Positions 1 through 38,153 of a stretch of 38,153 nucleotides of DNA are shown here, piece after piece; the stretch's first letter is position 1, and each line of letters opens with the position of its first letter. This stretch comes from Nitrospirota bacterium. GTDB taxonomy: Bacteria > Nitrospirota > Thermodesulfovibrionia > Thermodesulfovibrionales > Dissulfurispiraceae. Position numbers and translations under genes: made by a program. The notes below the pieces were generated by a model, which saw only the letters and a program-made list of their open reading frames with translations, did not search any database and had not been told where the DNA came from. The stretch is from positions 1-38,153 of the forward strand of contig SCQE01000045.1 in the NCBI GenBank assembly GCA_004321915.1. Reading direction: 5' to 3'.

Positions 1-114
1 GAAGGCGACACCAAGAAGACCATCGGAAAGCCGTGTGCGGGAAATCCGCACGCACGGTTTGAAAGGGGGACTTGGGAACGGAGCGGTTTAAACCGCCACC
101 GCACCAGATTCTAC
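1..114 (+). mobile_element. 3' end of a group II intron (domains V and VI)
   Basis: Positions about 28-61 form a group II intron domain V hairpin: an AGC triad at 29-31, a strong GTGCGG/CCGCAC stem around a GAAA-type loop at 41-44, and a closing CCGTG/CACGG stem. It is followed by a domain VI-like hairpin built on GCGGTTTAAACCGC (about 83-96). A candidate bulged branch-point A at 106 lies eight bases before an AC dinucleotide at 113-114, the usual AY 3' boundary. The rest of the intron and any reverse transcriptase lie outside the window. The exon resumes at about 115, two bases before the next gene's ATG, so splicing would decide which leader that gene receives. I am confident of domain V and less sure of the exact 3' splice site. 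Confidence 0.75.
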
Positions 115-116
115 CA

Positions 117-1439
117 ATGACCAAGAAAGAATTCAGGATACTTGTTGTCGATGACGAGAAGTCGTTTCTGCTTCTGCTCACCAAAATACTTGAGAATGAA
201 GGGTATGAGGTAAAGGGCGCCGGCGATCCGAAGACCGCGCTCAAGGTGGTCGAAAACTTTATGCCGTATCTTGTGATAACCGATATGAAGATGCCTGAGA
301 TGGACGGTCTTGCGCTCATGGACGCCATAACGGGCAGAGGCATAGACACGGAGTTCATAATGATAACGGCATTTGCAACGGTTGAGGGGGCTGTTGACGT
401 AATAAAAAAAGGGGCTGTCGATTATATAACAAAACCGCTGAAAAACCCTGAACAATTAAGGTCGGTTGTGGCGAAGGTTTACGAAAGGCATAGGATATTG
501 AGCGGTTGCTCGGAAGATGAGCGCCTTAAAGGCCTTCCCCCTATCGGAATTATTTTTGCAGGGATGGAGAATGTTTTAAAAGAGGTAAGACATGTTGCCC
601 CGACCGGCGCGTCCGTTATGCTTTACGGCGAAACCGGCACAGGCAAAAGCCTGATAGCGAAAGTTATTCACAGTTTGAGCGGGAGAAAAGGGGCCTTTGT
701 GGATATAAACTGCGCGGCCATCCCTGAGAACCTTCTTGAATCAGAACTTTTCGGGTACGAAAAAGGCGCATTTACGGGCGCGGTTGCGTCCAAGAAGGGC
801 AGGTTCGAGATGGCTGACGAGGGCACCATATTTTTGGATGAGATTTCAGAGATGAGCCTTATGCTTCAGGCAAAGCTGCTTAAGGTGCTGCAGGAGAAAA
901 CATTTGAAAGACTCGGTTCCGTGGCCACCCTGAAAAGCAACGCCAGAGTCATTGCCGCGACAAACAGAAACCTTGCAGAGCTTGTGTCCGCGAAGAGATT
1001 TCGCGAAGATCTCTATTACAGGCTCAATGTTTTTCCTGTAAGCATACCGCCGCTCAGAGACAGAAAGGAACATATATCTTCTATAGCCGCTTTTATAATG
1101 CAGTCCGTGGCAAAACGGTTCGGCAAGGACGTGAGGGGCTTTGGCCCGGAATCGCTTGGTCGGCTTGTTGCTTACCAATGGCCGGGCAATATACGCGAGC
1201 TCGAAAACCACATAGAGCGCGCGGTAATTCTGGCAAAGGGGCAGGAGCTCTCTTTGCCAGAACTCAGCGGGACCGAGCAGGAAGAGAGCGCAGACACGGA
1301 CCTTAAAAGCGTCGAGAAGGTCGCCATCGAAAAGGCCCTGATAAAAACGGACGGGAACAGAAAAAAGGCGGCGGAACTGCTGGGGATATCGCTGCGGGCT
1401 TTACAGTATAAGATAAAAGATTACGGGATAAGCCGTTAG
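117..1439 (+). CDS. Sigma-54-dependent response regulator (NtrC/AtoC type)
   Basis: This 440-residue protein has the full NtrC-type layout. An N-terminal receiver domain (about 6-120) has acidic residues D12/D13 and phospho-acceptor D56. The AAA+ sigma-54 activator domain has Walker A GETGTGKS (171-178), the sigma-54 contact loop GAFTGA (217-222) and Walker B TIFLDE (237-242). A C-terminal Fis-type helix-turn-helix covers the last about 40 residues. It should activate sigma-54 promoters when phosphorylated. The frame extends upstream to a TTG at 72, but that lies inside intron domain VI, so I chose the ATG at 117, where family similarity begins. There is no Shine-Dalgarno before it, so the translated leader probably comes from the upstream exon after splicing. 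No partner kinase lies in the window. Confidence 0.93.
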   Translation: MTKKEFRILVVDDEKSFLLLLTKILENEGYEVKGAGDPKTALKVVENFMPYLVITDMKMPEMDGLALMDAITGRGIDTEFIMITAFATVEGAVDVIKKGAVDYITKPLKNPEQLRSVVAKVYERHRILSGCSEDERLKGLPPIGIIFAGMENVLKEVRHVAPTGASVMLYGETGTGKSLIAKVIHSLSGRKGAFVDINCAAIPENLLESELFGYEKGAFTGAVASKKGRFEMADEGTIFLDEISEMSLMLQAKLLKVLQEKTFERLGSVATLKSNARVIAATNRNLAELVSAKRFREDLYYRLNVFPVSIPPLRDRKEHISSIAAFIMQSVAKRFGKDVRGFGPESLGRLVAYQWPGNIRELENHIERAVILAKGQELSLPELSGTEQEESADTDLKSVEKVAIEKALIKTDGNRKKAAELLGISLRALQYKIKDYGISR

Positions 1440-1470
1440 ACTGAAAAATTTACTTTGTCAGAAACGCCTG

Positions 1471-2469
1471 TTACTTCAGCATATACAGCAACAGCAAATT
1501 GGCTACGCAGACTATAAATATCGCGATGGAATCCCAAGCGACAAACAATCTCTTTTTTTCTGCACGGTAGGTCAGTCCAATAATCGCAATGGTCGTCATC
1601 GCTATGGCCGATAATGCCGAAATTATGTGGTTGGGGCTTGCATGTGAGAGCAGAGGGCCTTTGAGAAAAAAAATATCGTCAAGCGCAAGGATAAAGATAT
1701 TGAAGATATTGCTTCCGAAGAGATTGCCGATCGCAAGATCAACAGCGCCCATTTTTACAGCGGCAATGGAAACAACCACTTCCGGCAAAGAGGTAGAGAC
1801 GGCAATAAAAATATTGCCGACAAAAGTCTGGCCCAATCCTGTGGCCTCTGCGATGCCTTCCCCGATCTTCGGGAGGAATATGGCTGCGATAACCACGATG
1901 AGGGCATTTGCCACATAGAGCAGCACGGCAGTCTTCATGCTGACATCTTTGTATCGTAATTCCTCCGCCATTTCTTTCAGGAATTCGGCTATCTTCCGTT
2001 TTTCATAGGAAAAGACCAATCTCATCGCGGTAAGATATATCAGCATAAACAGAAAGCTGTACGGACCTATCCAGCCTACGGGAGAAATGTTTTCCCTCAG
2101 AAACATACTGACGCATACAATGCTCAAAAGAAGAAGACCGAAGGCTGCTGAAAGCACATGCCCTTGGTGTGCCTTAGTGGATATCGGCGCGGGGCGATAC
2201 AGGGTGTCCAAAACTGCGAGGATTAGCATGTTGAAAACACAACTCCCGAGTACATCACCTACTGCGATATCAGGAACCCCTGCATATGTCACCGAACTTA
2301 TTCCGGTAACCAGCTCTGGCAGGGATGTTACCGATGCCATAAGTACAAGGCCTATCCATGCCCTTCCTAAGCCTGTTTTCTCGGCAATGATGTCGCCGTA
2401 TTTCGAGAGTTTCGTCCCCGAATAGACAATTACCGATGTGCAGATAAAAAATCCGAGCCAAAGCAGCAT
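1471..2469 (-). CDS. Calcium/sodium:proton antiporter (CaCA family, YrbG-like)
   Basis: This 332-residue integral membrane protein has the inverted duplication of the CaCA superfamily. Two alpha repeats, ASVTSLPELVT (about 46-56) and AVSTSLPEVVV in the second half, each carry the SLPE ion-binding core. Each is followed by a GDxxGSxxFN-type helix (GDVLGSCVFN and GNLFGSNIFN). About ten hydrophobic segments are visible, and the length is normal for YrbG-type proteins. It should exchange Ca2+ or another cation for Na+ or H+ across the inner membrane. It lies 79 bp downstream of the glucosylglycerate-type operon on the same strand and may be its last gene. It converges on the intact response regulator. 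Substrate cannot be told from sequence. Confidence 0.9.
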   Translation of the reverse strand: MLLWLGFFICTSVIVYSGTKLSKYGDIIAEKTGLGRAWIGLVLMASVTSLPELVTGISSVTYAGVPDIAVGDVLGSCVFNMLILAVLDTLYRPAPISTKAHQGHVLSAAFGLLLLSIVCVSMFLRENISPVGWIGPYSFLFMLIYLTAMRLVFSYEKRKIAEFLKEMAEELRYKDVSMKTAVLLYVANALIVVIAAIFLPKIGEGIAEATGLGQTFVGNIFIAVSTSLPEVVVSIAAVKMGAVDLAIGNLFGSNIFNIFILALDDIFFLKGPLLSHASPNHIISALSAIAMTTIAIIGLTYRAEKKRLFVAWDSIAIFIVCVANLLLLYMLK

Positions 2470-2548
2470 TATCCGTGATACCCCGACCGCATAAATTTAC
2501 CGAATTTGAAATATTCTATGACTTATTGTAGACGATTCACATGAAAAA

Positions 2549-3757
2549 TCACCTATTGTCCTCATCCACCGCTCTTTTCAGCATATCCAATATCCCGGGG
2601 ATCGCCGACGTCACTCTGTTCCAGTTGGGAATAAGCGCTGTACCCATCGGATTCTCGAAAAACACCTGCGCCGCCATACCGATGCCTTTTGTGAAGGCCT
2701 CAACAGCCTTTGCCTCTTCGTGCCGATCAAATGTCAGGCCGTTTATGGCGGCATCGGCCTCAAACTTCATTATGGTGTCTTCTGCCATTCTCAGATATGC
2801 CACCTGAAGGGTCTTGAAAAAACCATCGGAGAAGACGACCCCTTCAGATGCCAGAGTTCTGAATATCGATTTGCATATGTCGACGGTCATTTTCATGAGC
2901 CCTTTGCTCGCATCGTCGGCTGAAAGTATCTGGTGCTTATGTTCGTAAGTTTCCGCTATGTCCACCTGACAGATTCTCCGGGGAGAGTAATTTCTGTAAA
3001 CCTCCGCAAGGGCACCCACCTCAAGCCCCCAGTCCCAAGGTATCCTGTTGACCCTTGCCATGTCCGTTGTCATGCAGAACTCTCCTGCCAGAGGATACCG
3101 GAAACTGTCGAGAAACACCATGAAAGGGTGGTCTTCTGTAAGAGTTCTCAGGGACCTTCCCAGAGGGGTTATTAGAAGTCTTGTTACCCTTCCGTGCATC
3201 TTGTTTGTAACCCTGCTGTAAAACCCTTTGCAGAACACATAATCGATATTAGGGTTCACTACGGGGTAGCATAGTCGCGCCAGCATTTCCCTGCTGTATG
3301 TAACGATGTCGCAGTCATGAAGGGCTATTACATCACAAATCCCATCGGCAATGATATAACCGTAGGCCAGCCATGCGGACCGTCCTTTTCCGTCCTTGCC
3401 CGGGTTGAGGTCATTTCTGCCGAGTGTGTCGTATATTTCCTTTATTCTTTTCCCGTCGTTGTGAATCACTTTGACTTCATACGGCACAGCCGACATCAAG
3501 TTTTTCACTTTAATGAACTCTTTTTCCGAGGCCTTTGCGAGGACGAGGACGATTTTATTTATATACGTGACCTTTGCAAGCTCATCAATGATCTTCGGCA
3601 TAGCCTTCCCCTCAAACTCAGAATATAAAGCGGGAAGGACAAGGGCAACCGGTCTTGTCTTTGAATACCCGACAAGCTCAGACTCTATTCTTTCCAGGGA
3701 AGGTTTGCCGAGCCTGTGAAGGGTCGTAATAATACCTGTCTGATAAAAATCCGCCAT
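2549..3757 (-). CDS. gpgS: Glucosyl-3-phosphoglycerate synthase-like glycosyltransferase (GT81)
   Basis: This 402-residue cytosolic GT-A transferase resembles the archaeal/bacterial GpgS family, which moves glucose from an NDP-glucose onto 3-phosphoglycerate. Visible marks are the LVLPALYSEF nucleotide-binding start (about 39-48), the GKDGKGRSAW loop, the metal-binding HDCD motif, and the acceptor-side segments PLAGEFCMT and DWGLEVG. Length matches the family's long form of about 390-400 residues. An AGGAGG lies six bases before the ATG. It is downstream of an MscS-like gene in an operon with a GpgP/MPGP-type phosphatase, which supports the assignment. Sugar specificity (glucose or mannose) cannot be read from the sequence. 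Confidence 0.82.
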   Translation of the reverse strand: MADFYQTGIITTLHRLGKPSLERIESELVGYSKTRPVALVLPALYSEFEGKAMPKIIDELAKVTYINKIVLVLAKASEKEFIKVKNLMSAVPYEVKVIHNDGKRIKEIYDTLGRNDLNPGKDGKGRSAWLAYGYIIADGICDVIALHDCDIVTYSREMLARLCYPVVNPNIDYVFCKGFYSRVTNKMHGRVTRLLITPLGRSLRTLTEDHPFMVFLDSFRYPLAGEFCMTTDMARVNRIPWDWGLEVGALAEVYRNYSPRRICQVDIAETYEHKHQILSADDASKGLMKMTVDICKSIFRTLASEGVVFSDGFFKTLQVAYLRMAEDTIMKFEADAAINGLTFDRHEEAKAVEAFTKGIGMAAQVFFENPMGTALIPNWNRVTSAIPGILDMLKRAVDEDNR

Positions 3758-3795
3758 ATTGCCCTCCTATCTTGTGCAGCTAATTTATGAAGTTG

Positions 3796-4497
3796 CTATA
3801 TATGCTCAACATCGCCTTTATCATTTTTACCTGATCCCGCTTTTTTCCCTTCGATCATTTTTCTTGCAGTCTCTATTCCTGCCACACCGAAAGATATGGC
3901 AAGGGCTATGACGATCCCGCCAAAGATTATGGTGAATGCGGAAACTACTATGTTGGGAGCCACATTCAGCTGTTCCAGTGCCATGGCAAAGAACAGGACT
4001 GTAAGAAGAAGTCTGATGGCATTTGCAAGAAGTTTTGCATAACTGAGTCCGCTGTTGACGGCGGCAATAAGGGCGGCCCTGCTCAGGAAGCCGGATACCA
4101 TATATCCGATAAACAGAATCAATACAGCAGAGAAGGCATTAGGCAGGTAAAGGAAAAACTGGTTTACGAGGTTGTTAATGGCCTGAATGTCAAGGGCGCT
4201 GAATCCGACCATCATGGATACTGTCACTAAAAGCCAGAAGATGACGGCAACTGAGACATCCGAGGGCTTTGCCCACATGTCGCCCTTTCTCATCAGAGCG
4301 GTTATCCCCATCCTGTCGCACCAGCTATCGAACTTTATCGCCTTGAATAACTTAAGGAAGACGGTCTTTACCAGCCATGCCGCGCAGATGCCTATGATAA
4401 TGATGGTCAGCATAGCAAGCAAATTCGGGGAAAACCCCTTGAACTTGAGATAGACTTCATTGATCGGCTCAAGAATCAGATTCAAAAATCCTTCCAT
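3796..4497 (-). CDS. MscS-type TM-helix membrane protein
   Basis: This 233-residue membrane protein resembles the conserved TM-helix region of small-conductance mechanosensitive channel relatives. Four or five hydrophobic helices are visible: about 22-48, 85-105, 118-140, 155-178 and 185-210. The last is rich in Gly and Ala (FGGIVIALAISFGVAGIETAR), like the pore-lining helix of MscS. The C-terminal beta domain of a full MscS is missing; only a short Lys-rich tail follows. AGGAGG precedes the ATG. It sits between two glycosyltransferases of a compatible-solute operon, so a role in solute release or in sensing membrane tension is plausible. It may instead be a regulatory subunit rather than a channel. 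Confidence 0.75.
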   Translation of the reverse strand: MEGFLNLILEPINEVYLKFKGFSPNLLAMLTIIIIGICAAWLVKTVFLKLFKAIKFDSWCDRMGITALMRKGDMWAKPSDVSVAVIFWLLVTVSMMVGFSALDIQAINNLVNQFFLYLPNAFSAVLILFIGYMVSGFLSRAALIAAVNSGLSYAKLLANAIRLLLTVLFFAMALEQLNVAPNIVVSAFTIIFGGIVIALAISFGVAGIETARKMIEGKKAGSGKNDKGDVEHI

Positions 4498-4510
4498 GAC
4501 ATACCTCCTT

Positions 4511-5722
4511 TTATTTCCAGTTGCTTATCAGGTGCTCCTTGTTCGCTTCAAACTCCAGACATAGCTTTTCTATTTCCGCCTCCGCCCCTTCCTGCTCCAT
4601 ATCCGCCACCTCCATAACAAACGATGCGGTTTTAGCAAGGTAAAGAGGGATCAGGGATTTTATGAGATGCTGGGGAGGGAGCTTTTTCTTATGGTAAGCT
4701 ATGGCGTAATCGTATATGATCTTTGTCCAGAGCTTCAGGGGGAACCTGAATTCTTCGTCGGATACGGCTCCGAGGGTCTTAACCTCGCCAAAGTCACCGG
4801 CGCCTATGACTTCCAGCCATATCTTGTCCAAATTGTCAAGGCTGTCCCTGAATATACCCAGCATCCTTCCCACGTTTACCTTCACGTGTTCAAGCCCCAC
4901 ATGATACCTGAACCCGAATGTGGGAACATCTATAGAGCCTTTGACCTCCTTCCATTTGCCTGAATGTTTCTCAGTCAGGTCGAATAGAGAGCTGATGACT
5001 TGGACAAGCATTTCGCTCAGGTCAGAACTAGGGTCCTTGGGATCATGTATCTTCGCGCCTAGGAAGGCCTGGCATACCCTGAAATCGTTTGCTATAGCCT
5101 CAGTCGTCATCCATATATCTATCCCGAATCTGGCCACGTCTGTTCCCCAGACATCCTGTTTCAGGTAGAACTCTGCCATATTCCCGGAAAACCCGAACTC
5201 CCCGCCTATAGGCTGCCTTATCCTCTTTCCGTAAAAAGCCCTAGTCACGGGGTAGACTATGGAGTTTGTGATGGTCCCGTCAAACTTGTGCCTGTTATAA
5301 AGGGGTGCCACAAAATCTTTCCCTTCCTTGAGTACCGGTGACAGAAGAAGCTCTATCCATTCCGGGGTTATGCTCCTCAGATCAGAATCCACAATGGCGC
5401 ACGCACTCGCACCCATGTCAACAGCCATCTGGAATATAGTCCTTATGGCGCTCCCTTTACCGGGGACACCGTGATACGGAGTGGTTATCCTGTGTGCCAT
5501 GGATAAAGGGTGCTGTATCAAGAGCGCATTGTGATCGATGGTGGTGTTTTTTATTACTTCAGGGGTCCTGTCCTTCGAGCCTCCGTCCGAGTTGACAATG
5601 ACTGCCTTTTTGTCAGGGAAGTATTTCGCGAGTCCTGCATCTACAGCCTTAACAACATGGCCAATTGTCTTGGCGTTGTTATAGCTCGGGATGCCGACCA
5701 CTATATTAGCCGGTTCAACCAT
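4511..5722 (-). CDS. Second GT-A glycosyltransferase of the solute operon (GT2/GT81-like)
   Basis: This 403-residue protein has a GT-A fold start IVVGIPSYNN (7-16), an NSDGGSKDRTPE segment, a VPGKGSA loop, a metal-binding VDSD motif, and the QPIGGEFGFSG and FGIDIWMTTEA segments. The last three line up by eye with GpgS-type GT81 enzymes (PGKG, VDSD, QPLGGE). It differs from the other GT here in its N-terminus and has a longer helical C-terminal part. It overlaps neither neighbour but is only 4 bp after the DUF389 gene, so co-translation is likely. It may be a second GpgS-type enzyme, or it may add another sugar, as in mannosylglucosylglycerate synthesis. Exact donor and acceptor are unknown. 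Confidence 0.78.
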   Translation of the reverse strand: MVEPANIVVGIPSYNNAKTIGHVVKAVDAGLAKYFPDKKAVIVNSDGGSKDRTPEVIKNTTIDHNALLIQHPLSMAHRITTPYHGVPGKGSAIRTIFQMAVDMGASACAIVDSDLRSITPEWIELLLSPVLKEGKDFVAPLYNRHKFDGTITNSIVYPVTRAFYGKRIRQPIGGEFGFSGNMAEFYLKQDVWGTDVARFGIDIWMTTEAIANDFRVCQAFLGAKIHDPKDPSSDLSEMLVQVISSLFDLTEKHSGKWKEVKGSIDVPTFGFRYHVGLEHVKVNVGRMLGIFRDSLDNLDKIWLEVIGAGDFGEVKTLGAVSDEEFRFPLKLWTKIIYDYAIAYHKKKLPPQHLIKSLIPLYLAKTASFVMEVADMEQEGAEAEIEKLCLEFEANKEHLISNWK

Positions 5723-5726
5723 TGTC

Positions 5727-7121
5727 TTATTTAATCCTTTTTTGTTTTTTCTTCTTCTTTACAAGCTCTGTTGTATTTTCTTTGAGAGGCACTGTCTCTA
5801 TCTTTAAGTCCAAAGAAATCTTTAGCTCGTCTGAAAGTATCTGTTTAAGCCATTTAGTTTGTTCATCTGAAAGAGACTTGTCCCTCTTTATTTTCATAAT
5901 AACAGAGACCGCAGAAGTATCATCGTCAATCCCAATATGGAATCCCGATACCTTCGATGGCTCAATTATCCTCTCTACTTTTTCCGAGGCGCTCTTGATT
6001 GTCGTCAAAACAGTCTCTACTGAACTTCTGGGAATTCCTTCGCGTGCTTTTGGCGGAATTACTGGTGCAATTGCCGGCTTTCCAGATTCCTCTTTCAACC
6101 CTCCAGACCTGACTAGGACCTGCTCTACGTTAAGCCGTATATCTTGCCGCAGATATTCGGCAAGGTTTTTTTCTATCCACTTGATATCCGATTCCTTCAG
6201 ATATCTGACAGTGTTGACTTCCGCATTAATCTCCAGAACCTGATCCTTGCCCTTTAAAACAGCAAAGGAGTCGAGACGGGAAGCCTTTTCCCTGTTGAAG
6301 TTAAGCTTTAAAGCGGAACTGACATTGTTCCTCAGCCGGACATCCATGATGGATATTTTCAGTGTATAGAGCAGGGGAATTGAGATTACAAATAGTATTG
6401 TGGCAAAAGCATAGATTCTCCTTTTGAGCCTTGCCTTTTCAATCTCGGTTGTTATCCCCGGTTTAAATCCGTAGGTGTAAAAAACTATACATGTGGCGAG
6501 AATTATGGCTACAAAGTTGGTAAAGAAGAGAAAGAAACCTCCAAAGGCTATAGAGGGGTTCCAGACACCTATGCCGAACCCCGCCACGCTAAGGGGAGGT
6601 ATTACAGCGGTGGCTATGGCCACCCCTGTGACGGTAGTGATATAGTTCTTTCTTGTGCAAATGGCAATTGCACCGGCTGCGCCCGCAAGGACAGCGATAA
6701 TCAGGTCATAAAGATTTGGCTTCGTTCTTGCAGTAATCTCTCCGGTAACCTCCTGTAAAGGGGTCAAATAGGTGAAAAGGGCGGAAATCAGGATCGTAAG
6801 CCCTACGCTGTAAGCAACCTTTTTTAACGCCTTTCTGCCGATGGTTGTATCGCCGGTTATAAACGCAAAACCGCTGCTGAGAATAGGCCCCATAAGAGGA
6901 GATATGAGCATGGCCCCGATTATAATTGCAACACTATTGGTTATAAGCCCCAGCAATGCTATTAGGTTAGCAATGGTGAGCATAAGGAAGTAGCCGGCTG
7001 AAATGTCAACTGCAAGGTAGACGTCCTTGATGACCGCCTTATGGTTTACAAGAGAGGCGCTATCCTCAAGCCATTGTCGCAACGTTAATTTTAATCTTCC
7101 TGCCAAATGATCTCCGTTCAT
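5727..7121 (-). CDS. DUF389 family membrane protein
   Basis: This 464-residue protein matches the DUF389 (TIGR00341) family, which has no established function. The N-terminal 60 residues are soluble. Then a hydrophobic core from about 42 to 255 holds six or so helices, with the family's Gly/Pro-rich LISPLMGPILSSG segment and a GVAIATAVIPPLSVAGFG segment. The C-terminal 200 residues are soluble and alpha/beta-like, ending in a Lys run (KKKKKQKRIK). GGAGG stands before the ATG, and the gene starts 3 bp after the glycerate kinase stop. It is not usually part of solute pathways, so its place in this operon is a hint to its role, perhaps transport or volume sensing. Confidence 0.85.
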   Translation of the reverse strand: MNGDHLAGRLKLTLRQWLEDSASLVNHKAVIKDVYLAVDISAGYFLMLTIANLIALLGLITNSVAIIIGAMLISPLMGPILSSGFAFITGDTTIGRKALKKVAYSVGLTILISALFTYLTPLQEVTGEITARTKPNLYDLIIAVLAGAAGAIAICTRKNYITTVTGVAIATAVIPPLSVAGFGIGVWNPSIAFGGFFLFFTNFVAIILATCIVFYTYGFKPGITTEIEKARLKRRIYAFATILFVISIPLLYTLKISIMDVRLRNNVSSALKLNFNREKASRLDSFAVLKGKDQVLEINAEVNTVRYLKESDIKWIEKNLAEYLRQDIRLNVEQVLVRSGGLKEESGKPAIAPVIPPKAREGIPRSSVETVLTTIKSASEKVERIIEPSKVSGFHIGIDDDTSAVSVIMKIKRDKSLSDEQTKWLKQILSDELKISLDLKIETVPLKENTTELVKKKKKQKRIK

Positions 7122-7124
7122 ACT

Positions 7125-8471
7125 TTATTCCTCCACAAGTATTACTTGCATATCCATGACATTGGTGCCGGTCGGCCCGGTGATAAAATGGGCCTTTCCG
7201 TAGGAGAGCGCATCGAGCCGCTTGAAAAAAGTGTATGAATCATTATTGCGGAGATATGCTTCCGGGGCAAGTCCCAATTGTTTTGCGTTGATCGCCGTAG
7301 CTCCGTTAACAACAGCCCCTGCCGCATCGGTAGGTCCGTCAGTGCCATCAGTGCCGGCGGACAGCAGCATTATTCCCTCTTCCCCTTCTATTGCAACCGC
7401 AAAAGCAAGTGCCAATTCCTGATTTCGTCCTCCGAGACCGTTGCCTTTAACGGTAACGGTAGTCTCTCCGCCGGATATAAGGCAGAGAGGCTTTCCGTCC
7501 TTACGGGATTTTCTTGTCTCCCTTGTGGCATCAGCCAGATAAAGGGCCGCATATCTCGCCTCTCCCTGAAGTTTATCCGTTACTATCTTCGTTTCAAACC
7601 CCATTTTTTCAGCCTTATCTCGTGCCGCTGAAATGGCCTGACTCAAGCTTCCCACGATGAAGACATATGTATTATTGAAACATGGTTCCCCTTCCTTAGG
7701 TGTTTCAGACACCCTTGCGCTCACCCCGGACCGTAGATAGTCAATCACCCCTTCAGGAAACTTGTCCTTTAGTCCCTGCTTTTCAATAAGATTTGTTACG
7801 ATCTTCAGCGCATCTGTAAAAGTAGAGTGGTCAGGGACTGTCGGACCGGAGGCTATAACATCCAGCCTGTCACCAATCACGTCGGAAAGAATCAAGGTAA
7901 CCACAGTCGCCGGCCAAGCCATTCGGGCAAGCAGGCCCCCCTTTACCTTTGAGAGGTGCTTTCTGACCGTATTCAGTTCATCAATTGTCGCGCCTGATTT
8001 TAAAAGGAGGTCGGTCGTTGTTTGTTTGTCTTCAAGGGTTATACCATAGGCAGGCAAAACCAGCAAGGCAGAACCGCCTCCGGATAACAGGCAGATAATG
8101 AGTGTCTTATCATCAACCTTCTCCAGCAGCTCCATAATGTTATCGGTGCCCCTCACCCCTGCCATATCCGGCAGAGGATGTGAGGCCTCCACCTGCCTAA
8201 TATTTTTGAGATGCATAGTATGAGCATATTTTACTATAATGAGTCCTGCATCAATCCTGTTTCCAAGAACATTTTCAACAGCTTGTGCCATGGAGGCCGT
8301 GCCTTTTCCGGCGCCAATCACAATAACCCTGCTGAAACTGCTTAGGTCGAATTCTGTTTTGTTTATGATCAATGTGTTTTCTTTAAGGTCAACAGCTTTT
8401 TTAACGGCAATATACGGGTCTGTCGCTTTCAACGCGGCATGGTAAATCTCAAGGATAGCATCTCTTTCCAT
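7125..8471 (-). CDS. Glycerate 2-kinase (MOFRL/GckA family)
   Basis: This 448-residue cytosolic kinase belongs to the DUF4147-MOFRL family, which phosphorylates D-glycerate, normally to 2-phosphoglycerate. Seen are the GAGKGTASMAQAVE segment, the LLSGGGSALL phosphate-binding loop, the SDVIGD segment, ISGGETTVTV, the GGRNQELAL stretch at the start of the MOFRL domain, and GTDGTDGPTDAAGA near the end. The reading frame opens 18 codons further upstream, but that part overlaps the phosphatase gene. The ATG at 8471 has AAAGGA eight bases upstream and matches the family start. In this operon it could recycle glycerate released when the solute is broken down, or feed the phosphoglycerate pool. Confidence 0.9.
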   Translation of the reverse strand: MERDAILEIYHAALKATDPYIAVKKAVDLKENTLIINKTEFDLSSFSRVIVIGAGKGTASMAQAVENVLGNRIDAGLIIVKYAHTMHLKNIRQVEASHPLPDMAGVRGTDNIMELLEKVDDKTLIICLLSGGGSALLVLPAYGITLEDKQTTTDLLLKSGATIDELNTVRKHLSKVKGGLLARMAWPATVVTLILSDVIGDRLDVIASGPTVPDHSTFTDALKIVTNLIEKQGLKDKFPEGVIDYLRSGVSARVSETPKEGEPCFNNTYVFIVGSLSQAISAARDKAEKMGFETKIVTDKLQGEARYAALYLADATRETRKSRKDGKPLCLISGGETTVTVKGNGLGGRNQELALAFAVAIEGEEGIMLLSAGTDGTDGPTDAAGAVVNGATAINAKQLGLAPEAYLRNNDSYTFFKRLDALSYGKAHFITGPTGTNVMDMQVILVEE

Positions 8472-8481
8472 TTCGCATCCT

Positions 8482-9336
8482 TTATAAAAGCTCCATAATC
8501 GCCTTGTTCCAGCCATCAGGCCCACTCTTTTCCGCCTTTATAATGCCGGGCAGATTTACCCTGTGGTCGTAACTCCCATCCTCTTTTGGAATAAGGACAG
8601 GCTGGTCAACTTCCCTGAGCATTGGAAGGTCATTGAACCCATCGCCGAGGCCAATAGTATGGATTTCTTCATTCTCTCTTTCAAAAAGTCCCTTCAGGAT
8701 ATTTACGGCCTTTCCCTTGTCGTTATCACCCATGACATGATAGAATTGGCCTTGTGTCCAGTGGAGGCCGGAGGCTTCTATTGCATTCAGGAAGCTCTTA
8801 TCAAGATTTCCTTCAAATACAAATGGCTCGCCAAAGTCCCGCAGTTTTGCAAGGGATGCCTCTTCAACTGTCAGGCCTGTCAATTCTGCGATATCTTCCT
8901 CAGTCATATCTCCAAATCCTTTCACCTTGATGTTTAATCGCTCTCTTAAATCTGAGAAGACCTTTCTGATCTCTTCGTAAGGTTTGCCGAGAGAAATAAC
9001 GTAATACACTCTAGGACTCTCAACCACTCCCATCTCTCCCTTCTTAGCTAAAGAGGGGAAACTTCCTGCTTTGCAAAAAAGCGCCTCATGTATAGTTTGT
9101 GAAAAATACCCTTCAGGTATAAATATCCCTCCGCCGTTTTCAGAGACAAAAGGGTGATTATTTCCAAGTTTTCTTTTGTACTCCTCGATCTCTGCCCTTG
9201 TCTTGCTGGAGCAGAGGATAAGCGGTATCTTTCGTGCTCTAATCAGTGTTAAGGCTGGCAGCGCTGCGCCAAAAGAATATGTTTTAGGGTGAAGGAGACT
9301 GCCGTCCAAGTCTGTAAATATAACTATCTTTTTCAC
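8482..9336 (-). CDS. Glucosyl/mannosyl-3-phosphoglycerate phosphatase (HAD-IIB)
   Basis: This 284-residue HAD hydrolase belongs to the mannosyl-3-phosphoglycerate phosphatase family. Nucleophile motif FTDLDG has D9 and D11. It is followed by the family marker CSSKTRAEIE and the PFVSENGGGIF segment. Motif IV GLGDGFNDLPML binds Mg2+. Such enzymes remove the phosphate from glucosyl- or mannosyl-3-phosphoglycerate to give the final solute. I chose the GTG at 9336 because AAAGGGG lies five bases before it; the frame could also open at a GTG at 9351 with no ribosome site. It is the first gene of the operon and ends 10 bp before the glycerate kinase. Glucose and mannose substrates cannot be told apart here. 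Confidence 0.85.
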   Translation of the reverse strand: MKKIVIFTDLDGSLLHPKTYSFGAALPALTLIRARKIPLILCSSKTRAEIEEYKRKLGNNHPFVSENGGGIFIPEGYFSQTIHEALFCKAGSFPSLAKKGEMGVVESPRVYYVISLGKPYEEIRKVFSDLRERLNIKVKGFGDMTEEDIAELTGLTVEEASLAKLRDFGEPFVFEGNLDKSFLNAIEASGLHWTQGQFYHVMGDNDKGKAVNILKGLFERENEEIHTIGLGDGFNDLPMLREVDQPVLIPKEDGSYDHRVNLPGIIKAEKSGPDGWNKAIMELL

Positions 9337-9389
9337 TGTTACCCCTTTCACTTAGTGAATAAAGAGTTGTCAGTAAAACATCAATATAA

Positions 9390-9418
9390 ATAATACGCTC
9401 TTTCAAACTTACATACAA
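9390..9418 (-). promoter_or_regulatory. Sigma-70-type promoter of the solute operon
   Basis: On the minus strand TTGTAT (9413-9418) and TATTAT (9390-9395) are separated by exactly 17 bp. The predicted start at about 9383 gives a leader of about 47 nt before the phosphatase gene. A 13-bp inverted repeat TTCACT-T-AGTGAA (9347-9359) lies in the leader just before the ribosome site and could be an operator or a small hairpin. The upstream gene ends at 9440, so the operon has its own promoter. Confidence 0.6.
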
Positions 9419-9439
9419 GGTTATCATATCCAGCTTCGA

Positions 9440-10285
9440 TCAGAATTTGTCATACTGTATTTCTACTATCTTCAACTTCGCATATTGAAAATTTCTTTTC
9501 TGCAAATTCCATTTAACCTCAACTTCGGTCGGTATCTTCATGCCGTTTCGCTCCTGATAATTCTTATAATAGGCGGTCCACGGCAGTTTCTCCTTTTTGC
9601 CGCTTACATTTCTATATCTGTCTTCGGTTGTGACCTTCGTTATTTCGCCGTTGTCGCCGAAGGTGAAAACAGCGGACACACTATATCCCGAATCTGTGAT
9701 CAAAGCCTTAGCAGAATGAAAGTCAATAGCTTTCCACTCAAGATTTTTTCCGGGAAGCAAGGCCGTAGGGTACCATGGGGCTTCCGAGAGGAATCGAGAT
9801 AGTGAAGAGAGTTCCATTTCCTTTCCTGAATCAAACATCAGTGGAAATACGGAGAGCAGTTTTCCTTCCATGAATCCGCTGCCCTTATGATAAAAATCCT
9901 GAGCTTCAATCCATGTATAAGGCGTAGGTTTCAGCCGCGCATGCCATACAAGCGATGGGATAGCTATCGCGTTATATTGTTTGGCTTCGATGGGTACCCA
10001 ACGGTCAGATTCTTTTGTTCTGAATTCACCGGTCTGTTTCAGATTGACGGTCCTGATATATTCCTGCCCATCATTTAAAACATGTTTGAAATACCTTTGG
10101 ACTGGCTCCGGTAATCCTCTGAGTTGATTGAAGGTAAACTTTTGTGGAGGTAAAGAAACGGCCCCATCGGTAATTTGACGCACTTCTCTCCGTACTTTTT
10201 CCTTGAAATTATCGCCGCTCACATCAATATAGAGGAACCCGGCTACTATCAACGCTGCGATTATGATAAATGTTTTTTTCAGCAT
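9440..10285 (-). CDS. DUF6544-like exported or membrane-anchored protein
   Basis: This 281-residue protein starts with one hydrophobic helix (about 4-20) that serves as a signal anchor. It continues as a soluble beta-rich domain. The LPEPVQRYF segment near 53, the WHARLKP stretch, the FPLMFDSGKEMELSSLSRFLSEAPWYP-type core and the final EVEVKWNL strand resemble the DUF6544 (LolA-like fold) family, whose role is not known. AAGGAGA precedes the ATG. It is 23 bp downstream of the permease gene and may be co-transcribed with it. I recognise the family by general pattern, not by a catalytic motif, so the assignment is moderate. Confidence 0.65.
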   Translation of the reverse strand: MLKKTFIIIAALIVAGFLYIDVSGDNFKEKVRREVRQITDGAVSLPPQKFTFNQLRGLPEPVQRYFKHVLNDGQEYIRTVNLKQTGEFRTKESDRWVPIEAKQYNAIAIPSLVWHARLKPTPYTWIEAQDFYHKGSGFMEGKLLSVFPLMFDSGKEMELSSLSRFLSEAPWYPTALLPGKNLEWKAIDFHSAKALITDSGYSVSAVFTFGDNGEITKVTTEDRYRNVSGKKEKLPWTAYYKNYQERNGMKIPTEVEVKWNLQKRNFQYAKLKIVEIQYDKF

Positions 10286-10308
10286 ATCTTTTCTCCTTAT
10301 TTTTTATT

Positions 10309-11679
10309 CTATATTCCCAAAACGTAGTATCTAAGCCATACATAAACTGATGAAATCGCTACGGTTAAGATCATGATCGGCATACCGTATGCCATAAATT
10401 TAAAGAATGATATTCGCCTGCCGGCTTTTTCGGAAATGCCTACAACAATGACATTGGCTGAAGCTCCGATGGCCGAGCCGTTCCCTCCAAGACATGCTCC
10501 AAGCGCCAATGACCACCAAAGAGGCATCAGATCAGGATGTTGAAGAAGCTGAATACCTGAAAGATTCGGCCAAAGTTGTTTCGCCATGTCTATGATCAAA
10601 GGATTCATTGTTGCCACATAGGGAATGTTGTCAACAATGGCGGAGGCAAAAGCTGAAAACCACATAACGATCATCGAAGTTGCGAACATATTGCCCTGTG
10701 TTAGCTCCAGAATCTGAATAGACAGCCATTTGATGAGACCGACTTTCACTACACCGCCAACTATGATAAAAAGTCCCATGAAGAAGAAAATCGTAGGCCA
10801 CTCAATCTCTGCGAGAACATGGTGCGGCTCGTGGGTTCTGGAAAGGAGCAGAAGCAGTCCGGCGCCAAACAGAGCAACTGTTGCAGGCTGGAAGTGAAGC
10901 ATGCCATGAAATATAAAGCCGGTTAGAACTATTCCAAGCACAATCAGGGATTTTTTGAGCATTAGCGGGTTTTTTATGGCCTCCTTCTCGTTCATGTTCA
11001 TGATGCGCTGTTTTAATTCATCTTGTGTTACAAGCTTTTTCTTCCAGATAAGTTTAATGACGAATATGTATACAACCATCATTACTACGACAACGGGGGC
11101 CAGATGATATATAAAGTCCATGAAGTTGAGCTGTGCCTTAGAAGCTATCATTATGTTAGGAGGATCGCCTATGAGGGTTGCCGTTCCTCCGATATTGGAT
11201 GCAAAAGCGCAGGAGAGCAGATACGGGACAGGGTCTACATCAAGGGCGTCTGCAATGAGCAGTGTAACCGGTGTGATTAAGAGCACTGTTGTAACATTAT
11301 CGAGCAGCGCGCTCAAAACAGCAGTTACAACAGCAAATATAACCATTATCCGGAGAGGATCACCCTTGCCTAATTTTGCGCTCTTGATTGCTATGTATTC
11401 GAAAACCCCGGTCGGACGCATCAGATTGATGATGATCATCATCGAAATAAGCAGGATGATTACATTCCAGTCCACACCGAATTCTTCAACATGGAACGCT
11501 TCGTTCTGCTCAAGAACTTTCAGGACAAGCATTAACCCGGCTGCAAAAAGCGCTACAACCGTCTTATGTACTTTCTCGGACACGATCAATACATAGGCGC
11601 AAACGAATATCGCTGTGGCTATCCAAAATGGCAGATCAAGGAAAAACAGCTCTGCCCTCGTCACTGTTTCAAGGGTCAT
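10309..11679 (-). CDS. ArsB/NhaD-type ion permease
   Basis: This 456-residue polytopic protein belongs to the ion transporter (IT) superfamily that includes NhaD, ArsB and citrate/SLC13 permeases. About eleven hydrophobic helices are visible. The two halves carry the family's diagnostic re-entrant loops: SALLDNVTTVLLITPV with GGTATLIGDPPNIMIAS, and SAIVDNIPYVATMNPLI with GGNGSAIGASANVI. A GGGAGG lies before the ATG. The start overlaps the stop of the CBS protein gene by 4 bp, so the two are translationally coupled. Substrate could be Na+/H+, arsenite or a carboxylate; no ars or carbon-use genes nearby help to decide. Confidence 0.88.
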   Translation of the reverse strand: MTLETVTRAELFFLDLPFWIATAIFVCAYVLIVSEKVHKTVVALFAAGLMLVLKVLEQNEAFHVEEFGVDWNVIILLISMMIIINLMRPTGVFEYIAIKSAKLGKGDPLRIMVIFAVVTAVLSALLDNVTTVLLITPVTLLIADALDVDPVPYLLSCAFASNIGGTATLIGDPPNIMIASKAQLNFMDFIYHLAPVVVVMMVVYIFVIKLIWKKKLVTQDELKQRIMNMNEKEAIKNPLMLKKSLIVLGIVLTGFIFHGMLHFQPATVALFGAGLLLLLSRTHEPHHVLAEIEWPTIFFFMGLFIIVGGVVKVGLIKWLSIQILELTQGNMFATSMIVMWFSAFASAIVDNIPYVATMNPLIIDMAKQLWPNLSGIQLLQHPDLMPLWWSLALGACLGGNGSAIGASANVIVVGISEKAGRRISFFKFMAYGMPIMILTVAISSVYVWLRYYVLGI

Positions 11680-12164
11680 TGTGTCCTCCCCTTGTCTTTG
11701 TTGAACATGGCCCGCGTTATCTCGTAAAAAACATCGCTCTCATACAGCATTCCGACAACAGCATTTTCAGTGTTCAGGACCGGAACTCTTTTGGCTTTGT
11801 TTTTTAGCATATGGTCTATACATTCCATTAGCGTAGAATCTTCTTTCACCGTAATAACGTCGGTCGTCATTATGTCTTTTACATGCTTGCCTGACGCCTT
11901 CCTTGCGAATGTCTCCACCATCCCGTCCCAAGAGAACGCTCCGAGATCCATCAAATACATGTATCCGGGATATACCGATTTGAGAACATCCCCGATCGAA
12001 ACTATCCCCACGAGTTTTGCATGTTTGTCGAGGACAGGCAAGGCCTTTACGCCGCCTTTTTCTTCGCGCCTGCGGGCGGCGCTAAGCAGATTTGCAGCCT
12101 CTTTCAGAGTATCCCCGGGCTTAAGGTATTTCACCAGCGGGATCATCAAGTCTTTTGCCTTCAT
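11676..12164 (-). CDS. Tandem CBS-domain protein
   Basis: This 162-residue cytosolic protein consists of two CBS domains (about 1-60 and 92-150), which together form an adenosyl-nucleotide-binding Bateman module. Typical features are the ALPVLDKHAKLVGIVSIGDV strand-turn-helix in repeat one and RVPVLNTENAVVGMLYESDV in repeat two. Both start with a DIMT/DLMI-type helix. AAGGAG stands before the ATG. It is the first gene of a pair with the permease and overlaps it by ATGA, so it may gate that transporter in response to ATP/AMP or c-di-AMP. This regulatory role is inference from the coupling. Confidence 0.88.
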   Translation of the reverse strand: MKAKDLMIPLVKYLKPGDTLKEAANLLSAARRREEKGGVKALPVLDKHAKLVGIVSIGDVLKSVYPGYMYLMDLGAFSWDGMVETFARKASGKHVKDIMTTDVITVKEDSTLMECIDHMLKNKAKRVPVLNTENAVVGMLYESDVFYEITRAMFNKDKGRTQ

Positions 12165-12192
12165 ATCATCTCCTTAAATATCCGCCCCACCC

Positions 12193-12837
12193 TTATTGGT
12201 GGATCAGCTTATTGTTTCTATAGCGCTCTTGCTTTATTACTCTGCCTGCATCGTCGAAATGCTCCATATATCTGTCAAATCCGTACTCATCGGCAAATTT
12301 CCCGGTATACTCAAACTCTCTTGTTGACACCCTCCCTGTAGCGTGATAATAAGCAGTAAGTTTTTTGTATCCGTTGGCCGAGGCGAATTTGTCGGTATAG
12401 AGAAGCTCCTGTTTCACAAATGCGCCGGCTCCGGTGTAGTAATAAGCCAAGAGAATTGCCCCGTTAGTTGCGACTATTTTGTCGGTGTAAAAGAACTCCT
12501 GTTTTATGACCTTTTCATCCGCATCGAAATAAGCTACGGCCTTACCGAACCCTTTCTCGTTCATCACCGTTTCGGTATATACAAATTCTTCCTTTGCCTT
12601 TTTGGCATTTCCGTGAAAATATGCGATGCTCTCACGGAAGACGCCGGCGTTGCTGTCCCCCTCAGAATAAATGGTCTTGACGGTTTTGCCTCCGAATTCA
12701 TTCTTCCCTGAAATCTCGGACTTTGTCTCAGCCTGAATTGTTCCGGACAGCAAAAACGACAACGTAGCGACAAGAAGCAAAAATCTGCTATAGGTATTCA
12801 AAATTCCCTCTTTCTCGACAGTTCTTAAATTAAGCAT
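12193..12837 (-). CDS. Secreted protein with five 30-residue repeats
   Basis: This protein of 214 residues has a signal peptide (hydrophobic stretch about 18-33, cleavage near IQA-ET). It then carries about five imperfect repeats of roughly 30 residues between about 75 and 214. The repeat pattern is A-Y-aromatic, a small loop, then KQE-aromatic-aromatic-YTDK and an NG or GF turn. The repeats resemble YD- or MORN-like beta-hairpins, but I do not recognise a named family. I chose the ATG at 12837 because AGGAGG (12844-12849) lies six bases upstream; the frame also opens at 12870 without a ribosome site. It ends 28 bp before the CBS protein gene and may lead that operon. Confidence 0.72.
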   Translation of the reverse strand: MLNLRTVEKEGILNTYSRFLLLVATLSFLLSGTIQAETKSEISGKNEFGGKTVKTIYSEGDSNAGVFRESIAYFHGNAKKAKEEFVYTETVMNEKGFGKAVAYFDADEKVIKQEFFYTDKIVATNGAILLAYYYTGAGAFVKQELLYTDKFASANGYKKLTAYYHATGRVSTREFEYTGKFADEYGFDRYMEHFDDAGRVIKQERYRNNKLIHQ

Positions 12838-12988
12838 ACAAAACCTCCTGACATATGATTGCAAACTCATTTTCGCGTAAAGATTGTAGCCTTCACGCTC
12901 GTTGAGATTTGTAAAATACTAAAAATACACTCGCGTTCTATGGGACAAACCCCAGAGATACGGGTCCAGTTTTAGTTTTCTTTAGATG

Positions 12989-13405
12989 TTATGAGAGGTG
13001 ATGCGGAGGGGCAAGACCGGAAAACAGATTGTATCGATCATGAGTAATGAAAAGACGCGGAGACAAATTATATATAGATGAGCTTATTCCTATCAGCTTT
13101 AAATCTAAGGCAACGCTAATGAATTCATAAGAATTTATCTTGGTGAAATCGTCTTTATTGAGAGATTTTACAAAAACGCTATCTTTTGAATTGTCGGAAC
13201 GTTTTGCTACTTTAAGAATTTCCCATAGAGCGAGGTCAAAGAAAAATAGGTTTGCTTGGGAGCTTTGATTTTTAAGCGTTTCTGTTTGTTCAACGTTAGT
13301 AGATTGATTAGACGGTAATAGCGCAGATACCGGCAATACTGCAACTAAGGTAAAATACAGCAGAATAACTGATGCGAAAATGGTTTTTAATCTATTGCTC
13401 CTCAT
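12989..13405 (-). CDS. Small AT-rich secreted protein of unknown function
   Basis: The 138-residue product starts with a basic region and a hydrophobic signal segment (about 8-28, ending VSALLPS). A Ser/Asn/Gln-rich linker, an amphipathic middle and a C-terminal HDRYNLFSGLAPPHH motif follow. I do not recognise the family. The gene is visibly richer in A and T than its neighbours, which suggests transfer or relaxed selection. It diverges from the binding-protein gene 105 bp away. A TTTACA-17-TAATAC promoter ends six bases before its ATG, so the mRNA would have almost no leader and no ribosome site. The 118 bp after its stop hold no gene and no clear terminator. Confidence 0.6.
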   Translation of the reverse strand: MRSNRLKTIFASVILLYFTLVAVLPVSALLPSNQSTNVEQTETLKNQSSQANLFFFDLALWEILKVAKRSDNSKDSVFVKSLNKDDFTKINSYEFISVALDLKLIGISSSIYNLSPRLFITHDRYNLFSGLAPPHHLS

Positions 13406-13411
13406 GATTAA

Positions 13412-13440
13412 GTATTACATGCCGTCGATATTGTTGTAAA
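13412..13440 (-). promoter_or_regulatory. Promoter of the small secreted protein, probably leaderless
   Basis: On the minus strand, TTTACA (13435-13440) and TAATAC (13412-13417) are exactly 17 bp apart. The -10 box ends six bases before the ATG at 13405, so transcription should start at or next to the start codon. No Shine-Dalgarno is present. Confidence 0.55.
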
Positions 13441-13495
13441 TACAAATAGAGTCCAGCTGATATTTTTCCCTGAACCCTCTTGTAAATCAGTAGTC

Positions 13496-13504
13496 TGGTA
13501 TAAT
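13496..13504 (+). promoter_or_regulatory. Extended -10 promoter of the binding-protein gene, leaderless
   Basis: TGGTATAAT at 13496-13504 is a consensus extended -10 element (TGnTATAAT). Six bases separate it from the ATG at 13511, so the transcript should begin at the start codon. There is no ribosome-binding site. No good -35 box stands 17 bp upstream, as is usual for extended -10 promoters. Confidence 0.6.
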
Positions 13505-13510
13505 TACGTT

Positions 13511-14311
13511 ATGTCTAACCGCCTGAAAAAATCAGTTTTATACGCTTGCCTCCTATTTATGACGATAGCTTCAGTCCATGCCGCCGACATCGGTTATCAA
13601 GGCACCCATATCCTGACCCACGGCGCGCTTGAGTCTCTGGCAAAGGCATTCGAGAGAAAATACGGCAAGCAGGTATTTGTGAAGGGCGGCGGATGCGCGG
13701 ACGGGATTGCGGTTGTGGTAAAGGGACAGCATGAAATGGGCGGCTTATGCTGCCCTCTGACTGAAGAGAAAGCGCGGAAATTTAATCTGATTCAGTATAA
13801 AGTCGCCGTTGATATAAAAGCGGTCATGCTGCATCCCAAAAACCGGTTGAGCAACCTTTCCCTGAAACAGGTTTCCGATATCCATAACGGCAGGCTTACG
13901 AACTGGAAGCAGGTCGGTGGTCCGGACAAGCCGATCGCCTTGGTTTTCAGGGATCACTGCCGCGATATGGCGGAACCTGTGCGGGAAGCGCTGGGAATAA
14001 AAGGCCCTGTCGCAAAAAAAGCGATTATTGTGAAAACAGATAAAGAGGTTGTCGAATACGTGGAGAAGTTTCCGGGCGCGATAGGCATCGCCCCGAGGGT
14101 ATTTGCGCAAGAGGCCAAGGTGAAGATAATAAGCGTCGATAAGATCATGCCGACCCCCGAGAACACTGAAAAAGGCCTGTATCCGCTGACAGGCGATTTG
14201 TATGTCATCACAAAAAGCGGGCCTTCGGGCTTGACGAAGACCTTCATTGAGTTTGTGCTGGACAAGGAAGGCCAAGCGATTATCAGGAAAAATTTTGCAG
14301 GGGCAAAATGA
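13511..14311 (+). CDS. PstS-like periplasmic substrate-binding protein
   Basis: This 266-residue protein has a signal peptide (about 7-24, cleavage near VHA-AD) and the PBP-like fold of phosphate/molybdate-type binding proteins. The order is a GTHILTHGAL first loop, a KGGGCADGI loop (about 56-64), a GGLCCPLT loop (about 77-84), an LSLKQVSDIHNGRLTNWKQVGG segment typical of PstS relatives, and an FRDHCRDM loop. Cysteines occupy positions near the expected ligand loops, which is unusual. The stop overlaps the kinase start by ATGA. It is therefore more likely the sensor input of that two-component system than an ABC importer component; no permease genes are near. Ligand unknown. Confidence 0.85.
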   Translation: MSNRLKKSVLYACLLFMTIASVHAADIGYQGTHILTHGALESLAKAFERKYGKQVFVKGGGCADGIAVVVKGQHEMGGLCCPLTEEKARKFNLIQYKVAVDIKAVMLHPKNRLSNLSLKQVSDIHNGRLTNWKQVGGPDKPIALVFRDHCRDMAEPVREALGIKGPVAKKAIIVKTDKEVVEYVEKFPGAIGIAPRVFAQEAKVKIISVDKIMPTPENTEKGLYPLTGDLYVITKSGPSGLTKTFIEFVLDKEGQAIIRKNFAGAK

Positions 14312-15789
14312 AGGGTTTATGGAATAGGCTTTCTATCAGATATAAGATAGTTTCGATTATTGTCCTGCCAATTCTGCTTATAACGATTACGACCCTTCCT
14401 GTTGTTTCTTATCTTATAAAGGACGCGCTTTTCAGGCGGCAGCAAGACCACCTTGAAAGTGTAAAAAACCTCGTCATAAAACTCTTTGAGGACTACCAGA
14501 GCAAGGTCACGAATTACACAAGGCTTTTCAGCAATGACAGGGAGATAAAGGACAGCCTGTTTTATCACACCTAACTGTCGGGTGAGCGGGAACATCCGCT
14601 GAGGGCGGTCAAGCGCTTGTATAAATCGTTTGATGTCAGTTCGATAGAGATAGGCGATGCGCGCGGCCGGGTCGTTGCAGTCGCCGAGAGCTCTGCTGTG
14701 TATGACGATGACAGGTCCGGAGACCCGCTGATTAAAAGCGCCCTCCAAGGCAAAGTGACATCAGGTTTTGTGCTTACCGAAAAAGGCTTTGTCATAAAGG
14801 CCGCAGCGCCTGTTTTGTATAACGAAAACCAGATAATCGGGACGATCACCTCCGGCATACTGCTTGATCAAGGTTTGCTGGCAAAGATCAGGCAGTTGAG
14901 CAACACCGACCTTGTTATTACCGATACTGCAGACCGGGTCGTATCGTCCACGCTGAAGCAAAACGACAGCTCGCTTCTGCAGGCAAATGACCATGCCCGA
15001 TTTGCTTCAGGCAAGCTCCTGATAAAGTTTCCTTTGCTTGATAAAGAAACCGGCGCTGTCGGCAACATCCTTATTGTTCAGGAAGACAAGCTGCCCGGGA
15101 TTATTACCAAGACATGTATGACTTTGCTGCTTCTTCTGCTCTCTATTTTTTCGGCATCTCTTTTTGTGCTTTTTTTAGCGCTCAAAAAATTGATGCAGCC
15201 TGTCGTAACCCTTCGTGAAGGAGCGGAGCGCATCGGGACCGGCGATTTTATGCACAGGATCGAGGTGACCTCAAAGGACGAGATAGGTGAACTTTCCGAA
15301 GGCTTCAATAGAATGGCTGCGAACCTTGAAAAATTGCACAGCATGGAGGAAAAGCTTTTCCAGTCCGAGCGGCTTGCGGCGGTCGGTAAATTTGCGGCAG
15401 GCATTGCGCATGAGATAAATAATCCCATAGGCAATGTCATCGGCATTGCCAAGCTTATGCTGAAAAATACGAAGGACAAGGCCGCGCGGGACGACTTGGA
15501 ATCCATCATCAGGGATTCCGGCAGGTGCGCAAACATAATCAAGGATCTGCTTGTATATTCGCGCCAGTCTCCGCCGTTGAAAGAAAAAACGTCCATCGCT
15601 GTTCTGATCGACGATGCCGTCAAGGCTGTAAAAAAACTTTCCGACGCAAAAGGGATAGAGGTCAGTTACGGCATAGTCCAGAACCACGGCGGAGAGATAA
15701 TCGTGCAGAGCAGGAAAGGACAGGGAAGCACTTTCAGCGTCAGGCTTCCTGTGGGGGAAGGAATAAGACATGCAGAGACTCAGGATTAG
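14308..15789 (+). pseudogene. Broken sensor histidine kinase (Cache-HAMP-HisKA, ATPase core lost)
   Basis: One continuous frame encodes TM1 (about 14-34), a periplasmic Cache-like domain, TM2 (about 270-292), HAMP, and HisKA with the phospho-acceptor GIAHEINNPIGN. Two lesions are visible. A TAA at 14572-14574 interrupts the sensor domain; coding resumes in the same frame at once (LSGEREHP), so a GAA-to-TAA change is likely. Near 15661 the frame jumps from the HisKA linker (DAKGIEV) directly to SYGIVQNHGGEI, the G2-side end of the ATPase. The N, F and G1 boxes, about 75 residues, are missing. It starts by ATGA overlap with the binding protein. Autophosphorylation should be impossible even with stop read-through. 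Confidence 0.85.
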
Positions 15790-15799
15790 AAATAAATAA
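15770..15799 (+). pseudogene. Relic of a response-regulator start
   Basis: An ATG at 15770, with AAGGAA seven bases upstream, overlaps the end of the kinase frame. It opens MQRLRI before running into a stop at 15797-15799. The intact regulator downstream begins MDRRLRILAIDD, so this looks like the first codons of the original, kinase-overlapping regulator, cut off after the sixth codon. It is only nine codons long; the reading rests on the similarity and the position. Confidence 0.4.
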
Positions 15800-15864
15800 G
15801 TTTTTTCAGTAAAATGAAATATATAATACAGTGTTAATCGAAAGACTTTTAACGGAGGCGTATT

Positions 15865-16122
15865 ATGCAAACCAAAACAATGTATGAGGAGAAAATATTA
15901 AGAGAATTGAGGGATCTTCCTGAAGTTGTGCAGGAAAAATTATCGAATATAATGCATATTCTGACAAAAGAGTTCATGTTTTTTGAGGGAGATGAGAAAC
16001 GCGTAACTGATGAATTCCTTTCAGTTTGCGGGACGTGGGAAGACAATAAAAGCGCAGAGGAACAAATACAGACTATTTATTCAAGCAGACGATCTGTTTC
16101 AAGAACGGAGAAGGTATTTTGA
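15865..16122 (+). CDS. VapB-type antitoxin
   Basis: The product has 85 residues: a helical N-terminal half with an ELRDLPEVVQEKL segment, as in many small antitoxins, and an acidic and Ser/Arg-rich C-terminal tail that would wrap the toxin. No clear AbrB or RHH fold can be named. GGAGG lies eight bases before the ATG. A TATAAT at 15822-15827 could be the -10 box, with a weak -35. The stop overlaps the toxin start (TTGA), the usual TA arrangement. The pair is more AT-rich than the flanking two-component genes, as expected for an inserted module. Confidence 0.75.
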   Translation: MQTKTMYEEKILRELRDLPEVVQEKLSNIMHILTKEFMFFEGDEKRVTDEFLSVCGTWEDNKSAEEQIQTIYSSRRSVSRTEKVF

Positions 16123-16526
16123 AATACCTGCTGGACACAAACACCTGTGTTTATCTGCTTAACGGCAATCCTGTATTAAAGAAAAAAGCAAAGAAAGTAG
16201 GTGTTTATTCACTCGCCCTTGCCAACTGTGTCCTTGCAGAACTATATTTTGGCGCATACAATTCCACCAAAGTTCAGGCAAATCTGAAAAGGATAGAGCT
16301 TTTCAAACAGAATCTGACAATTTTCTCCGACAGTGAAGATTCAGCCGCCTTGTTCGGCAGGATAAAGACTTCCTTGAGATCAAAAGGAAGGATTATTGAA
16401 GATTTTGATATCCTCATTGCCTCAATTGCAATTGTCAATAGCTGCGTTCTCGTCACAAATAATACCGAGCATTTTCAACGCATAGAAGGGTTAAAGATAG
16501 AAAACTGGCTGTCCGGCAAAAAATAA
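16119..16526 (+). CDS. VapC-type PIN-domain toxin
   Basis: This 135-residue PIN-domain ribonuclease starts at a TTG overlapping the antitoxin stop. Visible catalytic acids are D6 in LLDTNTCVYL, the Glu in VLAELYFGAY (about 41-50), and the Asp in IEDFDILIAS (about 93-102). The TNNTEHFQRI motif (about 114-123) is standard for VapC. Length is typical. VapC toxins cut tRNA or rRNA when freed from the antitoxin. The module sits between the broken kinase and the intact regulator, so its insertion is probably linked to the damage there. Confidence 0.9.
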   Translation: MKYLLDTNTCVYLLNGNPVLKKKAKKVGVYSLALANCVLAELYFGAYNSTKVQANLKRIELFKQNLTIFSDSEDSAALFGRIKTSLRSKGRIIEDFDILIASIAIVNSCVLVTNNTEHFQRIEGLKIENWLSGKK

Positions 16527-16745
16527 ATAAGCCCGGATTTAAATAAGCAGATACATGTCGCGTATATTTCACCCGCCTTGAAAACGGCGGGCTGTGCGAT
16601 CCATACGGGCTCGCTGAACAGCATTATTTTGGCGATGGCCAGATTTTCCGAGCGCAGCCGAAAAATCGTTGCCAAAGATCCGACCGCCCCGACGAAGGTC
16701 ATGAGTATTTTGATAGAGGTGTCGTTAGGAGAAGATGATGGATAG
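16527..16745 (+). pseudogene. Orphan coding tail upstream of the second regulator
   Basis: From the VapC stop to a TAG at 16743-16745 the same frame stays open for 72 codons with no ATG at its beginning. The part from about 16548 has codon use like the neighbouring genes and reads as a plausible protein end (TAGCAIHTGSLN ... VMSILIEVSLGEDDG). Its stop overlaps the ATGATG of the next regulator, as in coupled genes. It is best read as the 3' remnant of a gene once coupled to that regulator. I cannot name the family. Confidence 0.5.
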
Positions 16746-18108
16746 ACGGCTTAGAATACTGGCTATAGACGACGAAGATACGGTGTTGCGCATAATCAGG
16801 CGGTCGCTTGAACCTGAAGATTGCTCTGTCGAGACCTTCAGCAAGGCCTCTGATGCGATAACCCGGCTAAAAAACGGCGACCCTGTGGACATTGTCATAA
16901 CAGACCTCATGCTGCCGGACGCTGACGGCTTCAAAATAATTGAAGAGGCCCGCGCTATTGACGGGAACATGCCGGTAATATTGATTACGGCGTATTCGTC
17001 CATCGAGACGGCGGTAAAGGCCATCAAGTCAGGGGCGTATGATTTTATTCCCAAGCCGTTCGACCCTGAACACATAGCTATCGTAGTTAAAAGGGCCGCG
17101 GAAACAAGAAAACTAAAGCTCGAAAATATAGGCTTGAAAAGGCAGTTGGAGTTCATCCCCGGTTCCGGTGGAATAATCGGCTCCAGCACTGCCATGAGTC
17201 AGGTGTTCGGCATGATAGAAAAGGTAAAAGATACGGACGGCACGGTCCTTTTGACAGGTGAGAGCGGGGTAGGGAAAGAGCTTGTCGCCCGGGCGATCCA
17301 TTACGGCAGCAAGAGGACGGATAAGCCCTTCATCGCGATCAATTGCGGAGCATTGCCCGACGAACTCCTCGAATCCGAACTGTTCGGTTATGAAAAAGGG
17401 GCGTTTACAGGAGCGGTCAATAAAAAAACAGGCCTGTTTGAAGCGGCGAATGAAGGCACGATATTCCTCGATGAGGTGAGCAGCATAAGCCCGATGATGC
17501 AGGTCAAGCTCCTCAGGTTCCTGCAAGAGAGGACTTTTATGAGGCTCGGCGGCAATGAGACGATCAGTGTTGACGCTCGGGTTATTGCCGCAACCAATGA
17601 ATATCTCAGAGAGGCCGTGGACAAAGGCGCGTTCAGAAAAGATCTTTATTACCGGTTGAATGTCCTGCCGATAGATATCCCGCCGCTGCGTGAAAGAAGC
17701 GAGGACATCCCGCTTCTGGTCCGGCACTTCACCAAAAAATTTTCCCTAAGGATGAACAAGCCGGTCGTCGGCGTAGACCCGGTCGCGGAGGACTTGCTCA
17801 AAGGATACAGGTGGGAAGGCAATGTGAGGGAACTCGAAAATGTCATAGAGAGGGCGGTTACGATAACGGATAATGGCGCCATCGGCATGGACGACCTGTC
17901 TGATGAGATTAAAACCGTTAACGCACCATCCGACTTGGAAGCAACAGCGCCCCCTGCAACCCTGACTCTTTCCGACCTTGAACGCCTTCATATCGCGAAT
18001 GTCTTAAAGTCGGTCAACGGCAATAAGAGCAAGGCTGCGAGAATGCGCGGCATTGATTACAGCACGCTTCGCAGGAAGCTCAATTCAATGGATATCCCCA
18101 TAGAGTAA
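16738..18108 (+). CDS. Sigma-54-dependent response regulator (second copy)
   Basis: The protein has 456 residues. The receiver domain (about 3-120) carries D11/D12 and phospho-acceptor D56. The AAA+ domain has Walker A GESGVGKE (174-181), GAFTGA (221-226) and Walker B TIFLDE (241-246). The Fis-type HTH is at the end (GNKSKAARMRGIDYSTLRRKL). Two ATGs stand side by side; AGGAG at 16727-16731 is better spaced (six bases) for the second, 16738, than for 16735. All key residues are present, so the activator is intact although the kinase upstream is broken. A -24/-12 promoter 90 bp downstream of its stop is the obvious target. Confidence 0.93.
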   Translation: MDRRLRILAIDDEDTVLRIIRRSLEPEDCSVETFSKASDAITRLKNGDPVDIVITDLMLPDADGFKIIEEARAIDGNMPVILITAYSSIETAVKAIKSGAYDFIPKPFDPEHIAIVVKRAAETRKLKLENIGLKRQLEFIPGSGGIIGSSTAMSQVFGMIEKVKDTDGTVLLTGESGVGKELVARAIHYGSKRTDKPFIAINCGALPDELLESELFGYEKGAFTGAVNKKTGLFEAANEGTIFLDEVSSISPMMQVKLLRFLQERTFMRLGGNETISVDARVIAATNEYLREAVDKGAFRKDLYYRLNVLPIDIPPLRERSEDIPLLVRHFTKKFSLRMNKPVVGVDPVAEDLLKGYRWEGNVRELENVIERAVTITDNGAIGMDDLSDEIKTVNAPSDLEATAPPATLTLSDLERLHIANVLKSVNGNKSKAARMRGIDYSTLRRKLNSMDIPIE

Positions 18109-18198
18109 AATGCGCTGATTAGTGTATTTTGCCTTAGCATTTTGCGCTTCCTGATTTTTCCATTGCCGCTTTATGCTTGTCTGTTCCCGGTTTATCGA

Positions 18199-18214
18199 TG
18201 GCATGATATGTGCA
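18199..18214 (+). promoter_or_regulatory. Sigma-54 (-24/-12) promoter of the beta-propeller gene
   Basis: The sequence TGGCAT-GATAT-GTGCA matches the sigma-54 consensus TGGCAC-N5-TTGCA at 14 of 16 positions counting free spacer. The invariant GG (18200-18201) and GC (18212-18213) have exact spacing. Start of transcription is expected near 18225, giving a leader of about 28 nt with AGGAGG before the ATG. It lies directly behind a sigma-54 activator gene. Confidence 0.8.
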
Positions 18215-18252
18215 ATCTCCGAAGGTAAATATAAAACCACAGGAGGTAATGC

Positions 18253-19518
18253 ATGAAGAAGCTTTTAAAGTATTGTCTTATCGCTTTAGTTGTCATCGGC
18301 ATGAGTACCGCTGTTTATGCCGCAGTCGCAAAATGGATTTTCGTGCCCAATGCCGCATCAAAGACGCTTTCCTTTGTCGACCCTCAAAAAGATATGGTCA
18401 TCGGCCACTGCGAAACCGGGCCGACCGGATGGCTGGCCTGTCTTACGCCTGACCTGAAGAAGATCTATGTCGGCGAAAACGGCGGTGACTCGGTAACTGT
18501 AATTGATGCCATTACACACAAAACCCTGAAGCACATCAAGACCGGCAAGAATGTCAAACATCCGCTCGTTACACCCGACGGCAAATATGTGCTCATCAAT
18601 CATACCGGTGAGGTTAAGGCGGTACTCTTTGACGCCAAGACGGACAAGGAACTGAAGACCTTTGCTGTTGACCACCAGAATAAGGCACAGAAAGGCCCGT
18701 TGATGATGCACTCGGCCTTTACATGGGACAGCAAATACGCCTTTGTCCAAAACTATGCGGACAAGAAATCATACGTCTTGAAAATCCCGTCCCTTGAAGT
18801 CGCCGCAACGATTGACGGGGACAGCCCCGCGCATTATTTTATCCCCACGCCTGATAACAAGCAGGTCTGGATAGTGTATGAAGGCAACGATGCGGCAAAA
18901 ATCAAGCCGTCTGTTTCGATTATGGATATGGCGACATTCAAGGAAGTAAAAAAAATCGAAATACCGACGGCCGAAGGAGAGGCCATAGAGGGGCATCACG
19001 GCATATTCACACTTGACGGGAAATATTTTTATTACTGCAATCGCGGCCCCGGCCCGAAGTTCGGCGGCAGCACGGTGGCAGTTATAGATGTGGCTCAGCA
19101 GAAGGTTGTCAGGACGATCAAGGCTGCAAACGGTGTCGGACACCCATATCTCACGCCTGACGGCAACTATGTCGTGCTTACGCCTTACGGCAACTATGTC
19201 GTGCTTACGCCTTACGGCAACTATGTCGTGCTTACGCCTTACGGTTCAAATATTATCACGATTGTTGACGCCAAGACAGGGCTTAAGCTTAAGGACCTGC
19301 CTGTCGGCAACGGCAACCATGTAGGCCATATAGTCTTCAGCGCGGACAGCAAAAAAGCTTATGCAACCAATGCTTCCGACGGCGCGCTGTATGTCATAGA
19401 CATGCAGAAACGGGAAGTGGTAAAAGGAATTCCGACTGGCGACAAGGCTGCACAGGTAATCAATACTTATACAAATCTTTTTGAAGTGCCGGGAGTATAT
19501 AAATTGCATAGTCACTAA
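18253..19518 (+). CDS. Secreted YVTN-type beta-propeller protein
   Basis: This 421-residue protein has a signal peptide (about 5-23, cleavage near VYA-AV) followed by about seven YVTN/cytochrome d1-like blades. Blade marks recur: WIFVPNAASKTLSFVD, KKIYVGENGGDSVTVID, KYVLINHT, STVAVIDVAQQKVVRTI, YATNASDGALYVID. No heme-binding CxxCH is present. AGGAGG precedes the ATG. A 27-bp triplication inserts 18 residues into one blade (about 303-330). The gene is probably the sigma-54-driven output of the adjacent sensory genes and ends at a strong terminator. Such propellers often bind metals or proteins in the periplasm; function here is unknown. Confidence 0.87.
   Translation: MKKLLKYCLIALVVIGMSTAVYAAVAKWIFVPNAASKTLSFVDPQKDMVIGHCETGPTGWLACLTPDLKKIYVGENGGDSVTVIDAITHKTLKHIKTGKNVKHPLVTPDGKYVLINHTGEVKAVLFDAKTDKELKTFAVDHQNKAQKGPLMMHSAFTWDSKYAFVQNYADKKSYVLKIPSLEVAATIDGDSPAHYFIPTPDNKQVWIVYEGNDAAKIKPSVSIMDMATFKEVKKIEIPTAEGEAIEGHHGIFTLDGKYFYYCNRGPGPKFGGSTVAVIDVAQQKVVRTIKAANGVGHPYLTPDGNYVVLTPYGNYVVLTPYGNYVVLTPYGSNIITIVDAKTGLKLKDLPVGNGNHVGHIVFSADSKKAYATNASDGALYVIDMQKREVVKGIPTGDKAAQVINTYTNLFEVPGVYKLHSH
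19161..19241 (+). repeat. 27-bp tandem repeat, three perfect copies
   Basis: Three identical 27-bp units (19161-19187, 19188-19214, 19215-19241) lie in frame in the beta-propeller gene, each adding nine residues of the pattern GNYVVLTPY. A single copy would fit the PDG-strand-turn of a normal blade. The perfect identity points to recent expansion by replication slippage, or to an assembly error. Confidence 0.95.
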
Positions 19519-19530
19519 GATGATCTTCGA

Positions 19531-19559
19531 GGGCGGCGGAAGACTCGCCGCCCTTTTTA
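19531..19559 (+). terminator. Rho-independent terminator after the propeller gene
   Basis: GGGCGGCG (19531-19538) and CGCCGCCC (19546-19553) form a perfect 8-bp stem with a 7-base loop, followed by five Ts. It lies 13 bp after the propeller stop. The minus-strand side lacks a T run, so it acts mainly on the plus strand. Confidence 0.9.
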
Positions 19560-19572
19560 TCCTGTTCTCTTT

Positions 19573-20304
19573 TCAGCCGCGTTTTGCAGATATTAAATAT
19601 TCCACATTGCCCTTCTGCCCTAATATGGGGGACTGGACAATCCCGATACCCTTAAGTCCGAGCGATTCGAAATGCGTCCGTATCTTTTCGACGGCAGCCT
19701 GTCTTTTAAGCTCGTCCTTTACAATGCCGCCTTTATCGACCTCTCCCCTGCCCACTTCAAACTGAGGTTTGATCAGCGCTATTATCTCGCCGTTGTCTTT
19801 CAGGAATTCGAGGGTCTTGGGCACAACGAGGGTCAGAGAAATAAACGAGACATCGATGACCGCAAGGTCTATCTGTTCAGGGACGCTTTCTTTTTCGATG
19901 TAGCGTATGTTGGTCCTTTCTATGAGTACGACGCGCGGGTCCTGCCTGATCTTCCAAGCTAGCTGGCCGTATCCGACATCCACGCAGTAGACTTTTCTTG
20001 CGCCGCGCTGAAGCATGCAGTCCGTGAATCCGCCCGTGGATGCGCCCACATCGAGCGCGATCTTGCCTTCGAGCGAGGTCCCGAAACGGTCAAGGGCCGC
20101 TTCGAGCTTAAGTCCGCCGCGGCTTACGTACGGCATATCGTCGCCTCTTATTTCGATGTTTATATCGATATCTACCATCGAACCGGCCTTTGTGGAAGGC
20201 ATGCCGTTAACGAACACCCTGCCTTCCATTATCAAGGCTTGGGCCCGTTCGCGGCTCGACACAACCCCTTTTTCCAAAATAAGTTTGTCGAGGCGGATTT
20301 TCAC
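19573..20304 (-). CDS. tlyA: TlyA family rRNA 2'-O-methyltransferase
   Basis: This 243-residue protein has an N-terminal S4 RNA-binding domain (about 3-60: RLDKLILEKGVVSSRERAQALI) and an FtsJ-like methyltransferase domain. The SAM-binding motif is ALDVGASTGGFTDCMLQRGA (about 84-103), and the VIDVSFISL segment follows. TlyA enzymes methylate 16S and 23S rRNA; some family members are annotated as hemolysins. Its start overlaps the HD-GYP gene stop by ATGA, so it is translated from that mRNA. The length is normal. Confidence 0.92.
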   Translation of the reverse strand: MKIRLDKLILEKGVVSSRERAQALIMEGRVFVNGMPSTKAGSMVDIDINIEIRGDDMPYVSRGGLKLEAALDRFGTSLEGKIALDVGASTGGFTDCMLQRGARKVYCVDVGYGQLAWKIRQDPRVVLIERTNIRYIEKESVPEQIDLAVIDVSFISLTLVVPKTLEFLKDNGEIIALIKPQFEVGRGEVDKGGIVKDELKRQAAVEKIRTHFESLGLKGIGIVQSPILGQKGNVEYLISAKRG

Positions 20305-21896
20305 TTGATCTGCTGGGCTATCAGTTTAATGAAAACCGCAAGTATTACAGGGTCGTATTTGGAGGAGTCCTTTGTCATGGCCGAAAGCGCTTGAGACGGG
20401 GACAGGCCCTTACGAAAAGGCTGCTGTGTAGTAAGCAGGTCATAGGCGTCGGAAATGGCCGTTATTCTTCCGAAGACCGGAATCAGTTGTCCTGCAAGAC
20501 TGTCGGGATAACCGCTTCCTTCCATATTTTCGTGATGATGCAGGATTGCGGTCATGGCTTTTTTCGGCACTGCATCGACATTCTGGAGAATAGACACCCC
20601 TTCTATCACATGCGTTTTGAAAACTTCTTCCTCGGCCCCGGACAGTTTCCCCTGCTTGTTTATTATCTCGTCGTTTATAAGCCCGAACCCTATATCATGT
20701 AAAAGCGAGCCTGCGGCAAGGGCATCTATATCGGTCTTGGGTAGGGACAGGGCAAGGGCCGTGCGTATGCTCAAGACCGCCACATTTACGGAATGGGCAT
20801 AGGGATAGAAATCCGAGGCCCCTGCCGACAGCATCGCATAAAACGAATCCGGGGCCTTTTCCAGTTGTGCGACTATTTCCCTTGCCGCCCCGATTGCCGA
20901 GGCTATGGTCTCTTTGTTTCCGAATTTGTCCAGAATATCGTGCATGATAATACAGGCCTTTTCTTTAAGAACAAGGGGCGACGAATTCAGAGGCAGGGCT
21001 TTCAGATAGTGAAGATACGCAGGGACCTCTTGTGCCCCGACAAGAAAATCCGCCTGCATCGAAGGTATGTTGTCGTCAAGCATAAGCGGTATCGAAGCGG
21101 AGCTCTCAAGAAACAGTTTGTAATTATAATCTTCCATTCTGTACAGGTTGAAAGATATCGAGGTCCTAGGAAGCAGGATGTTCCTCCCTATGCAGTGCAG
21201 TTGCAGTTTCCTGAAAGAATATTCTTTGAACGATATCTGGTCTTCGCGATCAAAAGGCTTTATCTTGACCCCTCGGACCCTGTCGAGATATCTGTTGAGA
21301 TACAGGACGTCGTCCTGCTTGACGTATACCTTGGAGATGCCCATCTCGTTAAAATATTCCTTTGCAAGGCCGTCGTAAGGCAGACCGGAATCGAACATGA
21401 AACGCAGTCCTTTTTTAGTGACGGTATAAATTTCGAACGGGAGGTTAGTGCCCTCGGCGAACTTGAGCACAGAGACGTCGGTAAACCGCATAACTTCGGT
21501 AAGATGCGAGCTTATCAGCACGTCGCGTTCGTGTTTCAGGATGAAGCTGATAAGTATGTCCCTGATCCTTTCCGTTATGCCTTCGAAACGCACGCGCACT
21601 TTAAAGTTGCCTTGTTCGGTCCTGTCGGATTTTATGACTTTGCCGTACAAGCAAATTGTTCTGGGCATGGCAACGGGAATGGTCAAGATCATCTTCAGCA
21701 TATCGTCCGTGAGAAACTCCAGTCTTGACCTGAAATTAAGTCCGCCGCCGCTTAGGTTCAATATTGTGTTTTTCAGGTTCGAGGCTTCGCATTCGGAACT
21801 GACAAGCTTTTCGTTGCTCTGTTCGCGGACAACGTACGCCTGAAAGGGCAGCATCATGTCCATTCTGAAATAATCTCTTTTTTGTTGCGCAGCCAT
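20301..21896 (-). CDS. PilZ-HD-GYP domain protein
   Basis: This 531-residue cytosolic protein has an N-terminal PilZ-like domain (about 5-125) with KRDYFR and NLSGGGLNF, close to the c-di-GMP-binding RxxxR and (D/N)xSxxG motifs. A middle region of about 200 residues follows. The C-terminal HD-GYP phosphodiesterase domain shows YAHSVNVA, the metal site LLHDIGFG, KTHVIEGV, HHHENMEGSGYP and ISDAYDLLTT. It should hydrolyse c-di-GMP and may be allosterically controlled by the same nucleotide. No ribosome site precedes the ATG at 21896; transcription may start only a few bases upstream. It diverges from the chemoreceptor. Confidence 0.88.
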   Translation of the reverse strand: MAAQQKRDYFRMDMMLPFQAYVVREQSNEKLVSSECEASNLKNTILNLSGGGLNFRSRLEFLTDDMLKMILTIPVAMPRTICLYGKVIKSDRTEQGNFKVRVRFEGITERIRDILISFILKHERDVLISSHLTEVMRFTDVSVLKFAEGTNLPFEIYTVTKKGLRFMFDSGLPYDGLAKEYFNEMGISKVYVKQDDVLYLNRYLDRVRGVKIKPFDREDQISFKEYSFRKLQLHCIGRNILLPRTSISFNLYRMEDYNYKLFLESSASIPLMLDDNIPSMQADFLVGAQEVPAYLHYLKALPLNSSPLVLKEKACIIMHDILDKFGNKETIASAIGAAREIVAQLEKAPDSFYAMLSAGASDFYPYAHSVNVAVLSIRTALALSLPKTDIDALAAGSLLHDIGFGLINDEIINKQGKLSGAEEEVFKTHVIEGVSILQNVDAVPKKAMTAILHHHENMEGSGYPDSLAGQLIPVFGRITAISDAYDLLTTQQPFRKGLSPSQALSAMTKDSSKYDPVILAVFIKLIAQQIK

Positions 21897-21908
21897 ATAT
21901 TTATATAA

Positions 21909-21924
21909 ATTATGTTAACATAAT
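21909..21924. promoter_or_regulatory. Perfect 16-bp palindrome between divergent genes
   Basis: ATTATGTTAACATAAT is identical on both strands. Each arm reads CATAAT outward, a fair -10 box for each of the divergent genes (chemoreceptor plus, HD-GYP minus). No good -35 boxes are seen. It may also be an operator. Confidence 0.45.
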
Positions 21925-21948
21925 AAAATTTGCTACGGGGGGCAAAAA

Positions 21949-23904
21949 ATGAAACTTACCATCACGAACAAGATTTATGTCGGTATCGGGGTCCTTGCGG
22001 CCATCCTGATATGTCTCGGGATTTTTTCGCGCTTCACCATCAAAAAGACCCAGACGATGCTGCATGAGGTCCACGAATATTCCGAGCTGGTCGACCTGTT
22101 AGGCGAGAGAATTGTCGACCATTTCAAATGGGCGGAGGCCCTTTCCGTCGGGACCATAATGCAGGGCAAGGAGTTTTCGGGCAAGCTCGATCCCGCGCAA
22201 TGCAAGTTCGGTGAATGGTATTACTCCTACAAACCCTCCAAGGAAGTGGAGGATGTTTTTAAAAAGATCGAAGCCCCGCACAAGAGGCTTCATGAGAGCG
22301 CGGCCAAGATAATAGCCGCCCTGAAAGACGGCAAGAAACCTCTGGCCGAGAAAATATTTATCGAAGAGAGCCAGCCGGCCCTAAAGGAAACTCAGGCAGC
22401 CTTGTCGGAACTGAAGACTTTTGCGAGCAAGAAAATGGGAGAAGAGACCGAGCAGACCATCTCGTTGCAGCGGAGGATGGAGTGGGTCTCTCTTACGGTC
22501 TATGCGCTTATTTTATTGTTGATAATTCTCGGTGGGGTCCTGCTTTTGGCAAGACCGATCAAGAACGAACTCGCACATATTTCGGCGGGAGTAGAGACCT
22601 TATCGAACGGGGACCTGCGGGTCGAAATAAAAATAGACAAAGACGACGAGATAGGCGTTCTGGCCCACAACCTTAAGAAAATGTCGGACATGTTCAATGA
22701 CACTATCAACGGTATTCTGACCGGCGCCACCAGCATAATCTCGATAGTCGATATCCTGAAGGTCAGGGCGGACAAGACCATAGAGGGAACGAGGACACAG
22801 TCGTCACAGGCGGCGCAGATAGCCACTGCTGCGGAAGAGATGTCCCAGACCATAACCGATATAGCAAGAAACGCTTCGGATGCCTCTGTTTCTTCGGCAG
22901 AGGCCATGGAGACGGCCTCTAAAGGCAAGGAGGTCGCTGACGGGGCCGTAGAGACCGTAAACAGGGTATATACATCGACCGTCGAACTCTCTACGATGAT
23001 CGAAAAGCTTAACGGAAGGACAGCGGAGATAGGCGACATAGTGACCGTTATTAAGGACATAGCGGACCAGACAAACCTGCTTGCGCTGAATGCTGCCATA
23101 GAAGCTGCCCGTGCAGGCGAACAGGGAAGGGGCTTTGCAGTGGTTGCGGACGAGGTGAGAAAACTTGCCGAGAGGACGATAAAGGCGACCGCAGAGATCT
23201 CGGACAAGATCGGGGCTGTCCAGTCCGAATCCGCGCAGACCACAAGGTCCATGGAAGAGGCATCGACCGAAGTAACAAAAGCTACGGACTACATAAGGCA
23301 GGTCGGCGATACGCTGAACGGTATTGTTTATGCCGTGCAGAAGGTCAAAGACCAGATAACCCAGATAGCCACAGCGGTCGAAGAGCAGTCTGCGGCGTCC
23401 GAGGAAGTGGCGCAAAACATCGAAAAGACCTCTAATATATCCAAAGACCTCGAACATATGGCGGACGACGTTATGCATGAGGTGGCAGGACTCGTCAAGG
23501 TGGTCGAGCATCTCAGGGACTCATCCTCCAGCTTCAAGACAAAGGGCAGCGAGCTGATGATACTTGACCTTGCCAAGACCGACCACAGGACCTTTATGAA
23601 TAAAATAGGCTCATGTTTAAAGGGAGACTTAAGGCTCGATCCGGAGCAGCTTCCTACGCACCATACATGCAGGTTCGGGAAGTGGTACGACGATCAGGGC
23701 AGGCAGATGTGCGGAACGCTCCCTTCTTTTAAGGCCGTAGATGTTCCGCATGAGAAGGTCCATTCGATGGCAAAAGAGATATTAAGGGCCCATTATTCGG
23801 GTGACATCAAGAGGGCCGAGAAACTTTTCAAAGAGGCGGAGGACACCTCGGACGAGATTGTGAGCCTGCTCGACGGCATCAAACGGGAGTGCGGCAGGGT
23901 CTAA
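21949..23904 (+). CDS. Methyl-accepting chemotaxis protein with two CZB-like domains
   Basis: This 651-residue chemoreceptor has TM1 (about 8-27), a sensor region (28-175), TM2 (about 176-200), HAMP (about 200-255), and a long signalling coiled coil. The highly conserved tip reads [27 protein letters not shown] zinc-binding domain lies at the C-terminus (about 545-640: [23 protein letters not shown]). The sensor region between the TMs carries the same pattern: H58, W61, C85 in QCKFGEWY, H111 and H115. A GGGGGG run eight bases before the ATG is the ribosome site. No che genes are in the window. It probably senses zinc or an oxidant acting on the zinc-thiolate site. Confidence 0.92.
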
Positions 23905-23944
23905 ACGGATTCCGTATTATGAGGACATATGCGGACAACAAACG

Positions 23945-24208
23945 ATGAATCTTCCTCATACCAAGGTCCAAGACGGTATTATTATAGAGGTCAAGGTCAT
24001 CCCCAAATCCTCACAGAAGGCCATAGTTGTGGGGGCCGACGGCATAATCAAGGCAAAGCTGACCGCGCCCCCTGTTGACGGAGCGGCAAACGAGCAGTTG
24101 ATAAAGCTTCTGGCCGGGCAGTTTGGAATAAGAAAAAGCGATGTTGTAATATTCAAGGGCGAAACGTCCAGAAAAAAAACCATTAAACTCACAGGGGTCA
24201 AGATTTGA
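23945..24208 (+). CDS. DUF167/YggU family protein
   Basis: This 87-residue protein has the YggU fold marks: VKVIPKSSQKAIV (about 17-29), an LTAPPVDGAANEQLIKLLA core (about 39-57) and the VVIFKGETSRKKTIKL end. The family is small, conserved and of unknown function. Its stop overlaps the TTG start of yicC, so the two genes are coupled. Length is typical. Confidence 0.9.
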   Translation: MNLPHTKVQDGIIIEVKVIPKSSQKAIVVGADGIIKAKLTAPPVDGAANEQLIKLLAGQFGIRKSDVVIFKGETSRKKTIKLTGVKI

Positions 24209-25053
24209 TACAGAGCATGACCGGCTTCGGCGCTGCAGAGGTAAACGGGATCAAGGCTGAAATGCGTTCGTTGAACCACCGGTATCTGGATATAACGGTG
24301 CGCATGCCTTCCATGATGCTCGAACATGAGATACCGGTAAGGAACCTTATCCGCGAGCGTTTTTCCCGGGGCAAGTTCGACATAACAATATCGCTGACAG
24401 GGAAAAGGCAGCAGAATGTCAGCATTAATAAAGAGTTGATGAAAGGCATATATAATGCCTTTGCCGAAATGCAGAGAGAGCTTTCGATTCCGGGCGATAT
24501 AAAAATCGATTTCTTTTCCGGATACAGGGAAGCGCTTTTAATGGAGGATGCGGCCTTCAGCGCCGAAGACCTTTATGCGTCGGTAAAAGAGGCGCTCGGC
24601 CGGATTGACGCGATGAGACAACAGGAGGGCGAGGCCCTCGGCAGGGAGCTTAAGGGCCATATAGGACTTATAGAAGAGCTCAGTATGAAAATCAAGGAGC
24701 AGGCCGGTAATGTTGCGTCGAGGTTGAAGGAACAGATATCGAAGAAGGTATACGAAATCGCCTCATCCCTTACTATCGATGAAGGCAGGCTTGCGCAGGA
24801 GGTTGCGCTTTTGGCGCAGAAGGCGGACATAGCAGAAGAGCTTGCCCGGCTGAAAAGCCATTTACAGCAATTCGGAGCGCTTCTGTCCAAAAAGGAAGCC
24901 ATAGGCCGGAAGCTGGATTTCATACTTCAGGAGATCATGAGGGAGACCAACACCATAGCGTCCAAATCCGACGATATAACGGTCATCAACACCACCATCG
25001 AAATAAAATCACATATCGAAAAATTGAGGGAGCAGGCCCAGAACATTCAATGA
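24205..25053 (+). CDS. YicC family endoribonuclease-like protein
   Basis: The 282-residue product starts at a TTG that overlaps the yggU stop. This start gives the family-typical MIQSMTGFG beginning. An N-terminal conserved region (SLNHRYLDITVRMPSMM), a coiled-coil middle, and the C-terminal DUF1732-type end KLDFILQEIMRETNTIASKSDD are all present. E. coli YicC is an RNase that helps RyhB decay. The gene commonly precedes remA and gmk, as it does here. Confidence 0.9.
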   Translation: MIQSMTGFGAAEVNGIKAEMRSLNHRYLDITVRMPSMMLEHEIPVRNLIRERFSRGKFDITISLTGKRQQNVSINKELMKGIYNAFAEMQRELSIPGDIKIDFFSGYREALLMEDAAFSAEDLYASVKEALGRIDAMRQQEGEALGRELKGHIGLIEELSMKIKEQAGNVASRLKEQISKKVYEIASSLTIDEGRLAQEVALLAQKADIAEELARLKSHLQQFGALLSKKEAIGRKLDFILQEIMRETNTIASKSDDITVINTTIEIKSHIEKLREQAQNIQ

Positions 25054-25074
25054 TACGGAGGCGGATTCAAAATG

Positions 25075-25174
25075 ATAACAAGGCGGCGAGGAGGAAGCGA
25101 CGTAGGCATACTGTCTGGTATGTTGAGGAGCTGACGACGAAGCCAACGCAGTTAGCGTTTGAATGCGAATTCGT
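25075..25174. repeat. Dispersed-repeat-like insert before the remA-like gene
   Basis: The roughly 100 bp between an AGGAGG-like site plus ATG (25057-25074) and the remA-like coding start have no sensible reading frame; the frame from 25072 stops after 20 codons. The stretch contains AAGGCGGCGAGGAGGAAGCG, a CATAC/GTATG inverted pair and GAAGCCAACGCAGTTAG. I recall such words from dispersed intergenic repeats in deltaproteobacterial and Nitrospirota genomes. No second copy is in this window, so the repeat nature is unproven. Boundaries are approximate. Confidence 0.4.
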
Positions 25175-25432
25175 ATGAAACCTGTGCTTGTAAATATAGG
25201 CTTCGGCAATGTGATAGCCGCATCTAGGGTAGTAGCCATGGTAAATCCCGGATCGACCCCGATAAAGAAACTCAGACAGGAGGCCAAAGAGTCCGGAAAG
25301 CTCATAGATGCGACCGAGGGCAAGAAGATAAGGGCCATAATAGTGACCGACAGCGACCATATTGTGCTTTCCGCAATCAACGTCGAAACGCTTACGCAGA
25401 GAATATCCGCAGGCGAAGGGGAGAAGGGGTAG
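25175..25432 (+). CDS. remA: RemA/DUF370 family regulator
   Basis: This 85-residue protein matches the DUF370 family, which includes Bacillus RemA, a DNA-binding activator of matrix and osmolyte genes. Marks are VNIGFGNVIAASRVVA, a PGSTPIKKL segment, LIDATEGKKIRAIIVTDSDHIVLSAI. The frame also opens at an ATG at 25163; neither start has a ribosome site. I chose 25175 because the family begins just before LVNIGFG. A good ribosome site with an ATG lies 100 bp upstream at 25057-25074, now cut off by the repeat-like insert. It is followed at once by gmk (TAGATG). Confidence 0.85.
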   Translation: MKPVLVNIGFGNVIAASRVVAMVNPGSTPIKKLRQEAKESGKLIDATEGKKIRAIIVTDSDHIVLSAINVETLTQRISAGEGEKG

Positions 25433-26059
25433 ATGCGGAAGGGCGTGCTTTTTGTGATATCCGCCCCCTCGGGCGCAGGCAAGACGACGCTCTGTCTGAA
25501 ACTTTCCGAAGTCTTTCCTGAAATAAGACACTCCGTTTCCTACACCACAAGAAAACCTAGGGAGGGCGAGGCGGACGGTGTGCATTATTTTTTTACGGGG
25601 AAACAGGACTTCCTCGGCATGATCGAAAGGGGCGAGTTTCTGGAGTGGGCGGAAGTTCACGGTAATTATTACGGAACTTCGAGGGAGTTTGTTTCTTCTA
25701 TGGTATCTTCCGGAACGGACCTGCTCTTGGATATAGATGTGCAGGGCGGGCGCGAAATACGGAAGCATTTTCAGGACAGCGTCCTTATTTTCATACTGCC
25801 CCCGTCGAAAGAGGCGCTTAGGCAGAGACTCGAAGGCAGGATGAGCGATCCGGCTGAAGTCATAGAAAGGCGGTTGAAGATAGCCTCGGACGAGATAAGC
25901 GGGTATAAAAATTATAATTATGTTATAGTAAACGATAAACTTGAGCAGGCATTTGACGAACTCGTTTCGATAATCACCGCAGAAAGGCTTAAGACCGAGA
26001 GGGTTGACGGCTTATGGATAAAAGAACAATTTTTGAAGGAGGACAAAAATGGATATTGA
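25433..26059 (+). CDS. gmk: Guanylate kinase
   Basis: This 208-residue enzyme converts GMP to GDP with ATP. The P-loop ISAPSGAGKTTL (about 9-20), the GMP-binding SYTTRKPREGE and VHYFF segments, LLDIDVQGGREIR, and the Arg-rich lid IERRLKIASDEI are complete. It starts directly after the remA-like stop, and its end overlaps rpoZ by 11 bp. The order remA-gmk-rpoZ-coaBC is common in many bacteria, and all may share one mRNA. Confidence 0.97.
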   Translation: MRKGVLFVISAPSGAGKTTLCLKLSEVFPEIRHSVSYTTRKPREGEADGVHYFFTGKQDFLGMIERGEFLEWAEVHGNYYGTSREFVSSMVSSGTDLLLDIDVQGGREIRKHFQDSVLIFILPPSKEALRQRLEGRMSDPAEVIERRLKIASDEISGYKNYNYVIVNDKLEQAFDELVSIITAERLKTERVDGLWIKEQFLKEDKNGY

Positions 26060-26438
26060 TATAATATCTCTTCCTGTCGAACAGGACAAAAAAAGAATAG
26101 ACAGCAGGTACAGGCTGGTTTCGATAGCATCGCAGAGGGCAAGGGAACTTGCGCTTGGGGTCAAGCCGAGGATTCAGGGAAAGAACAAGAAGGTGACCAC
26201 AACCGCGCTTATCGAAACATCCGAGGGCATAATCGATTTCCTCGAGGGAGAAGAGGCCGTGGCCGCAAGGGAAAAGGCCGAAAAGATAGATTACCGCAAG
26301 ATGATGGAAGACAAGAGACGTCCTATCGAAGACCTTTCGGAACTCGAAAAAGACCTCAAGGTATATCTGCACGAGAAAGGCGCTCCTGAAAAAGCGCTCG
26401 AAGAGCTTTTCAGCGAGGCGGATGAAGGCGAGGAATAG
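26049..26438 (+). CDS. rpoZ: RNA polymerase omega subunit
   Basis: This 129-residue protein has the omega core in its first half: DSRYRLVSIASQRARELALGVKP and the TTTALIETSEGIIDF stretch. The C-terminal half is acidic and charged, longer than in E. coli omega (91 residues). Omega helps assemble the beta' subunit. An AGGAGG (within AAGGAGGACAAAA) precedes the ATG inside the end of gmk. Its stop overlaps the coaBC start (TAGTG). Confidence 0.93.
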   Translation: MDIDIISLPVEQDKKRIDSRYRLVSIASQRARELALGVKPRIQGKNKKVTTTALIETSEGIIDFLEGEEAVAAREKAEKIDYRKMMEDKRRPIEDLSELEKDLKVYLHEKGAPEKALEELFSEADEGEE

Positions 26439-27640
26439 TGCTCAAAGGCAAATCTATACTTTTAGGAGTTACCGGAAGTGTAGCTGCGTATAAGACAATA
26501 GAGCTTATAAGGCTCATTAAAAAAGAAGAGGCTTCGGTCAGGGTGATAATGACCGAAGCCTCTCAGCGTTTCATGACCCCGCTGTCTGCCGAGATAGCGT
26601 CCGGAGACCATGTTTACCGCGATATGTTCGACCCCCCGCTTTCCCATATATCCCTACCTGCCACCGCAGACCTTCTCGTAGTCGCCCCTGCCACGGCCAA
26701 TATAATCGGAAAGTACGCGAACGGCATAGCGGACGACATGCTCAGCACCGCGATGATGGCCTTTCAGGGGAAAGTGATAATAGCGCCTGCGATGAACCGG
26801 CGGATGTACGAGAGCCCTCAGGTGCAGAAGAACCTGAGATACCTCGAATCTCTCGGCGTGACCTTCGCGGGCCCGGACAAGGGCGTGCTTGCCTGCGGAG
26901 AAGAGGGCATCGGCAGGATGGCCGGAATAGACAGCATCATGGACAAGATAAGGTCGGCGCTTACGGAGCAGGACCTTGAAGGAGAACAGATTCTCGTAAC
27001 GGCAGGGCCTACGAGGGAATATATAGACCCGATAAGATATGTGTCGAACAGGTCGTCAGGGAAAATGGGATACGCGATTGCGGCAGTTGCAAAACGCCGG
27101 GGCGCTGAAGTTACGTTGATAACAGGCCCCTCCGCATTGACGCCTCCCGAAGGCGTCGAGGTCATAAAGGTCGAGACGGCGGCGGAAATGCATCAGGCTG
27201 TTATGGACAACTTTCCGATGTCGACCATATTTGTGATGTCGGCGGCGGTTTCGGATTTTTCCCCCGTAAAGACCGAATGCGCCAAGATAGAAAAGCCGGA
27301 CAATTTTACCCTGCACCTCAGGAAGACGAGCGATATTTTGGAGGAAGCGGGCAGGCTGAAGAAAAGGCCGTATACAGTAGGATTTTCGGCTGAAACCGGC
27401 TTCAGGCTCGACAGGGCAAAAAAGAAACTGACGGCAAAGAACATGGACATGATGGTATTTAACGACGTTACCAAAGAGGGGTCGGGTTTCGATAAGGACA
27501 CAAATGAGGTCGTTATCCTGAACAGAGACAAAAGCGGGAACATTGTGGAGATGCCGCTTCCTCTTATGAGCAAAGAGAACGTTGCGGCCATGATATTCGA
27601 CAGGATAAGCATGCAAAGGGAAAGACCGGACAATGAATGA
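26438..27640 (+). CDS. coaBC: Bifunctional CoaBC (PPC synthetase/decarboxylase)
   Basis: This 400-residue enzyme performs two steps of coenzyme A synthesis. The N-terminal FMN-dependent decarboxylase (CoaC, about 1-185) shows GVTGSVAAYKTIELIR, PAMNRRMYESP and the catalytic Cys in LACGEEGIGRM. The C-terminal synthetase (CoaB) shows VTAGPTREYIDPIR, NRSSGKMGYAIA and the KIEKPDNFTLHL substrate-binding region. It starts at a GTG overlapping the rpoZ stop, which supports translational coupling. It overlaps the TPR gene by 8 bp. Confidence 0.96.
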   Translation: MLKGKSILLGVTGSVAAYKTIELIRLIKKEEASVRVIMTEASQRFMTPLSAEIASGDHVYRDMFDPPLSHISLPATADLLVVAPATANIIGKYANGIADDMLSTAMMAFQGKVIIAPAMNRRMYESPQVQKNLRYLESLGVTFAGPDKGVLACGEEGIGRMAGIDSIMDKIRSALTEQDLEGEQILVTAGPTREYIDPIRYVSNRSSGKMGYAIAAVAKRRGAEVTLITGPSALTPPEGVEVIKVETAAEMHQAVMDNFPMSTIFVMSAAVSDFSPVKTECAKIEKPDNFTLHLRKTSDILEEAGRLKKRPYTVGFSAETGFRLDRAKKKLTAKNMDMMVFNDVTKEGSGFDKDTNEVVILNRDKSGNIVEMPLPLMSKENVAAMIFDRISMQRERPDNE

Positions 27641-28601
27641 CGGCCTGTATATAAAGTATCTCAGGGAGCGCATCAAGGCTGACCCTGAATCGAGACTGTT
27701 CCTTTCCTATGCCGAGGAATTGAAAAAACAGGACATGTCCGAAGACGCTATGTTCATACTCAAGGACGGCACAAAGAAAAATCCGGATTTCATCCCTGCC
27801 CGGCTTGCGCTGGGCAGGCTTTACATATCGCTGAACATGCTGAGAGAGGCAAAGAAGGAGCTTACGGAGGCGGCGGAATTGTCTCCCGATAACTTTCATG
27901 TTCACCGCAGGCTTGCCGGGGTCTATCAAATGCTCGGAGACGGGGCCAATGCAGCAGCCGAATACAGGAAGGCCCTTGAGATCAATCCTTTTGACGGACA
28001 TGCGTCGGAAGAGCTCGGCCGTCTGGAAGCCTCCGTTCAAGCGGTACCTGCCGAAGAATATTCCGCAGCAGAAACTGGTCCGGAGGAGAGCGTTATTTTA
28101 TCCGGAGAAGCGCCGGAAGAGGCACGGGAAGAGGCGGTTATTGCGGAGCCTGAGACGCAACCGCAACAAGAACCTGAGCCGCAACAGGAACAGGGGCTGG
28201 AACCTGAACCGGCAGTATCGCATTTTGAGGCAGGGGATTTTCCGTCCGGACCGTCTGTCGAAGTCGAAGACGATTTTGTTTTGGCGCAGAGGTTCGTTTC
28301 GGGGGGCGACTATAAAGAAGCGATGGATATTTACAAGGGGGTGCTTGCCTCCGACCCTCAGAATATACGGGCATTGCAGGGGTTGGGGGAACTAAAAACA
28401 CTGCTTCAGTTGTCAGGGACCGGCAAGGAGGCGCTGCTCGACCGTCTTAATAAATTCCTCGATGCCGTACACCGGAGGTTCCCGGCTGACGACAAGCGCT
28501 CCGTGATAAACAAACTCGAACGTTTTCTCGATGCCGTGAATATGCGTTTCGGCCCTGAAGGCGCAGGTAGAGAGAAGGTCTTTGCGGAAACCGCAGACTG
28601 A
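27633..28601 (+). CDS. TPR-repeat protein
   Basis: The 322-residue protein has three or more TPR units in residues 15-125 (typical PARLALGRLYISL and ADGANAAAEYRKALEINPFDG-like helices) and another near 225-265 (GDYKEAMDIYKGVLASDP). A Glu/Gln/Pro-rich low-complexity linker lies between (about 165-195). The end carries two similar segments, LLDRLNKFLDAVHRRFP and VINKLERFLDAVNMRFG. No signal peptide is seen, so it is likely a cytosolic scaffold. It overlaps coaBC by 8 bp. Confidence 0.82.
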   Translation: MNDGLYIKYLRERIKADPESRLFLSYAEELKKQDMSEDAMFILKDGTKKNPDFIPARLALGRLYISLNMLREAKKELTEAAELSPDNFHVHRRLAGVYQMLGDGANAAAEYRKALEINPFDGHASEELGRLEASVQAVPAEEYSAAETGPEESVILSGEAPEEAREEAVIAEPETQPQQEPEPQQEQGLEPEPAVSHFEAGDFPSGPSVEVEDDFVLAQRFVSGGDYKEAMDIYKGVLASDPQNIRALQGLGELKTLLQLSGTGKEALLDRLNKFLDAVHRRFPADDKRSVINKLERFLDAVNMRFGPEGAGREKVFAETAD

Positions 28602-28616
28602 GCCTCGATCCGAACA

Positions 28617-29687
28617 ATGCATACCGATCAAAGGCGTCACCCTATACGCAGGTTCATTAAAACAAAAGGCATAGATGCCTTTATCGTTACATCTATAAAG
28701 AATGTTCGCTATCTGACGGGCTTTACCGGTTCGTCCGCATTTGCCCTTATAACACCCGACAAAAATTTTGTATTCACCGATTTTCGGTATCAGGAGCAGA
28801 TATCGCGAGAGGTCTGCGGCTGGGAGATAATAATCGAAAAGGGCAGGCGTGCCGCAACCGTAAACGCTTTGGCCAAGAGACTCAAAATAAAAAAGCTGGG
28901 GTTCGAATCTTCGGCCTCTTACGAGTTTTATAAAGGGCTTGACGATTTGAAACTTAAACTCATTCCCGCGTCCGGCCTTATTGAAAAGGCAAGGGCCCGA
29001 AAAGGTCCGGAAGAAATCTCAAAGATAAGAACGGCGGTTGAAAGGGCTGAAAAGGCCTTCCTGAAAATCAAGCCGTATGTTAAGGCCGGTGTTTCCGAAA
29101 TGTCGGTGGCCCTCAGGCTCGAGGAGCAGCTCAAGAAGGCGGGATGCAGGAGCGTACCCTTTGAAATAATCGTGGCTTCGGGCGCAAATTCGTCCATGCC
29201 TCATGCCCGGCCCATACAAAAGAAGATTGAAAAAGGAGATTTTGTTATAATTGACTGGGGCGGGGAAGCCTGCGGGTATTATTCGGACATGACGAGAACT
29301 CTGTTGATATCGGGCGGCCCTTCGGATGAAAAAAGAAAGATATATTCAATTGTCGACGATGCGCGGGAAAAAGCGGTGGCTGCTGTAAAGGCCGGGGCCG
29401 GATGCAGGGCGGTCGACGCTGCGGCCCGAAACAGGATAAAAGAAGCGGGTTACGGCGACTTTTTCGGCCACGGCACAGGCCACGGCGTGGGACTCGACGT
29501 CCATGAAGCCCCGCGCCTGTCTTGGACGTCTAAAGAAAAGATTTCGGACGGGACGATAGTTACGGTCGAACCCGGGATTTATCTTCCGGGCGTCGGCGGA
29601 GTGAGGATAGAGGACATGGTTTTGGCTACACGTGAAGGTTGCGAGATGCTCACCTCTCTCAGCAGGAAGCTTGAAGTCGTAGGATAA
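28617..29687 (+). CDS. Xaa-Pro aminopeptidase (M24B)
   Basis: This 356-residue metallopeptidase has a creatinase-like N-terminal domain (about 1-125, with NVRYLTGFTGSSAF) and a pita-bread catalytic domain. All five metal ligands are visible: the Asp in VIIDWGGE, the Asp in YYSDMTRT, the His in GHGTGHGVGLDVHE, the Glu in TVEPGIYLPG and the Glu in VRIEDMV. It removes N-terminal residues preceding proline. As in many genomes it lies directly upstream of efp and acc genes, 30 bp before efp. Confidence 0.93.
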   Translation: MHTDQRRHPIRRFIKTKGIDAFIVTSIKNVRYLTGFTGSSAFALITPDKNFVFTDFRYQEQISREVCGWEIIIEKGRRAATVNALAKRLKIKKLGFESSASYEFYKGLDDLKLKLIPASGLIEKARARKGPEEISKIRTAVERAEKAFLKIKPYVKAGVSEMSVALRLEEQLKKAGCRSVPFEIIVASGANSSMPHARPIQKKIEKGDFVIIDWGGEACGYYSDMTRTLLISGGPSDEKRKIYSIVDDAREKAVAAVKAGAGCRAVDAAARNRIKEAGYGDFFGHGTGHGVGLDVHEAPRLSWTSKEKISDGTIVTVEPGIYLPGVGGVRIEDMVLATREGCEMLTSLSRKLEVVG

Positions 29688-29717
29688 GGTATCTAAAAAT
29701 AAACAGGAGGTGCAGTA

Positions 29718-30281
29718 TTGATTTCGACAAGTGATTTCAGGAAAGGCGCAAAACTGGAATATAAAGGCGAGCCTTTCGAGATAGTGGATTTCCAGCATGT
29801 AAAAATGGGGCGCGGCGGGGCCGTGGTCCGCACGAAGATGAAGAGCATGAAGACCGGCAGCGTGCTCGAGGACACCTTCAGGTCAGGCGAAAAGTTCGAA
29901 TCGCCTGCGCTCGAGGAGAAGAAAATGCAGTACCTGTATGTTCAGGACGGCCTGCATTACTTCATGGATACCGAAACCTACGAGCAGATACCCCTCGACG
30001 ACTCCCAGCTCGGCGATGTGAAAAAATTCATCAAGGAAAATATGACGGTGAGTATGCTTTACTACAAAGGTTCGCCTATGAGCGTTGAAGCGCCTATGTT
30101 TGTGGAGCTTGCGGTGGCCGAGACCGACCCTGCGGGCTTCAAGGGGGACACGGCGTCCGGCGGAGGCAAGCCGGCCAAGCTCGAGACCGGCACCATGGTC
30201 AGAGTGCCTTATCACATAGAGGTCGGCGACATTATCAAGATAGATACGAGAAACTCGGAGTATATCGAAAAAGTAAAGTAG
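29718..30281 (+). CDS. efp: Elongation factor P
   Basis: This 187-residue three-domain EF-P helps ribosomes stalled at polyproline. It starts at TTG, preceded by AGGAGG seven bases upstream; this start gives the family-typical [10 protein letters not shown]. Domain I carries the tip loop [11 protein letters not shown], with arginine (R32) where E. coli EF-P has the modified lysine. The C-terminal signature [16 protein letters not shown] is present. No EpmA, EpmB, EarP or YmfI-like gene lies in the window. Confidence 0.96.
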
Positions 30282-30307
30282 CGGGACGCCGCAAGCCGGA
30301 GGGAACG

Positions 30308-30751
30308 ATGGAAATGAATGATTTGAAAGAATTGATGACGCTGCTTAAAGATACCGATATCACAGAGCTCCAGATAGAAAAAGAGGGCGCAAAGGTAAAG
30401 ATCAAGAGAGAGAAGTTTTTCGGTCATATAGAAATGCAGCAAACAGGCGTTGATAAGCGTGACGTTAAAAAAGAAGACATCGCCGGGCCGGAAGTCGATG
30501 TGGAGGGCAGGCTTTTCACCGTCACGTCCCCCATAGTAGGCACATTTTACAGGTCCCCGTCTCCCGATGCCGCGTCGTTTGTGGAGTCAGGCAGCCGCGT
30601 TAAAAAGGGGCAGGTGCTTTGCATAGTCGAGGCGATGAAGCTCATGAACGAGATAGAGTCCGAAATAGACGGCGTTGTCGTTAGGGCGCTGGTCGAAAAC
30701 GGCAGTCCTGTGGAATACGGAGAACCGCTGTTTCTGATAGAGCCTGTCTAA
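30308..30751 (+). CDS. accB: Biotin carboxyl carrier protein of acetyl-CoA carboxylase
   Basis: This 147-residue carrier has an N-terminal helical region, a linker with PEVDVEG, and a C-terminal biotinyl domain (about 70-147). The [15 protein letters not shown] segment and the biotin-attachment motif [10 protein letters not shown] (Lys at about 113) are complete. GGAGGGAACG lies before the ATG. It is followed 15 bp later by accC, so the two form the usual accBC unit. Malonyl-CoA synthesis for fatty acids is the expected role. Confidence 0.96.
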
Positions 30752-30766
30752 AACAAAGGATAAGGA

Positions 30767-32152
30767 ATGAAACTTTTTAAAAAAATACTCATAGCGAACC
30801 GCGGCGAAATAGCGATAAGGATCATAAGGGCCTGCAAAGAGCTTGATATAAAAACAGTGGCGATATTTTCGGACATCGAAAGAGATGCAATGCACGTGAG
30901 GCTTGCCGACGAATCAATATGCATAGGCCCTGCTGTGCTTTCAGCCAGTTATCTGAACATACCTGCGATATTGAGCGCGGCTGAGGTCACAGATTCGGAG
31001 GCGATCCATCCGGGATACGGGTTTCTGTCCGAGAATCCTCATTTTGCAGAGGCCTGTGCAACATCCGGAATCACTTTTATCGGGCCATCCACCGAAACGA
31101 TAAAGTCCGGCGGAGACAAATCCAAGGCCCGCCAGATAATGAAGAGAAGAGGTGTGCCTGTGGTGCCGGGCAGTGACGGCCCTGTAGTTACAGAAGAGGC
31201 TGCCACCAAAATTGCGAAGAAGATTGGATTCCCTGTGATATTCAAGGCATCGTCAGGCGGAGGCGGACGGGGCATGCGCATAGTTCAGGATGAGGGTGGC
31301 GCGGCAAACGCTTTTCATATGGCGCAGAGAGAGGCCCTTGCGGCGTTCGGCAACAGCGAACTCTATGTCGAGAAATACCTCAATCCGATAAGGCATATAG
31401 AGGTGCAGATCATATCGGACGGCAAAGGAAATGTAGTGCATCTCGGTGAGCGCGACTGCTCGGTGCAGAGACGCCACCAGAAGCTTATCGAGGAGGCCCC
31501 GTCGCCCATAGCCACCGAGAAGTTCAGAAAACGTATAGGCGAACTGGCGGTAAAGGCCGCAAAGGCGTTGAAGTACAAAAACGTAGGGACCATAGAATTC
31601 ATAGTGGACCAGGACCAGAATGTCTATTTTATGGAGGTCAACACGAGGGTGCAGGTGGAGCATCCGGTAACGGAAGAGATTTCCGGCGTCGACATAATAA
31701 AAGAGCAGATAAAGATTGCGGCGGGACTGCCGCTGTCGTTTAAACAGAACCAGATAAAACTTTCGGGCCATTCCATAGAATGCAGGATAAACGCGGAAGA
31801 CCCCGAAAAATTCATACCCTGTCCGGGCAAGATAACGTTTTTCCATCAGCCGGGAGGGCCGGGCATAAGGGTCGACACTGCGGCATACAACGGTTGGGTC
31901 GTGCCGTCGCAGTACGATTCCATGATCGCAAAACTTATTGTGCATGCTAAAAGCAGGGAAGAGGCGATTGTCCGCATGAAGAGGGCCTTGGACGAATTTT
32001 TTATCGAGGGCATAAAGACCACGATTTCTTTTCACAAAAAGGTGCTGAACCATCCTGATTTCATAAAAGGCTCCGTAAACACCAGCTTTATAGAACGACT
32101 CGCTTCCGGCGATGTACCGAACTCCGGAAGCAATGATGACAAGCCTTCTTGA
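30767..32152 (+). CDS. accC: Biotin carboxylase subunit of acetyl-CoA carboxylase
   Basis: This 461-residue ATP-grasp enzyme carboxylates biotin on AccB. Seen are ILIANRGEIAIRIIRA at the start, the IHPGYGFLSEN segment, the Gly-rich ATP loop SSGGGGRGMR (about 161-170), GERDCSVQRRHQKLIEEAP, the catalytic EVNTRVQVEHPVTE, and IECRINAEDP. Length is slightly above the usual about 450 because of a short Ser/Asp-rich tail. AAGGAATG leads into the start. Its last codons overlap thiE. Confidence 0.96.
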   Translation: MKLFKKILIANRGEIAIRIIRACKELDIKTVAIFSDIERDAMHVRLADESICIGPAVLSASYLNIPAILSAAEVTDSEAIHPGYGFLSENPHFAEACATSGITFIGPSTETIKSGGDKSKARQIMKRRGVPVVPGSDGPVVTEEAATKIAKKIGFPVIFKASSGGGGRGMRIVQDEGGAANAFHMAQREALAAFGNSELYVEKYLNPIRHIEVQIISDGKGNVVHLGERDCSVQRRHQKLIEEAPSPIATEKFRKRIGELAVKAAKALKYKNVGTIEFIVDQDQNVYFMEVNTRVQVEHPVTEEISGVDIIKEQIKIAAGLPLSFKQNQIKLSGHSIECRINAEDPEKFIPCPGKITFFHQPGGPGIRVDTAAYNGWVVPSQYDSMIAKLIVHAKSREEAIVRMKRALDEFFIEGIKTTISFHKKVLNHPDFIKGSVNTSFIERLASGDVPNSGSNDDKPS

Positions 32153-32765
32153 CCGTATCTGTTTCATAATATCGCCCGCAGCCGGTCCCGTTGATGTTGA
32201 AAGATATGTTTTGGGACCGGCGCGGCGCTCTCTCGATGCAGGAATCCGCTGGGTGCAGTACCGCGACAAATACGAATCGAGAAAGAATATTTACTCTACA
32301 GCGCTGCGTTTGCGGGAACTGACAAGACAATTTTCTGCCTGCCTTATAATCAACGACCATGCCGATATAGCGCTTGCGGTCGAAGCGGACGGCGTGCATT
32401 TGGGGCAGGACGACCTTCCGCTAAAAGAGGCGAGAAAACTGCTCCCCGATAAAATAATAGGCATATCGACCCACAACAAAGAAGAGGCGGTTGAGGCTGA
32501 AAAGGGAGGAGCGGATTATATCGGTTTCGGTCCGATATTCCCTACGACCACAAAAGACGCAGGCGCACCGAAAGGGCCTGATACTGTTATAGGGATAAAA
32601 AATGCCGTAGGCCTGCCGATAATCGCCATCGGCGGCATCAACGCCGGGAATGCAGCTTCGGTGTTCAATGCGGGCGCATACGGCATTGCGGTATCATCGG
32701 GCATAGCGCAGGGCAATATCGAAGAAAACGTCAGAAAGCTTCTTGCTGCGGCAGAGCGGACTTAA
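32133..32765 (+). CDS. thiE: Thiamine-phosphate synthase
   Basis: This about 210-residue TIM-barrel enzyme joins the pyrimidine and thiazole phosphates of thiamine. Marks are WVQYRDK (diphosphate loop), LIINDHADIALAVEADGVHLGQDDLP, GISTHNKEEA, GFGPIFPTTTKD and AIGGINAGNAASVFNAGAYGIAV. The frame opens earlier inside accC; the ATGATG at 32133/32136, behind CCGGAAG, is the likely start. Its stop overlaps that of the convergent resB-like gene by 4 bp. It is not next to other thi genes, so it probably hitch-hikes on the acc mRNA. Confidence 0.93.
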   Translation: MMTSLLDRICFIISPAAGPVDVERYVLGPARRSLDAGIRWVQYRDKYESRKNIYSTALRLRELTRQFSACLIINDHADIALAVEADGVHLGQDDLPLKEARKLLPDKIIGISTHNKEEAVEAEKGGADYIGFGPIFPTTTKDAGAPKGPDTVIGIKNAVGLPIIAIGGINAGNAASVFNAGAYGIAVSSGIAQGNIEENVRKLLAAAERT

Positions 32766-33493
32766 TCCCGCGAGGTTTTTACGCGAAGTATCACGAGGGT
32801 CATTATGCCGAGCATGAAGAGCACGCCCCCTGCCAAGGCCCACAAAGCCCCCGGCTCTCTGCTTATCTGGACAAGCGCTGCTTTTTGAGGAAAGGCGCGC
32901 AGGTCCTTCACATTGATATTGAAATCCTCGTATAGAGAGGGTCTGTTGGGCATGATGCGGTCTCTTTTTATTTGCTTTCCACCCGAAGTGTAGACGATAT
33001 CGACGCCCCAGTCTGACATATACCCGGCAGGGTCAGCGCTGATTTCTATGCGCTCTATTACAAGCACGACCCCGTCTTTATTCAGTTGGAACGCCGCGCC
33101 TTCTCCCGCTGCGATAATTTCCTTAAAGCCTCCGGAGCTGCTCAGCAGGTGCGCTAAAAGCATGAGCAGGAAGGCCGCATGAATAATCTGCGGTGACAGT
33201 ATCAATAACAAATTGGATACGCCGCGTTTTTTCAGGACGGACTGAACGCTGCATAACAGGGTGTTGAGCGCCAACAAAATCAGGACCGCTATGGACGCCC
33301 ACAACCACCATGTTATGATGAAACTCTGCTCGGACAACCAATCGAAAAGCGGCATTGAATGTATGGTCTGGAACTCTTCCTTGGCAGGCATTACAACCGC
33401 GCCTGCAAGGAGCATCGCTATCAGGAACCACAGCGACCATATGGTCGTCCTTATAGAAAAGAGAATATCCGTTATGTATTTCAAAACAGTCAT
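32762..33493 (-). CDS. Short ResB/Ccs1-like cytochrome c biogenesis protein
   Basis: This 243-residue membrane protein resembles ResB, which with CcsA carries heme to apocytochromes c (System II). Visible are TM1 (about 15-33), TM2 (about 62-85 with TWWLWASIAVLILLALNTLLC), TM3 (about 97-117), a periplasmic domain (about 120-215) and a last TM (about 217-237). It is about half the length of Bacillus ResB and lacks part of the periplasmic domain, a short form seen in several anaerobes. It lies 3 bp after the ccsA-like gene on the same strand. Confidence 0.8.
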   Translation of the reverse strand: MTVLKYITDILFSIRTTIWSLWFLIAMLLAGAVVMPAKEEFQTIHSMPLFDWLSEQSFIITWWLWASIAVLILLALNTLLCSVQSVLKKRGVSNLLLILSPQIIHAAFLLMLLAHLLSSSGGFKEIIAAGEGAAFQLNKDGVVLVIERIEISADPAGYMSDWGVDIVYTSGGKQIKRDRIMPNRPSLYEDFNINVKDLRAFPQKAALVQISREPGALWALAGGVLFMLGIMTLVILRVKTSRD

Positions 33494-33496
33494 AGG

Positions 33497-34273
33497 TCAA
33501 AAGCTGTGCGAGCTTTTCATAAGCAGGCTCACACCCAGATAGGTAAACATAACCACCACAAATCCGACAATGCCTAATATGGCCGAAGGTCTTCCGGCCC
33601 ACCACGGCCTGAGCCTTGCGTGGAGATAGAGGCTGTAGAAGAGCCAGAGGATGCTTGTCCACAGCTCCTTAGGCGTCCAGAGCCAGTATGTGCCCCAAGC
33701 CAGATACGCCCATACGCCGCCGAAGATCATCGAGGCTGAAAAAAGGCAGTATCCTATAAGTATCGCCTTGTACTGAAGGGCCTCGTTCTTCTCGATTTTT
33801 TCGATCAAATAAATAATGCCGAGCACGGTCGCTATTCCGAAGAGTGCGTATGAGAGAAAAGCCGTTACAACGTGAAGTTCGAACCAAAGGGTTTTCAGCA
33901 CGGGAGGCAGCGGTATGTTGTGCTGCTTCGAAAACATCGAAAACAGTGTGAATGCGGCCGCGAACAATGCGGCGCCTTTTTGGTATTTTGCGTCCCAACC
34001 CAAGGCCATGCCGAAAGGTATGGCGAATGCCGCCGCCGAAGCGGCCACAAATGCAAGCGTATCATGCGCCCCCACAAGCGGCAGGCGGTGCAGTTCAAGA
34101 CCGCGCGAAAGCAGGTAAACGGATTGGACGGCAAGCCCCGCGTAAAGCAGCTGCCGCCTGAATACGCCCCCTGTGTATAACAGTAAAGATAGTATATGCA
34201 GTTTGAACATGTCCCACATTGATAACACAAAATCTTGCAGAAGTGCAAACAGGCTGTTAGTTGCAATTAACAT
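33497..34273 (-). CDS. CcsA/ResC-like cytochrome c assembly protein
   Basis: The 258-residue protein has about eight TM helices and the tryptophan-rich heme-handling segment AWGTYWLWTPKELWTSILW (about 204-222). The usual Asp of the WWD motif (WxWDPKE) is Thr here. Conserved His residues are present in ELHVVTAF and YLHARL. The frame is open for 320 more codons upstream, but that part is antisense to the thioredoxin-like gene; I placed the start at the ATG at 34273 (MLIATNSLF). With the ResB-like gene it forms a System II pair. It diverges from a thioredoxin-fold/TPR gene 63 bp away. Confidence 0.87.
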   Translation of the reverse strand: MLIATNSLFALLQDFVLSMWDMFKLHILSLLLYTGGVFRRQLLYAGLAVQSVYLLSRGLELHRLPLVGAHDTLAFVAASAAAFAIPFGMALGWDAKYQKGAALFAAAFTLFSMFSKQHNIPLPPVLKTLWFELHVVTAFLSYALFGIATVLGIIYLIEKIEKNEALQYKAILIGYCLFSASMIFGGVWAYLAWGTYWLWTPKELWTSILWLFYSLYLHARLRPWWAGRPSAILGIVGFVVVMFTYLGVSLLMKSSHSF

Positions 34274-34336
34274 CTTGCGCTCTTTCAATCCAAAACAATA
34301 AAATAACTGACCAATTTCATGCAGGGAGATTGAATC

Positions 34337-35434
34337 ATGACGAAACATAATTATGCAGGCAAAATTAAGGTGTTTGGGGTATGGCTGGTGTTTGTTTTTT
34401 TTCTTTGCATAACAGCTCATGCGCATCTCGAACCCGGAGCGCTTCCGCCCCAACTCACACTTAAAGATGTCAAAGGCGCTCAGGTGGCCCTGTCCCAGCA
34501 TGCGGACAAGAAAGCTACGGTCATACTTTTCTGGGCGACGTGGAGTCCCAATTCGCAAAAGGCGCTTATGCGTTTTGAGGAGTTTTATAAAAAGTACAAA
34601 GACAAAGGAATAGAGATAATTGCCGTAAATGTGAACAACCAGACGATAAGCGAAGAGGACATCGACGACGCAAAAAATACGGTGCAGAAATTGGGCATTA
34701 CCTTTCCTGTCGCATTCGATAAAGAGCTGGGGACTTTCAACAGCTATAATATTATATCCATCCCTACAACGGTCGTGGTGTCGGAGGGCAAAACCTCTTT
34801 TGTGCTTCCGGGCTGGCCCCTTATCGAAAAGGAGGCCATGTTCGACCATCTCCTTGCCCTTGCGGGCGAGCCCTCTTCGAAAAAGCATGCCCCCAGATAC
34901 AAGCCGCTTCACACAGCCATAGCCGACACGAACCTTGCGCGGGTCCTTGTGAAAAGAAGGGCCTATGACAAGGCCTATCCGCTTTTCAGCCGGGCCATAG
35001 AAAAAGACCCGAAATATATGCTCGCATACGTCGACCTTGCAGAACTGTACCAGCTTGAAAATAAAAATAAAGAGGCCGAGGATACCCTGAGAAAAGCGCT
35101 CTCGATTAATCCGGACGATGAGAAGGTCCTGAGCGAACTCGGGTACTTGCTTGCTAAATCCGGCAGGCTCAAAGATGCCGCAACCGCACTCGAAAAGGCG
35201 GTAAAGGCCAATGAGGCCTATACCCCTGCGCATTACTATTTAGGGCATGTTGTTGCAAAGGAAGGCAGGCTTAAAGACGCCCTTTTGGAGTTCGACAAGG
35301 CTATCGCGCTCAATCCTTTCGATCCGATGATATACACCCTGCGCGGAGAAGCGTACGAAAACAATAAAATTTCATCGAGCGCTTCGGCTGATTTTAGAAA
35401 GGCGAGGGAGTTGAAAGCGAAGCTTAAAAACTGA
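34337..35434 (+). CDS. Thioredoxin-fold (TlpA-like) protein with TPR repeats, no CXXC
   Basis: The 365-residue protein begins with a hydrophobic signal segment (about 13-30). It continues with a TlpA/ResA-like thioredoxin domain (about 35-180) and three or four TPR units (about 200-360, e.g. AYVDLAELYQLENKNKEAEDTLRKAL). The active site reads WATWSPNSQ: both catalytic cysteines are Ser. The cis-Pro segment ISIPTTVVV is kept, so the fold is intact but dithiol chemistry is not possible. GGGAG lies before the ATG. Position next to resB/ccsA suggests a chaperone-like role in cytochrome c assembly, a heme or apoprotein holder rather than an oxidoreductase. Confidence 0.85.
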   Translation: MTKHNYAGKIKVFGVWLVFVFFLCITAHAHLEPGALPPQLTLKDVKGAQVALSQHADKKATVILFWATWSPNSQKALMRFEEFYKKYKDKGIEIIAVNVNNQTISEEDIDDAKNTVQKLGITFPVAFDKELGTFNSYNIISIPTTVVVSEGKTSFVLPGWPLIEKEAMFDHLLALAGEPSSKKHAPRYKPLHTAIADTNLARVLVKRRAYDKAYPLFSRAIEKDPKYMLAYVDLAELYQLENKNKEAEDTLRKALSINPDDEKVLSELGYLLAKSGRLKDAATALEKAVKANEAYTPAHYYLGHVVAKEGRLKDALLEFDKAIALNPFDPMIYTLRGEAYENNKISSSASADFRKARELKAKLKN

Positions 35435-35448
35435 CGGCTTCGCTTTTT
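35414..35448 (+). terminator. Terminator at the end of the thioredoxin/TPR gene
   Basis: AAAGCGAAGC (35414-35423) and GCTTCGCTTT (35437-35446) form a perfect 10-bp stem with a 13-base loop that includes the stop codon; the downstream arm merges with a T run. It lies between convergent genes and may act in both directions. Confidence 0.65.
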
Positions 35449-36201
35449 CTAATACTTTCCGCCCGTAAGTGTGGCTTTGACCGAGCCGATAAGCACCTTT
35501 GTCTTGACCAGCACCGGCAGCCTCTTTTCGTCGTCCGTAAGCCAGATAAGGATATCGCCCTTGCGGTAGAAAATCCCTTCGGATTTCATGACGGGTTTGA
35601 TCAGAATGGTCTTGAACTTGCCGAGGTCGGTCTCGATGGTCTCTTTTTTCAGCACCTGTACCTCTATCGAGTAAAGCTTTTTGTTGTCGAAGACCTCTAC
35701 AAAGATCGTCTTGCCTACTTCGAGCGGAAGCGTGCGGACATAATAAAAACTCGCAAGCGCATCGAAAGTTATATTGCTCAATGGAAAATCGAGTTTTTCT
35801 TTTTCAAGATGGTTTATGTATGTGGCTTTTTTCCCTTTTTGATCGAAGATAATCTCGCGGTCTTTTCTGTTCTTGCCTTCGATGACCTTTATCCTGTAAT
35901 GCGACGGGACGCCTAAAAAGTTCAGGCCCGAATCTTTTGGAGCGGCTTTTGTTAGAGTGCTTGTAACCACATCTTCCACAAGATAGAATTTCGAGACCCA
36001 CTTTGCGGAGTTTGCCTTAGAGACGAACTGTACGGTCTCGCCGTTGTCTTTGACCTCCATGACCGCTTCTCCCGCCTTGATCCCTGTCCAAGTAAGGTCT
36101 AATTTCAGGGTCTCGGGGATGATGAAGGCCGCTGCATCCCGGGAAAAGAAAAAGGCGGCAAGAGCGGCAAGTACAACGCAATATTTTTGCAGCGTATTCA
36201 C
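35449..36201 (-). CDS. DUF3108 family periplasmic protein
   Basis: This 250-residue protein starts at a GTG with a signal peptide (about 8-24, cleavage near AAA-FI). A beta-barrel-like domain follows: LDLTWTGIKAGEAVMEV, FVSKANSAKWVSKFYLVEDVVTS, ITFDALASFYYVRTLPLEVGKT, and a YRKGDILIWLTDDEKRLPVLVKTKV end. This matches DUF3108, whose role is not known but which may relate to lipid or envelope handling. Upstream only 21 bp separate it from hisA. No ribosome site is seen, so a very short leader is likely. Confidence 0.83.
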   Translation of the reverse strand: MNTLQKYCVVLAALAAFFFSRDAAAFIIPETLKLDLTWTGIKAGEAVMEVKDNGETVQFVSKANSAKWVSKFYLVEDVVTSTLTKAAPKDSGLNFLGVPSHYRIKVIEGKNRKDREIIFDQKGKKATYINHLEKEKLDFPLSNITFDALASFYYVRTLPLEVGKTIFVEVFDNKKLYSIEVQVLKKETIETDLGKFKTILIKPVMKSEGIFYRKGDILIWLTDDEKRLPVLVKTKVLIGSVKATLTGGKY

Positions 36202-36208
36202 TCTATTA

Positions 36209-36217
36209 TGTTATATT
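36209..36217 (+). promoter_or_regulatory. Extended -10 promoter of hisA, leaderless
   Basis: TGTTATATT at 36209-36217 fits the extended -10 pattern TGnTATAAT with one mismatch. Five bases separate it from the ATG at 36223, and no Shine-Dalgarno is present. The transcript should start at or next to the start codon. Confidence 0.5.
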
Positions 36218-36222
36218 AACCG

Positions 36223-36948
36223 ATGTTTGTAATTCCAGCCATAGACCTCAAAGACGGGCTTTGCGTAAGGCTTTTGCAGGGCAGGGAGAAAGATTCCACA
36301 GTCTATTCCGACGACCCGGCAGCTACGGGCCGCAAATGGGAGGCATACGGCGCAGGGCTTCTTCATGTAGTGGACCTCGACGGCGCCTTTACAGGAAACC
36401 AGAAGAATTTCGAGAGCATCCGCAGAATACGGGAGGCTGTCAGGATGTCCATAGAAGTCGGCGGCGGCATACGCGATATGGACAGGATAGATAAACTTTT
36501 ATCGCTCGGCATAGACAGGGTGATTTTGGGCACAGTCGCCATCGAAAAACCCGAACTCGTAGAAGAGGCCTCAAAAAAATATCCGGGCAGGATAATCGTG
36601 GGCATCGACGCCAAGAACGGACTTGTAGCGGTAAAGGGCTGGGTCGAGGTTACAACAACGGACGCTTACGAACTCGCGCTCAGGATGCAGGACTGCGGCG
36701 CAGGAGGCATCATTTATACCGACATATCCAAAGACGGGATGATGACCGGCCCGAATATCGAGGCCATGAAAAAGATGGTCGAAAGCGTAAATATCCCGGT
36801 TATCGCGTCGGGCGGCGTGTCATCTATCAACGATATCAAAAACCTGCTTCAGATAAAAGGCCTGTGGGGCGTGATAACAGGCAAGGCCCTCTATTCCGGC
36901 AGCCTCGATCTAAAAGAGGCGCTGGACTTGGCAGAGAAGAACTCATAA
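36223..36948 (+). CDS. hisA: Phosphoribosylformimino-AICAR ribotide isomerase
   Basis: This 241-residue (beta-alpha)8 enzyme performs the fourth step of histidine synthesis. The catalytic Asp lies in VIPAIDLKDG (D8), the second in YTDISKDGMMTGPN. The phosphate loops GGGIRDMD and ASGGVSSI are complete. It stands alone, without other his genes, behind a 21-bp spacer shared with the divergent DUF3108 gene. Confidence 0.96.
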   Translation: MFVIPAIDLKDGLCVRLLQGREKDSTVYSDDPAATGRKWEAYGAGLLHVVDLDGAFTGNQKNFESIRRIREAVRMSIEVGGGIRDMDRIDKLLSLGIDRVILGTVAIEKPELVEEASKKYPGRIIVGIDAKNGLVAVKGWVEVTTTDAYELALRMQDCGAGGIIYTDISKDGMMTGPNIEAMKKMVESVNIPVIASGGVSSINDIKNLLQIKGLWGVITGKALYSGSLDLKEALDLAEKNS

Positions 36949-36997
36949 TCTTTCATAAGGGATTGTATCTTGTAAGGCAGGACGTAAAAAAGATGGA

Positions 36998-37432
36998 TTA
37001 CTTGTCGCTTACTATTTTAGAAATAACCTTTATAAATTTTTCCGCCTTCTCAATCGCGTCTTCAACCTCAGTTTTTTCATAAGAAATTTCTTCAAGGCCG
37101 TAAAGCGCTTCATGGCGTTGAATTCTGTAGGTGTCTATGGAATGAAGATAATCCTGCGAGAGCAGGTGCTTCTTGGCATAATGCTCTTTGAGATATTCAA
37201 TAACACAGAAATGGCTTCGCTCAAAGATGCCGTCTTTAAAAAGTAAGGCTCTTGCGGACTGAAACATGGCGGTATAGGCTGTAATAATAGCCTCGGAATG
37301 GAAACCATGCTTTAACAGTCTTTTTGCCTTAACAAGAGTTTTGACTGATATCTCAAGCGCTTTTTTGCTCTTAAGCATGTCAGGTCGCCCTTTTTTCAAA
37401 AGCCTTTTTTCGAAACATTCATTGATATTCAT
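36998..37432 (-). CDS. HEPN-domain protein (toxin partner of MNT)
   Basis: The 144-residue protein is all-helical, as in HEPN domains. The middle helix reads HGFHSEAIITAYTAMFQSARALLF (about 43-66, where it presumably dimerises), and the conserved RHEALYG lies at about 110-116. The usual RX4-6H motif is not clear: the only candidate, RIQRH, has three residues between Arg and His. Its start overlaps the nucleotidyltransferase stop by ATGA. Together they form a HEPN/MNT pair, in which the MNT protein usually silences the HEPN RNase by adding AMP. Confidence 0.8.
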   Translation of the reverse strand: MNINECFEKRLLKKGRPDMLKSKKALEISVKTLVKAKRLLKHGFHSEAIITAYTAMFQSARALLFKDGIFERSHFCVIEYLKEHYAKKHLLSQDYLHSIDTYRIQRHEALYGLEEISYEKTEVEDAIEKAEKFIKVISKIVSDK

Positions 37433-37977
37433 TCAATCACCGGCCTTGTCCCGTAAAGTACAATTCCTTCTGTAATCACATCAAGGTAGAAGGCCCTGTT
37501 TGTTTTTGCTTGTCTGCTCCATTCCGCGGGGCTGAACAGAGACAGGTTCACATCTTTTCCGAGGAGGACGGATATATCGCTTGAAATTTTTTTCTTAACG
37601 GGCGTTATAGCAATAATATCCACATCACTGTCTTTGGTTTCCTCTCCCTTTGCGTAACTGCCGTAAAGTACAATTGAACTAACACCCGTAATCTTTTCTT
37701 TTATAAATTCTACCGCGCCCTTTTTCATAAACATTGAAAGACTACGGGAAATCTTAATATGCCTGAAGGCTGGGTTTTGCATATTGGCGGAATAAAGAAT
37801 CTGGTTCTTGCTCGTTTCTTTAGCGATCAGTTTGTTTTTGACAAGAAAATCGAGGGAGCGTTTAAGGGTCATCGGACTGATTTTAAGGCGTCTTGCCGCT
37901 TCCCTAAGATAGTGCTTTTCGTAAGGGTTGTCCATGAAAAGGGAAAGCACTTTTAAGTGTGTTATTTTTTGATACAT
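37429..37977 (-). CDS. HTH-MNT nucleotidyltransferase antitoxin
   Basis: The 182-residue protein has a winged helix-turn-helix in the first 75 residues (REAARRLKISPMTLKRSLDFLVKNKLI). A minimal nucleotidyltransferase domain follows, with the GSYAKGEETKDSDVD motif (about 106-120) that binds ATP and metal. The frame also opens at a TTG at 37986; I prefer the ATG at 37977. The HTH suggests that it binds the palindrome overlapping its own start. Most characterised MntA antitoxins lack this HTH, so this is a fused regulator/antitoxin form. It is AT-rich compared with its neighbours. Confidence 0.85.
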   Translation of the reverse strand: MYQKITHLKVLSLFMDNPYEKHYLREAARRLKISPMTLKRSLDFLVKNKLIAKETSKNQILYSANMQNPAFRHIKISRSLSMFMKKGAVEFIKEKITGVSSIVLYGSYAKGEETKDSDVDIIAITPVKKKISSDISVLLGKDVNLSLFSPAEWSRQAKTNRAFYLDVITEGIVLYGTRPVIE

Positions 37978-37997
37978 CTGTATCAAATATTATATCA
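37969..37997 (-). promoter_or_regulatory. Extended -10 promoter and operator-like palindrome of the HEPN/MNT pair
   Basis: On the minus strand TGATATAAT (37989-37997) is an extended -10 element. An 18-bp inverted repeat, TTGATACA-TC-TGTATCAA (37969-37986, 8-bp arms), overlaps the predicted transcription start and the ATG. This is a natural operator for the HTH of the first gene. The leader would be about five bases. Confidence 0.6.
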
Positions 37998-38068
37998 ACT
38001 GTCTCAAAAAAGCAAGCAGCGTTAATACGCAGCGTTACTAAGGAATACATTTACAATGCCACATGATT

Positions 38069-38143
38069 TGTCATTCCCGCGAAGGCGGGAATCCAGAAAT
38101 ATCTTGAAAATACTGGATCCCCGGGTCAAGCCCGAGGATGACA
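38069..38143. repeat. Palindromic REP/MITE-like element
   Basis: The element starts TGTCAT and ends ATGACA. It contains a perfect hairpin ATTCCCGC-GAAG-GCGGGAAT (38073-38092), an ATCCAG/CTGGAT inverted pair (38091-38096, 38113-38118) and a second hairpin CGGG-TCAAG-CCCG. This nested symmetry and the TCATTCCCGCGAAGGCGGGA wording are well known from dispersed palindromic repeats of many bacterial genomes. Only one copy lies in the window. The 70 bp before it hold nothing I can name. Confidence 0.75.
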
Positions 38144-38153
38144 GATATGAGGC

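Follow-up and report, generated by a model that had tools for sequence, protein, structure and literature searches.

A histidine kinase gene broken by two lesions in a module with an intact binding protein and an intact sigma-54-type regulator in a Nitrospirota genome

The window is the whole stretch of 38,153 nucleotides of contig SCQE01000045.1 (assembly GCA_004321915.1, Nitrospirota bacterium) that was analysed. It carries a binding protein gene, the remains of a histidine kinase gene, an insertion, a response regulator gene, and a beta-propeller gene, in this order and reading in the same direction. The features are as follows, with positions in the window and the evidence for each.

13511-14311, + strand, PstS-like periplasmic binding protein (PBP_like_2), opening the module; PF12849 at 87 bits, seven relatives aligned
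14308-14574, + strand, N-terminal 88 codons of the kinase up to an in-frame TAA at 14572-14574; ORF list and the relatives' residue at this column
14575-15789, + strand, remainder of the kinase: sensor and TM2, HAMP, and HisKA (DHp, with AHEINNP), followed directly by the final segment of the ATPase domain; ORFs, Pfam and alignment
14617, + strand, mechanical internal start (TTG) within the kinase remainder
15660-15661, + strand, junction where 90 codons (ATP-binding core) are deleted in frame; alignment, and HATPase_c in relative L019 and not in the window
15764-16727, no strand, insertion absent from all ten relative loci with both genes; limits of DNA similarity
15865-16122, + strand, gene upstream of the VapC-type toxin for an 85-aa partner, a candidate antitoxin; same pair in genomes G126 and G133
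16119-16526, + strand, PIN-domain VapC-type toxin; PF01850 above cut-off
16532-16693, + strand, degenerate 5' end of a restriction-helicase (ResIII) subunit gene, interrupted by an in-frame stop; DNA matches in G089 and G026
16728-16745, + strand, final kinase codons (GEDDG and stop), overlapping the regulator start; match to the relatives' kinase ends
16735-18108, + strand, NtrC-type sigma-54-dependent response regulator with receiver, AAA+ and HTH_8; PF00072, PF00158, PF02954 and alignment
18125-18146, + strand, two ATTTTGC repeat copies just past the regulator stop, putative regulator binding site; conservation
18199-18214, + strand, sigma-54-like promoter TGGCATGATATGTGCA (GG-N10-GC); present in all six aligned loci
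18253-19518, + strand, YVTN-type beta-propeller protein, possible regulator target; Pfam and NCBIfam models, same position in relatives

The binding protein was described as intact in the first-pass annotation and it is, because its frame is open throughout and the protein matches its family. It also matches PstS-type models, and the 24 PDB matches listed are phosphate-binding or other solute-binding proteins, none of them named AioX. Its cysteines in GGGCADG, CCPL, and RDHC are retained in all eight aligned sequences, and to our knowledge such cysteines are not expected in a PstS-like protein. A metal or a metalloid is a possible ligand.

The kinase gene is destroyed by two separate lesions. 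The first is the TAA, which had been noticed from the letters and is really there in the contig, and beyond which the frame is stop-free up to 15787-15789. It may be a point mutation, which the first-pass annotation had called likely, or possibly a base error. Comparison with close relatives had been proposed as a check, and when the window frame was read through the TAA and aligned with eight relatives (L009 to L015 and L019, L015 stopping at a contig edge) all eight had Glu at this column; in a codon alignment with seven relatives every codon at this column codes for Glu. The second lesion is the absence, in frame, of 90 aligned codons at the junction, where KGIE runs straight into VSYGIVQNHGG. 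The gap consists of runs of 47 and 43 columns with a 14-column stretch between them that, in the part displayed, holds codons only from L070. Between KGIE and VSYGIVQNHGG the seven full-length relatives have DPLQ, LNA, a D-x-G-x-G region, PFFTTK, and EGTGLGLA, a block which we take to comprise the N box, G1, F, and G2. The earlier description, that the HisKA linker is fused to the end of the ATPase domain with the N, F, and G1 boxes gone, was thus correct, and the G2 region is gone too. A Pfam search of 14575-15786 gave HAMP, HisKA, and a CHASE4/Cache-like sensor and no match to HATPase_c, whereas the L019 kinase gave HAMP, HisKA, and Cache/CHASE4-type matches and, in addition, HATPase_c at 91 bits. 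The HisKA match of the window kinase (PF00512) scored 48.5 bits, its AHEINNP aligns with the relatives, and the DHp retains the phospho-acceptor His and the E-x-x-N. Of what marks a functional HisKA-type kinase the DHp with its His is therefore present, and HATPase_c and an uninterrupted frame are missing. Since the ATP-binding core is missing, the kinase product should be unable to autophosphorylate, that is, it should be dead.

Two readings in which the kinase is not really broken were weighed against these data. We give little credence to an assembly artefact, in which the genome has an intact kinase and the TAA is a wrong base and the junction a collapse, possibly from a chimera of strains. 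The genome is a 3.6 Mb draft in 145 contigs, which leaves room for such errors, but the two lesions and the insertion described below would all have to be errors and the missing core does not lie elsewhere in the assembly. In a genome search with the L019 core for a relocated catalytic core, the other 83 matches were at most 55% identical (54% for the best-scoring one) and the window's own core remnant was 71% identical over 38 residues; likewise, no close kinase paralogue was found in the genome, the best-scoring other places being 27-35% identical. A collapse is also not favoured by the sequence around the deletion. With 84-base windows around the ends of the missing block, and the relatives' sequence standing in for that of the window's ancestor, no repeat longer than 7 bases was found between the two ends in 7 of 7 relatives, which is no more than in shuffles. 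The other reading, that the TAA is decoded as an amino acid by read-through or recoding, would agree with a frame that is stop-free and conserved beyond the TAA, but it is hardly credible because the 90-codon deletion disables the kinase even when the TAA is read. Moreover, four other places among 84 matches were flagged for a stop, and three of them align stop-free while in the fourth the stop is near the C-terminal end of the match.

The first-pass annotation had the binding protein and the regulator on either side of the kinase. Both are intact as it said, but about 960 bp, 15764-16727, keep the regulator apart from the kinase. In all ten relative loci with both genes (L012, L014, L019, L067, L068, L071, L072, L074, L075, and L076, apparently almost a duplicate of L014) the matches to kinase and regulator are at most 30 bases apart or overlap. 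DNA similarity to the relatives stops at 15737-15763 and returns at 16723-16738, varying by relative. The GEDDG codons and the stop at 16728-16745 match the relatives' kinase ends and therefore the insertion entered the very end of the kinase gene. Alignments on both sides of the insertion were available for six relatives to look for a target-site duplication; in two of the six, L012 (10 bases) and L019 (6 bases), a short stretch is aligned twice, once on each side, and in L009, L010, L011, and L014 none is.

The insertion holds a pair of genes with the layout of a type II toxin-antitoxin system, namely, a PIN toxin and an upstream partner that overlaps it by 4 bases, and the layout is the same in L028 and L029. 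Against three VapC models the toxin scored under all cut-offs, the best being NF047863 at 122 bits. The partner is 55% identical to the L028 partner, and it fell in no known antitoxin family, with no match in Pfam, NCBIfam, or PADLOC; it is a candidate for an unclassified antitoxin. At the DNA level the pair is 69-70% identical to the pairs in G126 and G133, two other genomes in a sample of 149, and those pairs have other surroundings than the window pair. The partner genes kept with the toxin there are L028:1273-1530 and L029:1887-2144, which were scanned against Pfam only. Downstream of the toxin, the stretch 16532-16693 resembles the start of a restriction-helicase subunit gene, presumably hsdR, in G026 and a fragment in G089. 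By blastx against the L030 and L032 proteins only, 26 of 46 residues are identical to L030 and 26 of 56 to L032, and the L032 protein carries ResIII and Helicase_C by Pfam. In L030 (G089:C188), from another genome of the order, a short ORF at 1433-1801 with the same restriction-gene start lies beside a likely ribosomal protein gene, which we take to be that for L17. No further DNA copies of the toxin pair or of the restriction fragment were found in the genome of the window. No terminator was found on the + strand of the region 15600-18300, which covers the gap between toxin and regulator, and the - strand has a single one; shuffles give more. Sigma-70-like sites numbered eight against 3.7 expected, and on the + strand two of them lie before the toxin pair and one before the regulator.

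The response regulator is intact, as had been claimed, with an open frame and a match to its family. In the alignment it retains the receiver Asp, Thr, and Lys, the GAFTGA motif, and a Fis-type HTH, to which we assign their usual roles, and it has the full set of NtrC-type domains. At 282 columns that are invariant in six relatives the window regulator has 22 changes. The same count gave 9 of 269 for L019, 15 of 275 for L070, and 20 of 280 for L071, so that the window is the highest of the seven but is near L071.

Between the regulator and the propeller gene, TGGCAYGATNNGTGCW with GG-N10-GC spacing is common to all six aligned loci, the window included. Sigma-54 promoters follow a consensus with conserved GG and GC elements, and to this consensus the window site has two mismatches, as has its other strand; because the site is nearly palindromic the motif does not fix the strand. 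In the whole window there is one site with at most one mismatch (31201) against 0-5 in shuffles, and this chance rate covers sites with at most one mismatch while the site at 18199 has two. The evidence for the sigma-54-like site is therefore its conservation across the loci and not its score. The leader 3' of the site is shorter in the window, and the genome has one match to a sigma-54 gene. Upstream of the site, the second ATTTTGC copy is present in all six aligned loci and the first, preceding copy is clear in four of them; these repeats are possibly the binding site of the regulator. The propeller gene follows the regulator in L012, L014, L019, L067, L068, and L076. It was not found after the regulator in L071, L072, and L074, which run more than 2 kb beyond the regulator, or in L075, which ends soon after it. 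In L068 (G097) the propeller match at 5064-6165 falls into two segments that lie in different frames and leave about 35 query residues between them without a match, and the G097 propeller gene is possibly damaged.

The distribution of the module was surveyed in 149 genomes of the order to which the window belongs, its own genome included. The kinase was found in 10 of them at E <= 1e-50, its own included, the regulator in 10 at E <= 1e-150, and the binding protein in 14 at E <= 1e-40, two of these (G037 and G049) at 32-35% identity only. In the nine other genomes with the kinase the gene is an open frame of 583-608 aa in eight and is cut by a contig end in the ninth, G081. Contig ends also account for G150, where a kinase tail and the regulator stand at a contig start, and for G159, where a piece of the binding protein stands at a contig end. 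G013 is different: its binding protein gene (L073, G013:C15, 1648-2391) is alone and C-terminally shortened, with about 228 of 266 residues matched and an ORF of 247 aa, and the kinase and the regulator are unmatched although the contig runs on past the binding protein. G022, of the same genus as G013, keeps all three genes of the module. None of the three was found at these thresholds in G001, the only same-genus genome covered. Thirteen loci came from named genomes. Of these L012 to L015 (MAGs labelled Nitrospirae), L019 (labelled Deltaproteobacteria), and L017 are close, L017 being a Nitrospirae contig with a kinase tail only, and the remaining ones are distant. The alignments show that the layout of the module and the promoter-like site are conserved in the relatives. 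The survey brings out a module of this order consisting of a PstS-like binding protein, a kinase, a sigma-54 regulator and, often, a beta-propeller gene. A literature search for such a module in Nitrospirota gave none among the matches listed.

To see how long the kinase has been decaying, home-made codon models (optimiser iterations at most 60-80) were fitted to the kinase and to the regulator. With the first topology the omega of the window branch was 0.092 against a background of 0.111 for the kinase (p = 0.35) and 0.088 against 0.078 for the regulator (p = 0.62). A second topology, which does not place the window as sister to L019, was better by about 19 log units for the kinase and about 18 for the regulator. 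Under it the kinase optimum was near 0.10, with an omega of 0.15 costing 1.5 log units and one of 0.20 costing 4.7, and the regulator optimum was near 0.08-0.10. An omega of 1 was rejected for both genes under both topologies. There was thus purifying selection over most of the window branch. Near the optima the length of this branch is about 2.5-3.6 neutral substitutions per codon, so long that the decay can be dated only in relative terms. An upper omega of about 0.16 corresponds by arithmetic to a freely evolving fraction f of roughly 5-6% of the kinase branch. The low omega means either that the kinase was lost only near the end of a long branch or that the remnant is still selected, and the data do not separate these. 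The count of changes at conserved columns is unremarkable for the window kinase, 13 at 231 columns invariant in the other seven sequences, compared with 6 of 224 in L019, 7 of 225 in L012, 15 of 233 in L070, and 33 of 251 in L071.

A relative-rate test with L019 as sister and L067 and L012 as outgroups gave 57 polarised amino-acid changes in the window against 25 in L019 for the kinase and 44 against 14 for the regulator, with 15 against 18 for the binding protein and 5 against 14 for the propeller. We rejected relaxed selection as a conclusion from this test because third codon positions rise too, the change in omega is not significant, and the polarisation is unsafe, the tree being weakly resolved and the better-fitting topology having the window not sister to L019.

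Given the low omega and the lack of a frameshift, the remaining kinase codons could still be translated and selected. This raises the question whether a shortened protein made by restart after the TAA, e.g., at TTG 14617, works as a kinase-dead HAMP-DHp phosphatase of the regulator. We regard this as unlikely. The HisKA is intact with its His and then the E-x-x-N, the deletion is in frame, the kinase omega is near 0.1, and 1.2 kb after the stop are without a frameshift, all of which would fit such a protein; but a recently broken gene shows a low omega too, the start is merely a mechanical TTG, the restart would lose the N-terminal hydrophobic stretch ahead of the stop, and beyond the junction there is a remainder of the ATPase domain that has no obvious function. 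There is a biochemical precedent, since in excerpts from PMC3510030 the DHp of NtrB and EnvZ is reported to be enough for phosphatase activity, which the catalytic domain raises greatly, and the E-x-x-N motif of the DHp is described in an excerpt from PMC5727384. The window remnant is like those DHp-only proteins in being a DHp without an ATPase core that keeps the His and the E-x-x-N, but they were expressed on purpose whereas the remnant is natural and is known from sequence alone. A natural phosphatase-only sensor, in which the internally restarted HAMP-DHp would dephosphorylate a regulator charged by other donors and would perhaps still listen to the binding protein through the sensor remnant, is in our opinion improbable. 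If it did exist, a kinase would have been turned through natural mutation into a dedicated, signal-gated off-switch.

The most likely explanation, in which we have good confidence, is that the locus is a conserved three-component sensing module in which the kinase gene has turned into a pseudogene, probably not long ago, while the regulator and its likely target promoter have been kept. The stop after 88 codons would end normal translation of the kinase and the 90-codon deletion would remove the ATP-binding core, leaving a product without autophosphorylation. The toxin-antitoxin pair and the restriction-gene fragment at the junction would have uncoupled the kinase and regulator genes, and the regulator would be transcribed from the insertion or through read-through. 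It may still act on the propeller gene, no longer via the kinase from the binding protein. With the kinase dead, the regulator is most likely charged by other donors or is at basal activity; an alternative phosphodonor, which could be a non-cognate kinase or a small molecule, is as a step by itself tentative. The first-pass annotation had listed three fates for the regulator, namely, phosphorylation by another kinase, work in the unphosphorylated state, and being on the way to loss. This list was incomplete since a DHp phosphatase is possible if the remnant is translated from inside, and for loss there is no sign yet because the regulator omega, about 0.08-0.09, is like that of the relatives and the likely target promoter is conserved.

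The module can be compared with known systems. In AioX-AioS-AioR, ArxXSR, and ArrXSR the genes for a binding protein, a histidine kinase, and a response regulator lie together with an RpoN-type promoter and, for AioXSR, the periplasmic binding protein is thought to signal to the kinase, according to excerpts from PMC5908839. In the window and its relatives the genes are arranged likewise, with the binding protein first, then the kinase and the regulator, close to an RpoN promoter (by consensus only). They differ in that the possible target in the window is a beta-propeller gene and not a molybdoenzyme, the window kinase is broken, and the window binding protein matches PBP_like_2/PstS models whereas the AioX/ArxX/ArrX subfamily is PhnD-like. 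Because the binding protein matches PstS-type proteins, the resemblance to AioXSR is best regarded as one of layout rather than of membership. For a regulator without its kinase there is a precedent in Borrelia burgdorferi, where, in an excerpt from PMC7649798, HK2 is dispensable for Rrp2 activation and can act as a phosphatase. The sigma-54 activator Rrp2 can thus become active in the absence of its cognate kinase, as is proposed for the window regulator, but the HK2 gene is functional and the window kinase gene is broken.

Orphan response regulators can be left behind when their kinases are lost, and the papers listed on orphan regulators and kinase loss give general cases. The window fits this in having kept the regulator and lost the kinase; it differs in that the ruined kinase gene has not yet gone and is parted from the regulator gene by an insertion. 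As a process this is ordinary gene decay that leaves an orphan regulator. What makes the locus useful is that it is a clear snapshot of an orphan response regulator arising, with the kinase broken and the regulator, the likely promoter, and the binding protein intact, and G013, from which kinase and regulator are gone, would be a later stage. In addition, the conserved promoter-like site makes the target of the module directly testable.

At the other end of the window, positions 26-121 match the group II intron family RF00029 of Rfam with 43.2 bits, the gathering score being 40, and this match overlaps the start of the first mechanical ORF (72-1439), which is itself another NtrC-type regulator match.

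Follow-up and report, generated by a model that had tools for sequence, protein, structure and literature searches.

Comparison of the sensory island in the window (the whole 38,153-nucleotide stretch of DNA analysed here) with its relatives shows a secreted beta-propeller gene lying behind a binding protein, a histidine kinase and an NtrC-type regulator. That the propeller is the output of this set is well supported by sequence for the family, because the promoter before it is conserved and because outputs are swapped under the same two DNA elements. We think it probable that the three proteins form a sigma-54 switch, with a PstS-like sensor for a thiosulfate-like ligand and a propeller as output. 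A sequence-only reading had proposed a ligand-response system with the propeller as effector; the propeller is indeed the likely output in the family, but the kinase in the window is broken, and for that reason the island in this genome is not supported as a working system. The relevant features are as follows.

13511-14311, plus strand: PstS-like periplasmic binding protein, the sensor (PF12849, 2e-24; TIGR02136, 5e-31, below cut-off)
14308-15789, plus strand: sensor histidine kinase, broken by a nonsense codon and an ATPase-domain deletion relative to its relatives
15865-16526, plus strand: VapB-like/VapC pair (PF01850 and VapC models)
16735-18108, plus strand: intact NtrC-type sigma-54 activator with receiver domain (GAFTGA, Walker A, HTH_8)
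18122-18134, plus strand: candidate upstream activator site 1, GTGTATTTTGCCT, position and sequence conserved in relatives
18135-18147, plus strand: candidate upstream activator site 2, TAGCATTTTGCGC, position and sequence conserved in relatives
18199-18214, plus strand: sigma-54 promoter (-24/-12), TGGCATGATATGTGCA, identified by motif match, conservation in relatives, shuffles and locus controls
18241-18246, plus strand: ribosome-binding site AGGAGG
18253-19518, plus strand: secreted beta-propeller A, 421 aa (403 aa in G042), with a hydrophobic N-terminal signal
19150-19244, plus strand: 27-bp tandem expansion within the propeller gene, three in-frame units adding 18 residues, none in relatives

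The promoter lies where the sequence-only reading had placed a sigma-54 site with invariant GG and GC at exact spacing, between the sigma-54 activator and the secreted propeller. In TGGCATGATATGTGCA the GG and GC are separated by exactly 10 nt, there are two mismatches to TGGCAC-N5-TTGCW, and 54 bp separate the element from the propeller ATG. Among dinucleotide shuffles of the 147-bp region between regulator and propeller, 0.2% attained its weighted score. The predicted transcription start at ~18225, followed by AGGAGG and by the ATG at 18253, gives a geometry consistent with a sigma-54 promoter; rpoN is present in the host genome (a 3.63-Mb assembly of 145 contigs), in which TGGCAY-N6-TGCW has 44 matches compared with 10 for the reversed control.

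A search for the same four-gene set elsewhere had been suggested as a check, and binding protein, kinase, regulator and propeller A were found together in G042, G097, G105, L065 and L067, the last a locus labelled deltaproteobacterium. The promoter precedes propeller A in each, reading TGGCATGATAGGTGCT in G042, TGGCATGATAGGTGCA in G097 and L065, TGGCATGATTAGTGCA in G105 and TGGCACGATAGGTGCA in L067. Its spacing and most of its bases are retained at every locus found with propeller A behind this regulator; the intergenic DNA around it aligns poorly among loci, and the distance from promoter to ATG ranges from 54 to 117 bp. At these five loci the best sigma-54 score is 19.5, compared with 13.5-16 upstream of eight propeller copies that lack the regulator (seven from other genomes and the second copy of this one), showing that the promoter tracks the regulator and not the propeller. 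For a control, we scored 220 bp downstream of each of 22 other NtrC-type genes for both a sigma-54 site and an upstream pair; 16 of these regions contained a sigma-54-like site. Since such sites are frequent behind NtrC-type genes here, we reject the argument that the promoter alone proves the link between regulator and propeller. A second AGGAGGTG-like element, located ~50-60 bp ahead of the true ribosome-binding site in L052, L053, L054 and L065 and missing in the window, suggests a leader between promoter and propeller start at those loci.

In these comparisons the distinctive element of the system is the upstream site rather than the sigma-54 promoter. Immediately after the stop codon of the regulator gene come two copies of a motif with the consensus TGGCATTTTGCCA; they precede the -24 element by roughly 60-150 bp and are spaced 13 bp apart in the group to which the window belongs and about 32 bp apart in other loci. 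A search for enhancer repeats 80-200 bp upstream had also been suggested as a check, and in the window a pair of candidate sites at 18122-18147 is present ~84-97 bp before the predicted start, 34 bp nearer the promoter than in G042. The pair is weak in the window alone (shuffle P 0.03, with matches of equal quality no commoner across the window than chance) and convincing only through conservation. Upstream pairs scored higher at 17 family loci than downstream of the 22 control genes (Mann-Whitney P 2e-7), and promoter and pair occurred together in 17/17 family loci compared with 3/22 controls, counts that are not independent because the sequences are related. Some of the loci tested had already contributed to the consensus; the three sox loci were scored after it had been fixed, and a wider search for held-out loci returned mostly contigs already in the set. 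At L076 and L077 the target operon is convergent, on the opposite strand and ~2-3 kb away, and two good TGGCATTTTGCCA copies are retained there with the promoter. A TRGYATTTTGCC search for a wider regulon across genomes gave few matches, only modestly above the reversed control. Neither a consistent sigma-54 site nor a consistent upstream site was found ahead of the binding-protein gene, and autoregulation through a site at that position was rejected; no site pair precedes propeller B in the regulator-less copy of G037.

The gene behind the sensor set is not the same at every locus. It is propeller A at six loci, including the window; it is propeller B, under the same promoter and upstream sites, in G006, G022 and L072, and also in the convergent arrangement at L076 and L077. 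Propeller B is a protein of ~350 aa that has an invariant CxxCH close to its C-terminus and no curated family match above cut-off, and the genes downstream of it encode an FtsX-type permease in G006 and a permease together with a LolD-type ATPase in G022 and L072. Examples are:

L055, 7622-8662: propeller B
L057, 5153-6196, minus strand: propeller B
L072, L076, L077 and L064: further copies of propeller B

At L073 (9992-10834), L074 (11368-12216) and L075, and by inspection in G076, the output is a second PstS-like binding protein; those of L073 and L074 retain GCG and MCCP cysteine motifs. At L079, L082 and L085 it is soxX/soxA, with SoxX, SoxA or SoxZ above curated cut-offs at each, and the first gene at L082:10920 matched no Sox model. 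This sox-linked branch is more distant, with 33-40% identity in the binding protein; at L087 a SoxX gene adjoins the regulator, with a Sox match again above cut-off, and the stretch examined there showed no clear promoter. In G037, one cluster without the regulator contains both propellers A and B, which suggests that the two take part in one process.

The sensor model (pLDDT 92.7) has PstS, 4q8r, as its best structural match, with a Z of 30, and the protein shares with PstS both this fold and family PF12849. In contrast to PstS, it scores below the PstS family cut-off, is encoded with a kinase and not with pstCAB, and carries four cysteines (C62, C80, C81 and C150), invariant in 23 aligned sensors, which coincide with or adjoin the phosphate-binding loops in the alignment to 4q8r (GGGCADG vs GSSAG). 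Its profile matches include PBP_like_2 and PstS models and no phosphonate-binding model. Several observations bear on the ligand. In G006 a regulator-less copy of propeller A lies with a TusA-like gene and with a gene closest to that of the thiosulfate transporter TsuA, below the model cut-off. Most of the named relatives of the island come from Nitrospirae assemblies, among them two with the label Thermodesulfovibrio or Thermodesulfovibrionales, which makes the host of the window probably a member of that group. The hosts are largely sulfur-cycle bacteria. Taken with the sox neighbours and the cysteines, these make thiosulfate or a related reduced sulfur species the most likely ligand, as a best guess; a search of the literature for links between the propeller and thiosulfate, or between the binding protein and sox, found nothing direct.

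We propose that the periplasmic binding protein, through its four cysteines, would bind a small thiophilic ligand and would signal to the adjacent Cache/HAMP histidine kinase. The kinase would then phosphorylate the NtrC-type regulator, which is predicted to bind the pair of TGGCATTTTGCCA-like sites that closely follow its gene and to switch on the sigma-54 promoter of the adjoining transcription unit; in the family of the window this unit encodes a secreted propeller. We extend this model tentatively, regarding the extension as possible rather than probable, to sigma-54 systems with four-cysteine sensors in Nitrospirota, Desulfobulbales and sulfur-oxidising Proteobacteria, which may all detect thiosulfate or a relative of it and differ in an output that is swapped between sox and two families of secreted propellers. 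If this is true, the propellers would act in periplasmic sulfur metabolism as enzymes or carriers not yet characterised.

Alternative explanations concern the promoter, its activator and the ligand. Sigma-54 matches with three or fewer mismatches are as frequent across the window as in shuffled sequence, and TGGCATGATATGTGCA might have been taken for one of them; its retention at all island loci, despite diverging flanks, rules out a chance origin as far as we can judge, and we consider this reading very improbable. A genuine sigma-54 promoter might instead be activated by another NtrC-type regulator of this genome, in which such paralogues are numerous and, as the controls show, often followed by sigma-54 sites. 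The upstream sites, however, co-occur with this regulator family and accompany the target even when it is on the opposite strand (L076 and L077), and the promoter is absent from propeller copies without the regulator; we therefore give this possibility little credence. It is also possible that the switch is as proposed and that its ligand is a metal or metalloid, such as As(III) or Cu(I), held on the four invariant cysteines, with the propeller as a metal-handling protein. AioX, which belongs to the PhnD (phosphonate-binding) fold family, is the arsenite sensor of a system laid out in the same way, and its sensing site contains a specific cysteine, C106 (PMC5908839). An ArsS-type radical SAM gene is found in the operon of the regulator-less propeller copy of G006, a PCuAC-like gene was seen by inspection between propellers A and B in G037, and several histidines are invariant in propeller A. 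Against these stand the sox genes under the same elements at three loci, the TsuA-like and TusA-like neighbours and the sulfur-cycle hosts, and we regard a metal ligand as unlikely, though less so than the other two alternatives.

A thiosulfate-like signal thus remains our preferred reading for the family, and the present state of the window copy is a separate matter. In the kinase gene an in-frame TAA (14572-14574) replaces a glutamate of the FYHTEL motif that is kept in 6/6 intact relatives aligned. The ATPase domain has lost about 83 residues, including its N, G1 and F boxes, through an in-frame deletion near 15658-15664, so that a complete HATPase domain (N, G1, F, G2) is absent and the HATPase_c profile is matched only over positions 76-109. 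The VapBC pair separates kinase and regulator, genes that overlap or abut in relatives, where the pair is absent; an open frame is found in the ~200 bp behind it (16527-16734). The regulator itself has the features of a sigma-54 activator, an AAA+ domain with GAFTGA, a receiver domain and an HTH. In the remaining kinase codons dN/dS is no higher than between intact relatives, and the lesions therefore look recent, although any single lesion of the window copy could be an assembly error. With the kinase dead, the promoter in this genome probably stays silent, fires at a low constitutive level or is driven by way of a different kinase.

Whether the island is a relic, with a promoter intact in sequence yet unresponsive and with a second propeller copy, on contig C81, doing the work, seems to us evenly balanced; the question concerns this copy in its present state and is compatible with the main explanation. 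The kinase lesions, the VapBC insertion, the tandem expansion in the propeller gene, the displacement of the upstream sites relative to G042 and the existence of the second copy at 84-87% identity all point toward a relic. Decay is also seen elsewhere: G013 (L115) keeps a lone binding-protein gene, L089 has fragments of binding protein and kinase, and the G097 propeller (L053, 8864-9968) is interrupted by a stop and a frame change at about residues 167-201, with promoter and sensor genes intact. Loss of the system is therefore recurrent. The window copy, without a functional kinase, also shows that a well-defined promoter can persist after the system using it has been lost. Opposing a relic, the regulator could be phosphorylated by a different kinase, and relative to relatives both regulator (dN/dS about 0.07-0.08) and propeller (about 0.02) show strong purifying constraint, though with dS near saturation a recent relaxation would be invisible in these values.

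The sequence-only reading knew of no described system of this kind, and here it requires correction, since two sigma-54 systems of this type, AioXSR (PMC6011840) and TspS/TspR (PMC6335251), have been described. In AioX-AioS-AioR, a periplasmic binding protein, a kinase and an NtrC-type regulator are encoded together, and the regulator binds upstream of the RpoN promoter of the adjacent operon, TGGCACAACGATTGCA for aioBA (PMC6011840, PMC5908839). Relatives of the island share the plan of AioXSR, as also of ArxXSR, including a sigma-54 promoter and an upstream site ahead of the output gene; the window copy departs from it by its broken kinase. In contrast to AioXSR, the sensor is PstS-like with four invariant cysteines and not of the PhnD family, and the output, instead of the arsenite oxidase aioBA, is a propeller, a second binding protein or sox genes. 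The system works like AioXSR, yet by its sensor it is not AioXSR. The available part of the description of TspS/TspR from Acidithiobacillus caldus presents a sigma-54 system beside sox, with thiosulfate as proposed signal and a site TGTCCCAAATGGGACA, and in that part no binding protein or propeller output is mentioned (PMC6335251). Adjacency to sox together with a sigma-54 promoter is lacking in the window and its close relatives and is found in the distant loci L079, L082 and L085, and TGTCCCAAATGGGACA did not occur with three or fewer mismatches in the window, L079 or L085. The sox-linked branch may overlap the system described by Li et al. 2017. Three features are new: the PstS-like sensor with its four cysteines, outputs that can be exchanged, and the putative connection between two uncharacterised propellers and thiosulfate-like compounds. 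According to one account (PMC11582611), the sensing of external sulfur by regulators is poorly understood, and a conserved sensor with a defined DNA site at sox and at two uncharacterised propeller families would offer a direct handle on it.

Propeller A can be placed by structure and by profile. The G042 model (pLDDT 88) is closest to the d1 propeller of cytochrome cd1 (Z 37, rmsd 2.9, 353 residues aligned to 1dy7), with a Z of 35 to NirF; it has a d1-type propeller fold, and sharing that fold does not show heme d1 binding. Identity to cytochrome cd1, NirN and NirF is ~12-18%, and, unlike cytochrome cd1, propeller A has no cytochrome c domain. Six histidines (H153, H194, H248, H249, H297 and H341, G042 numbering) are invariant even at 30% identity and would suit a metal or cofactor site. 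Propeller A is also similar by profile to L-NosZ, the clade III nitrous-oxide reductase, but the CuA-like C-terminal part of L-NosZ is unmatched and the score of 77 bits against NF052460, compared with a cut-off of 700 bits and with 748-751 bits for two L-NosZ from the same phylum, rules out this identity.

The second propeller copy of this genome is preceded by rhodanese genes, which fits the proposed tie to sulfur. It is flanked in L004 (G000:C81:5000-24900) by two islands, at 1108-4996 and 13718-18224, each consisting of a binding protein that looks PhnD-like, a kinase and an NtrC-type regulator, and a sigma-54 site is located behind the second of these regulators (C81:23448-23463). At the contig start, positions 26-121 of the window (plus strand) match a group II intron (RF00029, 43 bits) and overlap the start of a response-regulator-like frame at 72-1439.
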